A stretch of 42,822 nt of DNA from Sulfurimonas sp. Lineage in GTDB: Bacteria; Campylobacterota; Campylobacteria; Campylobacterales; Sulfurimonadaceae. The stretch covers positions 111,254 through 154,075 of the forward strand of contig PPDH01000040.1 in the NCBI GenBank assembly GCA_002899765.1, given 5' to 3'. Below the pieces are notes generated by a model that had not been told where the DNA came from, made no database searches, and was given only the letters and a program-made list of their open reading frames with translations. The translations under genes were made by a program, and so were the position numbers. Below are positions 1 through 42,822 of the stretch, in pieces; the stretch's first letter is position 1; every line of letters starts with the position of its first letter.

Positions 1-42
1 AAAAACTGAAAAATACATGTCAATAGATATGACAAATGCTGA

Positions 43-2697
43 GAGAATACCGCTACTACCGAATGTAACACTATAAAATTAGGTGCGAAAGCTCAGGATA
101 TTATTAAATCAAACTTAGCACTAAGTGTAAAGTTCGACTACACTTTATTTCAAGTTGCATTTGCTTATACAGACTTCAATAAAAAGATTTCGAAAGCTTT
201 TTATGATCCGTTTTCTGACTATATTCCAAAAGAACGCTTATACGAAATATGGTTAAAAGTTAAAAAACCAAACTATCAAGATATCCGAAATCTTTATATG
301 TTAACAGCAAAAAGTCAGGTAGACGCTTTGCAAATGATAGCTGTTCAATTTACAAAGGATTTTAAACAATTAATAAAAGGAGAAGCTAATAAAATAAGTT
401 TTGAAATTTTCAAAGACTTTGAAGGTATTAAAACTTTACCTGTTGATTCAAAGTTATGGTATCTACATCACAGACTTAATGAAGAGTACTCTTTTTTAAG
501 CAATGAACTTGATTTATTCAAAAATGTTGATGATATGGAAGCAAACTATAAAGCTATTATTCTAGAAAAGCAGATGCTAAATGATGAAAGAGAAAAATGG
601 TTAGATTCTATTGGTATTTATAATATTGGCTCTGTTTTGACATACTATGTTGGAGAAGATTCTTGCAATACAAAAATTAAAGACAATTCCTCATCTTTGA
701 GCTTGGGAATTTATAATGATATTTCTTTTTTAAATAAAAAGTTTTCAGCACTATGTGACTATCTACATGGTGATTTTGAATGGTTTATAAAGAATATGAA
801 GATACATAATATGATACAAGTTAAAATTGTTAACTTTGATAGAGTAAAAGGCTTTATAGCAATTAAATTCACAGCGTACAGTGAAAAAATAGCCGATGCT
901 CTTCAAGAACTAATTAAAGCAAATATTCTCAACTTGAATGAAAAACTTTACATCCTCGAAATAAATGCTTTTCCTGGCTCATACCATACTCTTCAATATA
1001 TAAAAGCGATTAAAACACCATTAATATCTCATGCGGAAGATAAAACATTAAGAGCACTAGGACTAACCAGTGATAAGAAAGGAACTAAATCGAGTCCGGA
1101 TACAATGGCAGCAGATATCCTATGGAATGCAGGTTCATTACAGAAAGAAAATTCATATTTAAGTACTTTGAACATTGACATTGCATATAAAATTGCTACA
1201 GATAGTTTAGACAATAAACCAAATGAAAAACAAGAAGAAGCAATATATACCACTTTAAATAAAAAACTATCAATTATTTGGGGACCACCAGGAACAGGGA
1301 AGACGAATACTGCCAGCATTTTGATTAAAACGTTATTGCTATTGCTACAAAATAATAATTTGCAAAAAAATATTCTTTTAACGGCATTTACATATCAAGC
1401 ATGTATTGAATTATTTGAAAAAATATATTCCCGTTTGGATGCAAGATTTGAAGATATTGAATTTATTGTCATTAAGTCTAAAAATAGAAAAGAAGAATTT
1501 GAAGACTTTATTACGAGAAGCCATTCTTGGAAAATAAATCTAAGAATAATTAATGATAGAAAAGAAGAGTACCCAAGTTTTAGAGATATTTTAAGAACAA
1601 ACTCATCAAAAATTAAAGTTGTTATCGCACCAGTAGCAGCACTTAATGGTTTTTATAATGAAAATTTAGAAAGTGGTGCGCCTAAAAAATGCCAATACAA
1701 AAGTATAGGAAAGTTTTTCGATTTCGTACTTTTAGATGAAGCATCTCAATGTGATGTTGCGAAGGCACTAGGGGTTTTATATGGATTAAAAAAAGAGGGA
1801 CAGCTGGTTGTATTAGGTGATCACTTGCAAATGCCTCCTATTCATCAAGTGGAACCACCATTAAATATTGAACATAACGTTGGCTCTTTTTTAAATTATC
1901 TCAGAGAAAGACATCATGTAAATCCTATCATGTTAAATATCAACTATAGATCTACAAAGAAAATTGTTGACTATATTAAAACTCTTGGGTACGATAATCT
2001 ACAATCCTCAAAAGGTAAAGCAAAATTCAACATTAATCATGAAGACATTATTAAAAATATCTATAAAGATTCACTTTCTAATGATGATTTGCTTTCTAAT
2101 ATTATAGAAGTAAATAATGAAGTTATGTCTTTGACACATTATGATGATTTAAGTTCACAAGCTAATCCATTTGAAGCTGAGATTGTTGCTGCTATTATAA
2201 TTGAAGCATATAATAAGTTTTATGACGGTACAAATATTACAGAATATGACAAGCTTTTTTGGGAAAAAGAGCTGGGCGTAGTTACGCCACATAAAGCTCA
2301 AAAAGTCATGATTTCTAAATTATTATATGGTACTTTTCCAAACAGTAAACGATATATTGATAATGCGATTGATACTGTTGAAAGGTTTCAGGGGAGTCAA
2401 CGCAAATTTATCATTATTTCTTTTGGTGTTGGTGACCCTGATATAATTAGTCAAGAGGAAGATTTTTTACTAAATTTAAATAGAACAAACGTTGCAATTT
2501 CAAGAGCAGAAGAAAAAGTTTTAGTCGTTATATCAGATAAGTTAATACACCACTTACCAGAGGACAAAGAAGTTATGAAAACCGCTAAGGCAATAAAAAG
2601 CTATGTTCATCAATATTGCAACACAGTACACACTTATGGTATAACATACGAAGGAAATCAAAAATCTATAAATTTAAGGATTCATAAGTCAAAATGA
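43..2697 (+). CDS. SF1 (Upf1/Dna2-like, AAA_11/AAA_12) helicase, 5' partial, frame broken
   Basis: Large superfamily 1 helicase. Visible motifs in order: Walker A GPPGTGKT near 1279-1302, Walker B-type LLDEASQCD near 1732-1758, motif III LGDHLQMPP near 1816-1842, NYRST near 1945, GVVTPHKAQ near 2275, ERFQGSQ near 2380, and motif VI NRTNVAISRAEEK near 2479-2517. This set is typical of the Upf1/Dna2/AAA_12 group. The ATG at 298 is probably not the true start: the same frame stays open back to 43 and reads as protein-like sequence (for example KLGAKAQDIIKSNLALSVKF). Upstream of about position 75 the protein-like sequence continues in another frame (MSIDMTNAERIPLLPNVTL, ATG at 18), so the gene seems frameshifted near 66-85 and its start lies at or before the window edge. 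It may be cargo of the adjacent Tn7-like element and a defence-type helicase, but its substrate is unknown. AT-richer than the core genes. Confidence 0.8.
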   Translation, partial: ENTATTECNTIKLGAKAQDIIKSNLALSVKFDYTLFQVAFAYTDFNKKISKAFYDPFSDYIPKERLYEIWLKVKKPNYQDIRNLYMLTAKSQVDALQMIAVQFTKDFKQLIKGEANKISFEIFKDFEGIKTLPVDSKLWYLHHRLNEEYSFLSNELDLFKNVDDMEANYKAIILEKQMLNDEREKWLDSIGIYNIGSVLTYYVGEDSCNTKIKDNSSSLSLGIYNDISFLNKKFSALCDYLHGDFEWFIKNMKIHNMIQVKIVNFDRVKGFIAIKFTAYSEKIADALQELIKANILNLNEKLYILEINAFPGSYHTLQYIKAIKTPLISHAEDKTLRALGLTSDKKGTKSSPDTMAADILWNAGSLQKENSYLSTLNIDIAYKIATDSLDNKPNEKQEEAIYTTLNKKLSIIWGPPGTGKTNTASILIKTLLLLLQNNNLQKNILLTAFTYQACIELFEKIYSRLDARFEDIEFIVIKSKNRKEEFEDFITRSHSWKINLRIINDRKEEYPSFRDILRTNSSKIKVVIAPVAALNGFYNENLESGAPKKCQYKSIGKFFDFVLLDEASQCDVAKALGVLYGLKKEGQLVVLGDHLQMPPIHQVEPPLNIEHNVGSFLNYLRERHHVNPIMLNINYRSTKKIVDYIKTLGYDNLQSSKGKAKFNINHEDIIKNIYKDSLSNDDLLSNIIEVNNEVMSLTHYDDLSSQANPFEAEIVAAIIIEAYNKFYDGTNITEYDKLFWEKELGVVTPHKAQKVMISKLLYGTFPNSKRYIDNAIDTVERFQGSQRKFIIISFGVGDPDIISQEEDFLLNLNRTNVAISRAEEKVLVVISDKLIHHLPEDKEVMKTAKAIKSYVHQYCNTVHTYGITYEGNQKSINLRIHKSK

Positions 2698-2870
2698 GCA
2701 AAATCAAATTTAGATATTTCAAAATGATTAGGAAGATTATGGAAGAGTACACATATGCATATTTAAATTTATAGATAGCTGATTTTGGAATGCTTCTTAT
2801 TGTCATTGTGAACTAATTTATTAGTATCCACTTGGAAATATCATATAATTGTTCGATTGTTTTAAGCTTT
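2698..2870. other. AT-rich intergenic spacer between helicase and tniQ, convergent
   Basis: The helicase (+) and tniQ (-) converge on this spacer of about 170 bases. I see no open frame of protein-like composition, no convincing GC-rich terminator hairpin and no clear repeat matching the region beyond tnsA. It could hide a transposon end only if the element were a minimal one lacking cargo; I saw no terminal inverted repeat that supports that. Confidence 0.4.
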
Positions 2871-4001
2871 TTATATAAAATATTTTAAGTTATTGTCAAG
2901 ACTATAAAAGTTACATCCTAATAATTTAGTCAAATTCACTTTATTGATATCTTTACCTATAGACCTTAAATATCTCTCCGCATGTTCTACTTCTTCTTTT
3001 GTGACGGTCATACTATGCGGCAGGTATCTCGGTGAAATGTCATTAACAATGCTCTCATACCAAAACGGTATATTCTGCACCTTTGTAGTCAAGTTGTAAT
3101 ATGTAAGGTTGTTTGCTTGGATATAGACTTTTAAATTGTGTGGAAAGTCTTCAAATATATACATAATCAACCCAAAAAGGGCTGATTGTGCTTTTGCATC
3201 TACTTTTTTAAATATAGGATGATTGACTTTTTGGTGTTTCGCATCTTTTATGAGTGAAAATAACGGATGTTTGTTTATAAATTGATGTTTACCGTTTAGA
3301 AGTATAAGCTTGGATAGTTTTGAAAAAACTTCAAAAAATAAAAATGAGTAGACAGGAGTTTCGCCAAACTTAATATAGCCGTTTTCTATAGTTTTAAAAA
3401 TCTTGTTTTGATACTTAAGACTTGAAATATGCTTTTTATGAATCGACAGTTTTCTTCCTTTTTTCAGTTCAAATCCGCAATGGTGGCAGTGTGTGTAAGG
3501 TAGCCTGTTTTCATACATTTGCGAGGTATCGAGTTTTGTTTTGCAAGAAGGACAATGCTCGTATAAGCGGCATTGGTGTTTATGACAAATATTGTAAAAA
3601 ACAACCCGCCATTTTTTTCTAAAGTAGGGCACTTTGTCTTCTCGTAGACAGATAGGACAATATTTTTGATGGGTAAAAAATGTAGCTGGATTATTCTCAT
3701 AGATATTTTCTTGAATATACCCAGAGTAAGTCGTTAGCATTAGAGAATGGATATCTATTTTGTGATGACTTTTATCTTTGATTGTTTTAATCATTTTATC
3801 ATCTAATGTAATATCGCTTTGAGAAAGAAAAAAAGAGTGGTGTCTGTAATTGAGATATTGGTTTGTAAAAGTATGCGGATGCGTCTTGTGAGCATATGCC
3901 GTGCGAACTATCCAGGAAGAAAGCAGTTCATCTTCAAACGGTAGAGGGATGATTACAAAGTTTTCATTTTTTAGTTCCGGAAAATTTATCTTTTTGATCA
4001 T
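2871..4001 (-). CDS. tniQ: TniQ/TnsD-family transposon target-selection protein
   Basis: 376 aa TniQ-family protein. The N-terminus carries the family signature around residues 18-35 (IIPLPFEDELLSSWIVR). Zinc-ligand clusters follow: C115-x2-C118, a C139-H140 to C144 group, C150-x2-C153 and C172-x2-C175, characteristic of the TniQ zinc-finger core. The family recognises the target site (TnsD in Tn7) or bridges a targeting complex to TnsC. The protein is shorter than TnsD and close in size to Tn5053 TniQ, so only a modest C-terminal DNA-binding part is present. Its start ATG overlaps the tnsC stop (ATGA), showing translational coupling. The C-terminal 35 residues contain a short helical segment (EEVEHAERYLRSIGKDI) followed by NLTKLLG, which could be helix-turn-helix-like. 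The actual attachment site cannot be deduced here. Confidence 0.88.
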   Translation of the reverse strand: MIKKINFPELKNENFVIIPLPFEDELLSSWIVRTAYAHKTHPHTFTNQYLNYRHHSFFLSQSDITLDDKMIKTIKDKSHHKIDIHSLMLTTYSGYIQENIYENNPATFFTHQKYCPICLREDKVPYFRKKWRVVFYNICHKHQCRLYEHCPSCKTKLDTSQMYENRLPYTHCHHCGFELKKGRKLSIHKKHISSLKYQNKIFKTIENGYIKFGETPVYSFLFFEVFSKLSKLILLNGKHQFINKHPLFSLIKDAKHQKVNHPIFKKVDAKAQSALFGLIMYIFEDFPHNLKVYIQANNLTYYNLTTKVQNIPFWYESIVNDISPRYLPHSMTVTKEEVEHAERYLRSIGKDINKVNLTKLLGCNFYSLDNNLKYFI

Positions 4002-4939
4002 ATGTTTTTGAGATTCATAGTCTTATGAATATTTTGCAGAGTATTAAATCCACACTCTTTTATCTCGTTGATGGTAACTCTCTCGCTTCCTGTTTTTATG
4101 GCATGTACAGCAGCAGCTTTTATTAGGTTCACAATCTCTCCGATATATCCGTTGCATAGCTCAAGAATCTCTTGTGCATCATTCTTGTTGATAATTGTAG
4201 ATTGTTTTTTTAGTGGCAGTTTGCTTATTGTAGTGGCTAATAGACTTATATAATCTTTATCTATCTTCCATTTAGTTAGATATTCCGGTCTATACCTGCT
4301 GCTGATTTGGTCCTCTGTATTGACAGCACGCAAAGCCTCTTTGACCCCTGCTAAGATAACAGGCATTGTCAGCTTACTGCTTAAGTCTCTTATAGCACTC
4401 ATAATCTGCTTTTGTCGTGCAGGTGAACCATTGAGAATATTATGGATTTCATCAATAACTAGGACTCTGACACTTAAGGCTTTAAGGTAGTACTCTACGA
4501 GTTTGGCTTTTACGTCCAAGGAGTCTCGTGTTTTATAGGGTATATTTAACTGCTCCAAGATAATGCTGTAGAGTCTGCTCTCGCTTGGTTCTGTTGGTGA
4601 GATGACATATAAAACAGGTCTGCCAATGCCGGTATATTTATCAAAGAAGTCATCTGCAATCCAATCAGGTTGTTCACCATCGATATTGTAGTCATAAGGT
4701 GGATGTTTTTCTAAAAACTGCTTGAGCAGAGATGTCTTTCCATTGTTGCTTCCGCCCACAAGCAAAATGCTGATATATCTGGTCTTGCCATATCCAAAAT
4801 CGTAAATATCCTCCATCTTTTCTAAGATGTTTTGAGCGATAGGATAGTCAATCCAATACTCTTCGTTTATATATTTGATCCTCTCTTCATCAGAGCTGCC
4901 AAGTATTTTTTTTGTTTCTTCTGTTAGTTCAATATTCAT
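3998..4939 (-). CDS. tnsC: TnsC/TniB-family AAA+ transposition regulator
   Basis: 313 aa AAA+ ATPase. Walker A is GGSNNGKTS (residues 62-70) and Walker B is VLVIDEIH (about 159-166); a sensor-like stretch MPVILAGVKEAL follows. Length and motif spacing match the TniB/TnsC family. These proteins form ATP-dependent filaments on DNA, receive the target signal from TniQ and recruit and activate TnsB. The gene begins at ATG 4939, 3 bases after the TAG that would end an uninterrupted tnsB frame, and ends overlapping the tniQ start. Operon position and motif content make the assignment secure; the family name (TnsC or TniB) is a matter of convention. Confidence 0.9.
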   Translation of the reverse strand: MNIELTEETKKILGSSDEERIKYINEEYWIDYPIAQNILEKMEDIYDFGYGKTRYISILLVGGSNNGKTSLLKQFLEKHPPYDYNIDGEQPDWIADDFFDKYTGIGRPVLYVISPTEPSESRLYSIILEQLNIPYKTRDSLDVKAKLVEYYLKALSVRVLVIDEIHNILNGSPARQKQIMSAIRDLSSKLTMPVILAGVKEALRAVNTEDQISSRYRPEYLTKWKIDKDYISLLATTISKLPLKKQSTIINKNDAQEILELCNGYIGEIVNLIKAAAVHAIKTGSERVTINEIKECGFNTLQNIHKTMNLKNI

Positions 4940-5050
4940 ACGCTACTCTTTAATGTGAAAAGTTTCTATGTTGTCAAAGAGGTCATGAAAAACATCATCA
5001 GCTTGTTTGGTCTCTTGTTTTCTTGCAACTGAAGGCTCTGTTTTGCTTTT

Positions 5051-6799
5051 TTACTTGATGTCGCTCATTTTAGGTGCTTTGCTTTTTCTCATCTTATGTT
5101 TGGCTGTTTTCTCTTTTGCCTGTTTTTCTATATGTGTGAGCAGTTCGTAAGCATCAAAGAGGTCATCTTCGTTTGTATCTTTGATGCTATTCTCTTTTAG
5201 ATATCTCTTGGCTGCATACAGATCCCATACGGTCATATCTGGAGCATGAAGCTTTCTGTAGCTTAATTCAAAATACTCTTTGAGTTCCGGGTCAAAGAAG
5301 TAAAGTTTTTGGATACTCAAAGGGTCTCTTTTTACTTTAAACTTTAGCTTATTGCCTTGCTCATCATCCCTGTTTATCCAAGTTCTCAGAACATCCGAAT
5401 AGTACGTAATGCCATCAAGTGTGATGCCGTCTTTTTGAACGGTTCGGTAAAATGCAGGTAAGAGAGCGATTTTAATAGACTCCCTATCTTCTACAATCGG
5501 CGGCAAGCCTGTACCCGGATTCTCATCATCTCCAAAGATGCCTAAACTATATTTTTGTCTTGGTGTCATGCCTATCCCATGATGTACACGGTTATGATAA
5601 ACATTGACGATAAACTCCGTGAGCCACTTGGTTATTTCATCGAGAGTAAATGTTGCGTTTTTGACGGAATCATACTCAGCTTTTTCGGATATATTGGAAA
5701 ATGTAGTACCTGGTAAATTATGAATTTCTTTGTTAATTGTTCCAAAGACCCTCTCTACGTGGCTTCCGTATTGTGGTCTTCCAACCGGTCTTCGAACCAT
5801 AGTCATGCCAAACTCATCACACACTCTTTGCATATCATGCCCAATTAAATCTTTGCCGTTATCGACAGCATATTTTGAAGGAATCCCGTATATTTCCCAT
5901 TCGCCTTGAATATCGTATTTTTTTAGAAAATCATCCTTTGGCAAAAAAGCATTGTAGAGACACTGACTCACACTGAAATATCCGGGCGCTTGCAAGGAGA
6001 GATAAAATCCTGCAACCATTCTGGAGTACACATCAATCGCCAGTGTTAAATAAGGTCTTCCTAGAGGTTTTCTTGAGTGAGAGTCAACAAGTATGATATC
6101 AAGCGGAGTATGGTCTATCTGATACACCTCAAGAGGAAAGTCTCCCTCTGGATATTCCCCTTCAAAATTTCCATATTTTTCATTCGCTTTTTTTGCACTA
6201 AAGCGTTTTTTTAGAGCGAATTTTGGATCGATTGTTTTGATTCTATTGCGGACAGTATTTTCATGTGGAATAGTGATATTGAGTTTCTTACACTCTGCTT
6301 TAATTGTGTTGAAGATTTTAGGAAAACCGATTCTTTGTTTGGTAAGATAGAGCTCTTCTATAACTTCTTCAATGATTTTATTTGTCAAAGGTTCTATGCG
6401 ACTTCCTTTTTTGCCGCGTTTATGCTTACTTGAGATAAGTGAACTGATTTTTTCTGATTCTTCATAGGTCTTAATCCAGCGATAGACTGTCATAGCGGTC
6501 ACTTTGTACTTAGCAGCTACCTCTTCAACTTCGTCACGTGATTTTTTTCTAAAGACGAGCTCTTTAATAGCATCGTATTTCTTTTTTGCTTCACTCCACT
6601 CTTCATCCGTGTAGCTGTCTATCTTAGTTTTCTCCTCTTGGGGCTTTGAAGATAGATCTTGTATTTTTATATTGATAATTTCAGCTTGATTGTCCGTTGG
6701 AGCTATGGAGAGAGTGTGGAAGTTGACTGCTTTTAGAATGATGTGTTCTTTGTTATTGTAAAAAACTTTTGAACCGATGGATAGATCTAATTTACTCAT
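5051..6799 (-). CDS. tnsB: TnsB/TniA DDE transposase, probably truncated by in-frame TAA
   Basis: 582 aa transposase of the retroviral-integrase (rve) superfamily. An N-terminal region ends in a helix-turn-helix (about residues 88-112, DEVEEVAAKYKVTAMTVYRW). The catalytic triad is visible: D229 (YQIDHTPLD), D313 (YAVDNGKDL) and E349 (HVERVFG), with the D-to-E spacing of 35 typical of DDE(35) enzymes. A mu-type C-terminal beta-barrel region follows. The start ATG overlaps the tnsA stop by 8 bases and has AAAGGA upstream. The frame ends at TAA (5053-5051), but coding-like sequence of 35 more codons continues in the same frame to a TAG at 4945-4943, just before tnsC. An uninterrupted protein would be about 618 aa. 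In Tn7-like systems the TnsB C-terminal tail contacts TnsC, so this stop would remove the expected contact if it is real. Confidence 0.92.
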   Translation of the reverse strand: MSKLDLSIGSKVFYNNKEHIILKAVNFHTLSIAPTDNQAEIINIKIQDLSSKPQEEKTKIDSYTDEEWSEAKKKYDAIKELVFRKKSRDEVEEVAAKYKVTAMTVYRWIKTYEESEKISSLISSKHKRGKKGSRIEPLTNKIIEEVIEELYLTKQRIGFPKIFNTIKAECKKLNITIPHENTVRNRIKTIDPKFALKKRFSAKKANEKYGNFEGEYPEGDFPLEVYQIDHTPLDIILVDSHSRKPLGRPYLTLAIDVYSRMVAGFYLSLQAPGYFSVSQCLYNAFLPKDDFLKKYDIQGEWEIYGIPSKYAVDNGKDLIGHDMQRVCDEFGMTMVRRPVGRPQYGSHVERVFGTINKEIHNLPGTTFSNISEKAEYDSVKNATFTLDEITKWLTEFIVNVYHNRVHHGIGMTPRQKYSLGIFGDDENPGTGLPPIVEDRESIKIALLPAFYRTVQKDGITLDGITYYSDVLRTWINRDDEQGNKLKFKVKRDPLSIQKLYFFDPELKEYFELSYRKLHAPDMTVWDLYAAKRYLKENSIKDTNEDDLFDAYELLTHIEKQAKEKTAKHKMRKSKAPKMSDIK

Positions 6800-7439
6800 G
6801 AGTTTTTCCTTTAAGGATAAGAGAAGACATAGTAATCTTTGTGTGCATGTTTATCAGAGAAGGTTCCTTGAATATCTCATGCCAAAGATAGGGAAGTGTT
6901 TGCAATTGTTCAGTTTGATTGGCTGCTAAAAGTTCTACAAACGACTTGATAGCGATAGGTTCAGAAATCTTATTGATAGCTTCTAGGATTTTAGTAGATA
7001 TTGCTTTGTTCTCAGAGATAAAAGCACTTTTATAGAGAAAAACACAGTTTTTGAAATATATTTGGTCTATTTGTGCGTCTGTGAACGTTTCAAAAGGAAG
7101 AGACATCTGTCGGGCTATTTCTTCTTTTAAAACAGATATCTTATGTTGTAGCTTTGGATCGGAGTCTATATCGCTTTGGTATTTAACTTCAAAGATTTTT
7201 TTAGAGTCGTCTTTGTAGGTCACGAGTACATCAGGGGTATATCTTGTGTTTTTTGCTTTTAGCTTGTATTTGATTTTCAGTGGTTGCTCTTCAAACGAAA
7301 CAACATCTTTGTTAAATTCCAACAACATGAAAAAATCTCTTTCCAAGATTGATTCAAAAGCTAACTGCTTGTTGTTTTTATAGCTTTTAAAATATCCGAC
7401 ACAAGAGATGTAGCTATTCTTTATTTTTCTGACACTCAT
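6792..7439 (-). CDS. tnsA: TnsA-family transposon endonuclease
   Basis: 215 aa protein with the TnsA restriction-endonuclease-like fold signature. Candidate metal-binding residues are E29/E33 (LAFESILERDF), the FEEQP box at residues 50-53, D70 (RYTPDVLV) and the E84-V-K86 pair (IFEVKYQ). In Tn7, TnsA cleaves the 5' ends of the element while TnsB cleaves the 3' ends, giving cut-and-paste transposition. It is first in the operon. There is no Shine-Dalgarno-like sequence before the ATG, and a perfect TATAAT lies only six bases upstream (7451-7446), so translation may be from a leaderless mRNA. The C-terminal third (after about residue 120) is helical and less conserved, consistent with the TnsC-contacting domain of TnsA. 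Confidence 0.88.
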   Translation of the reverse strand: MSVRKIKNSYISCVGYFKSYKNNKQLAFESILERDFFMLLEFNKDVVSFEEQPLKIKYKLKAKNTRYTPDVLVTYKDDSKKIFEVKYQSDIDSDPKLQHKISVLKEEIARQMSLPFETFTDAQIDQIYFKNCVFLYKSAFISENKAISTKILEAINKISEPIAIKSFVELLAANQTEQLQTLPYLWHEIFKEPSLINMHTKITMSSLILKGKTHE

Positions 7440-7445
7440 AAAATA

Positions 7446-7451
7446 ATTATA
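7446..7451 (-). promoter_or_regulatory. -10 box of the tnsABC-tniQ operon, leaderless arrangement
   Basis: On the minus strand a perfect TATAAT occupies 7451-7446, followed by six bases and then the tnsA ATG. A sigma-70 start site usually falls about seven bases after the -10 box, which would place +1 at or next to the A of the ATG. No good -35 is seen, as is usual for Campylobacterota promoters, where upstream A/T tracts take its place. Confidence 0.5.
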
Positions 7452-7529
7452 TCAAAATTAGAAATAATTTTAGATGTAAATTTAATAACACTAATTATTG
7501 TAAAAATAATCCAATTAACTTTATATGTA

Positions 7530-7546
7530 TAATGTTGGTAACATTA
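7530..7546. repeat. Perfect short palindrome between tnsA and the DUF262 gene
   Basis: TAATGTT-GGT-AACATTA, a 7-base perfect inverted repeat with a 3-base centre, sits in the divergent spacer between tnsA (-) and the DUF262 gene (+). It is a good size for a dimeric repressor operator and lies upstream of both candidate promoters. It could instead belong to the transposon end, but I see no second copy nearby. Confidence 0.35.
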
Positions 7547-7595
7547 GGTTTTAAAAATATTATATACTATAAATAAAATATAAGGAATATATTAA

Positions 7596-9221
7596 ATGAA
7601 AGCTATTCATGCAGATCCAAGAGAAATAAGAAAGATCTTTTCAGATGCATATATTATCCCTGATTTCCAAAGACCATATTCATGGGAGATAGAACAATGC
7701 GAAAAACTATGGGAAGATTTGATTGATTTTATAGATAAAAAACAATCAAAAGAGGATAGATACTTTCTTGGTAACATAGTTATACATGAAGACAAAAATG
7801 CTTATGCAGTAATAGATGGACAACAACGGTTAACTACAATGTTATTATTCATAAAAGCCTTACATAGTAATGCCGCGACAGTAAAAGCTTTAGAAGCTTG
7901 CTTAAAAATCAAAGACCCTCTGACTGAAGAATTGACAAACGAGCCTCGCATCACATCGCATGTTATGGCTAACGACAGTAAAGATATTGTAAATATTATC
8001 AATGGACATTTTGATCATATTGTTTCCACATCAAAATTTAAAATAAATTTTAATTTTTTTAATAAAAAGCTGGATGAATGGAGATTGGCTAATCCTGATT
8101 CTGAAAAATTCAATGATTTTATTTTAACACTGCTAGACCAGATTGTGCTTCTACCGATTCATTGTGGCTCAGAAGATGATGCTTTAATAATATTTGAAAC
8201 TTTAAATAATCGAGGTATGGCATTAACTGATGCTGATATATTTAAAGCAAAGCTATATCAAAAAGCGGAGAGCACTAAAGAAGACTTTATTCAAGAATGG
8301 AATAGTTTAACTGAACATGAATGGTTATTTAGGATATTAATGCATATAAAACGAGCCGAAGAATATGATGTAGGGAAAGAAATAGCACTACGCTCTTATT
8401 TTACGAATTCTACCATGAATAGACTATTAGATAGTAATACAATTATGCAAAGTCTTAGTATTATACATAGTATTACATATGAATGGGAAGCAATACCAGT
8501 AATTACAATCTTCTGGAGGATTTTAGAAAGTTATCCAAATCAATATTGGAATTATCAATTATATGTATTCCTTCATAAATATAGAGAACTAGGTAATATT
8601 AATGAATTTCAGTTATCAGAAGAAAATTTAAAAAAATTTACTAAACTTATTGAAGATACAACAAAATATTTCTTTATTAAGGGTGTAGTGCATAATTCTG
8701 TCAATAGTGTAAAAGATACTGTTTTTAAAGTTGCTGCATCAATTGCTAAAGAAGAAGATTATTTAAAACACTATATTGATAATCTTTCTGAAAATGATTT
8801 AGTGGAATTTAAAAGAAAGATGGATGAAAACCAATATGGACGATACTTGAAAGGACTAGTTTTAATATCTTCTTATTTAAATCCAAAACAAAATCAAGAT
8901 GATTTTAAAGACCTATTAGATGGTAGAGTTGACATAGAACATATTCTTCCAAAAAAATGGAACGATTATGATGCTTGGGATCAAGATAGTTGGCAAGAAA
9001 ATTTAAATACTATTGGGAATCTAATTCCATTAGAAAAAGCTTTAAATATTAGTGCAAGCAATGAATATTTTGAAAGAAAAAAAACAAAATATATAGACTC
9101 GAAAGTACAGGATGCAAAGGATCTTTGTTCTTGCACATCTTGGTATCCGAGAAATCATGCAGATAATCATAGTATTAAAATGAAAAGATTGTTTGAGTTT
9201 TTTAAAGTAGATAAATTATAA
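7596..9221 (+). CDS. DUF262/DUF1524 (GmrSD-type) putative type IV restriction endonuclease
   Basis: 541 aa single-chain protein. The N-terminal DUF262 (ParB-like) domain shows the IPDFQRPYSWE box (residues 21-31) and the nucleotide-binding DGQQRLT motif (74-80). The C-terminal part shows an HNH-type DUF1524 signature: DIEHILPKKW (near 8929-8958), then NTIGNLIPLEK and a downstream N-x-x-F-x-x-K-K-x-x-Y helix (near 9060-9090). In GmrSD the first domain hydrolyses NTP and the second cleaves glucosylated or otherwise modified phage DNA; function here is inferred from that family. AAGGA at 7582-7586 is placed 9 bases before the ATG. It is transcribed divergently from the Tn7-like operon, is AT-rich, and may be cargo or a neighbour of the element. 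It could also belong to one of the poorly characterised DUF262 defence families. Confidence 0.85.
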   Translation: MKAIHADPREIRKIFSDAYIIPDFQRPYSWEIEQCEKLWEDLIDFIDKKQSKEDRYFLGNIVIHEDKNAYAVIDGQQRLTTMLLFIKALHSNAATVKALEACLKIKDPLTEELTNEPRITSHVMANDSKDIVNIINGHFDHIVSTSKFKINFNFFNKKLDEWRLANPDSEKFNDFILTLLDQIVLLPIHCGSEDDALIIFETLNNRGMALTDADIFKAKLYQKAESTKEDFIQEWNSLTEHEWLFRILMHIKRAEEYDVGKEIALRSYFTNSTMNRLLDSNTIMQSLSIIHSITYEWEAIPVITIFWRILESYPNQYWNYQLYVFLHKYRELGNINEFQLSEENLKKFTKLIEDTTKYFFIKGVVHNSVNSVKDTVFKVAASIAKEEDYLKHYIDNLSENDLVEFKRKMDENQYGRYLKGLVLISSYLNPKQNQDDFKDLLDGRVDIEHILPKKWNDYDAWDQDSWQENLNTIGNLIPLEKALNISASNEYFERKKTKYIDSKVQDAKDLCSCTSWYPRNHADNHSIKMKRLFEFFKVDKL

Positions 9222-9249
9222 TTTTATTGTGGCTAGTTTTTGCGGAGAG

Positions 9250-9343
9250 CTACAATTCCATCTATGCGTAAGGGTTAAATCTACAATCGGACACTTATGG
9301 TAAAATACGGCTACAGAGAATATTTACTTTCACGCTGTCCGAT
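9250..9343. repeat. Phased CTACA repeats and ATCGGACA/TGTCCGAT inverted repeat
   Basis: Three CTACA copies begin at 9250, 9281 and 9311 (the first two are CTACAAT), spaced 31 and 30 bases apart. An exact 8-base inverted repeat, ATCGGACA (9286-9293) and TGTCCGAT (9336-9343), overlaps them. The segment lies between the DUF262 gene and the small ORF at 9390, at the junction of AT-rich accessory DNA and core-like genes. This could be a transposon end with transposase-binding sites, an IS scar or an operator. The evidence is pattern only. Confidence 0.35.
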
Positions 9344-9389
9344 ATCAAAGGGCACAAGAGTAGTAATTAAGCAAAAACTAGGAGTTACA

Positions 9390-9614
9390 ATGATTAGTAT
9401 AGAAAGAGATTTCACAAAAGTGGAAAATATCAAAAAGCTACTTTTAGAATATAGTGATTTAGAAAGTGAACAAATTAATGATATTGATTACGATGGACTT
9501 ATTGAGAAGTTAAAGGATGATACTTTTTTTAGTAATCTGCTAGAAGAAGATGTAGTTAATGATGAAAGTTTATGTGTGTATATCTATGATAAATATTTAT
9601 TTGGGAATATATAA
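9390..9614 (+). CDS. Small acidic hypothetical protein
   Basis: 74 aa protein beginning MISIERDFTKVENIKK. The start at 9390 is preferred over the upstream in-frame ATG at 9297 because AGGAG (9380-9384) lies 5 bases before it, and because the extra 31 residues would span the inverted repeat at 9286-9343. The product is strongly acidic with no cysteines apart from one near the C-terminus, no membrane segment and no signal peptide. I do not recognise a family. It sits at the boundary of the accessory island and might be an orphan antitoxin, immunity or anti-restriction type protein, but nothing in the sequence proves this. Confidence 0.5.
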   Translation: MISIERDFTKVENIKKLLLEYSDLESEQINDIDYDGLIEKLKDDTFFSNLLEEDVVNDESLCVYIYDKYLFGNI

Positions 9615-9656
9615 CATTAGTTCTTGTAAATGACAATAAAGCAGAAGGTTTTTAAT

Positions 9657-10475
9657 ATGTCAAAGGTTGTTTTGATAACGGGGGCGAGTTCCGGAATGGG
9701 CAGGGCGAGTGCAGAGTTTTTGTCTGCAAAAGGCTTTGTGGTTTATGCGGGAACCAGAGATGTCAAAGAGATCGATAACTATAAAAATGAAAATATTACT
9801 CCTCTGAAACTTGATTTAAGAGATCAAAAGAGTATAGATGCAGCCGTAGCATTTATAAAATCTCAACATCAAAAGATAGACATTTTGGTAAACAATGCAG
9901 GGTATGGGCTGGTCTCAAGCGTTGAAGACGTAAAAGAAGAGGAGATGTTAAACCAGTTCAACATAAATGTTTTTGGAGCTTTGCGTGTGTGTAAAAGCGT
10001 CATCCCTTTGATGCGGGAAAACGAAAGCGGCTTGATTATAAACATAAGCTCTTTTTTGGGAAAAATCGGTCTGCCGCTTTTGACCATGTATAACTCAAGT
10101 AAATATGCGCTTGAGGGCATAACGGACTCTTTGCGTTACGAGCTTAAAGATTTTGGTATAAGAGTTCACTCCATAATGCCCGGATTTTTTGATACCAAAT
10201 TTGCAAGGCAAAACCTTGTGACAAATGAAAAAACATTTGATGCAAACTCTCCGTATGCAAAAATAGTTGCAACGTTAGCACCCGTTATAGTTGAACAGAT
10301 TAACAACGGAAACAGTGCCAAAGAGGTTGCTGAGATGATTTTTGAGATAATCCAAAATCCAAAATTTCCTGCTCGCTCTACCGTCGGCGATAAAGCCAAA
10401 AAATTTATCCCTATGAAAAAAGAGCTTAGTGATGAAGATTTTGAGAGACGGGTTATAGAGTACTACAATCTCTAA
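9657..10475 (+). CDS. Short-chain dehydrogenase/reductase (SDR), copy 1
   Basis: Classical SDR of 272 aa. The cofactor glycine motif TGASSGMG is at the N-terminus, followed by the NNAGYG motif, the catalytic serine in the NISSFLGK segment, and the Y-N-S-S-K active-site pair (near 10087-10104). These are NAD(P)H-dependent carbonyl or alcohol oxidoreductases; the substrate cannot be told. The ATG at 9657 is chosen over 9630 because AGAAGG lies 8 bases upstream and because copy 2 at 11498 starts identically with MSKVVLITGA. The stop overlaps the next start (TAATG), coupling it to the AraC-type regulator. The two SDR copies are clearly paralogous along their length, including matching C-termini (FVPMRKSLSDEEFE versus FIPMKKELSDEDFE). 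Confidence 0.88.
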   Translation: MSKVVLITGASSGMGRASAEFLSAKGFVVYAGTRDVKEIDNYKNENITPLKLDLRDQKSIDAAVAFIKSQHQKIDILVNNAGYGLVSSVEDVKEEEMLNQFNINVFGALRVCKSVIPLMRENESGLIINISSFLGKIGLPLLTMYNSSKYALEGITDSLRYELKDFGIRVHSIMPGFFDTKFARQNLVTNEKTFDANSPYAKIVATLAPVIVEQINNGNSAKEVAEMIFEIIQNPKFPARSTVGDKAKKFIPMKKELSDEDFERRVIEYYNL

Positions 10476-11398
10476 TGGAGAGCTTCTTTTTTAACATAAC
10501 GAGCACAAGTTATAAAGTAAGCGAACTCTTTAAAGATAAAGGCGAGCATATCAAAAGAGTAGATATATCAAACGGTATATTTTTTTTAGATATTAAACTA
10601 AGCTCGGCGAATATTGATTTTGCGTTTAAAAATCTTGATAGAACAGCTGTTATTTGTGTTATAAAAAACGGAAGTATAAATCTTCATGACAACATAAAAA
10701 AGCAAGACTTTAGTTTAAAACAAAACAGCATAAATATAATAGTTTCATCTAAAGAGGACTTTAAGATTAGTACAAAAAAAGATGAAAAAACAGAGATTTT
10801 TGCACTTTGCATCGCGGACTTTTTTCTAAAAAGATATTTAAGTACAAAGCCTAACGAGCCTATAGATTTTTTATATAACCTGCTTCAAAAAAATATATCA
10901 TGTGAACTTATAAACATACAGCCCATAGATGCTTTAAGTCTGTATGTAATAGATAAGATAGTCAATATCAAACCTGATTCAATAATGAAAAGTATCATAT
11001 GTGAACACCATATTTTAGAGTTTATCGTACATAGATTTGCTCTTTTTGATATGGTTGAAGAAGAGATAGAAGAAGATGAATTTTGTATCTCAAAGAGCGC
11101 TAAGGATATTTTGCTTAAGAGTTTTACAAATCCTCCCAGCATAGAACTTTTGGCTCACATGTGCGCCACAAACGAGACGAAACTCAAAAAAGTATTCAAA
11201 AAAGTATATAAAACTACCATATACGGCTATATACAAAAACTGCGGCTTGAAAAGGCAAATTTGCTTTTAAGGGAACGCTCGCTTCATATAGGCGAAATAG
11301 CAAAAGAGGTAGGCTATAAACATCAAGGTCATTTTTCAAAGCTCTTTTTTGAGACTTACGGAGTTTATCCAAAAGATTTGCTCAAAAAAAATTCATAA
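10475..11398 (+). CDS. AraC-family transcriptional regulator
   Basis: 307 aa. The C-terminal part (about residues 215-305) carries the two helix-turn-helix motifs of the AraC/XylS family: SIELLAHMCATNETKLKKVF and the second recognition region IGEIAKEVGYKHQGHFSKLF, followed by the usual YPKDL end. The N-terminal 210 residues form an AraC-binding-like sensory region with no clear ligand signature. The start codon shares a base with the SDR copy 1 stop, so the two are co-transcribed. Placement between two paralogous dehydrogenases suggests it controls one or both, most simply the gene pair SDR copy 2 and downstream cytochromes, which have their own promoter; this is inference. Confidence 0.88.
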   Translation: MESFFFNITSTSYKVSELFKDKGEHIKRVDISNGIFFLDIKLSSANIDFAFKNLDRTAVICVIKNGSINLHDNIKKQDFSLKQNSINIIVSSKEDFKISTKKDEKTEIFALCIADFFLKRYLSTKPNEPIDFLYNLLQKNISCELINIQPIDALSLYVIDKIVNIKPDSIMKSIICEHHILEFIVHRFALFDMVEEEIEEDEFCISKSAKDILLKSFTNPPSIELLAHMCATNETKLKKVFKKVYKTTIYGYIQKLRLEKANLLLRERSLHIGEIAKEVGYKHQGHFSKLFFETYGVYPKDLLKKNS

Positions 11399-11444
11399 AA
11401 TCCCTCTTGTGCTAAAATAAAATCCTTTTGTTGCTAAAAAAAGC

Positions 11445-11491
11445 TTGCTTGATACTCTTTTTTTTCCTATACTTAAAGATAAAAAAAGGAG
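11445..11491 (+). promoter_or_regulatory. Promoter and ribosome site for SDR copy 2 and the cytochrome genes
   Basis: TTGCTT (11445-11450) and TATACT (11468-11473) are separated by 17 bases, a good sigma-70 arrangement. AAGGAG (11486-11491) lies 6 bases before the ATG at 11498. This would be the site where the upstream AraC-type regulator could act. Confidence 0.5.
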
Positions 11492-11497
11492 TTCATT

Positions 11498-12310
11498 ATG
11501 TCAAAAGTAGTTTTAATAACAGGTGCTACATCGGGGATGGGTGCGCTTACTTCAAAATTTTTAGCAGATAATGGATACACTGTTTATGCAGGCACTAGAG
11601 ATGAAAATGTACCACTTGGTGAAGGCAACCTAAAAAATATCTATATAGATGTCACAAAAACCGACACAATTAAAAAAGCAATCAACACAATTATAAAAAA
11701 CGAGGGGAAGATAGATGTCCTCGTAAACAACGCAGGTTACGGACTTTTAGCAACGCTTGAGGAAGGAACGGATGAGGAAATTTTTAATCAGTTTGATGTA
11801 AATGTGTTTGGACTAATCAAGACGACAAGAGAAGTTCTTCCTTACATGAGAGCTGCAAAGAGCGGAGTTATTATCAATATCAGCTCATTTTTAGGCAAAA
11901 TGGGGCTTCCTCTATTATCACACTATAATGCTTCAAAATATGCGGTTGAGGGGATAGTAGACTCTTTACGATTTGAGACGCTTCCTTTTGGAGTGAGAGT
12001 TCACTCCATTGAGTCTGGACTCTTTGGAACAAACTTTGTCAAAAAAGGTCTGGTTGCTAATGCAAAAACGACAAGCGAAGATTCTCCTTACAAAGAGCTT
12101 GTTGCACACTTTGTTCCAATTGTGGCAAAAGCTATCAATGAAGGACCATCCGCACAGCCTATCGCAGATGCAATCAAGATGATTATCGAAGATGAAAATG
12201 CTCCTATTGCCGTTCCTGTAGGTGCAGAAGCAACAACATTTGTGCCAATGAGAAAAAGCTTAAGCGACGAAGAGTTTGAGCAAAAAGTCAAAGAGACGTT
12301 TGGTATATAG
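11498..12310 (+). CDS. Short-chain dehydrogenase/reductase (SDR), copy 2
   Basis: 270 aa classical SDR and paralogue of the gene at 9657. It has the TGATSGMG cofactor motif, NNAGYG, NISSFLGK with the catalytic Ser, and Y-N-A-S-K with the catalytic Tyr and Lys (near 11929-11943). It has its own sigma-70-like promoter and a strong AAGGAG. The stop TAG at 12308-12310 abuts the next ATG at 12311 with no gap, so the peroxidase-like cytochrome gene downstream is probably in the same transcript. Substrate unknown; identical architecture suggests duplication from copy 1 with the regulator trapped between. Confidence 0.9.
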   Translation: MSKVVLITGATSGMGALTSKFLADNGYTVYAGTRDENVPLGEGNLKNIYIDVTKTDTIKKAINTIIKNEGKIDVLVNNAGYGLLATLEEGTDEEIFNQFDVNVFGLIKTTREVLPYMRAAKSGVIINISSFLGKMGLPLLSHYNASKYAVEGIVDSLRFETLPFGVRVHSIESGLFGTNFVKKGLVANAKTTSEDSPYKELVAHFVPIVAKAINEGPSAQPIADAIKMIIEDENAPIAVPVGAEATTFVPMRKSLSDEEFEQKVKETFGI

Positions 12311-13504
12311 ATGAAAAAGCTGCTCTTTTACTCTCTTCTTCTCGCCATAGCAGTGCTAAGTACCGTTGTTACGATAGCACTTTTGACACCAAGTAAAAAG
12401 ATTCCAAATTATAGTGATGAAAAATTAAGAGAGATGGCTTTGAGTAAAGGTTTAAAACCTGTTCCTGCTTCGTTTGAGAAGCTGTTGGAGCTTGTAGATG
12501 ACGCGTCAAATCCCATGACGCATAAAAAAATTGCACTGGGAGAAGAGCTATTTTTTGATACAAATCTCTCAAAAACAAAAACAACAAGCTGTGCTACATG
12601 TCACTCTTTTGATAAAGATCTTAAAAACAAAGGCGCAATGCTGACAATGCTTGCGCAAAAAGATACAAAGATTACCGATTGCGCGGCTTGTCATTTGCAG
12701 GATCAAAGCGGAGTTGATAGATTTACCTTCTCAGAGGGTGATGCCGGAGTAGAGCATCCATACCTTTTAAATACGCAAACCATTTTAAATACGGCATTTG
12801 CCAAATACTTTACATGGAGCGGCGAGGTAAGCAGCATAAAAGAGCAGAGTGCAAATTCGCTTCAAGCTCCCCATAAGATGAATATAACGCCGCAAGAGCT
12901 TGAACAAAGATTAAAAGAGAGTTCTAAATATACGCAGATGTTTGCAGAATCTTTTGCAGATGGCATTACATTTGAAAATACGGCAAAAGCGATAGAAGTT
13001 TACGTAAAGACACTTGTAACAAGAGGTTCTTATGATAGATTTTTAGAGGGCGACAATAGTGCAATGAGTGAAGAAGCAAAAAGAGGGTTGGCAAACTTTA
13101 TAAGCTTTGGATGCAAAGGGTGTCACAGCGATATCGCTTTTGGCGCTCAGAGTATTCAGAGATTTCCGCTTAGAGAGTTTGCTCAGTTATATGACGTAAA
13201 GCCAAATTTCGAGATACTTCCGCAGCTTAAACGATTTGATAGAGAATTTCCTTTTGAAAATCAAGGCGGCTATTTGGGAAAAGATAACGAGCATCTTTTT
13301 CGGGTTCCGATGCTTAGAAATGTAACAAAAACATCCCCGTACTTTCATAACGGAGCAGTCGCAAAAATTCGAGAAGCGGTAGATGTTATGGCAAGACACC
13401 AGATAGGACGTCATCTTACGCTTGAGCAGATTGATGAAATAGTCGCTTTTTTTAGAACGCTTGAGGGCGATATTGTAGATTACAGAGCGGGAGATGAGAA
13501 ATGA
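12311..13504 (+). CDS. Cytochrome c peroxidase/MauG-family protein with three CxxCH sites
   Basis: 397 aa exported haem protein. An N-terminal hydrophobic segment (residues 3-26) acts as signal peptide or anchor. CxxCH motifs are at 94-98 (CATCH), 124-128 (CAACH) and 268-272 (CKGCH). The diheme cytochrome c peroxidase/MauG family normally has two, so the CAACH site is an extra haem. Family-like segments LFRVPMLRNVTKTSPYFHNG (near residue 345) and ALGEELFFDTNLS (near 75) are present. Such enzymes reduce hydrogen peroxide in the periplasm with electrons from c-type cytochromes, or act as MauG-like oxidases. It overlaps the next multihaem cytochrome gene by 4 bases (ATGA), suggesting an electron-transfer partnership. 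Confidence 0.88.
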   Translation: MKKLLFYSLLLAIAVLSTVVTIALLTPSKKIPNYSDEKLREMALSKGLKPVPASFEKLLELVDDASNPMTHKKIALGEELFFDTNLSKTKTTSCATCHSFDKDLKNKGAMLTMLAQKDTKITDCAACHLQDQSGVDRFTFSEGDAGVEHPYLLNTQTILNTAFAKYFTWSGEVSSIKEQSANSLQAPHKMNITPQELEQRLKESSKYTQMFAESFADGITFENTAKAIEVYVKTLVTRGSYDRFLEGDNSAMSEEAKRGLANFISFGCKGCHSDIAFGAQSIQRFPLREFAQLYDVKPNFEILPQLKRFDREFPFENQGGYLGKDNEHLFRVPMLRNVTKTSPYFHNGAVAKIREAVDVMARHQIGRHLTLEQIDEIVAFFRTLEGDIVDYRAGDEK

Positions 13505-15309
13505 GAAGATTTTTTGTAAAGGTTTTGGTTCTTGTGATGTTTATCTCAGGTGTGTTGCAACTCAAACTTTTGGGTCTCTCATGGGAGAGTTTTAAAATTA
13601 TTCAGCCGCTGCATATAGTAAGTTCTCTTTTGATAATGCTCTTTTTTATGGACTCTTTTATCTATAAACATATACGCAGATACTACTTTGTCAAAAAGAT
13701 AAACAGCGTAGACGGATGGCTACTTCTTTGTGCATTTGTTCTTGTCACCTTCAGCGGTTTATACCTCTTTTTAGTGGGCAATACCGGGGGAGATAGTTTG
13801 GGAATACTCTCTTTTAATCTGCATCTCTTTGGTTCATTTGTTTTGTTAGCTCTTTTTTTATGGCATATTTTTATGTCAAAGAGGCAAAATATGCAGCCGT
13901 TGATAGCTCTTTTTTTCTTTATAACCGCATATCCTTCTCTCTCTTATAGCAAAATAACAGAGCTCTCACTTCTTGAGATAGAGACAAAGACAGGGAAGTA
14001 TCATAGCGAGGATTGGACCTCTTCTGCAAAGTGCAAATCGTGCCACAGCGAGATATTTGAACAGTGGAGTAACTCAAATCATAAGCATATTGCAGGCTCA
14101 AACCCGTACTACATGGTTATGGAGACACTTGCAGGAGAGGTTGAGGGGCAAGAGTTTCGCAAATGGTGCATGAGTTGTCATAACCCAAGCGCACTCTCTT
14201 TGGGGCATCCTAAAACAACACATGCCATGGATGACAATATTGTTAGTGCCGAGATGTTTTAAAAAAGTGCAAAAACACTTCAAGATGATTTTAAAGAGCA
14301 TGGCAATTTTAGGGTTGAAGAGGGTGTTTCATGCATAACATGTCATCAAATAACAGACGCCTCAAGCAAGGGAAATGCTTCATTTAAGCTCTCGTTAGAG
14401 AGGCAAAAATACGCATTTGAAGATAGTACTTCAGATTTGGGACGCTGGTTTAGCGAAAAATTAATCAACTCAAATCCCGATGTGCATAAAAAAAGCTACT
14501 CTAAAGAGCTTTATAAAGAGAGTAAATATTGCGCCTCATGTCATGATGAGTTTCATCCGCAAAACGGCATAAAAATCGTCTCTACTTTTAAAGAGTGGGA
14601 AAAATCGCCGTACAACAATCCAAAAGACAAGAGCAAACATAAAAGCTGTATAGATTGTCACATGACATACTTACAAGACGGAAAATTTGCACCGCTAAAG
14701 GGTACTTCTACCGACGGCGGTGTTCTAAAGGATGACGTTAAAGTTCACTACTTCGCAGGCTCAAACCACTTTCTGAGCGGACTTAGAGATAAAGAGCATG
14801 AGGAACAGACTCTACAGCTTCTTAGAACCTCGGCAAAACTTGACATGGATATAAAAGAGGGAGTTTTGGAAGTAGGCGTAAAAAATGTAGGTGCAGGACA
14901 TCATCTGCCGACTGGAGTTGCAGACTTTAGAGAGTTGTGGCTTGATGTCGAGGTTAAAGATAAAAAGGGCGCTGTTATTTTCTCTAGCGGCAAACTAAAA
15001 AAGGACGGCAATATAGAAGATGGAAGCAGACTCTTTCAAAAAGTCTTCGGCGATGAGAACGGCGAGCCTGTAGGACTTCTTTTTTGGAAGTATAAAACTC
15101 TTCTGAGTGATACGAGAATACCTGCAGGGGAGAGAAGAGCGGAGAAGTTTGAACTGCCAAAAGATGTTCTGTATCCGCTGCAGGTAAGTATAAAACTCAA
15201 CTTTAGAATCTATCCGCAATGGGCAACAGATGCGGTAAAAAAACTCTTTCCGACTCTTTCAAATCCAAACGTAGTTGAGTTGATGAAAATAGAAAAAGAG
15301 TTTAAGTGA
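13501..15309 (+). CDS. Membrane-anchored five-CxxCH cytochrome c, interrupted by in-frame TAA
   Basis: The N-terminal 150 residues contain about four hydrophobic segments with membrane-facing histidines (for example FNLHLFGSF and LWHIF), possibly a small cytochrome b-like anchor. A periplasmic part follows with five CxxCH sites: near 14032 (CKSCH), 14167 (CMSCH), 14332 (CITCH), 14530 (CASCH) and 14647 (CIDCH), resembling the cytochrome c554-type family. TAA at 14260-14262 interrupts the frame after EMF, but coding continues in the same frame (KSAKTLQDDFKEHG), and three of five haem sites lie beyond it. The intact protein would be about 602 aa. The C-terminal region (after residue 450) is a haem-free beta-like domain. 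Start overlaps the peroxidase-like gene; the end overlaps the next gene by GTGA. Likely carries electrons between the quinone pool and the periplasmic peroxidase; inferred. Confidence 0.82.
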
Positions 15310-15686
15310 AGATTTTTTTCGCTCTTCTTATGATAGCTGCAACGCTTTTTTCAGACCACATAAGATGGCAAAATGATTTTGATGCAGCGTTGTTTAAAGC
15401 AAAAGCACAGAAGAAAGAGATACTGCTTTTAGTCTTAAAAAAAGAGTGTGCGGAATGTAAAAAAATTTTTGTCGAGGTTTTTAATGACAAAGAGGTGCAA
15501 GAAGAGGTAAACAGAAAATACATTGCCGTTGTCGCTTTTTTTGAGGATAAAAACAGCTACCCTATAGAGCTTTTTTACACACAAGCCTTTCCGAGCCTCT
15601 TTTTTGTCTCAAGCAAGGACGAGTCCTACCTGCAAAAACCTCTAAGAGGCCATTTTACAAAAGATGATGTTTTAAAAAGTCTTTAG
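15306..15686 (+). CDS. Exported thioredoxin-like protein
   Basis: 126 aa, GTG start overlapping the previous stop (GTGA). A short signal peptide (residues 1-16, MKIFFALLMIAATLFS) is followed by a thioredoxin-fold segment with a C48-x-x-C51 redox motif (ECAECKK) and a downstream cis-proline-like segment AFPSLFFV. DUF255/thioredoxin_7-type proteins of this size keep haem-binding cysteines reduced in the periplasm. Its position right after two multihaem c-type cytochrome genes fits a role in their maturation. The reading ends 7 bases before the stop of the convergent TRIC gene. Confidence 0.78.
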   Translation: MKIFFALLMIAATLFSDHIRWQNDFDAALFKAKAQKKEILLLVLKKECAECKKIFVEVFNDKEVQEEVNRKYIAVVAFFEDKNSYPIELFYTQAFPSLFFVSSKDESYLQKPLRGHFTKDDVLKSL

Positions 15687-15693
15687 AAACCTT

Positions 15694-16305
15694 TTACCCA
15701 ACCCTTGGCAGATGCCATCCTCTCTTATAGGCTAAAAGCCTTAGCGCTATGCTAAAGAGTGCGGTTGTGAGGATACTAAACTCATTAACAACGTCAAAAA
15801 TGCTAAGCGTGCCTAAGATAAGTGCTACTATAACCGCGATAGAGCCGTAAAAGTCGCTGATAAGGACTGAGGGGACTTGGTTTATCATGATGTCTCTTGC
15901 TACTCCTCCGCCGACTGCGGTAATGAAGCTTAGAATAACTATGCCAAAGAAGTTAAACTGCGCGTCTATTGCCATAAGCGCACCTGTTATGCTAAATGCA
16001 ACAAGCCCTATGGTGTCGCTTACTACAAATATCCATCCTCTCTCGATAGAGTCTTTTTTATAGATTTTAAAGGCAAATACTAAGGCAATGGTAATCGTTA
16101 ACGTTAGAGCGGGATGCAGATATGTAAAAGCAAAAGGAGGCGCACTTAGGATTGCATCTCTCACTATTCCGCCGCCTAAAGCCGTAAGAGTTGCTGCTAT
16201 AAGGATGCCCAGTATATCAAGATTGTTTTTTATGGCGATTAAAAAGCCGCTTATAGTAAATGCGGTAATGCCTATGATATCGGCAAATATAAAATACTCA
16301 GGCAT
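15694..16305 (-). CDS. TRIC/YicG-family (UPF0126) membrane protein
   Basis: 203 aa integral membrane protein with two tandem homologous halves, each having a GGG-x-x-RD signature: ALGGGIVRDAILS (near residue 42) and AVGGGVARDIMIN (near 130). This is the TRIC/UPF0126 (YicG, YadS) family, variously described as trimeric cation channel or glycine transporter. Six or seven hydrophobic segments are visible. It begins directly after the stop of the hexapeptide-repeat gene with no gap, so it is last in the minus-strand lnt-ppk1-yrdA-type cluster. Substrate in this organism is unknown. Confidence 0.88.
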   Translation of the reverse strand: MPEYFIFADIIGITAFTISGFLIAIKNNLDILGILIAATLTALGGGIVRDAILSAPPFAFTYLHPALTLTITIALVFAFKIYKKDSIERGWIFVVSDTIGLVAFSITGALMAIDAQFNFFGIVILSFITAVGGGVARDIMINQVPSVLISDFYGSIAVIVALILGTLSIFDVVNEFSILTTALFSIALRLLAYKRGWHLPRVG

Positions 16306-16833
16306 CTATTTTTGGTAATGAGACTTAAATTCTACATAGCGCGATGCAGAAGCATATAACTCTTTGACCTCTTCTTCGCCTAGTTCTCTGATTACCCTAG
16401 CAGGACTTCCCATGATAAGCGAGCGTGGCGGGAAAATCTTGTTTTTTGTCACCAATGCGCCTGCTCCCACGATAGATTCTCTGCCTATTACAGCGCCGTC
16501 AAGTATGGTAGCACTCATTCCGATGAGACATGCGTCTTCTATGGTGCATCCATGAAGCATTACTCTATGCCCGATTGTAACGTCATTGCCGATGACTGTT
16601 GGGTGTCCGTCGCTTTTGTCGGTTTTTTTATAGTGCGTTACATGTACCATACTCAAATCTTGAATACTTACTCTGTCGCCTATTGTTATGTAGTGAACAT
16701 CGCCTCTTATAACGGTTCCAAACCAGATAGAGCAATCTTCTCCGCATGTAACATCACCGATAACATCTGCAGAGTGTGCAATCCAGCTGTTTTTTCCGAT
16801 TTTAGGTTTTATATCTTTAAAATCGTACAACAT
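16306..16833 (-). CDS. Gamma-carbonic-anhydrase-like hexapeptide-repeat protein (YrdA/PaaY family)
   Basis: 175 aa left-handed beta-helix protein with repeated [LIV]-G-x-x-x-x hexapeptides (for example VIGDVTCGEDCSIWFGTVIR). Metal-ligand histidines fall in VHVTHY, in TIGHRVMLHGC and in adjacent turns, as in the gamma-class carbonic anhydrase Cam and its homologues. Whether it is catalytically active is unknown; the YrdA group is often annotated as a transferase or carbonic anhydrase-like protein. It forms homotrimers in known members. It is cytoplasmic (no signal peptide) and co-oriented with ppk1 upstream (36-base gap) and the TRIC gene downstream (no gap). Confidence 0.88.
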   Translation of the reverse strand: MLYDFKDIKPKIGKNSWIAHSADVIGDVTCGEDCSIWFGTVIRGDVHYITIGDRVSIQDLSMVHVTHYKKTDKSDGHPTVIGNDVTIGHRVMLHGCTIEDACLIGMSATILDGAVIGRESIVGAGALVTKNKIFPPRSLIMGSPARVIRELGEEEVKELYASASRYVEFKSHYQK

Positions 16834-16869
16834 CTCTTATAGCTCCTCTGTAAATATATTCGCCATAAG

Positions 16870-18936
16870 TTATTTAACTAAATGAGCACTCTCTTTGATG
16901 GAAGCTTTGGCTATTTTGTTTGCATAATCCTCTAAAAGAGTATGACTGTTAATATTTTTTGCACCCTCATTTTTTATCTTTTTATAAGAACCGTCGCTTT
17001 GGAGTTCATGCGCCAAAGTATTGTCCGCGCACTGAAGTCTTAGTATCTGGATAATTTTCTCTTTTGCACCCTTGTCTTTAATCGCCGTTAAGAGCTCTAT
17101 GCGTCTCATAAGGTTTCTCGGCATCCAGTCGGCACTTGAGATATAAACACCAGTCTCATCGTTTTTAAAGTAGAATGTTCGTGAGTGTTCAAGATATTTT
17201 CCGAGTATCGAGATAACTCTGATGTTCTCACTCACCCCTTCAATCCCAGTTTTTAAACAGCAGATACCGCGGACTATAAGATTGATTTTTACGCCCGCTT
17301 GACTTGCTTTGTAAAGAGCTCTGATAACATCTTCATCGACAAGAGAGTTTAGTTTTGCGATAATCTCTCCGTTTGCACCTTTTCTTGTCTCGTTTTGGAT
17401 AAGCGAGAGAACTTTGGGTTTGATTTGTGAAGGCGACATGTAGAGTTCGTTGAGCTTCCCTTTTTTGCTAAATCCCGTTAGAAAGTGAAAAAATCGTGTC
17501 ATGTCGCTTGTTACTTCATCTTTTGAGGTGAGATAACTCATGTCTGTATATATTTTTGAGGTAGCAGGATTATAGTTTCCTGTTCCCAAATGAGCGTACT
17601 GCTTTAGTTTGGCATTTTTTCTTCTTGTGATGAGCGTTGCTTTTGCATGTACTTTAAAACCTTTGATACCGTAGATTACATGTGCGCCCGCTTTTTCAAG
17701 CGCTTTTGCCCAGATAAGGTTGTTCTCTTCATCAAATCTTGCTTTAAGTTCAACCATAACGGTTACCTGCTTGCCTGATTCACTCGCACTCATAAGCGCT
17801 TTAACGATTGGCGAATCTGTTCCTGAACGGTATAACGTCATCTTTATGGATACGACATCAGGGTCTTTTGCCGCCGTTTGAATAAGTTTTACTATGGGGT
17901 CGAAACTCTCATACGGATGATAGAGCAGAATATCCTGCTTCTCCAAGGTAGTAAATATATTTTCACTGTTATCCAACGGAGGAAGCGTTTTTGGTTTAAA
18001 CGGTTCTGTTAAAAGATGGGCAAAATGTTTGTTTGAGACTATCTGCCAAAGACTTGAGAGGTTTAAAAAAGTATGAAATTTATAGATGTCGTCTTTGTAT
18101 ACGTTTGTGTGGCGGTTGAAAAAGTTGACAATCTCCTCATCCCCGTCACTTCCGACTTCAAGTCTTACCATAGCACCTTTTCGGCGAAGCTTTAAGCCTT
18201 CCTCTAGGATTTCCAAAAAGTCGTCTGCCTCCTCCTCTTCAATTTCTATATCGGCGTTTCTCGTAACTCTAAATGAGGCAAATTTTATAAGTGTGTATCC
18301 CGGAAAAAGATCCTCTACATGTTCGGCAACCAAGCTCTCTATAGGAACATAGATATCATGTTCAAGCTCTATAAATCTATCTAAAACTCTAGGCACGCGG
18401 ATTATTCCAAATCTCTCAATAGCTGTGTTGTCGCTGTCTTGTAGTTTTACGATAAGTCCGAAACTAAGGTTGTTTAGGTGTGGAAAAGGGTGTGTCGCAT
18501 CAACGGCGATAGGGATGATTACGGGATAAATATTTTCGTTAAAATATCTGTTTAGATAATGTCTTTGGTGCTGATTTACATCTTTGTATAGCTTTATGCT
18601 GATGCCCTCAGGCTCAAGTTTTTTTAAAATCCCGTTCATGCAGTGTTCAACTACCTGTTGCTCTTGATGGAGGTATTTTCTTATTTCGCGAAGCTGTTCA
18701 AGAGGTGTGAGCTTGTCCGCACTTGAGACTATGATGCCTGCGGCAAAAAGCTTTTTAAGTCCTGCAACTCTTATCATATAAAATTCGTCTAGGTTTGTTC
18801 CGTAGATTGCTAGAAACTTAAGACGCTCTAAAAGCGGAAGCGACTCATCTTGCGCTTGTTTTAAAACTCTTGTGTTAAATTGAAGCCATGAGATTTCACG
18901 ATTGTTGTACAGACTCGGATTTTTTAGATTTATCAT
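16870..18936 (-). CDS. ppk1: Polyphosphate kinase 1
   Basis: 688 aa, identical in length to the E. coli enzyme as I recall it. The catalytic histidines are recognisable: H430 (GFKVHAKATL), the autophosphorylated residue, and H584 (YLEHSRTFYF). Conserved blocks include NREISWLQFN at the N-terminus, YGTNLDEFYMIR, DATHPFPHL and the phosphate-binding GTGNYNP near 451. The enzyme makes long-chain polyphosphate reversibly from ATP. Start ATG at 18936 follows AAAT-rich DNA with a weak ribosome site. Lies 56 bases after lnt on the same strand. Confidence 0.97.
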   Translation of the reverse strand: MINLKNPSLYNNREISWLQFNTRVLKQAQDESLPLLERLKFLAIYGTNLDEFYMIRVAGLKKLFAAGIIVSSADKLTPLEQLREIRKYLHQEQQVVEHCMNGILKKLEPEGISIKLYKDVNQHQRHYLNRYFNENIYPVIIPIAVDATHPFPHLNNLSFGLIVKLQDSDNTAIERFGIIRVPRVLDRFIELEHDIYVPIESLVAEHVEDLFPGYTLIKFASFRVTRNADIEIEEEEADDFLEILEEGLKLRRKGAMVRLEVGSDGDEEIVNFFNRHTNVYKDDIYKFHTFLNLSSLWQIVSNKHFAHLLTEPFKPKTLPPLDNSENIFTTLEKQDILLYHPYESFDPIVKLIQTAAKDPDVVSIKMTLYRSGTDSPIVKALMSASESGKQVTVMVELKARFDEENNLIWAKALEKAGAHVIYGIKGFKVHAKATLITRRKNAKLKQYAHLGTGNYNPATSKIYTDMSYLTSKDEVTSDMTRFFHFLTGFSKKGKLNELYMSPSQIKPKVLSLIQNETRKGANGEIIAKLNSLVDEDVIRALYKASQAGVKINLIVRGICCLKTGIEGVSENIRVISILGKYLEHSRTFYFKNDETGVYISSADWMPRNLMRRIELLTAIKDKGAKEKIIQILRLQCADNTLAHELQSDGSYKKIKNEGAKNINSHTLLEDYANKIAKASIKESAHLVK

Positions 18937-18992
18937 TATAAATCCCTATAAATATAGATTTTTAAATAAGGTCGAATTATACCAAATAAAGG

Positions 18993-20234
18993 TTACTTTA
19001 TTATTCCGCTGCCCTTGTAGTTTGCACTGTGATAGATTGTAGTGCCGTTTTTGCGAGCGTAGTATCTCATGAGAAGCTTTTGCAGAGTCGGTTCGATTGA
19101 GGGGGCAAACCACGCATTGTTGCTAATGGCTAGTACAAAATCTACATCTCCGCCGTAAATCTCTTGACATGTAGCCTCGTAGCAGATGGCATTTCTAAAC
19201 TTCACTCCTTTGATTGTAAAGTCGGTCGGTGTGGCTGCCGTCTTAAAGTCGGACGCGCCGCCGAAAAAAATCTTATTTATAAACTCCTGTGCAAATTTTG
19301 GAAGAGGAATATACTCTCCAAAAGGGACTAAAACCAACTTCTTTGCTACTTCAAACTTGCCGTTTTCAAACATGTAAGTTACATTGTACTGCATGCCGTC
19401 TTCGCTAAGGAGCGAGCCTGCTACAATGGCGATGTTATGGGAGAGATATCGGAGCTCTTCTATGATTTGCGGTGCTTTGTTCATGTAGAGTGGAAAAACG
19501 GATTCGGGAAGCACAACTAAATCGTATCCGCTATTTTTTGCTTCATGTATCTCTTTAAAGATTAGCTCAATTGTCGGAGCAAGACTCTCTTTTTGCCATT
19601 TTTTATCTTGGAGTATGTCGGTTGAGACAAGTTTTATCTTAAGCGGAGCTTCTTTTTGGATGGGGGGAGTAAAATTTATGCCAAGAATAATCAGTAAAAG
19701 CGGAGCATATCTATAAGAAGATTTTTTTAAATAAAAAGGGAGCGAGAGAGCAAGAAGCACAAGGAAGAGTTGATATTTATAAATACCCAGATAGCTATCT
19801 ACAAAAAGAAGTTCTATCTGAAGCCAGTTAAAATCAAAAGGCTCTACAAAACTTAAACCAAATAGCAAAACAGCTCTAATGGCAACACTGTTTGTAAGAG
19901 CCAAAACCCCAAAGAAGAGCATGTAGATAAGTGCAAAAAGTATAGTGACGATAGGTTCCATGTAACCTACATTGTTATATTTAAAGCTGTAGCCAATCCA
20001 ATAAAACCATAAAAGTCCTATGAAAAATACGGCACTCAAGACGCTGCGTTTTGGAATGTAGAGCAAAAGAGCCAAAGCAAAAAGTCCAAAAAGCGTGTTT
20101 ATAATTTTTAGAGTTATGCCGAAGTGTTCCAGATAGATAAAAGCACTAAAGAGGAGTGCGGTTATAACTCCGCATGTTAAATCAAAAAGAAGAGGATTGC
20201 AGCTGTCTCTGATGGTTTGGATTTTTTTAATCAT
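18993..20234 (-). CDS. lnt: Apolipoprotein N-acyltransferase
   Basis: 413 aa, shorter than the roughly 510-residue proteobacterial enzyme, as is usual in Campylobacterota. Several hydrophobic segments occupy residues 15-185; the C-terminal nitrilase-type domain starts near 198. The catalytic triad is seen as E in LVVLPESVFPLY, K in the KLVLVPFGEYIP region and C in AICYEATCQ. The enzyme adds the third acyl chain to lipoproteins in the inner membrane; lptE at 26375 is a likely client. The C-terminus ends at SANYKGSGIIK without the final tail seen in E. coli. It is transcribed divergently from yajC. Confidence 0.93.
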   Translation of the reverse strand: MIKKIQTIRDSCNPLLFDLTCGVITALLFSAFIYLEHFGITLKIINTLFGLFALALLLYIPKRSVLSAVFFIGLLWFYWIGYSFKYNNVGYMEPIVTILFALIYMLFFGVLALTNSVAIRAVLLFGLSFVEPFDFNWLQIELLFVDSYLGIYKYQLFLVLLALSLPFYLKKSSYRYAPLLLIILGINFTPPIQKEAPLKIKLVSTDILQDKKWQKESLAPTIELIFKEIHEAKNSGYDLVVLPESVFPLYMNKAPQIIEELRYLSHNIAIVAGSLLSEDGMQYNVTYMFENGKFEVAKKLVLVPFGEYIPLPKFAQEFINKIFFGGASDFKTAATPTDFTIKGVKFRNAICYEATCQEIYGGDVDFVLAISNNAWFAPSIEPTLQKLLMRYYARKNGTTIYHSANYKGSGIIK

Positions 20235-20259
20235 TTTTTTATTATCTTTTTTGATGTGA

Positions 20260-20265
20260 ATTATA
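20260..20265 (-). promoter_or_regulatory. -10 box of the lnt-ppk1 cluster
   Basis: TATAAT on the minus strand (TGTTATAATTCAC context), about 25 bases before the lnt ATG. It is arranged back to back with the yajC promoter at 20300. Confidence 0.45.
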
Positions 20266-20299
20266 ACACTACTTCAGTCTTTTATTAATATAGTTCTTG

Positions 20300-20305
20300 T
20301 ATAAT
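20300..20305 (+). promoter_or_regulatory. -10 box of the yajC-secD-secF operon
   Basis: TTGTATAATCG contains a perfect TATAAT with the TG extension common in this phylum. A start site near 20312 would precede the AAAGGA ribosome site (20321-20326) and the ATG at 20338. Confidence 0.5.
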
Positions 20306-20337
20306 CGCCGCAATTTATTCAAAGGAAACCCATACCC

Positions 20338-20604
20338 ATGGAAATAATAAGCCAACTACTCCCGTTTATAATTTTAATTGCGATTATGTACTTCATAATT
20401 ATTCGTCCGCAGCAAAAAGCGGCAAAAAGCCATCAAGAGATGTTAGCATCTCTAAAAAAAGGTGACAAAATTGTTACTGTAGGCGGAATCATAGCAACTA
20501 TATATAAAGTTGAAGAGCAGTTTTTAAGTATTAAAATGAATGATGATGTAATTGTAAAAGCAACAAAAGACGCCGTTGCTAGAAAGTATGAGGATGAAGC
20601 TTAA
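20338..20604 (+). CDS. yajC: Sec translocon accessory protein YajC
   Basis: 88 aa membrane protein: one N-terminal transmembrane helix (residues 6-22, LLPFIILIAIMYFIII) followed by the conserved RPQQKAAKSHQEML segment and the KKGDKIVTVGGI block. YajC binds SecDF and supports protein export. AAAGGA lies upstream of ATG 20338 with a spacing of about 11. The stop overlaps the secD start region. The order yajC-secD-secF is typical and the same as in H. pylori HP1551-HP1549. Confidence 0.95.
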   Translation: MEIISQLLPFIILIAIMYFIIIRPQQKAAKSHQEMLASLKKGDKIVTVGGIIATIYKVEEQFLSIKMNDDVIVKATKDAVARKYEDEA

Positions 20605-22159
20605 TTACCGAATAACCCTATTTGCTCTTGCTATAATTTTTGTTATATTCTTCTCAGCACCTTCTCTTTTTCAGCTGCAAGACGGAAAAAAGGTAACTTT
20701 AGGTCTTGACCTTCAAGGCGGGCTTCATATGCTTCTTGGTGTTAAAACCGAAGAAGCAGTCAAGTCAAGGATTAAATCGATAGCTGCAAGTGTAAAGCAT
20801 TTCAGTGAGAGAAAAGATATCTTAATCGATAAACTAAACTTTGATGAAAACGGTATCACGCTTACTCTTTTAGACAAAGACGATGTTAAAACAATCCAAT
20901 CTTTTTTTCATGAAATACAAGGCGCTGTCGTAGTTGCAGTAGATGAGAGTGTCTCTTTAAGTCTTAGTGATGAGGAGATTTTAAAAACACAGCAGCAGGC
21001 GATTTCTCAAGCTATTGAGACGATTAGAAACAGGCTTGACCAGTTTGGTTTGACGGAGCCTATCGTAGCACGTCAAGGCGAGGAGAAGATTCTTGTTCAG
21101 CTAGCAGGTATCAAAACCATAGAAGAGGAACAGCGTGCACGCGAACTTATCTCTCGTGCCGCAAAGCTTGAGCTTATGGCTGTTGATGAAGACAGGGCGG
21201 CAAGAGTTTATAGCATGACTCAGAGCGAGGCTGCATCATACGGAGACGTTATTTTAGAAGATGCCACAAATCCGCAGGTAAAACATTTGGTTCGTGAGAT
21301 TCCAATCTTAGACGGCTCAATGCTCACAGATGCACATGTAGGGTTTGATGAAAACAACCGTCCTTTGATTAGCTTTTCTCTCAATGCAGAAGGCGCTGAA
21401 ATATTCGGCGATTTTACGGGTAAAAGTGTAGGAAAACATTTAGCGGTAGTTTTGGATTCCAAAGTATATTCGGCTCCGGTTATAAATGAGCGTATCGGTG
21501 GAGGAAGCGGACAAATTTCAGGAAACTATACCGTTATGGAAGCCAAAGACTTGGCTATCGCACTTCGCTCAGGTTCTCTTTTGGCTCCAATCTACCTTAT
21601 GGAAAAGCGTTCGGTCGGACCTAGTTTGGGAGCTGATAGTATTAAAGCCAGTTTAATCGCGCTTGTAGGCGGATTTATACTTGTTATAGTTTTTATGGTA
21701 GTTTACTACAGAATGGCCGGCATCATAGCAAATATCGCTTTGATTGCAAATCTCTTTATTATTTTGGCAGTCATGAGTCTTTTTGGGGCAACTCTCACGC
21801 TTCCTGGAATGGCGGGAATAGTTCTAACCGTCGGTATGGCGGTTGATGCAAACGTTATCATCTCTGAACGTATCCGTGAGCTTATACATGAGGGAAAATC
21901 TATTCATAAAGCTATAGAAGACGGATATGCAAATGCCATGAGCGCTATTTTGGATGCAAATATAACGACGCTTATAGCCGCTGTTGTTCTATATGCTTAC
22001 GGAACGGGAGCAATTAAAGGTTTTGCTATTACTATCAGCATAGGAATACTTGCTTCAATGCTAACGGCGATTCTTGGAACTCACGGCATATATGAGATGC
22101 TTGAGAAGAGAATACAAAAAAGTAAAAACAACCTTTTATGGTTTGGGATTAAGGGCTAA
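20594..22159 (+). CDS. secD: Protein translocase subunit SecD
   Basis: About 522 aa RND-family membrane protein that uses the proton gradient to pull exported proteins across the membrane. One N-terminal transmembrane helix, a large periplasmic domain with LGLDLQGGLHMLL, and five C-terminal transmembrane segments including VGMAVDANVIISERIRE. The start is uncertain: 20594 (MKLNYRI, AGAAAG 7 bases upstream) is preferred over ATG 20588 and TTG 20576, all of which overlap the end of yajC. secF follows after 2 bases. Confidence 0.94.
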   Translation: MKLNYRITLFALAIIFVIFFSAPSLFQLQDGKKVTLGLDLQGGLHMLLGVKTEEAVKSRIKSIAASVKHFSERKDILIDKLNFDENGITLTLLDKDDVKTIQSFFHEIQGAVVVAVDESVSLSLSDEEILKTQQQAISQAIETIRNRLDQFGLTEPIVARQGEEKILVQLAGIKTIEEEQRARELISRAAKLELMAVDEDRAARVYSMTQSEAASYGDVILEDATNPQVKHLVREIPILDGSMLTDAHVGFDENNRPLISFSLNAEGAEIFGDFTGKSVGKHLAVVLDSKVYSAPVINERIGGGSGQISGNYTVMEAKDLAIALRSGSLLAPIYLMEKRSVGPSLGADSIKASLIALVGGFILVIVFMVVYYRMAGIIANIALIANLFIILAVMSLFGATLTLPGMAGIVLTVGMAVDANVIISERIRELIHEGKSIHKAIEDGYANAMSAILDANITTLIAAVVLYAYGTGAIKGFAITISIGILASMLTAILGTHGIYEMLEKRIQKSKNNLLWFGIKG

Positions 22160-22161
22160 TT

Positions 22162-23133
22162 ATGGAATTTTTTAAGTTTAGTAAAACCTTTGATTTTATG
22201 GGCAAGTCAAAAGTGGCTATGATTATCTCAATAGTTTTAGTGCTTGGCTCATTTGCTCTTTTGGCGACAAAAGGTCTTAACTACGGTGTCGATTTTGCGG
22301 GCGGAACGATTGTTCAGGTAAAGTATAACACTGCTGCGCCTATTGATGAGATGAGAGAAAAACTAAAGAGCAACGCTATCTTTGAAGGTGCTTCCATAAC
22401 GGAGTTTGGTTCTGAGGAAGAGGTGGTTATCCGTATGAGAACAACAACGGGAGACGTTGTTGTCGATGTCGGAGATGTTACCCGTGAGACTCTTGTGGGC
22501 ACAGGAGAGTTTGAGATTCGCCGTGTTGATATTGTCGGTACAAAAGTTGGAAGCGAACTAAAAGAGAAAGGGATAATGTCTCTTGTTTTAGCTGTCATGG
22601 GCATCTTAATTTATGTAGCATTTAGATTTGAGTGGAGATTTGCCGTAGCTTCTATAGTGGCGCTTGTTCATGATGTATCAATTGCTCTTGGAGCGATAGC
22701 TCTTGTAGGGCTGGAAGTAAATCTTGACGTATTAGCAGCACTTCTTACAATTCTTGGATATTCGCTCAACGACACTATTATCGTATTTGACAGAATCCGT
22801 GAGGGCATTGTAAAAGGCAGAGATATCGAGTTTGCCGAGATAATAGATGACTCTATTACAAGAACTTTAGCTAGAACGACACTAACTTCGCTCACGACTC
22901 TGTTTGTTGTATTTACGCTATTTATGTTCGGCGGTGAGATAATTCATGCTTTTGCATTTACTCTTTTAGTGGGAATTATCGTAGGAACGTACTCATCAAT
23001 TTTCGTTGCTTCTCCTACTTTGCTTGTTTTTGGTTTTGATGTGAAAAAATATCACGTCAAACTTGCCGAGAAAGCAAAAAGAGAAGCAGAAAAAGAGAGA
23101 ATTAGATCACAGTTTGAATCAGGAGTCATGTAA
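22162..23133 (+). CDS. secF: Protein translocase subunit SecF
   Basis: 323 aa partner of SecD. Family signatures are visible: NYGVDFAGGTIVQVKY near residue 35 and SLNDTIIVFDRIRE near 203, with six predicted transmembrane helices. Starts 2 bases after the secD stop, with AAGGG upstream, so co-translation is expected. Confidence 0.95.
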   Translation: MEFFKFSKTFDFMGKSKVAMIISIVLVLGSFALLATKGLNYGVDFAGGTIVQVKYNTAAPIDEMREKLKSNAIFEGASITEFGSEEEVVIRMRTTTGDVVVDVGDVTRETLVGTGEFEIRRVDIVGTKVGSELKEKGIMSLVLAVMGILIYVAFRFEWRFAVASIVALVHDVSIALGAIALVGLEVNLDVLAALLTILGYSLNDTIIVFDRIREGIVKGRDIEFAEIIDDSITRTLARTTLTSLTTLFVVFTLFMFGGEIIHAFAFTLLVGIIVGTYSSIFVASPTLLVFGFDVKKYHVKLAEKAKREAEKERIRSQFESGVM

Positions 23134-23201
23134 ACTTCTTTAAAATCATATTTGTTTTTAGTTGTTCAATAGCAGATACAATAATAAAAAAGGAGTCTGT
23201 T

Positions 23202-23387
23202 ATGAGCAATATTACACTTATTGTTTTTTTTCTATTTGTGGCTTTTTGGGTTTACTCTATTATCTCTGTCTATAAAGGCAGATTTAAAGAAGAGAAGCAA
23301 AAAGCTTTTTGGCTAATAGGTGTTGTTTTTGTTCCGCCTTTAGCAATTTTTTTCTTTTTTATGAAAAAAAATTTACTTCTTAAATAG
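23202..23387 (+). CDS. Small two-helix membrane protein (PLDc_N-like)
   Basis: 61 aa with two hydrophobic helices (residues 4-23 and 37-54) separated by a charged loop (KGRFKEEKQKAFW). The layout and the VVFVPPLAIFFFF segment resemble the PLDc_N domain, a small membrane family found alone or before phospholipase D-type domains. A strong AAAAGGAG precedes the ATG. Role unknown; it lies in the same orientation between secF and the DUF6394 gene. Confidence 0.65.
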   Translation: MSNITLIVFFLFVAFWVYSIISVYKGRFKEEKQKAFWLIGVVFVPPLAIFFFFMKKNLLLK

Positions 23388-23428
23388 CGCGCTATAGATA
23401 CTTCAGTCGCTACTTAAGATAATTTTTG

Positions 23429-23434
23429 TATAAT
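23429..23434 (+). promoter_or_regulatory. -10 box before the DUF6394 gene
   Basis: TTGTATAATCTT repeats the extended -10 form seen before yajC. It places transcription start near 23441, just before the AGAGG site of the gene at 23466. Confidence 0.45.
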
Positions 23435-23465
23435 CTTGCCAATTAATTTAAGCAGAGGTATCGGT

Positions 23466-23804
23466 ATGGATTGGGGCAAAGTAATATACGTGTTTTTTTC
23501 ATTGATGAGTTTAACATCAATCGCAGGTTTTTTATATGAACATAGTGCTGTCGCGCTCTTTGTAGCGGGCAGTTTAAATCTGGTTTCTACATTTTTGAAA
23601 ATCGGTGTGAGAAATCTCCTCTCTGCTGAACTTTTAGCTTCCTCTTTAGTAGCAGATTTGCATCTTATTCCGGCTTTTATATATCTCGAAGTTGTCGGCA
23701 ATCTAGAGTGGGCTATAGCTTTGGCAATAGGAGCTTTAATCGCAAATCTATTTTCCGTAGGACTTGTCTACATTGAGAGTTCAAAAAATCGTGATGAGTA
23801 CTAA
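23466..23804 (+). CDS. DUF6394-family conserved membrane protein
   Basis: 112 aa, with three or four hydrophobic helices. The segment VSTFLKIGVRNLLSAELLAS and the following LVADLHLIPAFIYL are, from memory, highly conserved in Campylobacterota and related proteobacteria as DUF6394. The start at ATG 23466 has AGAGG 7 bases upstream and is preferred to the in-frame TTG at 23436. Function not known; the neighbours (SecDF, LeuRS) give no specific hint. Confidence 0.75.
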   Translation: MDWGKVIYVFFSLMSLTSIAGFLYEHSAVALFVAGSLNLVSTFLKIGVRNLLSAELLASSLVADLHLIPAFIYLEVVGNLEWAIALAIGALIANLFSVGLVYIESSKNRDEY

Positions 23805-23903
23805 GTATTTGTACGTTAAGACTGCTTAGATCACAAAACCTTTGGTTTGTTTAGAAAAGCTAGACTCTTTAGGAGTCAGAATAATTTTACAGGAAGTTTT
23901 AAA

Positions 23904-26372
23904 TTTGAATATAACGCAAAGACCATAGAGAAACAGTGGCAAGAATATTGGGCGCAAAACAGAAGTTTTGAGCCTAGTGAAGATTTTATCAAAGAGAAAA
24001 AATATATACTTAGCATGTTCCCTTTCCCAAGTGGAAGACTTCATATGGGGCATGTAAGAAACTACACGCTCAGCGATGCTTTTGCCAGATATTATCGTCA
24101 GCAAGACTTTAATGTTCTTCACCCAATCGGCTTTGACAGCTTTGGTATGCCTGCAGAAAATGCGGCTATTAAAAACGGCTCACATCCGAAAAAATGGACT
24201 TATGACAACATAGACTACATGAAGGGCGAATTTAAGTCGCTTGGATTTTCATTCTCAAAAGAGCGTGAACTTGCTACAAGCGATGAGCTTTATACAAAGT
24301 TTGAACAGGGTTTTATCATCGACATGTATGAAAAGGGTCTTCTTTACCGCAAAAAAGGTTTTTTAAACTGGTGTCCTAGTTGTCATACAGTTTTGGCAAA
24401 CGAACAGGTAATTGAGGGCTCATGCTGGAGATGTGATACCGTGGTCGTTAAAAAAGACATGAATCAGTACTACTTCAAAATCACCAAGTATGCCGATGAA
24501 CTTTTAGAGGATTTGCATAAGCTTGAAAATGGCTGGCCTAAGCAGGTTTTGACGATGCAGGAGAACTGGATAGGAAAGTCAAACGGTTTGGAATTTCAGC
24601 TTCGCTTTGATGATGTATCGTTTGTTAAATTGAAAAAAAACTTTGAGGGTTTTTATGTCTTTACGACACGCCCAGATACTATCTACGGTGTAAGTTATGC
24701 AGCTTTAGCGCCTGAACATGAGATAGTGACCTACATGATTGAAAATTCACTTCTTGATGATGAGACGGTTGTAAAAATCAAACAGATGAAAAACGCTTCA
24801 TCAATCGATAGACAAAAAGAGAAGAGCGGAGTTGCACTGGGTCTTGATATTCTCCATCCTCTGACAAACAAGAAGATACCTTTGTGGGTTGCAAATTTTG
24901 TTTTGATGGACTACGGAAGCGGCGCGGTTATGGCTGTTCCTGCACATGATGAGAGAGATTTTGACTTTGCTAAAAAATACGATTTGCCTATCAATGCAGT
25001 TATAAAACCATTTGAGGGCGAATTAGAGTCTGATAAAGCATATACGGACGCTGGAGAGCTCTTTAACTCGGAGATGTTTGATGGCATGAACTCCAAAGAG
25101 GCGCACTCAAAGATCATAGAGTACTTTGAAGAGAAAAAGATAGGCAAAAAAACAACGAACTACAAACTCAAAGACTGGGGAGTTTCACGCCAAAGATACT
25201 GGGGCGCGCCTATTCCCTTTGTCCACTGTGAGGGCTGCGGCATAGTTATGGAGAAAAAAGAGAATCTCCCGATTGCACTTCCTGAGGATATTGAGATTAC
25301 GGGAGAGGGAAATCCGCTTGAGAAGCATCCTTCGTGGAAACATTGCAAATGTCCTAAGTGTGACGGTGATGCAATCCGCGAAACAGATACAATGGATACT
25401 TTTGTGTAGTCTTCATGGTACTTTTTGCGTTTTTGTGCATCGCCGAAGAACTGGCAGGATGAGGCTTTTTCAAAAGAGCAGATTAAGTACTGGATGCACC
25501 GCAAAGGGCATGAAGGTGTTGACCACTATATCGGCGGGATAGAGCATGCGATACTGCACCTTCTTTATGCAAGGTTCTTTACAAAAGTTTTCCGTGACTT
25601 GGGTTACTTGGATTTTGATGAGCCTTTTGAGAAGCTTCTTACGCAAGGTATGGTTCTAAAAGACGGTGCTAAAATGAGCAAATCCAAAGGCAACACGGTT
25701 GATCCCGATGCGATTATAGAGAAGTACGGTGCTGACACGGCAAGACTTTTCATACTCTTTGCAGCGCCTCCTACGCAGGAGCTTGAGTGGAATGACAGTG
25801 CTGTTGAGGGTGCTTATAAATTTATAAAAAGATTTTATGATAGAAGCTCACATGTAAACAAAATCAGTGCAATCCCTTACATAGAACACTCCACTCTTTC
25901 AAAAGAGGAGAAATTTGCAAGAAAAAAAGTGTATGAAGCACTTGTCCGCGCGCAGGACGTTTATAGTGAGAAATATACATTTAACACTATGATTGCAGGT
26001 GTCATGGAGGCCATGAACGCACTTAACCTTCAAACAAACAGAGATGTCTGGAGCGAGGGGTACTGGATACTTACTTCCATTATGGAACCTGTAATCCCGC
26101 ATGTCTGCTGGGAAATTTCTCATAACTTCTTCTCTCTTAAAAACTTAACTCCCCAAAGTGTGCTAGAAGAGGTTTTTGTAGAGGATACTATAATGCTCGG
26201 TGTTTCCATTAACGGAAAGAGCAGATGCGAAATAGAAGTCACGCCGGATGCATCCAAGGAGAGTATACTCGAAGCTGCAAAAGAAAAAGCGCAGAAGTGG
26301 CTTGAGGGCAAGACGCTTGTAAAAGAGATTTTAGTTCCAAAGAAATTAGTAAACTTAGTTGTTAAGGATTAG
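23904..26372 (+). CDS. leuS: Leucyl-tRNA synthetase, interrupted by in-frame TAG
   Basis: Class I aminoacyl-tRNA synthetase that charges tRNA-Leu. The HIGH-type motif is [13 protein letters not shown] (near 24028), the editing (CP1) domain shows TTRPDTIYG, and KMSKS is [10 protein letters not shown] (near 25666). TAG at 25407-25409 interrupts the frame in the conserved MDTFV-E-SSWY motif, where Glu is expected; the frame then continues intact (SSWYFLRFC) to 26372. Full length would be about 822 aa. The natural start is expected at 23904, 7 bases after AGGAAG, yet the codon there is TTT; homologues begin (M/L)EYN, and TTG to TTT would explain it. TTG at 23847 is the only in-frame standard start upstream and adds an odd basic extension. 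The gene is essential, so a real double lesion is unlikely without readthrough or a second copy. Confidence 0.93.
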
Positions 26373-26374
26373 CA

Positions 26375-26905
26375 TTGCAGTTTTTCTTAAATACTAAAGC
26401 TTTTTTCTTGCTCTTTTTGGTTTTCATTGTAATGAGCGGGTGCGGATATAAATCAAGTGCCAAGTTTTCTCGCGAGGTTATGGGAGAGAAGATAAGCACA
26501 AGTGTTATTATCTCATCTGAGGATCCTCAAAATACAGTTATTATCAAAGATGCCGTAGATAGAGCAGTGATTGAAGTGTTTCAAGCTTCTTTGGTAAGCA
26601 AAGCAAACTCTCAAACGCATCTTTTATTAAAAATGCGAACACCCTCTTACGCACCGATTGTTTATGATGAAAACGGTTATGTTATCGGATATAGAATGAG
26701 TGTTTTATTAAACATTATAAAACATACAAACGGAGCTTCAAAAAGCTATAATACAAGAGGATTCCATGACTTTTCGGTAGCACCCAATGCTATCGTTACG
26801 GATCAAGACAGATTTGAAGCTATCGGCTTTGCAGCTCAAAGAGCCATCAAATCTTTTGTTGCGCAAGTCTCCGCCGAGGGAGCTAGACTAAAAAATAAGG
26901 AGTAG
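26375..26905 (+). CDS. lptE: LptE-like LPS-assembly lipoprotein
   Basis: 176 aa. A lipoprotein signal peptide with lipobox V-M-S-G-C places the lipidated cysteine at residue 23. The mature part is a compact alpha/beta domain with segments FQASLVSKANSQTHLLLKM and YVIGYRMSVLL typical of LptE-like proteins, which sit in the outer membrane with LptD and help insert lipopolysaccharide. TTG start just 2 bases after the leuS stop. The position between leuS and folC is as recalled in H. pylori (HP1546). Assignment to LptE rests on size, lipobox and context rather than a strong motif. Confidence 0.72.
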   Translation: MQFFLNTKAFFLLFLVFIVMSGCGYKSSAKFSREVMGEKISTSVIISSEDPQNTVIIKDAVDRAVIEVFQASLVSKANSQTHLLLKMRTPSYAPIVYDENGYVIGYRMSVLLNIIKHTNGASKSYNTRGFHDFSVAPNAIVTDQDRFEAIGFAAQRAIKSFVAQVSAEGARLKNKE

Positions 26906-26907
26906 TG

Positions 26908-28452
26908 ATGAATATTCAGGCTATTATTAAAAAAGCTGTAAAAAGATTAGAGTTGGAGGGCAAACTTTTAACGCCTGATTTTTATGCGGAGGCATTTTGC
27001 AAAGAAGCCACAAAGGCAGGATTTGCAACCGAGGACTGCTCGAAGCTTGATAAGTTTAGCGCCTCTTTAAATAAAGAGTTTCAAGATGAGTTGAAAAAAT
27101 ATCACATTACAAACATCTCAGAACTCTCCCGTTTTTTAATCTCAAAACTCAACAGAACAAACCCGTCTCACTGTGCAAATCTTCTTGAATCTCAAAGTGT
27201 TTTTACCAAAAGAGTACTTCAGGTTGTTGAAGTTCTTCATAATAAAGAAGCGGCAGAGCTTGCAAAAAGAAGTCTTGAACTTTTAAATAAAGAACATTCG
27301 GTCGCGGAGATGGATCAATTTAGGCAGCTTTGGATTAATTTTATAACAACATATGATGATGCATTTTTACAGAGATTAAAAGCTTTGGGAGATGTTGATA
27401 GCGGTGACCTTAAAAAAACCGTCGAAAATTTAAATCTAACCAATTTATGTGATAAGCCTTTAGGTTCTTTAGAACTCTCTAGCATTGCTTCATTGCTTAT
27501 TTCATCGTTGACTCCATCAATAGCATCAAGTGTAAATGAGAAAATAGCAGACATCAGTCAAAGAATAAAAAAGAATCCCCAACTATTAGAGAGCGCTTCC
27601 GTTGAGTCCGAAATAAGGTCTGCAATAGCTCTTAGAATAGCACTCGATAAACAGAGTGTTAAAGAGATGATAGAGTCTATAGACGGTGTTCTTGACAAAC
27701 TCTCTTCGCGGTTAATAGAGATGATAGAGAGTTCAGACAACTCTACCGTAGAGATACAAAAGATAAAAAAAGAGCTTGATAGCTATAATGAAAAGACGAT
27801 TACCAATTTTAGTATTGCACATAAAAAAATATATGCCATAGCCGTAGCTCTGGAAGAAAATACACAAGCACTTACAAGTGATTTGAAAAAACATAGCGGC
27901 GAAGTCAGCGCGTTAAGTAAAAAAATAGAATATCTTGAGCAGGAACTTCAACGTGCGAAAGAGGAGTCGAAAGAGGATTTTTTAACAAAGCTTTACAACA
28001 AACGTGCATTAGATGAGTTGATGAATATCAAAGAGGCGGAGTTTAAGAGATACGGGCATAATTTTGCTATTGTCTTTTTCGATTTGGATTATTTTAAATC
28101 TGTGAATGATACGTATGGGCATGACGCAGGCGATGCGGTGCTTGTTGCTTTTGCAAAGATACTTAAAAATGAAGCAAGAACAGTTGACATAGTTGGAAGA
28201 TTCGGAGGCGAAGAGTTTATTGCTGTTCTTGGAGAAACAGATGTTAAGGGCGGTGTCATGTTTGCTGAGAAGGTAAGAAACAAAATAAAAACTACACGCA
28301 TGATGTATAAAGATAATCAGATTAAGCTTACCGTTAGTTGCGGAGTAAGCGATAGAGTGTCAAACTTTTCGCTTCAGAGTTTGATTAAGAGTGCCGATGA
28401 GAATTTATATAAGGCCAAGAAAGAAGGCAGAGACAGGGTTGTGTATAAGTGA
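26908..28452 (+). CDS. Diguanylate cyclase (GGDEF) with long helical N-terminus
   Basis: 514 aa. A long helical N-terminal region (residues 1-340) has no transmembrane segment; a coiled coil (LSKKIEYLEQELQRAKEE, near 335) leads to the C-terminal GGDEF domain. The signature is GGEEF in VGRFGGEEFIAVLGE (near 28201), and an RxxD inhibitory site (RTVD) lies five residues before it, so product inhibition by cyclic di-GMP is likely. The active-site segment FDLDYFKSVNDTYGHDAGD is intact, suggesting an active enzyme. ATG 26908 is preferred to the GTG at 26905 because AGGAG is at optimal distance. The sensory input of the N-terminus is unknown. Confidence 0.9.
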   Translation: MNIQAIIKKAVKRLELEGKLLTPDFYAEAFCKEATKAGFATEDCSKLDKFSASLNKEFQDELKKYHITNISELSRFLISKLNRTNPSHCANLLESQSVFTKRVLQVVEVLHNKEAAELAKRSLELLNKEHSVAEMDQFRQLWINFITTYDDAFLQRLKALGDVDSGDLKKTVENLNLTNLCDKPLGSLELSSIASLLISSLTPSIASSVNEKIADISQRIKKNPQLLESASVESEIRSAIALRIALDKQSVKEMIESIDGVLDKLSSRLIEMIESSDNSTVEIQKIKKELDSYNEKTITNFSIAHKKIYAIAVALEENTQALTSDLKKHSGEVSALSKKIEYLEQELQRAKEESKEDFLTKLYNKRALDELMNIKEAEFKRYGHNFAIVFFDLDYFKSVNDTYGHDAGDAVLVAFAKILKNEARTVDIVGRFGGEEFIAVLGETDVKGGVMFAEKVRNKIKTTRMMYKDNQIKLTVSCGVSDRVSNFSLQSLIKSADENLYKAKKEGRDRVVYK

Positions 28453-29597
28453 GGGTAAAAGAGTATTTAAATCTTAAACCGCTTTATTATGAGCAGATTG
28501 ATTATACTCGTATGCCTCGCATATACGAGAAGATAAAATCCTCTTTTGCTGCCGTAAAAATAGTACATGTTATCGGAACAAACGGCAAAGGTACAACAGG
28601 CAGATTTTTGGCTAATGCACTTTTTTCTATGGGCTTTTGTATTGGACATTACACATCGCCTCATATCTTAGAGTTTAATGAGCGGATATGGAAAAACGGT
28701 GCAAATATAAGTGATATAGAGTTAGAAGAGGCACATCAAGAGCTTCAAAAGATTTTAACAAAAGATGATGCCGATAAGCTGAGTTATTTTGAGTATACGA
28801 CATTTTTGGCAATGCTGCTCTTTAGCGGGTGCGACTATGTAGTCATGGAAGCAGGTCTGGGAGGCGAACATGATGCGACAGCCGTATTTCCAAAGCTGCT
28901 CACTCTTGTAACACCGATTGCATACGACCATGAAGCTTTTTTAGGCTCAAACATAGATGAGATTGCCGCTACAAAATTAAACGCGATTCAAAAGAGTGCA
29001 ATTTTAGGCACTAAAAACTATGAAGAGGTATATGAGACTGTGCAGAGATTGCGTGGTGAAAAATCTTTAAATATAAAAAGAGTCGATGAAGTTATAGATA
29101 ATGAAGATAGACAAAAGATAGAAGAGATTTCAAAAAATTACTCTCTTGCTCCATATTTAGCTCAGAATCTCTCTCTTAGTATTGCGGCTATAAAGTTTTT
29201 AGGTCTTACATATGAAATAGAAAACTTTTCACATCCCGTGCTTTTTGGAAGACTTACAAAAATAGCCAAAAATATAACGATAGACGTAGGTCATAATGTT
29301 TTAGCGGCTCGAAGTATAGTCGATGCACTTTTGGGAGAGAAATATATACTCGTATACAATAGCTATAAAGATAAGAACTACAAAGAGATTTTAGCAATAC
29401 TTAAACCAATTGTTTTACATGTTGAGATAATCGTTATAAATGATATAAGAGCTGCAGAAATTGAGAGTATTCAAACTGTTTTAACAAACTTAGAGATAAA
29501 ATATAAATTATTTAAAGAGGTAAAACCTGAGTTTAATTATCTGGTATTTGGTTATTTTAGTGTTGTAGAAGCATTTTTAAGAGAGTATTATGAATAA
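28449..29597 (+). CDS. folC: Bifunctional folylpolyglutamate/dihydrofolate synthase
   Basis: 382 aa Mur-ligase-superfamily enzyme adding glutamate to folates. The P-loop is VIGTNGKGTTGRFL (near residue 40), and GHYTSPHILEFNERI with GAGLGGEHDAT are family blocks. Shorter than the E. coli FolC (about 420), as in other Campylobacterota. GTG start overlaps the previous stop (GTGA) and the end overlaps the M23 peptidase start by 8 bases. Confidence 0.9.
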   Translation: MRVKEYLNLKPLYYEQIDYTRMPRIYEKIKSSFAAVKIVHVIGTNGKGTTGRFLANALFSMGFCIGHYTSPHILEFNERIWKNGANISDIELEEAHQELQKILTKDDADKLSYFEYTTFLAMLLFSGCDYVVMEAGLGGEHDATAVFPKLLTLVTPIAYDHEAFLGSNIDEIAATKLNAIQKSAILGTKNYEEVYETVQRLRGEKSLNIKRVDEVIDNEDRQKIEEISKNYSLAPYLAQNLSLSIAAIKFLGLTYEIENFSHPVLFGRLTKIAKNITIDVGHNVLAARSIVDALLGEKYILVYNSYKDKNYKEILAILKPIVLHVEIIVINDIRAAEIESIQTVLTNLEIKYKLFKEVKPEFNYLVFGYFSVVEAFLREYYE

Positions 29598-30435
29598 TCA
29601 CTTTACGATTACTATACATGACGATAATGGTGTAAAACAGTTTAATCTTCATAAGATTATAAAAAAAGCTGTTTTTTATGCAGTTTTATTTATCGGCTCT
29701 ATTGCTCTTATCGCCCTTGGCACAATCTTGTATCTTGATTATGCGGTAGAACAGATAGAGACAAAGCATGAGAGTGTTCAAAAGGCCTACTTGGTGCAGA
29801 AGGAGAAAAATAGACTTCTAGACGAGAGTATAAAAGAGGCACAAATAGCTCTAGTGAATAAAAAAAGAGAACTTATGGATGTTTCAGATGCGCTCTCCGA
29901 GATAGAGACTCTCATAGGGCTTGCTCCCGTAGCAGAGATGTCACTGCAAGATAGAGTAAATGTGACAAAGTTAAACTCTGAACACATGGTTACGCTTATG
30001 CAGTTTATTCCTAGCGGTTCCCCAATCATATATAACGGGCTTACAAGCAGTTTTGGTTACAGAATACACCCCACGCTTAATTCAAAAGAACTTCACCGCG
30101 GAATAGATATGAAAGCTGCTATGGATACGCCTGTTTATGCAACTGCTGACGGAATTGTAGAGTGGGCTGGATTTCATGAGAAGAGTGGATTCGGGAATCT
30201 TATAATTCTTCAGCACAATTATGGCTTTAGATCTTATTTTGCTCATTTAAACAAAATTGTGATAAAATCGGGCAGTTTTATTAAAAAAGGCGATTTAATT
30301 GCTTATACTGGTAACTCAGGAATGAGTAGCGGTCCGCATCTCCATTATGAAATCAGATTTATTCAAAGGGCAGTTGATCCTATAGAATTTGTCAGATGGA
30401 GTGTAAAAAATTATAACGATATATTTGAAAAGTAG
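29590..30435 (+). CDS. M23 (LytM) peptidoglycan endopeptidase, Csd1/Csd2-like
   Basis: 281 aa. A membrane helix (residues 26-48) anchors the protein, followed by a coiled coil (about 50-105) and a LytM domain. The zinc ligands are H and D of HRGID (near residue 173) and the H-L-H of GPHLHYE (near 252). The order folC - M23 peptidase - bactofilin - mfd matches H. pylori folC-csd2-csd1-ccmA-mfd, where these peptidases trim peptidoglycan crosslinks to make curved or helical cells. Here a single M23 gene stands where H. pylori has two. All zinc ligands are intact, which suggests the active Csd1-type member. A role in shaping the cell wall is inferred. Confidence 0.88.
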   Translation: MNNHFTITIHDDNGVKQFNLHKIIKKAVFYAVLFIGSIALIALGTILYLDYAVEQIETKHESVQKAYLVQKEKNRLLDESIKEAQIALVNKKRELMDVSDALSEIETLIGLAPVAEMSLQDRVNVTKLNSEHMVTLMQFIPSGSPIIYNGLTSSFGYRIHPTLNSKELHRGIDMKAAMDTPVYATADGIVEWAGFHEKSGFGNLIILQHNYGFRSYFAHLNKIVIKSGSFIKKGDLIAYTGNSGMSSGPHLHYEIRFIQRAVDPIEFVRWSVKNYNDIFEK

Positions 30436-30446
30436 AAACAGATACC

Positions 30447-30875
30447 ATGGCAATCTTTAATAACGGCGACAGCACACATAAAGGTACCAAACCCGACACA
30501 AACACTACCATCATCACAGCTGGCTCTACAATCAAAGGAGAGATGAACCTTTCATGTAATCTCTATGTCGATGGAGAATTTGAGGGGATAATAAACTCAA
30601 GCAAAGAGGTTAATATTGGTAAAAGCGGGCATATTAAAGGGGATATATCCACAACAAGACTTGTTGTTCAAGGATATATAGAGGGCAGTATTAATGCCGC
30701 AAGAGTAGAGATTAAAGCACATGGAAGAGTAAACGGCTCTATAGAATCATGTGAATTGGTAATCGAAGCAAAAGGTATTTTTGAAGGAAGCAGCATTGTA
30801 AAAGATGTGTCTGCCGCACCTACAAAAGCATCACTTAGCCAAAAGATTCCAGAAGATACTTTAAAAGTATCATAG
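30447..30875 (+). CDS. ccmA: Bactofilin (CcmA-like)
   Basis: 142 aa beta-helical cytoskeletal protein. The region from about residue 28 to 120 is a chain of short repeats such as ELVIEAKGIFEGSSIV and GHIKGDISTTRLVVQGYIEG, the right-handed helix of bactofilins. In H. pylori CcmA organises the Csd peptidases to set helical shape. It follows the M23 gene after 11 bases and precedes mfd after 16 bases, the same order as in Helicobacter. The short N- and C-terminal tails are polar and probably disordered. Confidence 0.92.
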   Translation: MAIFNNGDSTHKGTKPDTNTTIITAGSTIKGEMNLSCNLYVDGEFEGIINSSKEVNIGKSGHIKGDISTTRLVVQGYIEGSINAARVEIKAHGRVNGSIESCELVIEAKGIFEGSSIVKDVSAAPTKASLSQKIPEDTLKVS

Positions 30876-30891
30876 CCCTCAATCTGAATTA

Positions 30892-33864
30892 ATGTCACAA
30901 AACAGACTATTTCAATACTATAAAACTGCCAAAAATCAAGATTTAGAAATCTTGATTTGCCAAGATGCAAAAGAGGCGCACGAGTTAGAGAGCGTAGCGA
31001 ATTTTTTTAAAAAAGACGTTCTGGTTTTTCCTGATTTTAGAGCAACCCTCGGGGATGATTTAAGAGTATATAAAGAGGAGCTTCATGCGCTCTTTAGCAC
31101 TTTGCGAAAATATTATGCTCTTAAAAAAAAGCCTCTTATAATTTCGCCTTTAAAAACTCTTCTTTTTAATCTGCCAAAAGCAAATCTTTTAGCCTCTACA
31201 ACACTTGAGTTCGGCTCTAATATAGAGTTAAAAAAATTTAAAGAGCAGATGCTTTTTTGGGGCTACAGCTTTGTAGATATGGTTCAAGTCGAGGGTGAAA
31301 TATCTTTTCGCGGTGATATCATAGATATTTTTCCGCCATCATCCGCTATGCCTCTTAGGATTTCACTCTTTGACGACGAGATAGAGCAGATAAAATATTT
31401 TGAGCTTGAATCGCAAAGAACACAAAAAGATGAGCTAGAGAGTGTAGAGATTACACCGGCTTTTTATTCGCTGAATGAAGATGAGTTCAATAGTTTAAAC
31501 GCCAAGATTGCCAAAAGTGAATTTAACTCTTTGGTTAAAGATATCGCTTCTTTGGGATTTTGGCACCTTGAGGAGAGTGCGGTAAATTTTTTAGAGGGTA
31601 AAAATGCCAAGCTTGTCAGAAACCTTGATACTCTTTTGGTTGATGCTTATGCTCTAAATAAGCCCACGCTCTCAAGAGAGTGTTTTAATCTTGAGGTTTT
31701 AGGCGAATACGATGATTTTAAAGAGATATCCGTGAGTGACGTTCACGCTCTTTTAAAGGTATATAAAGATAAAAAAATAACGGTTATTGCTTCAAATGAG
31801 GCAGTAGTTAAGCAGGCGGGGCTATTTGATTTAAAAGGGATTGAGACTCGCTATGCTCCTTATATCTTAAATATCCTCACTAAAGATGAGCTTGTTATTT
31901 CTCTTAACAAGCGTGAAAAAATCAGACGTAGAAGAAAAAGCTCTATTTTGCTTGATGATTTAAAAGCGGGTGATTATGTTGTTCATGAAGATTACGGTGT
32001 CGGCATTTTTGAGAGTATTGAAAAGACTGAGATTTTAGGCGGTATTAAAGATTTTATAGTCATTAAGTATGTGGGCGATGACAAGATTTTGCTCCCCGTT
32101 TAAAATCTCGATGTTATAGACCGTTATATCGCCTCAGGCGGCTCTGTTCCTGTTTTGGATAAACTCGGCAAAGGAAGTTTCGGCAAGCTAAAAGAGAGCG
32201 TAAAAAAGCGGCTTATGGAGATAGCCGGGCAGATTGTCAATACCGCCGCCGCAAGAGAGCTTATAAAAGCACCCAAAATCAGCGTAGATGAGAGCGAATT
32301 AAGAGCGTTTCAAAAGCTCTCAGGATTTCTTTATACTGATGATCAGACACAATACGTAAATGAGATAATTGCGCAGATGAGTTCGGGTCACATCATGGAC
32401 AGGCTTCTTAGCGGCGATGTCGGTTTTGGTAAAACGGAAGTGGCAATGAATACTATCTTTGCAGCGTACAAGTCGGGTTATCAATCGGCTCTAATCGTTC
32501 CGACAACGCTACTTTCCGCACAGCATTACCGCTCACTTCATGAGAGGTTTGATGAGCTTGGGATAAAGTGCTCGAAGCTCGATAGATTTGTAAGCTCAAA
32601 AGATAAAAAAAATATCATAAAAGCACTTGCAAGCGGAGATTTGGACGTCGTTGTCGGAACACATACTCTTTTTGATTTGGACTTTAAAAACCTTGGCGTG
32701 GTAATTATAGATGAGGAGCATAAGTTCGGTGTAAAACAAAAAGAGAAGATAAAAGAGCTTTACCACAATGTTCATCTCCTCTCCATGAGTGCGACTCCGA
32801 TTCCCCGCTCACTTAATCAGGCACTAAGCTCAATCAAAACCATGTCGCAGCTGCTTACTCCGCCAAGCGAGAGAGAGCCTGTGCGGACATTTGTAAAAGA
32901 GTATGATGAAAAGCTCATAAAAGAGGTAATCCTTCGTGAAATCCGCCGCGGAGGACAGATATTTTACGTACATAATTCGATAGACCATATGCCGATAAAG
33001 CTCGGAGAGCTAAAAGCGATACTTCCCCAGTTAAGAGTAGTTATGCTCCACTCTAAAATTTCTGCTACAGAGACGGAAAAAGAGCTTCTGAAATTTGAAG
33101 CGGGGGAGTATGACCTGATGCTTGCAACCTCCATTATAGAGTCGGGTATTCATATGCCGCGTGTAAATACTATCATAGTAGACGGTGCGGACAGATTCGG
33201 AATGGCGGATCTGCATCAGCTCCGCGGCCGTGTGGGGCGCAGCAGTGTCGAGGGATTTGCATACTTCATAGTTGAAAACAAAGAGACACTTACCGATGAT
33301 GCGAAAAAAAGACTTCTTGCATTAGAGTCAAACTCTTTCTTAGGAAGCGGTTCGGTGCTCGCATATCACGATTTGGAGATAAGAGGCGGCGGAAATCTTG
33401 TCGGCGATGCCCAAAGCGGACATATCAAGAACATAGGCTACTCTTTGTATCTTAGAATGTTAGAAGATGCTATAAAACTACTGAGCAATCAGGCGCAGAG
33501 TGAAAAGCTAAAAGTGGATATAAAGCTTACTATATCAGCCTATATCTCCGATGAAGTGGTAAAAGAGGACAGACTCAGATTAGACATCTATAGACGTCTT
33601 TCGTCATGTGAGACGCCGCTGGAGATATATGAGATACAAGAAGAGGTTATAGACCGTTTCGGCGAACTTGACACACCTACAAAACAGTTTTTTGAACTTA
33701 TGGTCATCAAAATTTTGAGTTTGCATAAGAAGATTAAGAGTGTTTCAAACTATGGACAAAATATTACACTTACCTATATGGACGAGAAAAAAGAGAGCAT
33801 AAAGTCTGACTCAAAAGATGATGACGACATAATAAAAGCAGTGCTGAAGTATCTGAGGGCTTGA
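30892..33864 (+). CDS. mfd: Transcription-repair coupling factor Mfd, interrupted by in-frame TAA
   Basis: DNA translocase that removes stalled RNA polymerase and recruits UvrA. The N-terminal UvrB-like region contains MVQVEGEISFRGDIIDIFPP; the RNA-polymerase-interaction (CarD-like) domain shows GDYVVHEDYGVGIFE. Beyond the stop come Walker A GDVGFGKTEV (near 32416), DEEH (near 32713), SATPIPR and the RecG-type motif QLRGRVGRSS (near 33217). TAA at 32101-32103 falls in the block LLPV-E-NLDVIDRYI, where Glu is expected, and the frame continues unbroken for another 587 codons. Intact length about 990 aa, normal for the phylum. The ATG at 30892 follows the bactofilin gene closely; no other start is better. 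Confidence 0.93.
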
Positions 33865-33960
33865 GCTTAATATAAAAAAGTATTGCAAAGTGACATATTT
33901 TTTAATGAACATAAATTACTTCGGTAAGATTTATAAAATGAATATATGGAACTTTAAGTT

Positions 33961-34830
33961 ATGAATAAACAAAATAAGTCAGAAATAGTAATTTATAATG
34001 ATGGTGAACTTGAGCTTAATGTGTCTGTTGAAAATGAAACGGTATGGCTCAATAGAAATCAAATTTCAGAGCTTTTTGGCAGAGATGTAAAAACCATAGG
34101 AAAGCATATAGGTAATGTGTTTAATGATGGTGAACTTGAAAAGTTTTCAGTTGTCGCAAATTTTGCGACAACTGCTACAGACGGCAAAATATATAATGTA
34201 GAATACTACAATTTGGATGTAATTATTTCAGTCGGCTATCGGGTTAAATCGCAAAAAGGTGTACGATTTAGGCAATGGGCGACATCAGTTCTCAAAAGTT
34301 ACATCCAAAACGGTTATGTCATCAACTCTGAGAAAATTACAAACCAAAGATTTAAAGAGCTTGAAAATGAGTTAATGCTTTTAAAATCAAAAGTAGAGAG
34401 TATCTCAAGTGGACTTGAAAGCACAACGCTAAAAGAAAAACAAGGGATACTTTTCGATGGTCAGATTTACGATGCCTATGCTTTTGTAAACGATTTGCTC
34501 CGTAGTGCAAAAAGCGAAGTGCTGCTTATAGATAATTACATAGACGATGACATTTTTACACTCTTTAGCAAATACCAAAATATTAAAATCAAGATTTATA
34601 CACAGAGCATTTCAAAGCAGTTGCGGTTGGATTTTAAAAAATACAACTCACAATATCAAAACATAGAACTACATGAGTTCAAAAAAGCTCATGACAGGTT
34701 TTTAATACTTGACGAAAAAGAGATCTATCACATAGGCGCAAGCCTTAAAGACCTCGGCAAAAAGTGGTTTGCTTTTTCAAAGTTTGAGATGGGAGCTTTG
34801 GAGATTATAGAGAAGCTGAATAATGGATGA
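33961..34830 (+). CDS. RhuM-family protein with PLD-like C-terminal domain
   Basis: 289 aa. The N-terminal half (about 1-135) is the RhuM/virulence-protein domain: TVWLNRNQISELFGRDVKTI with a KHIGNVF segment, then YRVKSQKGVRFRQWATSVLK. A coiled coil (about 128-150) precedes a C-terminal domain with phospholipase D-like features: EVLLIDNYIDDDIFTLFS and HDRFLILDEKEIYHIGASLKD, containing one H-x-R-x-x-x-x-D half-motif rather than a full HKD pair. RhuM genes are often found in type I restriction loci and pathogenicity islands; function is not established. It opens an AT-rich accessory cassette inserted between mfd and ymdB. Confidence 0.78.
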   Translation: MNKQNKSEIVIYNDGELELNVSVENETVWLNRNQISELFGRDVKTIGKHIGNVFNDGELEKFSVVANFATTATDGKIYNVEYYNLDVIISVGYRVKSQKGVRFRQWATSVLKSYIQNGYVINSEKITNQRFKELENELMLLKSKVESISSGLESTTLKEKQGILFDGQIYDAYAFVNDLLRSAKSEVLLIDNYIDDDIFTLFSKYQNIKIKIYTQSISKQLRLDFKKYNSQYQNIELHEFKKAHDRFLILDEKEIYHIGASLKDLGKKWFAFSKFEMGALEIIEKLNNG

Positions 34831-34989
34831 GGTTATTTGAAATTTAATTTAGATAAAATAAAGCCTTTAAATAAATACTACGAATATAGATGCCCTTATT
34901 AGATGTAGATGACTTTACTACTTTGCAGTCGTTTAAGTATGTAGGTTTTAGGGAAGTTACGAAGAGATGACAGGGAAAGAGTGGGACAA
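34831..34989 (+). other. Spacer with short remnant-like reading frames
   Basis: This stretch separates the RhuM and KAP genes. It holds two tiny frames that look like protein debris: one at 34890-34970 (MPLLDVDDFTTLQSFKYVGF...) and an overlapping upstream one ending near 34910. Neither has a clear ribosome site or a recognisable domain. They may be remnants of a lost gene of the same cassette. Confidence 0.3.
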
Positions 34990-36699
34990 ATGAGTTCAGC
35001 AGAAGTTATAAAAGAAAGACTAAAAAAATTATTAATACCTGAAAAAGCTTTTGGAATTGCAATAAATGGAGAATGGGGAGTGGGTAAAACATTTTTTTGG
35101 CATGAATTTGTCAAAGAAAATTTTACAGATAAAAAAATAGCCTATATTTCACTTTTTGGAATTTCCTCGTTAAATGACATTAGAGTATCTATTTTATTAC
35201 AAACCTCACCAACAAAAAAGAAATTATCATGGGTTGACAAAAAAATAGTTACTTCATTAAAAAATGTAAAAAGTTCTTTAAAATTAGATGATTTATCAAT
35301 GTCGTTTGGTGTTGATGCTTTGGGCTCGATTTTTACATTATTAACAAATGGAGATTTTAAAAAGGTAATTGTATGTTTTGATGACTTTGAACGAATGTCG
35401 GATAACTTGAAGTTAAAAGATGTACTTGGCTTGATATCGGAACTAAAAGAGCAAAAAGAGTGTCATGTAGTGATGATACTTAATAAAGGTGAATTAAAAA
35501 ATGATGACTTGTCAAAATATAAAGATAAAATTATTGATTATGACTTTAATTATACTCCAACACCGGAGGAGTCTTACTCTTTAGTTAAAGAGAACTTGAA
35601 AGTATTTCAAGATTATCCTTTAGAATATTTTCAACAACACAATATCAATAATATACGGGTTATAAAAAGAGTAATCAATGCTTTAAATGATTATGAGTTT
35701 GCTAAAGATTTAGTAAAAGAACATAAAGATATTGAGCGAGAACTTGTTGAAAATATATTGGAAATTTCGACAATTAATGCTATTGATTTGTCTATAGATT
35801 TTGAAGAGTTAAGCGACCATACTAAGAAGGGTCATTGGGATGATTTTTTAGATAGTTAAAATAAAGAAAAAGTTAAAAATGAAGATTTTGAAAAGCTATT
35901 GATCTATATAAATTTTGGAACTAGTGGATATTTTCATATAAGTGACTTTACTCATAATGTAATCTCTTATGTTAAAAATTCGTTTGTAGAGATAAAATTT
36001 TTAAAAAAAGGTATTGAAAATAGAATTGAAAGTGAAAAATATAGTATTGTTAAAAACGAGATTGATGATTGTTTGACAAAAGCAAGATATGATTTTAATT
36101 ACACATTTGAAGAATATACAAAAAAATTATACAGTTTGTTTGAAGAAAATAAATCAAATATTACACAAATTTTAGATTCTGGAAATTTTATTTTTTACAT
36201 AGAAGAACTTATAAAGTATGACAATATAAATAAAGAGAAATATACAACTTTTGCTATTGAGGTTCTTAAGCAATATTTACAACAGTATAAAAAAAATCAA
36301 GATGAAGATTATGACCCATTTAAAGAGAAAAATATTGAAGATATAACCTCTTTTCATTCTGAGTTGAACAATTATTATGAAAGTTTAGAAGCCGTAAAAA
36401 TAGAAGAGATAAACTCAAGTAAAAAACTAATAGAACTAGTTAATGAAGCTATTAAAGGTGTTGGGGATAAGTCGGCATCTTTGTTATCACATGTAAAAGA
36501 AGAAGATATTGAAAAATATTTTTTGAAAGATATAGACTTTGTAAAAAACTCCTTAATGTTCCTTTCATGGGAGAAAAAGTCTGTTTCGGCAGATTTTGTA
36601 CCGTACAAAGAGAAGCTTTTGAAAGTAATAAATAAGATAAGAGAAGAAGGTAATGAATACCAAAAAGAAAAAATGAATATCTTTTTAGATAAACAATAA
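34990..36699 (+). CDS. KAP-family P-loop NTPase, interrupted by in-frame TAA
   Basis: The N-terminal NTPase domain has Walker A GEWGVGKT (residues 27-34) and a Walker B-type KVIVCFDDFERM (near 35370). This matches the KAP/YobI-type P-loop ATPases found in phage-defence and mobile loci. TAA at 35857-35859 breaks the frame after DFLDS, but protein-like sequence continues in the same frame (NKEKVKNEDFEKLLIY) to 36699; the intact protein would be about 569 aa. The C-terminal half is charged, helical and of unknown function, with no membrane segment seen. ATG 34990 is preferred to GTG 34981 because homologous KAP sequences begin near the conserved AEVIKERLKK stretch. Strongly AT-rich; with the RhuM gene it forms a two-gene accessory cassette. 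Confidence 0.75.
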
Positions 36700-36773
36700 G
36701 AAATTTATATGCAACATATTAACAGTTCTGAGTTATCTCTGATGATAAACGATATTTTAAAAAAGGAAAGTAT

Positions 36774-37583
36774 TTGAGAGTAGCATTTATAGGAGACATA
36801 GTCGGAAGCCCCGGCAGAGATATGCTAAAGAGCCACTTGGCAAAGGTAAGAGCAGAGTATGGCATTGATTTTGTTATAGCAAACTATGAGAATGCCTCTC
36901 ACGGGTTTGGTTTGACTCTTAAAAATGCCAATGAGCTTTTTGGTTACGGGATTGACTGCATGAGCGGCGGAAATCATACATGGGATAAAAAAGAGGTAGA
37001 GGCGCTTTTTACATCACATGAGATTTTACGACCGCATAACTATCCTGATGAGGTAAACGGAACAGGCTGCAAGATATATGACGTAGCAGGAGAAAAACTG
37101 GCAGTCCTAAATCTTATGGGGCACTATGCCATGCCGTATACAGACAATGCTTTTAGATGTGCCAAAGAGAGTGTTGAGTCTTTACATGTAGAGGGTGTAA
37201 AAAATATTTTTATAGACTTTCATGCAGAAGCAACCAGTGAAAAAAGAGCTATGATGATGCTTCTTCAAGGAAGAGTAAGTGCGATAATCGGAACGCATAC
37301 ACATGTGGGAACCGATGATTTTAAAATAGCCAATGCAACTGCTTATCTCACGGACATGGGGCTTACGGGCTGCAGAGATAATGTAATAGGTATGGATGAA
37401 AAAGTACCTCTCAAGCAGTTTTTAACCGGTCTAAGAGGGCATTTTGATATTCCAAAAAAGTGTAAAAAAATAATGCAGATAGCTATAATGGACTTCAATG
37501 ACGGCAGATGTGAAAGCGCATTTAAACTTAAGATATTTGATGATGGAATTGTACTCAAAACAGATGCGTGGATAGAGAGTTAA
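36774..37583 (+). CDS. ymdB: YmdB-family metallophosphoesterase (TIGR00282)
   Basis: 269 aa. Metal-binding blocks: GDIVGSPGRD at the N-terminus, NYENASHGFG, SGGNHTWDK, and GTHTHVGTDD near 37285, the full set of the YmdB/Dr1281 family. Characterised Bacillus members hydrolyse 2',3'-cyclic nucleotides. TTG start with AAAGGAAAG upstream. The stop TAA overlaps by 2 bases that of the convergent gene at 37580. The name ymdB here means the Bacillus phosphodiesterase, not the unrelated E. coli YmdB. Confidence 0.9.
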   Translation: MRVAFIGDIVGSPGRDMLKSHLAKVRAEYGIDFVIANYENASHGFGLTLKNANELFGYGIDCMSGGNHTWDKKEVEALFTSHEILRPHNYPDEVNGTGCKIYDVAGEKLAVLNLMGHYAMPYTDNAFRCAKESVESLHVEGVKNIFIDFHAEATSEKRAMMMLLQGRVSAIIGTHTHVGTDDFKIANATAYLTDMGLTGCRDNVIGMDEKVPLKQFLTGLRGHFDIPKKCKKIMQIAIMDFNDGRCESAFKLKIFDDGIVLKTDAWIES

Positions 37584-38041
37584 GCGGCAGATGCTATGCG
37601 GTAATATTTATCATTTTCCATATAGGTATTTACCATAGCATAACGTAGATTTTTCTCTTTTGCTTCTTTGACTTCAGGAGAGAGTTTCTCATCTATTTTA
37701 GGCAGATAAGATAAAGCAGGAGACGGTTTTTTGACTAAAGAGAACATCTTACTGTTCTCTTCATAAGCAGTTTTTGCACTCTTTAGAGTGTTAAGTTGTT
37801 TGAGCGTAAATTCGTTTTGGTTTGTTGAGTGTTCTTGTAATTTTTGTTGATTGTGAAAAACTTTGTAGTTGGAAATATAGTTAATCGGTAAATTTTTATC
37901 ACTGTACGAGTTGGGTGTTTTTGTATCTAAAAAACTATCTGTAAAAGAGTAAGTGTTACTTTTGGAGTCGCTGTTTTTTAAATCGCTGTTTTTATTTGGA
38001 TTGCTTGTATTAACGTAAGTGCTGTAAAGTGATACAAACAT
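37580..38041 (-). CDS. Asn/Ser/Lys-rich hypothetical protein
   Basis: 153 aa with no signal peptide or membrane segment. The N-terminal 55 residues are rich in Asn, Ser and Asp and probably disordered; the C-terminal half (LSYLPKIDEKLSPEVKEAKEKN) is helical and ends in an NTYMENDKYYRIASAA tail. A strong GGAGG (38053-38049) eight bases before the ATG argues that it is a real gene. Similar small polar proteins occur next to motility genes in this phylum, but I cannot assign a family. Divergent from the response regulator and convergent with ymdB. Confidence 0.55.
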   Translation of the reverse strand: MFVSLYSTYVNTSNPNKNSDLKNSDSKSNTYSFTDSFLDTKTPNSYSDKNLPINYISNYKVFHNQQKLQEHSTNQNEFTLKQLNTLKSAKTAYEENSKMFSLVKKPSPALSYLPKIDEKLSPEVKEAKEKNLRYAMVNTYMENDKYYRIASAA

Positions 38042-38091
38042 AAAAACACCTCCAAATCATTTGTTTAGATTATATCACTTTTTAATGTAAT

Positions 38092-38110
38092 AAAAAAGAA
38101 ATTCTTTTTT
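38092..38110. repeat. AT-rich palindrome in the divergent regulator spacer
   Basis: AAAAAAGAA-A-TTCTTTTTT is a perfect 19-base palindrome between the hypothetical gene and the response-regulator gene. It lies just upstream of the TACAAT-type -10 (38113-38118) and could be an operator or autoregulatory site for the response regulator; composition alone could also produce it. Confidence 0.3.
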
Positions 38111-38144
38111 GATACAATAGTTAAAATATATTTGGGGACATTTA

Positions 38145-38819
38145 ATGAGTGCAAAAATTGTTGTTGTAGAAGATGAAGAGGATATTTTAGAACTTATTGA
38201 GTACAATTTACAAAAAGAGGGATATGAAGTTATAGGTTTTTTAAACACTAAAAGTGTTGAACAGATGCTTATTGAAGAGGAGGTAGACCTTCTTATCATG
38301 GATAGAAATCTTCCCGGAGTCGAGGGAAGCGAGTTTGTTCAAAGGCTCTCAAGAGAGGGATTTACAACACCGGTAATATATCTAAGCGCAAAAAATCTGG
38401 ACTCTGAGATAGAAGAGGGGTTTTTAAGAGGAGGAGACGATTACATAACAAAACCGTTTAACATGAAAGAGTTGATGCTGCGTATAAAAGCCGTTTTGCG
38501 AAGAACTTCTAAGAAAATGCAAGATGGAATTTTGTCTCACAGAGATTTGGTTTTAGATAAAAGTTCAAGAATATTGACGGTTGATGGCAAAAAAACAGAT
38601 GTTACAAAACTGGAGTTTAATCTTTTGTGTGAATTTATTCTCAACAAAAACAGCGTGCTTGACCGTGACTACCTTTTAGAGAATGTCTGGGGAGACGGCG
38701 AAGAGTACCAATACAGAACCGTAAATGTCGCCATAAACAGACTAAAAGAGAAGATAGACCCCGATAAAACAAAAGAGTATATAGAAACAGTTCGCGGAGT
38801 TGGGTATAAACTGTGCTAA
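38145..38819 (+). CDS. OmpR/PhoB-family response regulator
   Basis: 224 aa. Receiver domain: acidic pocket E9/D10 with D53 as phospho-acceptor (LLIMDRNLPGVEG), S81 and K103 (YITKPF). C-terminal winged-helix DNA-binding domain shows TKLEFNLLCEFILN and the RTVNVAINRLKEKI recognition helix, ending ETVRGVGYKL. Closest in form to PhoB; target genes unknown. ATG 38145 has GGGGACATTT upstream. The gene overlaps the histidine kinase GTG start, so the two are a cognate pair. Confidence 0.92.
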   Translation: MSAKIVVVEDEEDILELIEYNLQKEGYEVIGFLNTKSVEQMLIEEEVDLLIMDRNLPGVEGSEFVQRLSREGFTTPVIYLSAKNLDSEIEEGFLRGGDDYITKPFNMKELMLRIKAVLRRTSKKMQDGILSHRDLVLDKSSRILTVDGKKTDVTKLEFNLLCEFILNKNSVLDRDYLLENVWGDGEEYQYRTVNVAINRLKEKIDPDKTKEYIETVRGVGYKLC

Positions 38820-40207
38820 AAATACATCAGATATTTATATTAAAGTTTTTATTTCTTTTCATAACCACACTTTTAATATCTTCAGTTATTAGTTACATTG
38901 TACTTAAAGATATAATCATACAACATAATAAAAATCACTTAAAACATGCAATAGAATTTATGGAGCTGGATTTAAAAAATGTAGATAATTTAGATGATTT
39001 TGCAACTAAAATAAATGAAAAAACTTCTCTTAGAGTAACTATAATTGCAGGAAGCGGAACTGTTTTGGCTGAGTCGGATGCAGATAAAAATGAGATGGAT
39101 AATCATGCATCAAGATTTGAGGTTATGGCTTCTAACACACAAGATTACGGTTATATAACGAGATATTCAAACACGGTAAAAGCAGATTTTTTATATGTTG
39201 CAAAAAAAGTAGTCTATAAAAATGAGCAGATATATATAAGACTCTCTATGAGTTTGGCACAAATTATGTATGACTTTTACTCTTTGTGGACGAGATTGTT
39301 TTTTGTATTTGTAGTAATTGTTATTATTGCGGCTTTTGTATCTAAAAATATGAGTCAAAAAGTGGTTTACGACATTGAGCAGATTACAAATTATTTGGAT
39401 GAGATTTCAAACAAAAACTATAAAGCGATTATTAAAACTAAATATTTCTATGAATTTTTGCAGATTTCTCTTCTTTTAAAAAATTTAGTAAAAAAACTGA
39501 GTAAAAGCGAGAAGAAAAAGTCAAAACACATGGCAAAGTTAAGGCTGGTAAACAAACAGAGAAACGATATCCTCTCTGCTCTTTCACATGAGTTTAAAAA
39601 CCCTGTAGCGGCAATAATGGGGTATGCACAGACTATTCAAGAAGACAGCACTATGCCGCAAAATATACGTGATAAATTTTTAAGCAAAATCAGCTCAAAC
39701 TGAGAAAAAATATCTAAAATGCTCGATAGACTGGCTCTTTCGGTAAAGCTGGAAAACGGCGATTTGACACTTAAGAAAAGTGAGTTTGATTTAGGCGCGC
39801 TCTGCGCGGAAGTCGCATCAAATTTTGCATCAAAATATAAAGATAGAGATATAGTGCTCAAGGTTGAAAAATTGATGATTTTTAGCGATAAAACCATGCT
39901 TGAGCTTGTATTGGACAATTTGGTAGACAATGCTTTAAAATACTCAAGCGGTGATGTTATTATAGCTCTAAAGGACGGTAATATTTTAGTACAAGATAAC
40001 GGTATCGGAATAAAAGAGGAGCATCTGCAAAAAATTACAAATAAATTTTACAGAGTAGATAAAAACAGCTGGGATAACTCCATGGGGCTCGGTTTAGCGA
40101 TGGTTAGCTATGTTTTGAGACTTCTTGATTCCTCTCTTGAGATAACCTCAGAATTTACAAAAGGTTCGATATTTAGCTTTAGTGTCCAAAATATGATAAA
40201 GAGTTAG
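38813..40207 (+). CDS. Membrane sensor histidine kinase, interrupted by in-frame TGA
   Basis: GTG start overlaps the response-regulator stop. Two membrane helices (about residues 9-31 and 161-176) flank a small periplasmic sensor region of about 130 residues; dimerisation box with H259 (SALSHEFKNPVAA) follows. TGA at 39701-39703 breaks the frame after LSKISSN; the same frame continues EKISKMLDRLAL. The ATP-binding half beyond the stop has the N box LDNLVDNALKYSSG, the G1 box VQDNGIGIKEEHL and the G2 box MGLGLAMVSYVL. Intact length about 464 aa. As written the stop would separate the phospho-acceptor His from the catalytic ATPase domain. PhoR-like by order and size; stimulus unknown. Confidence 0.88.
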
Positions 40208-41868
40208 ATTTTTGACTGAATAATCATTTTTTTTGCTTCAAAAAGTTCAATCGCTTTTTGAACCATCGGTTCATCTTTAATCTCTGTTGCATCAATTTCT
40301 CTTGAAGAGTCGCTGCTTTGGCACCCGCTTACACAACTGGCACTTCCTCCCATTTCCGCATCTTCTATCATTGATGTTGATTGGGTGTCATTTATGGGTG
40401 GCTCTTTTGGTTCATTTTTTTTTTCTTCTTCAACTCTTTTTGTGCAGGCTTCATGTTTGATTTTTGTTTCAAAACCAAAAAGTTCTCTTACAAACTGCTT
40501 TACGACAGAGTAGCCATGTGTTAAAATCTTTTTACACTCTTCGTCCGCGCAACTCTCCCATTTAAGGGTGTTTTCTTCAAAAGAGATAAAAGATATGCTC
40601 TTCTCAAAACACTCGCCTAGTTCAGGGCTTCTATCTTTTAATTTAGCAATAAGCTTCTCAAATATTGCCATATCCGGATTTACTTCAACATGAAAATCTT
40701 CTGCAGCTTCTACGCTTTCATGTTGTTCATAAATCTCCTCTTGCTGCGGATACTCTTCTTGTTTTGGTGTCACACTAGAATATGAGAGGGCAGGTCTTTG
40801 AATCTCTTTTTGTAAGGACTCAATCATCTGGTCAACCTCTTTTATGCGAAGTGCTTCTATCATTTTAAAAAATATAAGCGAGAGTACAAAAGAGCCCTCC
40901 GCATTTATGCTAAATAGATATTTGGAGTCGCTTAGTATTCTAAAAAATCTATCTAATACAAGCGTGGAGTAGAGCGCATCGCCTGCATACATCCTCTCTT
41001 TGAGGTATGCGATAAGCTCATCTACAACCATCTCCGCTTCATAATCTTCTAAAATCTTTATAAACTTGATGAGAGCGGCATAATCTTTTGCAAAAACCGC
41101 TCCGAAGAGTTTGCTTATAAACTCCGGGTCTACAAGTCCTAGCATATCCGTAACGGTACGGACGTCTACATGATTTCTAGAGTAGATGATGGCTTGATCC
41201 ATAAGCGTGAGCGTATCTCTAAGACTTCCGCTTCCGCTTCTTGCTAAAATCTCCAAAGCTTCGTTTTCGTACTTAATCCCTTCAAGATTGAGTATGTGTG
41301 CTAAATGATCTACGATTTTGTTTGTAGCAATCGACTTAAATCTAAAGTGCTGCGTACGGCTTAAAATAGTAGCGGGAAGCTTGAGCGGGTCGGTAGTTGC
41401 AAGGATAAATTTGACGTAAGATGGAGGCTCTTCAAGTGTTTTAAGAAGAGCATTAAAAGCCTCTTTTGTTAACATGTGAACTTCATCTATGATAAAGATT
41501 TTAAATCTGGCAGTAGTTGGTTTGTATTTTGTCTGTTCGATTAAATCTCTTATATCGTCTATTTTTCTCGAAGATGCCCCATCCATCTCAACAACGTCCA
41601 TGTGACGGTTCTCAAGCGCCATAGTACAGTTTTGACAACTTCCGCATGGTTGATGAGTTATCCCTTTTTCACAAATAAGAGCTTTGGCAAATATACGAGC
41701 CGTGGATGTTTTTCCGCTACCTCTAAGACCTGAAAACAGGTATGCATGTGAGAGTCTGTTTGCATCAAGTGCAAGTGAAAGAGTTTGTGAAATCGTCTCT
41801 TGACCTATAAGTTCATCAAAGCTTTTTTGTCTGTACTTTCTTGCTAATACCTCTGAACTCTCTTTCAC
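40204..41868 (-). CDS. dnaX: DNA polymerase III gamma/tau subunit
   Basis: 554 aa clamp-loader ATPase. Walker A is GLRGSGKT (residues 47-54), the zinc-binding cysteines are C66, C75, C78 and C81, Walker B is FIIDEVH (125-131), and sensor 1 LATTDPLKLPATILSR includes the arginine finger region SRTQHF. After the collar domain (to about 350) the tau-type tail is charged and low complexity. The GTG start has GGGAGAA upstream. The C-terminus overlaps the convergent histidine kinase end by 4 bases. Essential for replisome assembly. Confidence 0.95.
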   Translation of the reverse strand: MKESSEVLARKYRQKSFDELIGQETISQTLSLALDANRLSHAYLFSGLRGSGKTSTARIFAKALICEKGITHQPCGSCQNCTMALENRHMDVVEMDGASSRKIDDIRDLIEQTKYKPTTARFKIFIIDEVHMLTKEAFNALLKTLEEPPSYVKFILATTDPLKLPATILSRTQHFRFKSIATNKIVDHLAHILNLEGIKYENEALEILARSGSGSLRDTLTLMDQAIIYSRNHVDVRTVTDMLGLVDPEFISKLFGAVFAKDYAALIKFIKILEDYEAEMVVDELIAYLKERMYAGDALYSTLVLDRFFRILSDSKYLFSINAEGSFVLSLIFFKMIEALRIKEVDQMIESLQKEIQRPALSYSSVTPKQEEYPQQEEIYEQHESVEAAEDFHVEVNPDMAIFEKLIAKLKDRSPELGECFEKSISFISFEENTLKWESCADEECKKILTHGYSVVKQFVRELFGFETKIKHEACTKRVEEEKKNEPKEPPINDTQSTSMIEDAEMGGSASCVSGCQSSDSSREIDATEIKDEPMVQKAIELFEAKKMIIQSKI

Positions 41869-41921
41869 GTATCTTCTCCCTTTTTTGTTGGAGCGATTCT
41901 AACATTTATAGGGTTAAATTA

Positions 41922-42689
41922 TCATAACAGACAACTTATGGAGATATGATTGCTCTCTTGTTTTGCAACTTTTTTTTGAAGAGATAAGATGTCATTTAAA
42001 TAGTCTGCGCTTCTTTTGGTTGTATTTCTGCGAACAACAAGCAGTGCTGCACTTGTACAAAGCAGAGGAAACTTTTTTTTCTTCCCCTCTCTATCTGTAG
42101 AAATAATGTAGCCTTTTTCTTTATCCTCTTTTGAGTAGAGTCCTCTTGCATCATCGGCAAATTTTTTCACCATATCAGAGAGCATATTTATATGCGCCTC
42201 TTCGCTCTGTTCATCCGACTCTACAGCTACAAAAAAATCATCGCCTCCTATGTGCCCTTTAAAAAACTCGGAGGGTAAATTTTTTCTCAAAATATCGGCA
42301 AAAAGTATAATAGCTCTATCTCCGTTTCTAAAACCGTAAACATCATTAAATGCTTTAAAATTGTCTAAATCGAAATAGCATAAAATATATAACTCTTTAT
42401 TTGCGCTCACTTGGGCAAAAAATTTCTCTATCATAGAGTTTCCGGGGAGTTTTGTAAGAGGGTTTTGTTCTGTCGCATGGATAAGATTTTGTTCGTTCAT
42501 AATGGTAATAATTGCTCTTGCAGATAAAAAACCGTAATATTTTGAGTTGTTTGTTATTATGATACCGATAGATTCTGCATTGTTGGAAAAAAGTTCAATA
42601 ATTGTCAGAATATTACAGTTTACCTCCGTTATGCCGCAAGGGTTTAAAAGATTTTTTAATTTTAGTTTTTCTGCACAGTTATTTGCCAA
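41922..42689 (-). CDS. GGDEF-domain protein with CBS-like N-terminal region, start uncertain
   Basis: The N-terminal part (about residues 1-75) is CBS-like, similar to the linker in CBS-GGDEF regulators (IGIIITNNSKYYGFLSARAI), then NPLTKLPGN, a typical lead into the GGDEF domain. The GGDEF signature is changed to GGDDF (HIGGDDFFVAV), and no RxxD inhibitory site precedes it, so activity is doubtful. TTG at 42689 is the first usable in-frame start, but the frame is open up to about 42790 and the upstream residues (SIKEYIYSPYGRALL) look like the same family, so the real N-terminus is probably longer and its start codon has been lost or is non-standard. Confidence 0.8.
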   Translation of the reverse strand: MANNCAEKLKLKNLLNPCGITEVNCNILTIIELFSNNAESIGIIITNNSKYYGFLSARAIITIMNEQNLIHATEQNPLTKLPGNSMIEKFFAQVSANKELYILCYFDLDNFKAFNDVYGFRNGDRAIILFADILRKNLPSEFFKGHIGGDDFFVAVESDEQSEEAHINMLSDMVKKFADDARGLYSKEDKEKGYIISTDREGKKKKFPLLCTSAALLVVRRNTTKRSADYLNDILSLQKKVAKQESNHISISCLL

Positions 42690-42813
42690 TAAAGCTCTTC
42701 CATAAGGGGAGTAGATATATTCTTTAATTGAACCCTCTGAACAAACACCAGGAAAATCATTTATTAGCAGTAATTTGGTAAAATAATATAAATATCAAGA
42801 GCAGGAAGTAGTT

Positions 42814-42822
42814 ATGCAACCA
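42814..42822 (+). CDS. Start of a divergent gene, cut by the window edge
   Basis: ATGCAACCA is preceded by AGGAAG at a spacing of about 6, and AT-rich promoter-like DNA lies upstream. Only the first three codons (Met-Gln-Pro) are inside the window, so the product cannot be identified. Confidence 0.35.

Follow-up and report, generated by a model that had tools for sequence, protein, structure and literature searches.

How can the only leuS gene found in a nearly complete bacterial assembly lack both a start codon and an intact reading frame? The gene encodes the bacterial leucyl-tRNA synthetase (TIGR00396) and lies on the plus strand at positions 23904..26372 of the window, by which we mean the whole stretch of DNA analysed here (42,822 nucleotides, the end of contig C25). 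The window belongs to a Sulfurimonas-like assembly (G000) of 2,390,858 bases in 45 contigs, with a G+C content of 36.9%, a completeness of 98.48% and a contamination of 3.11%. The TIGR00396 profile matched leuS with 1018.6 bits for both pieces combined (the halves were also scanned separately), which exceeds the curated cut-off of 548.4. A first-pass annotation of the sequence had named a second intact leuS as the finding that would make this copy a genuine pseudogene; a search of the whole 98.5%-complete assembly revealed no second bacterial leuS over the TIGR00396 cut-off. Strong leuS matches were found in 184 of 200 genomes of the family, G000 included, and among the matches listed (that of G000 lying outside this list) only G067 has an internal stop in the gene.

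The two lesions of leuS

The in-frame TAG and the missing start reported in the first-pass annotation are both present in the assembled sequence: the gene begins with TTT (23904..23906, plus strand), is interrupted by TAG at 25407..25409 (plus strand), and its frame then runs to the TAG at 26370-26372. As that annotation stated, the TTT stands where TTG is expected after AGGAAG, a motif resembling a ribosome-binding site (23891..23896, plus strand) and separated from the TTT by 7 bases. The motif has identical letters in Sulfurimonas Kmv11 (L039, the sister), in KA11 (L040) and in G004, the close relative used as a reference, and all three have TTG as the start codon. The leader is otherwise very similar, and the immediate context reads AAA-TTT-GAA in the window vs AAT-TTG-GAA in the three relatives, i.e. 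the G>T in the start codon is accompanied by a T>A at 23903, just 5' of it. A pair of run-length changes (+A/-G) would produce identical letters. An in-frame TTG at 23847 opens a mechanical ORF of 520 aa, but neither L039 nor G004 has a start codon there, thus a conserved upstream start of leuS is unsupported.

The internal TAG falls within the MDTFVESSWY motif, at a position occupied in relatives by Glu. In an alignment of 93 relatives, limited to loci in plus orientation and containing some relatives twice (retrieved via two tools), the residue is Glu in 90 (51 GAG, 39 GAA) and Gln in 3; with both orientations aligned, GAG or GAA is found in 106 of 109 relatives. The residue described as invariant-looking is hence nearly, not strictly, invariant. 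The proposal that G>T explains both lesions fits the start codon and the TAG but leaves the T>A at 23903, which had not been mentioned, outside the explanation. The identity to G004 at leuS is 83% (88.7% across 821 aligned columns), and the homology continues unbroken through the stop. The gene carries 69 private substitutions vs 61 in that of the sister, mostly at third positions and dominated by transitions, and only 3 of its private changes, the stop included, affect residues that are at least 97% conserved. The stop aside, leuS evolves normally, much as the sister's gene does.

Interrupted genes in the window and elsewhere in the assembly

Comparison with G004 ORFs revealed seven genes in the window with one in-frame stop each, at positions where G004 has Glu in six cases and Ala in one. 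Besides the TAG in leuS, the stops found on the plus strand include a TAA at 14260..14262 (Glu in G004), in an unnamed gene (13501-15306) with no NCBIfam match at 1e-20; a TAG at 30433..30435 (Glu in G004), in a gene (29590-30543) resembling M23-type peptidases with scores below the cut-offs; a TAA at 32101..32103 in mfd (30892-33858), where relatives have GAA in 10 cases and GAG in 1; a TAA at 35857..35859 in a 66%-identical gene, which falls at an alignment gap and is a weaker case; and a TGA at 39701..39703 (Ala in G004) in a histidine-kinase-like gene (38813-40204), where the codon differs from that of G004 by more than one base. On the minus strand, a TAA at 16870..16872 lies about 11 codons short of the end of the relative's protein; it may be the natural end of the gene and was not counted as internal. 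The window also contains a paralogous pair (9657-10472 and 11498-12307), to which one G004 protein aligns at 51% and 90% identity, respectively.

The comparison was extended to 709 kb of the 2.39-Mb assembly and 813 kb of G004, using mechanical ORFs of 100 aa or more and keeping alignments with at least 65% identity over at least 80 columns (210 of 743 G004 ORFs, and in the reverse direction, G000 ORFs against G004, 225 of 647; the rest were discarded). Stops were considered internal if located at least 15 columns from the alignment end, which excluded 8 stops in G000 and all 9 in G004; the per-site substitution table used 10-column margins, and all p values given here are nominal, several tests having been made. 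The 210 alignments (74,005 columns) contain 36 stops in G000, of which 28 are internal, one each in 28 genes, which amounts to interruption of about 13% of the genes sampled and aligned (28/210). The reverse comparison (225 alignments, 73,125 columns) contains 9 stops, none of them internal (Fisher test, 7.5e-9). Internal stops occur on all five contigs that yielded alignments (C25: 7, C32: 7, C2: 8, C26: 5, C5: 1), the sampled stretches of C4, C29 and C6 having yielded none.

The interrupted genes, named after their intact G004 counterparts, include leuS, lysS, pyrH, glmU, rseP, trpB, trpC, aroB, sdhA/frdA, mfd, ychF and flhA, as well as an lptF-like gene (below its cut-off). Several of the broken genes are usually considered essential; copy number was checked for leuS only. 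A second aminoacyl-tRNA synthetase gene, valS (G000:C32:27802-30443, minus strand), is broken alongside the substitution-hit leuS, in this case by a frameshift-like break near 29.5 kb and not by a substitution. A survey of start codons in the two directions gave 13 non-start codons in 179 genes vs 20 in 194, counts in which mechanical ORF starts misplace many starts both ways. No sequence motif is evident 5' of the stops that replace Glu or Asp, and the preceding base (T 10, A 7, G 4, C 2) is background-like.

Spectrum of the substitutions

The single-base nonsense changes are overwhelmingly of one kind: 19 of 21 are GC>TA transversions (G>T or C>A), against an expected 35% (p 2.5e-7). Per available site we found G>T in 16/6,679 and C>A in 3/3,140, a GC>TA rate of 0.19-0.22% with a strand balance compatible with equality (p 0.15), while all other kinds pooled gave 2 changes in 17,894 opportunities (A>T 0/7,281, C>T 0/1,929, C>G 0/2,430, T>A 1/3,150, T>G 0/2,222, G>A 1/882). 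The A>T class includes Lys codons and the C>T class Gln codons, and both contributed no nonsense change. The residues found in the relative at the 28 internal stops are Glu (18), Ser (3), Gly (2) and Cys, Trp, Ala, Ile and Asp (1 each), and TAA, TAG and TGA all occur at these sites. The exceptions to GC>TA are one TGG>TGA, one TTA>TAA, the T>A beside the leuS start and the valS frameshift.

If the changes were untied to the reading frame, GC>TA should be raised among missense changes as well. A count in conserved context at codon positions 1-2 revealed no GC>TA excess (G>T 23 vs T>G 25, C>A 55 vs A>C 56), and only a small one appeared when the genes had 93% identity or more. Radical missense changes (BLOSUM62 score of -2 or lower, in genes with 85% identity or more, unpolarised; a test picked after the earlier missense counts) were more frequent for GC>TA (24/14,138) than for TA>GC (8/20,250; p 1e-4) or for the six other transversion types (27/53,620; p 2.6e-5). 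The excess, 0.12%, is lower than the nonsense rate in the same genes (0.22%), albeit of the same order of magnitude, and against the sister Kmv11 alone the missense counts were 12 vs 4 (p 0.04). Radical transitions (G>A 7/2,884 and C>T 7/3,704 vs A>G 7/6,122 and T>C 7/7,245) also reveal a lean of G000 towards A+T relative to G004, about 2-fold as compared to about 4-fold for GC>TA. Composition drift may therefore explain part of the radical GC>TA excess, which weakens the missense test and lowers our confidence in consensus error.

Private changes at sites unchanged in at least 7 other genomes were analysed in four regions. GC>TA accounts for 17 of 132 such changes in G000 vs 148 of 2,465 pooled over 11 genomes (p 0.003); the 17 comprise 9 G>T and 8 C>A, 12 of them missense and 5 nonsense, and no nonsense change was found at these sites in any of the 11 other genomes. 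Two of the regions were chosen for their known stops, so the nonsense count there is inflated, and these carry most of the signal, with GC>TA making up 3 of 49 changes in the other two (contig starts). With missense counts pointing both ways, a process that seems blind to the reading frame and affects missense sites too is supported less firmly than the nonsense excess itself.

Origin of the GC>TA changes

The first-pass annotation read the leuS lesions as a sign of sequence error or hypermutation and not of selection, and the wider sample bears this out: the GC>TA bias is found throughout the sampled part of the assembly, and other genes usually regarded as essential are broken. The GC>TA specificity of the nonsense changes, their spread over the sampled contigs, the hits in housekeeping genes and the lone copy of leuS are direct observations, for which scattered GC>TA consensus errors of the oxidised-guanine type, with leuS as a double hit, are the best explanation and in our opinion a probable one. 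Since the same G>T-type change interrupts many other genes, the defects of leuS most likely reflect damaged or misread DNA and not biology, and the gene is most likely intact in the living cell.

Oxidised guanine copied opposite adenine yields G>T, which appears as C>A when the opposite strand is read, and GC>TA sequencing errors of this origin are known as the "OxoG" artefact. The pairing of oxidised guanine with adenine on copying is outlined in PMC9636213, and oxidised guanines in sheared overhangs are put forward, in the summary given by PMC8748355, as a possible source of G:C>T:A errors. In G000, errors of this kind would have hit either strand, whatever the reading frame, at about 0.1-0.2% of the G/C positions; with 8-oxoG paired to A and few templates behind each consensus base, a lesion could have become fixed in the assembly. 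Within coding DNA such changes would turn GAA or GAG into TAA or TAG and a TTG start into TTT. At 36.9% G+C, an error rate of 0.1-0.2% per G/C site would correspond to about one error per 1.5-3 kb, i.e. one or two in a 2.5-kb gene. The chance of a double destructive hit, roughly estimated as the ~13% of interrupted genes multiplied by ~0.2% at the start G, would make one such gene unsurprising among a couple of thousand. We infer both that 8-oxoG was the chemistry involved and that the DNA sample or its sequencing, rather than living cells, was the source of the errors. A consensus error nevertheless needs few templates or low depth, neither of which is suggested by a 45-contig, 98.5%-complete assembly. 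In a literature search at the level of abstracts we noticed no publication describing errors of the GC>TA kind in genome assemblies.

Alternative explanations

The same spectrum, in nonsense and radical missense changes alike, would be produced by a natural GC>TA mutator, i.e. by a clade without MutY and MutM/Fpg whose population carries many recent mutations not yet purged, and among the alternatives to consensus error this one, although unlikely, survives best. According to the overview in PMC11078426, the GO system guards against GC>TA and MutY is often absent from bacterial genomes. The MutY profile gave only weak matches in G000 (82.5 and 28.8 bits, cut-off 286.5); strong matches were found in 33 of the 60 genus genomes searched, G000 being among the 60, and are absent from nine close relatives (G004, G011, G020, G031, G038, G039, G045, G046, G054). 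No Fpg match was found in any of the 10 genomes tested, G000 included. Thus neither mutY nor fpg was found in G000, an absence that is uncertain in a 98.5% complete assembly. However, G004, which lacks both genes, has no internal stop in 225 alignments and GC>TA in only 6 of its 168 private changes. A mutator through the loss of MutY became less attractive as a candidate, as close relatives also lack MutY yet exhibit no excess of stops, and no GC>TA nonsense excess was seen in the relatives sharing the loss, with no nonsense change at invariant sites in each of 11 genomes (among these, the MutY search covered all but G060 and G061, and the Fpg search all but G038, G039, G045 and G046). The private spectrum of leuS is moreover ordinary and transition-dominated. 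From general knowledge, the simultaneous breakage of leuS, lysS, pyrH, glmU and valS should be lethal, and with about 13% of the genes sampled broken, aminoacyl-tRNA synthetases included, the cell should not be viable, which is why we favour error over hypermutation. A living Sulfurimonas lineage without MutY/MutM that bears an extreme recent GC>TA load in its essential genes, and survives because its genome copies differ or because all three stops are read through widely at a low level, appears quite improbable.

A consensus error of another origin, such as an assembly or polishing fault or a mixture of strains, with a preference for G>T and C>A arising by chance, is to be considered very unlikely, as so strong a bias of the nonsense changes towards GC>TA points more naturally to oxidised guanine. 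It would find support in the frameshift in valS and in isolated N bases: the 709 kb of G000 contain 18 short, scattered runs (26 N in total, mostly single), vs none in the G004 stretches. These N may mark positions where the consensus was weak, unless they are masks introduced by the database. One isolated N (G000:C25:111253) directly precedes the window, and the others occur at 17 further places.

According to another possibility, the cell reads TAA and TAG, for the most part at Glu positions, as sense codons, so that the interrupted genes are functional. The 18 of 28 internal stops at Glu positions, the presence of both TAA and TAG, and the divided missense evidence on whether the process is untargeted speak for such decoding, but we regard it as extremely doubtful. 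TGA and positions of Ser, Gly, Cys, Trp, Ala, Ile and Asp are affected too, the terminator of leuS itself is TAG, and readthrough leaves the lost start codon unexplained. TTC is the anticodon of the tRNA-Glu genes detected, and none of the tRNAs detected, an incomplete set (150 of 188 candidates scored, with no tRNA-Ala or tRNA-Ile among them), has an anticodon that would read a stop; two genes with an RF-1 domain (release-factor family) have no stop inside the match. Recoding of TAA/TAG to Glu had been a candidate when 13 of the first 18 stops were at Glu and the initial missense count gave no G>T excess, and became less attractive when the larger sample revealed Ser, Gly and Cys sites with TAA and TGA; it is also weakened by the radical GC>TA missense excess and by the fact that neither a stop-reading tRNA nor loss of a release factor was seen. 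Eight of 30 distinct tRNAs of G000 have a close counterpart in the G004 stretches sampled; of the differences, one is a C>A, another a C>T, and the remaining six are confined to a single tRNA-Val. One tRNA-Glu (G000:C5:4263-4338) scores only 44.9 bits with Rfam yet is identical to its G004 counterpart, hence the low score does not reflect damage. Finally, that leuS is a true pseudogene with a functional copy elsewhere, as two lesions in a single gene could suggest, is scarcely credible given that a second bacterial leuS was not found in the assembly, that the remainder of the gene is normally constrained and that 27 other sampled genes are interrupted as well.

Implications and comparison with known systems

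The lesions of leuS are thus probably an artefact-like property of the assembly, of little biological importance, and leuS should not be recorded here as a pseudogene or a recoding event. The case is a warning that completeness and contamination values may look good (98.48% and 3.11%) while, among the genes sampled and aligned, about 13% are broken. A GC>TA-specific count of nonsense changes against a close relative would offer a cheap check, by which both such assemblies and mistaken reports of recoding could be recognised, and a clade lacking two GO-system genes would suit studies of mutation spectra.

The situation resembles stop-codon reassignment in that conserved genes run on through in-frame stops, and differs from it in that all three stop codons occur, at positions of several different residues, with neither a stop-reading anticodon nor the loss of a release factor seen. 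With mutators deficient in MutY/MutM (the GO system) it shares the transversion and the absence of both genes in G000; unlike in such mutators, G004 with the same absences lacks the nonsense excess, and the load carried here should be lethal. It differs from the OxoG data summarised in PMC8748355 (1e-7 per bp, error-corrected) in scale, since the changes here would stand in the consensus at about 1e-3 per G/C site, and it resembles the OxoG sequencing artefact in kind, with G>T and C>A on both strands and, as it seems, untied to the reading frame.
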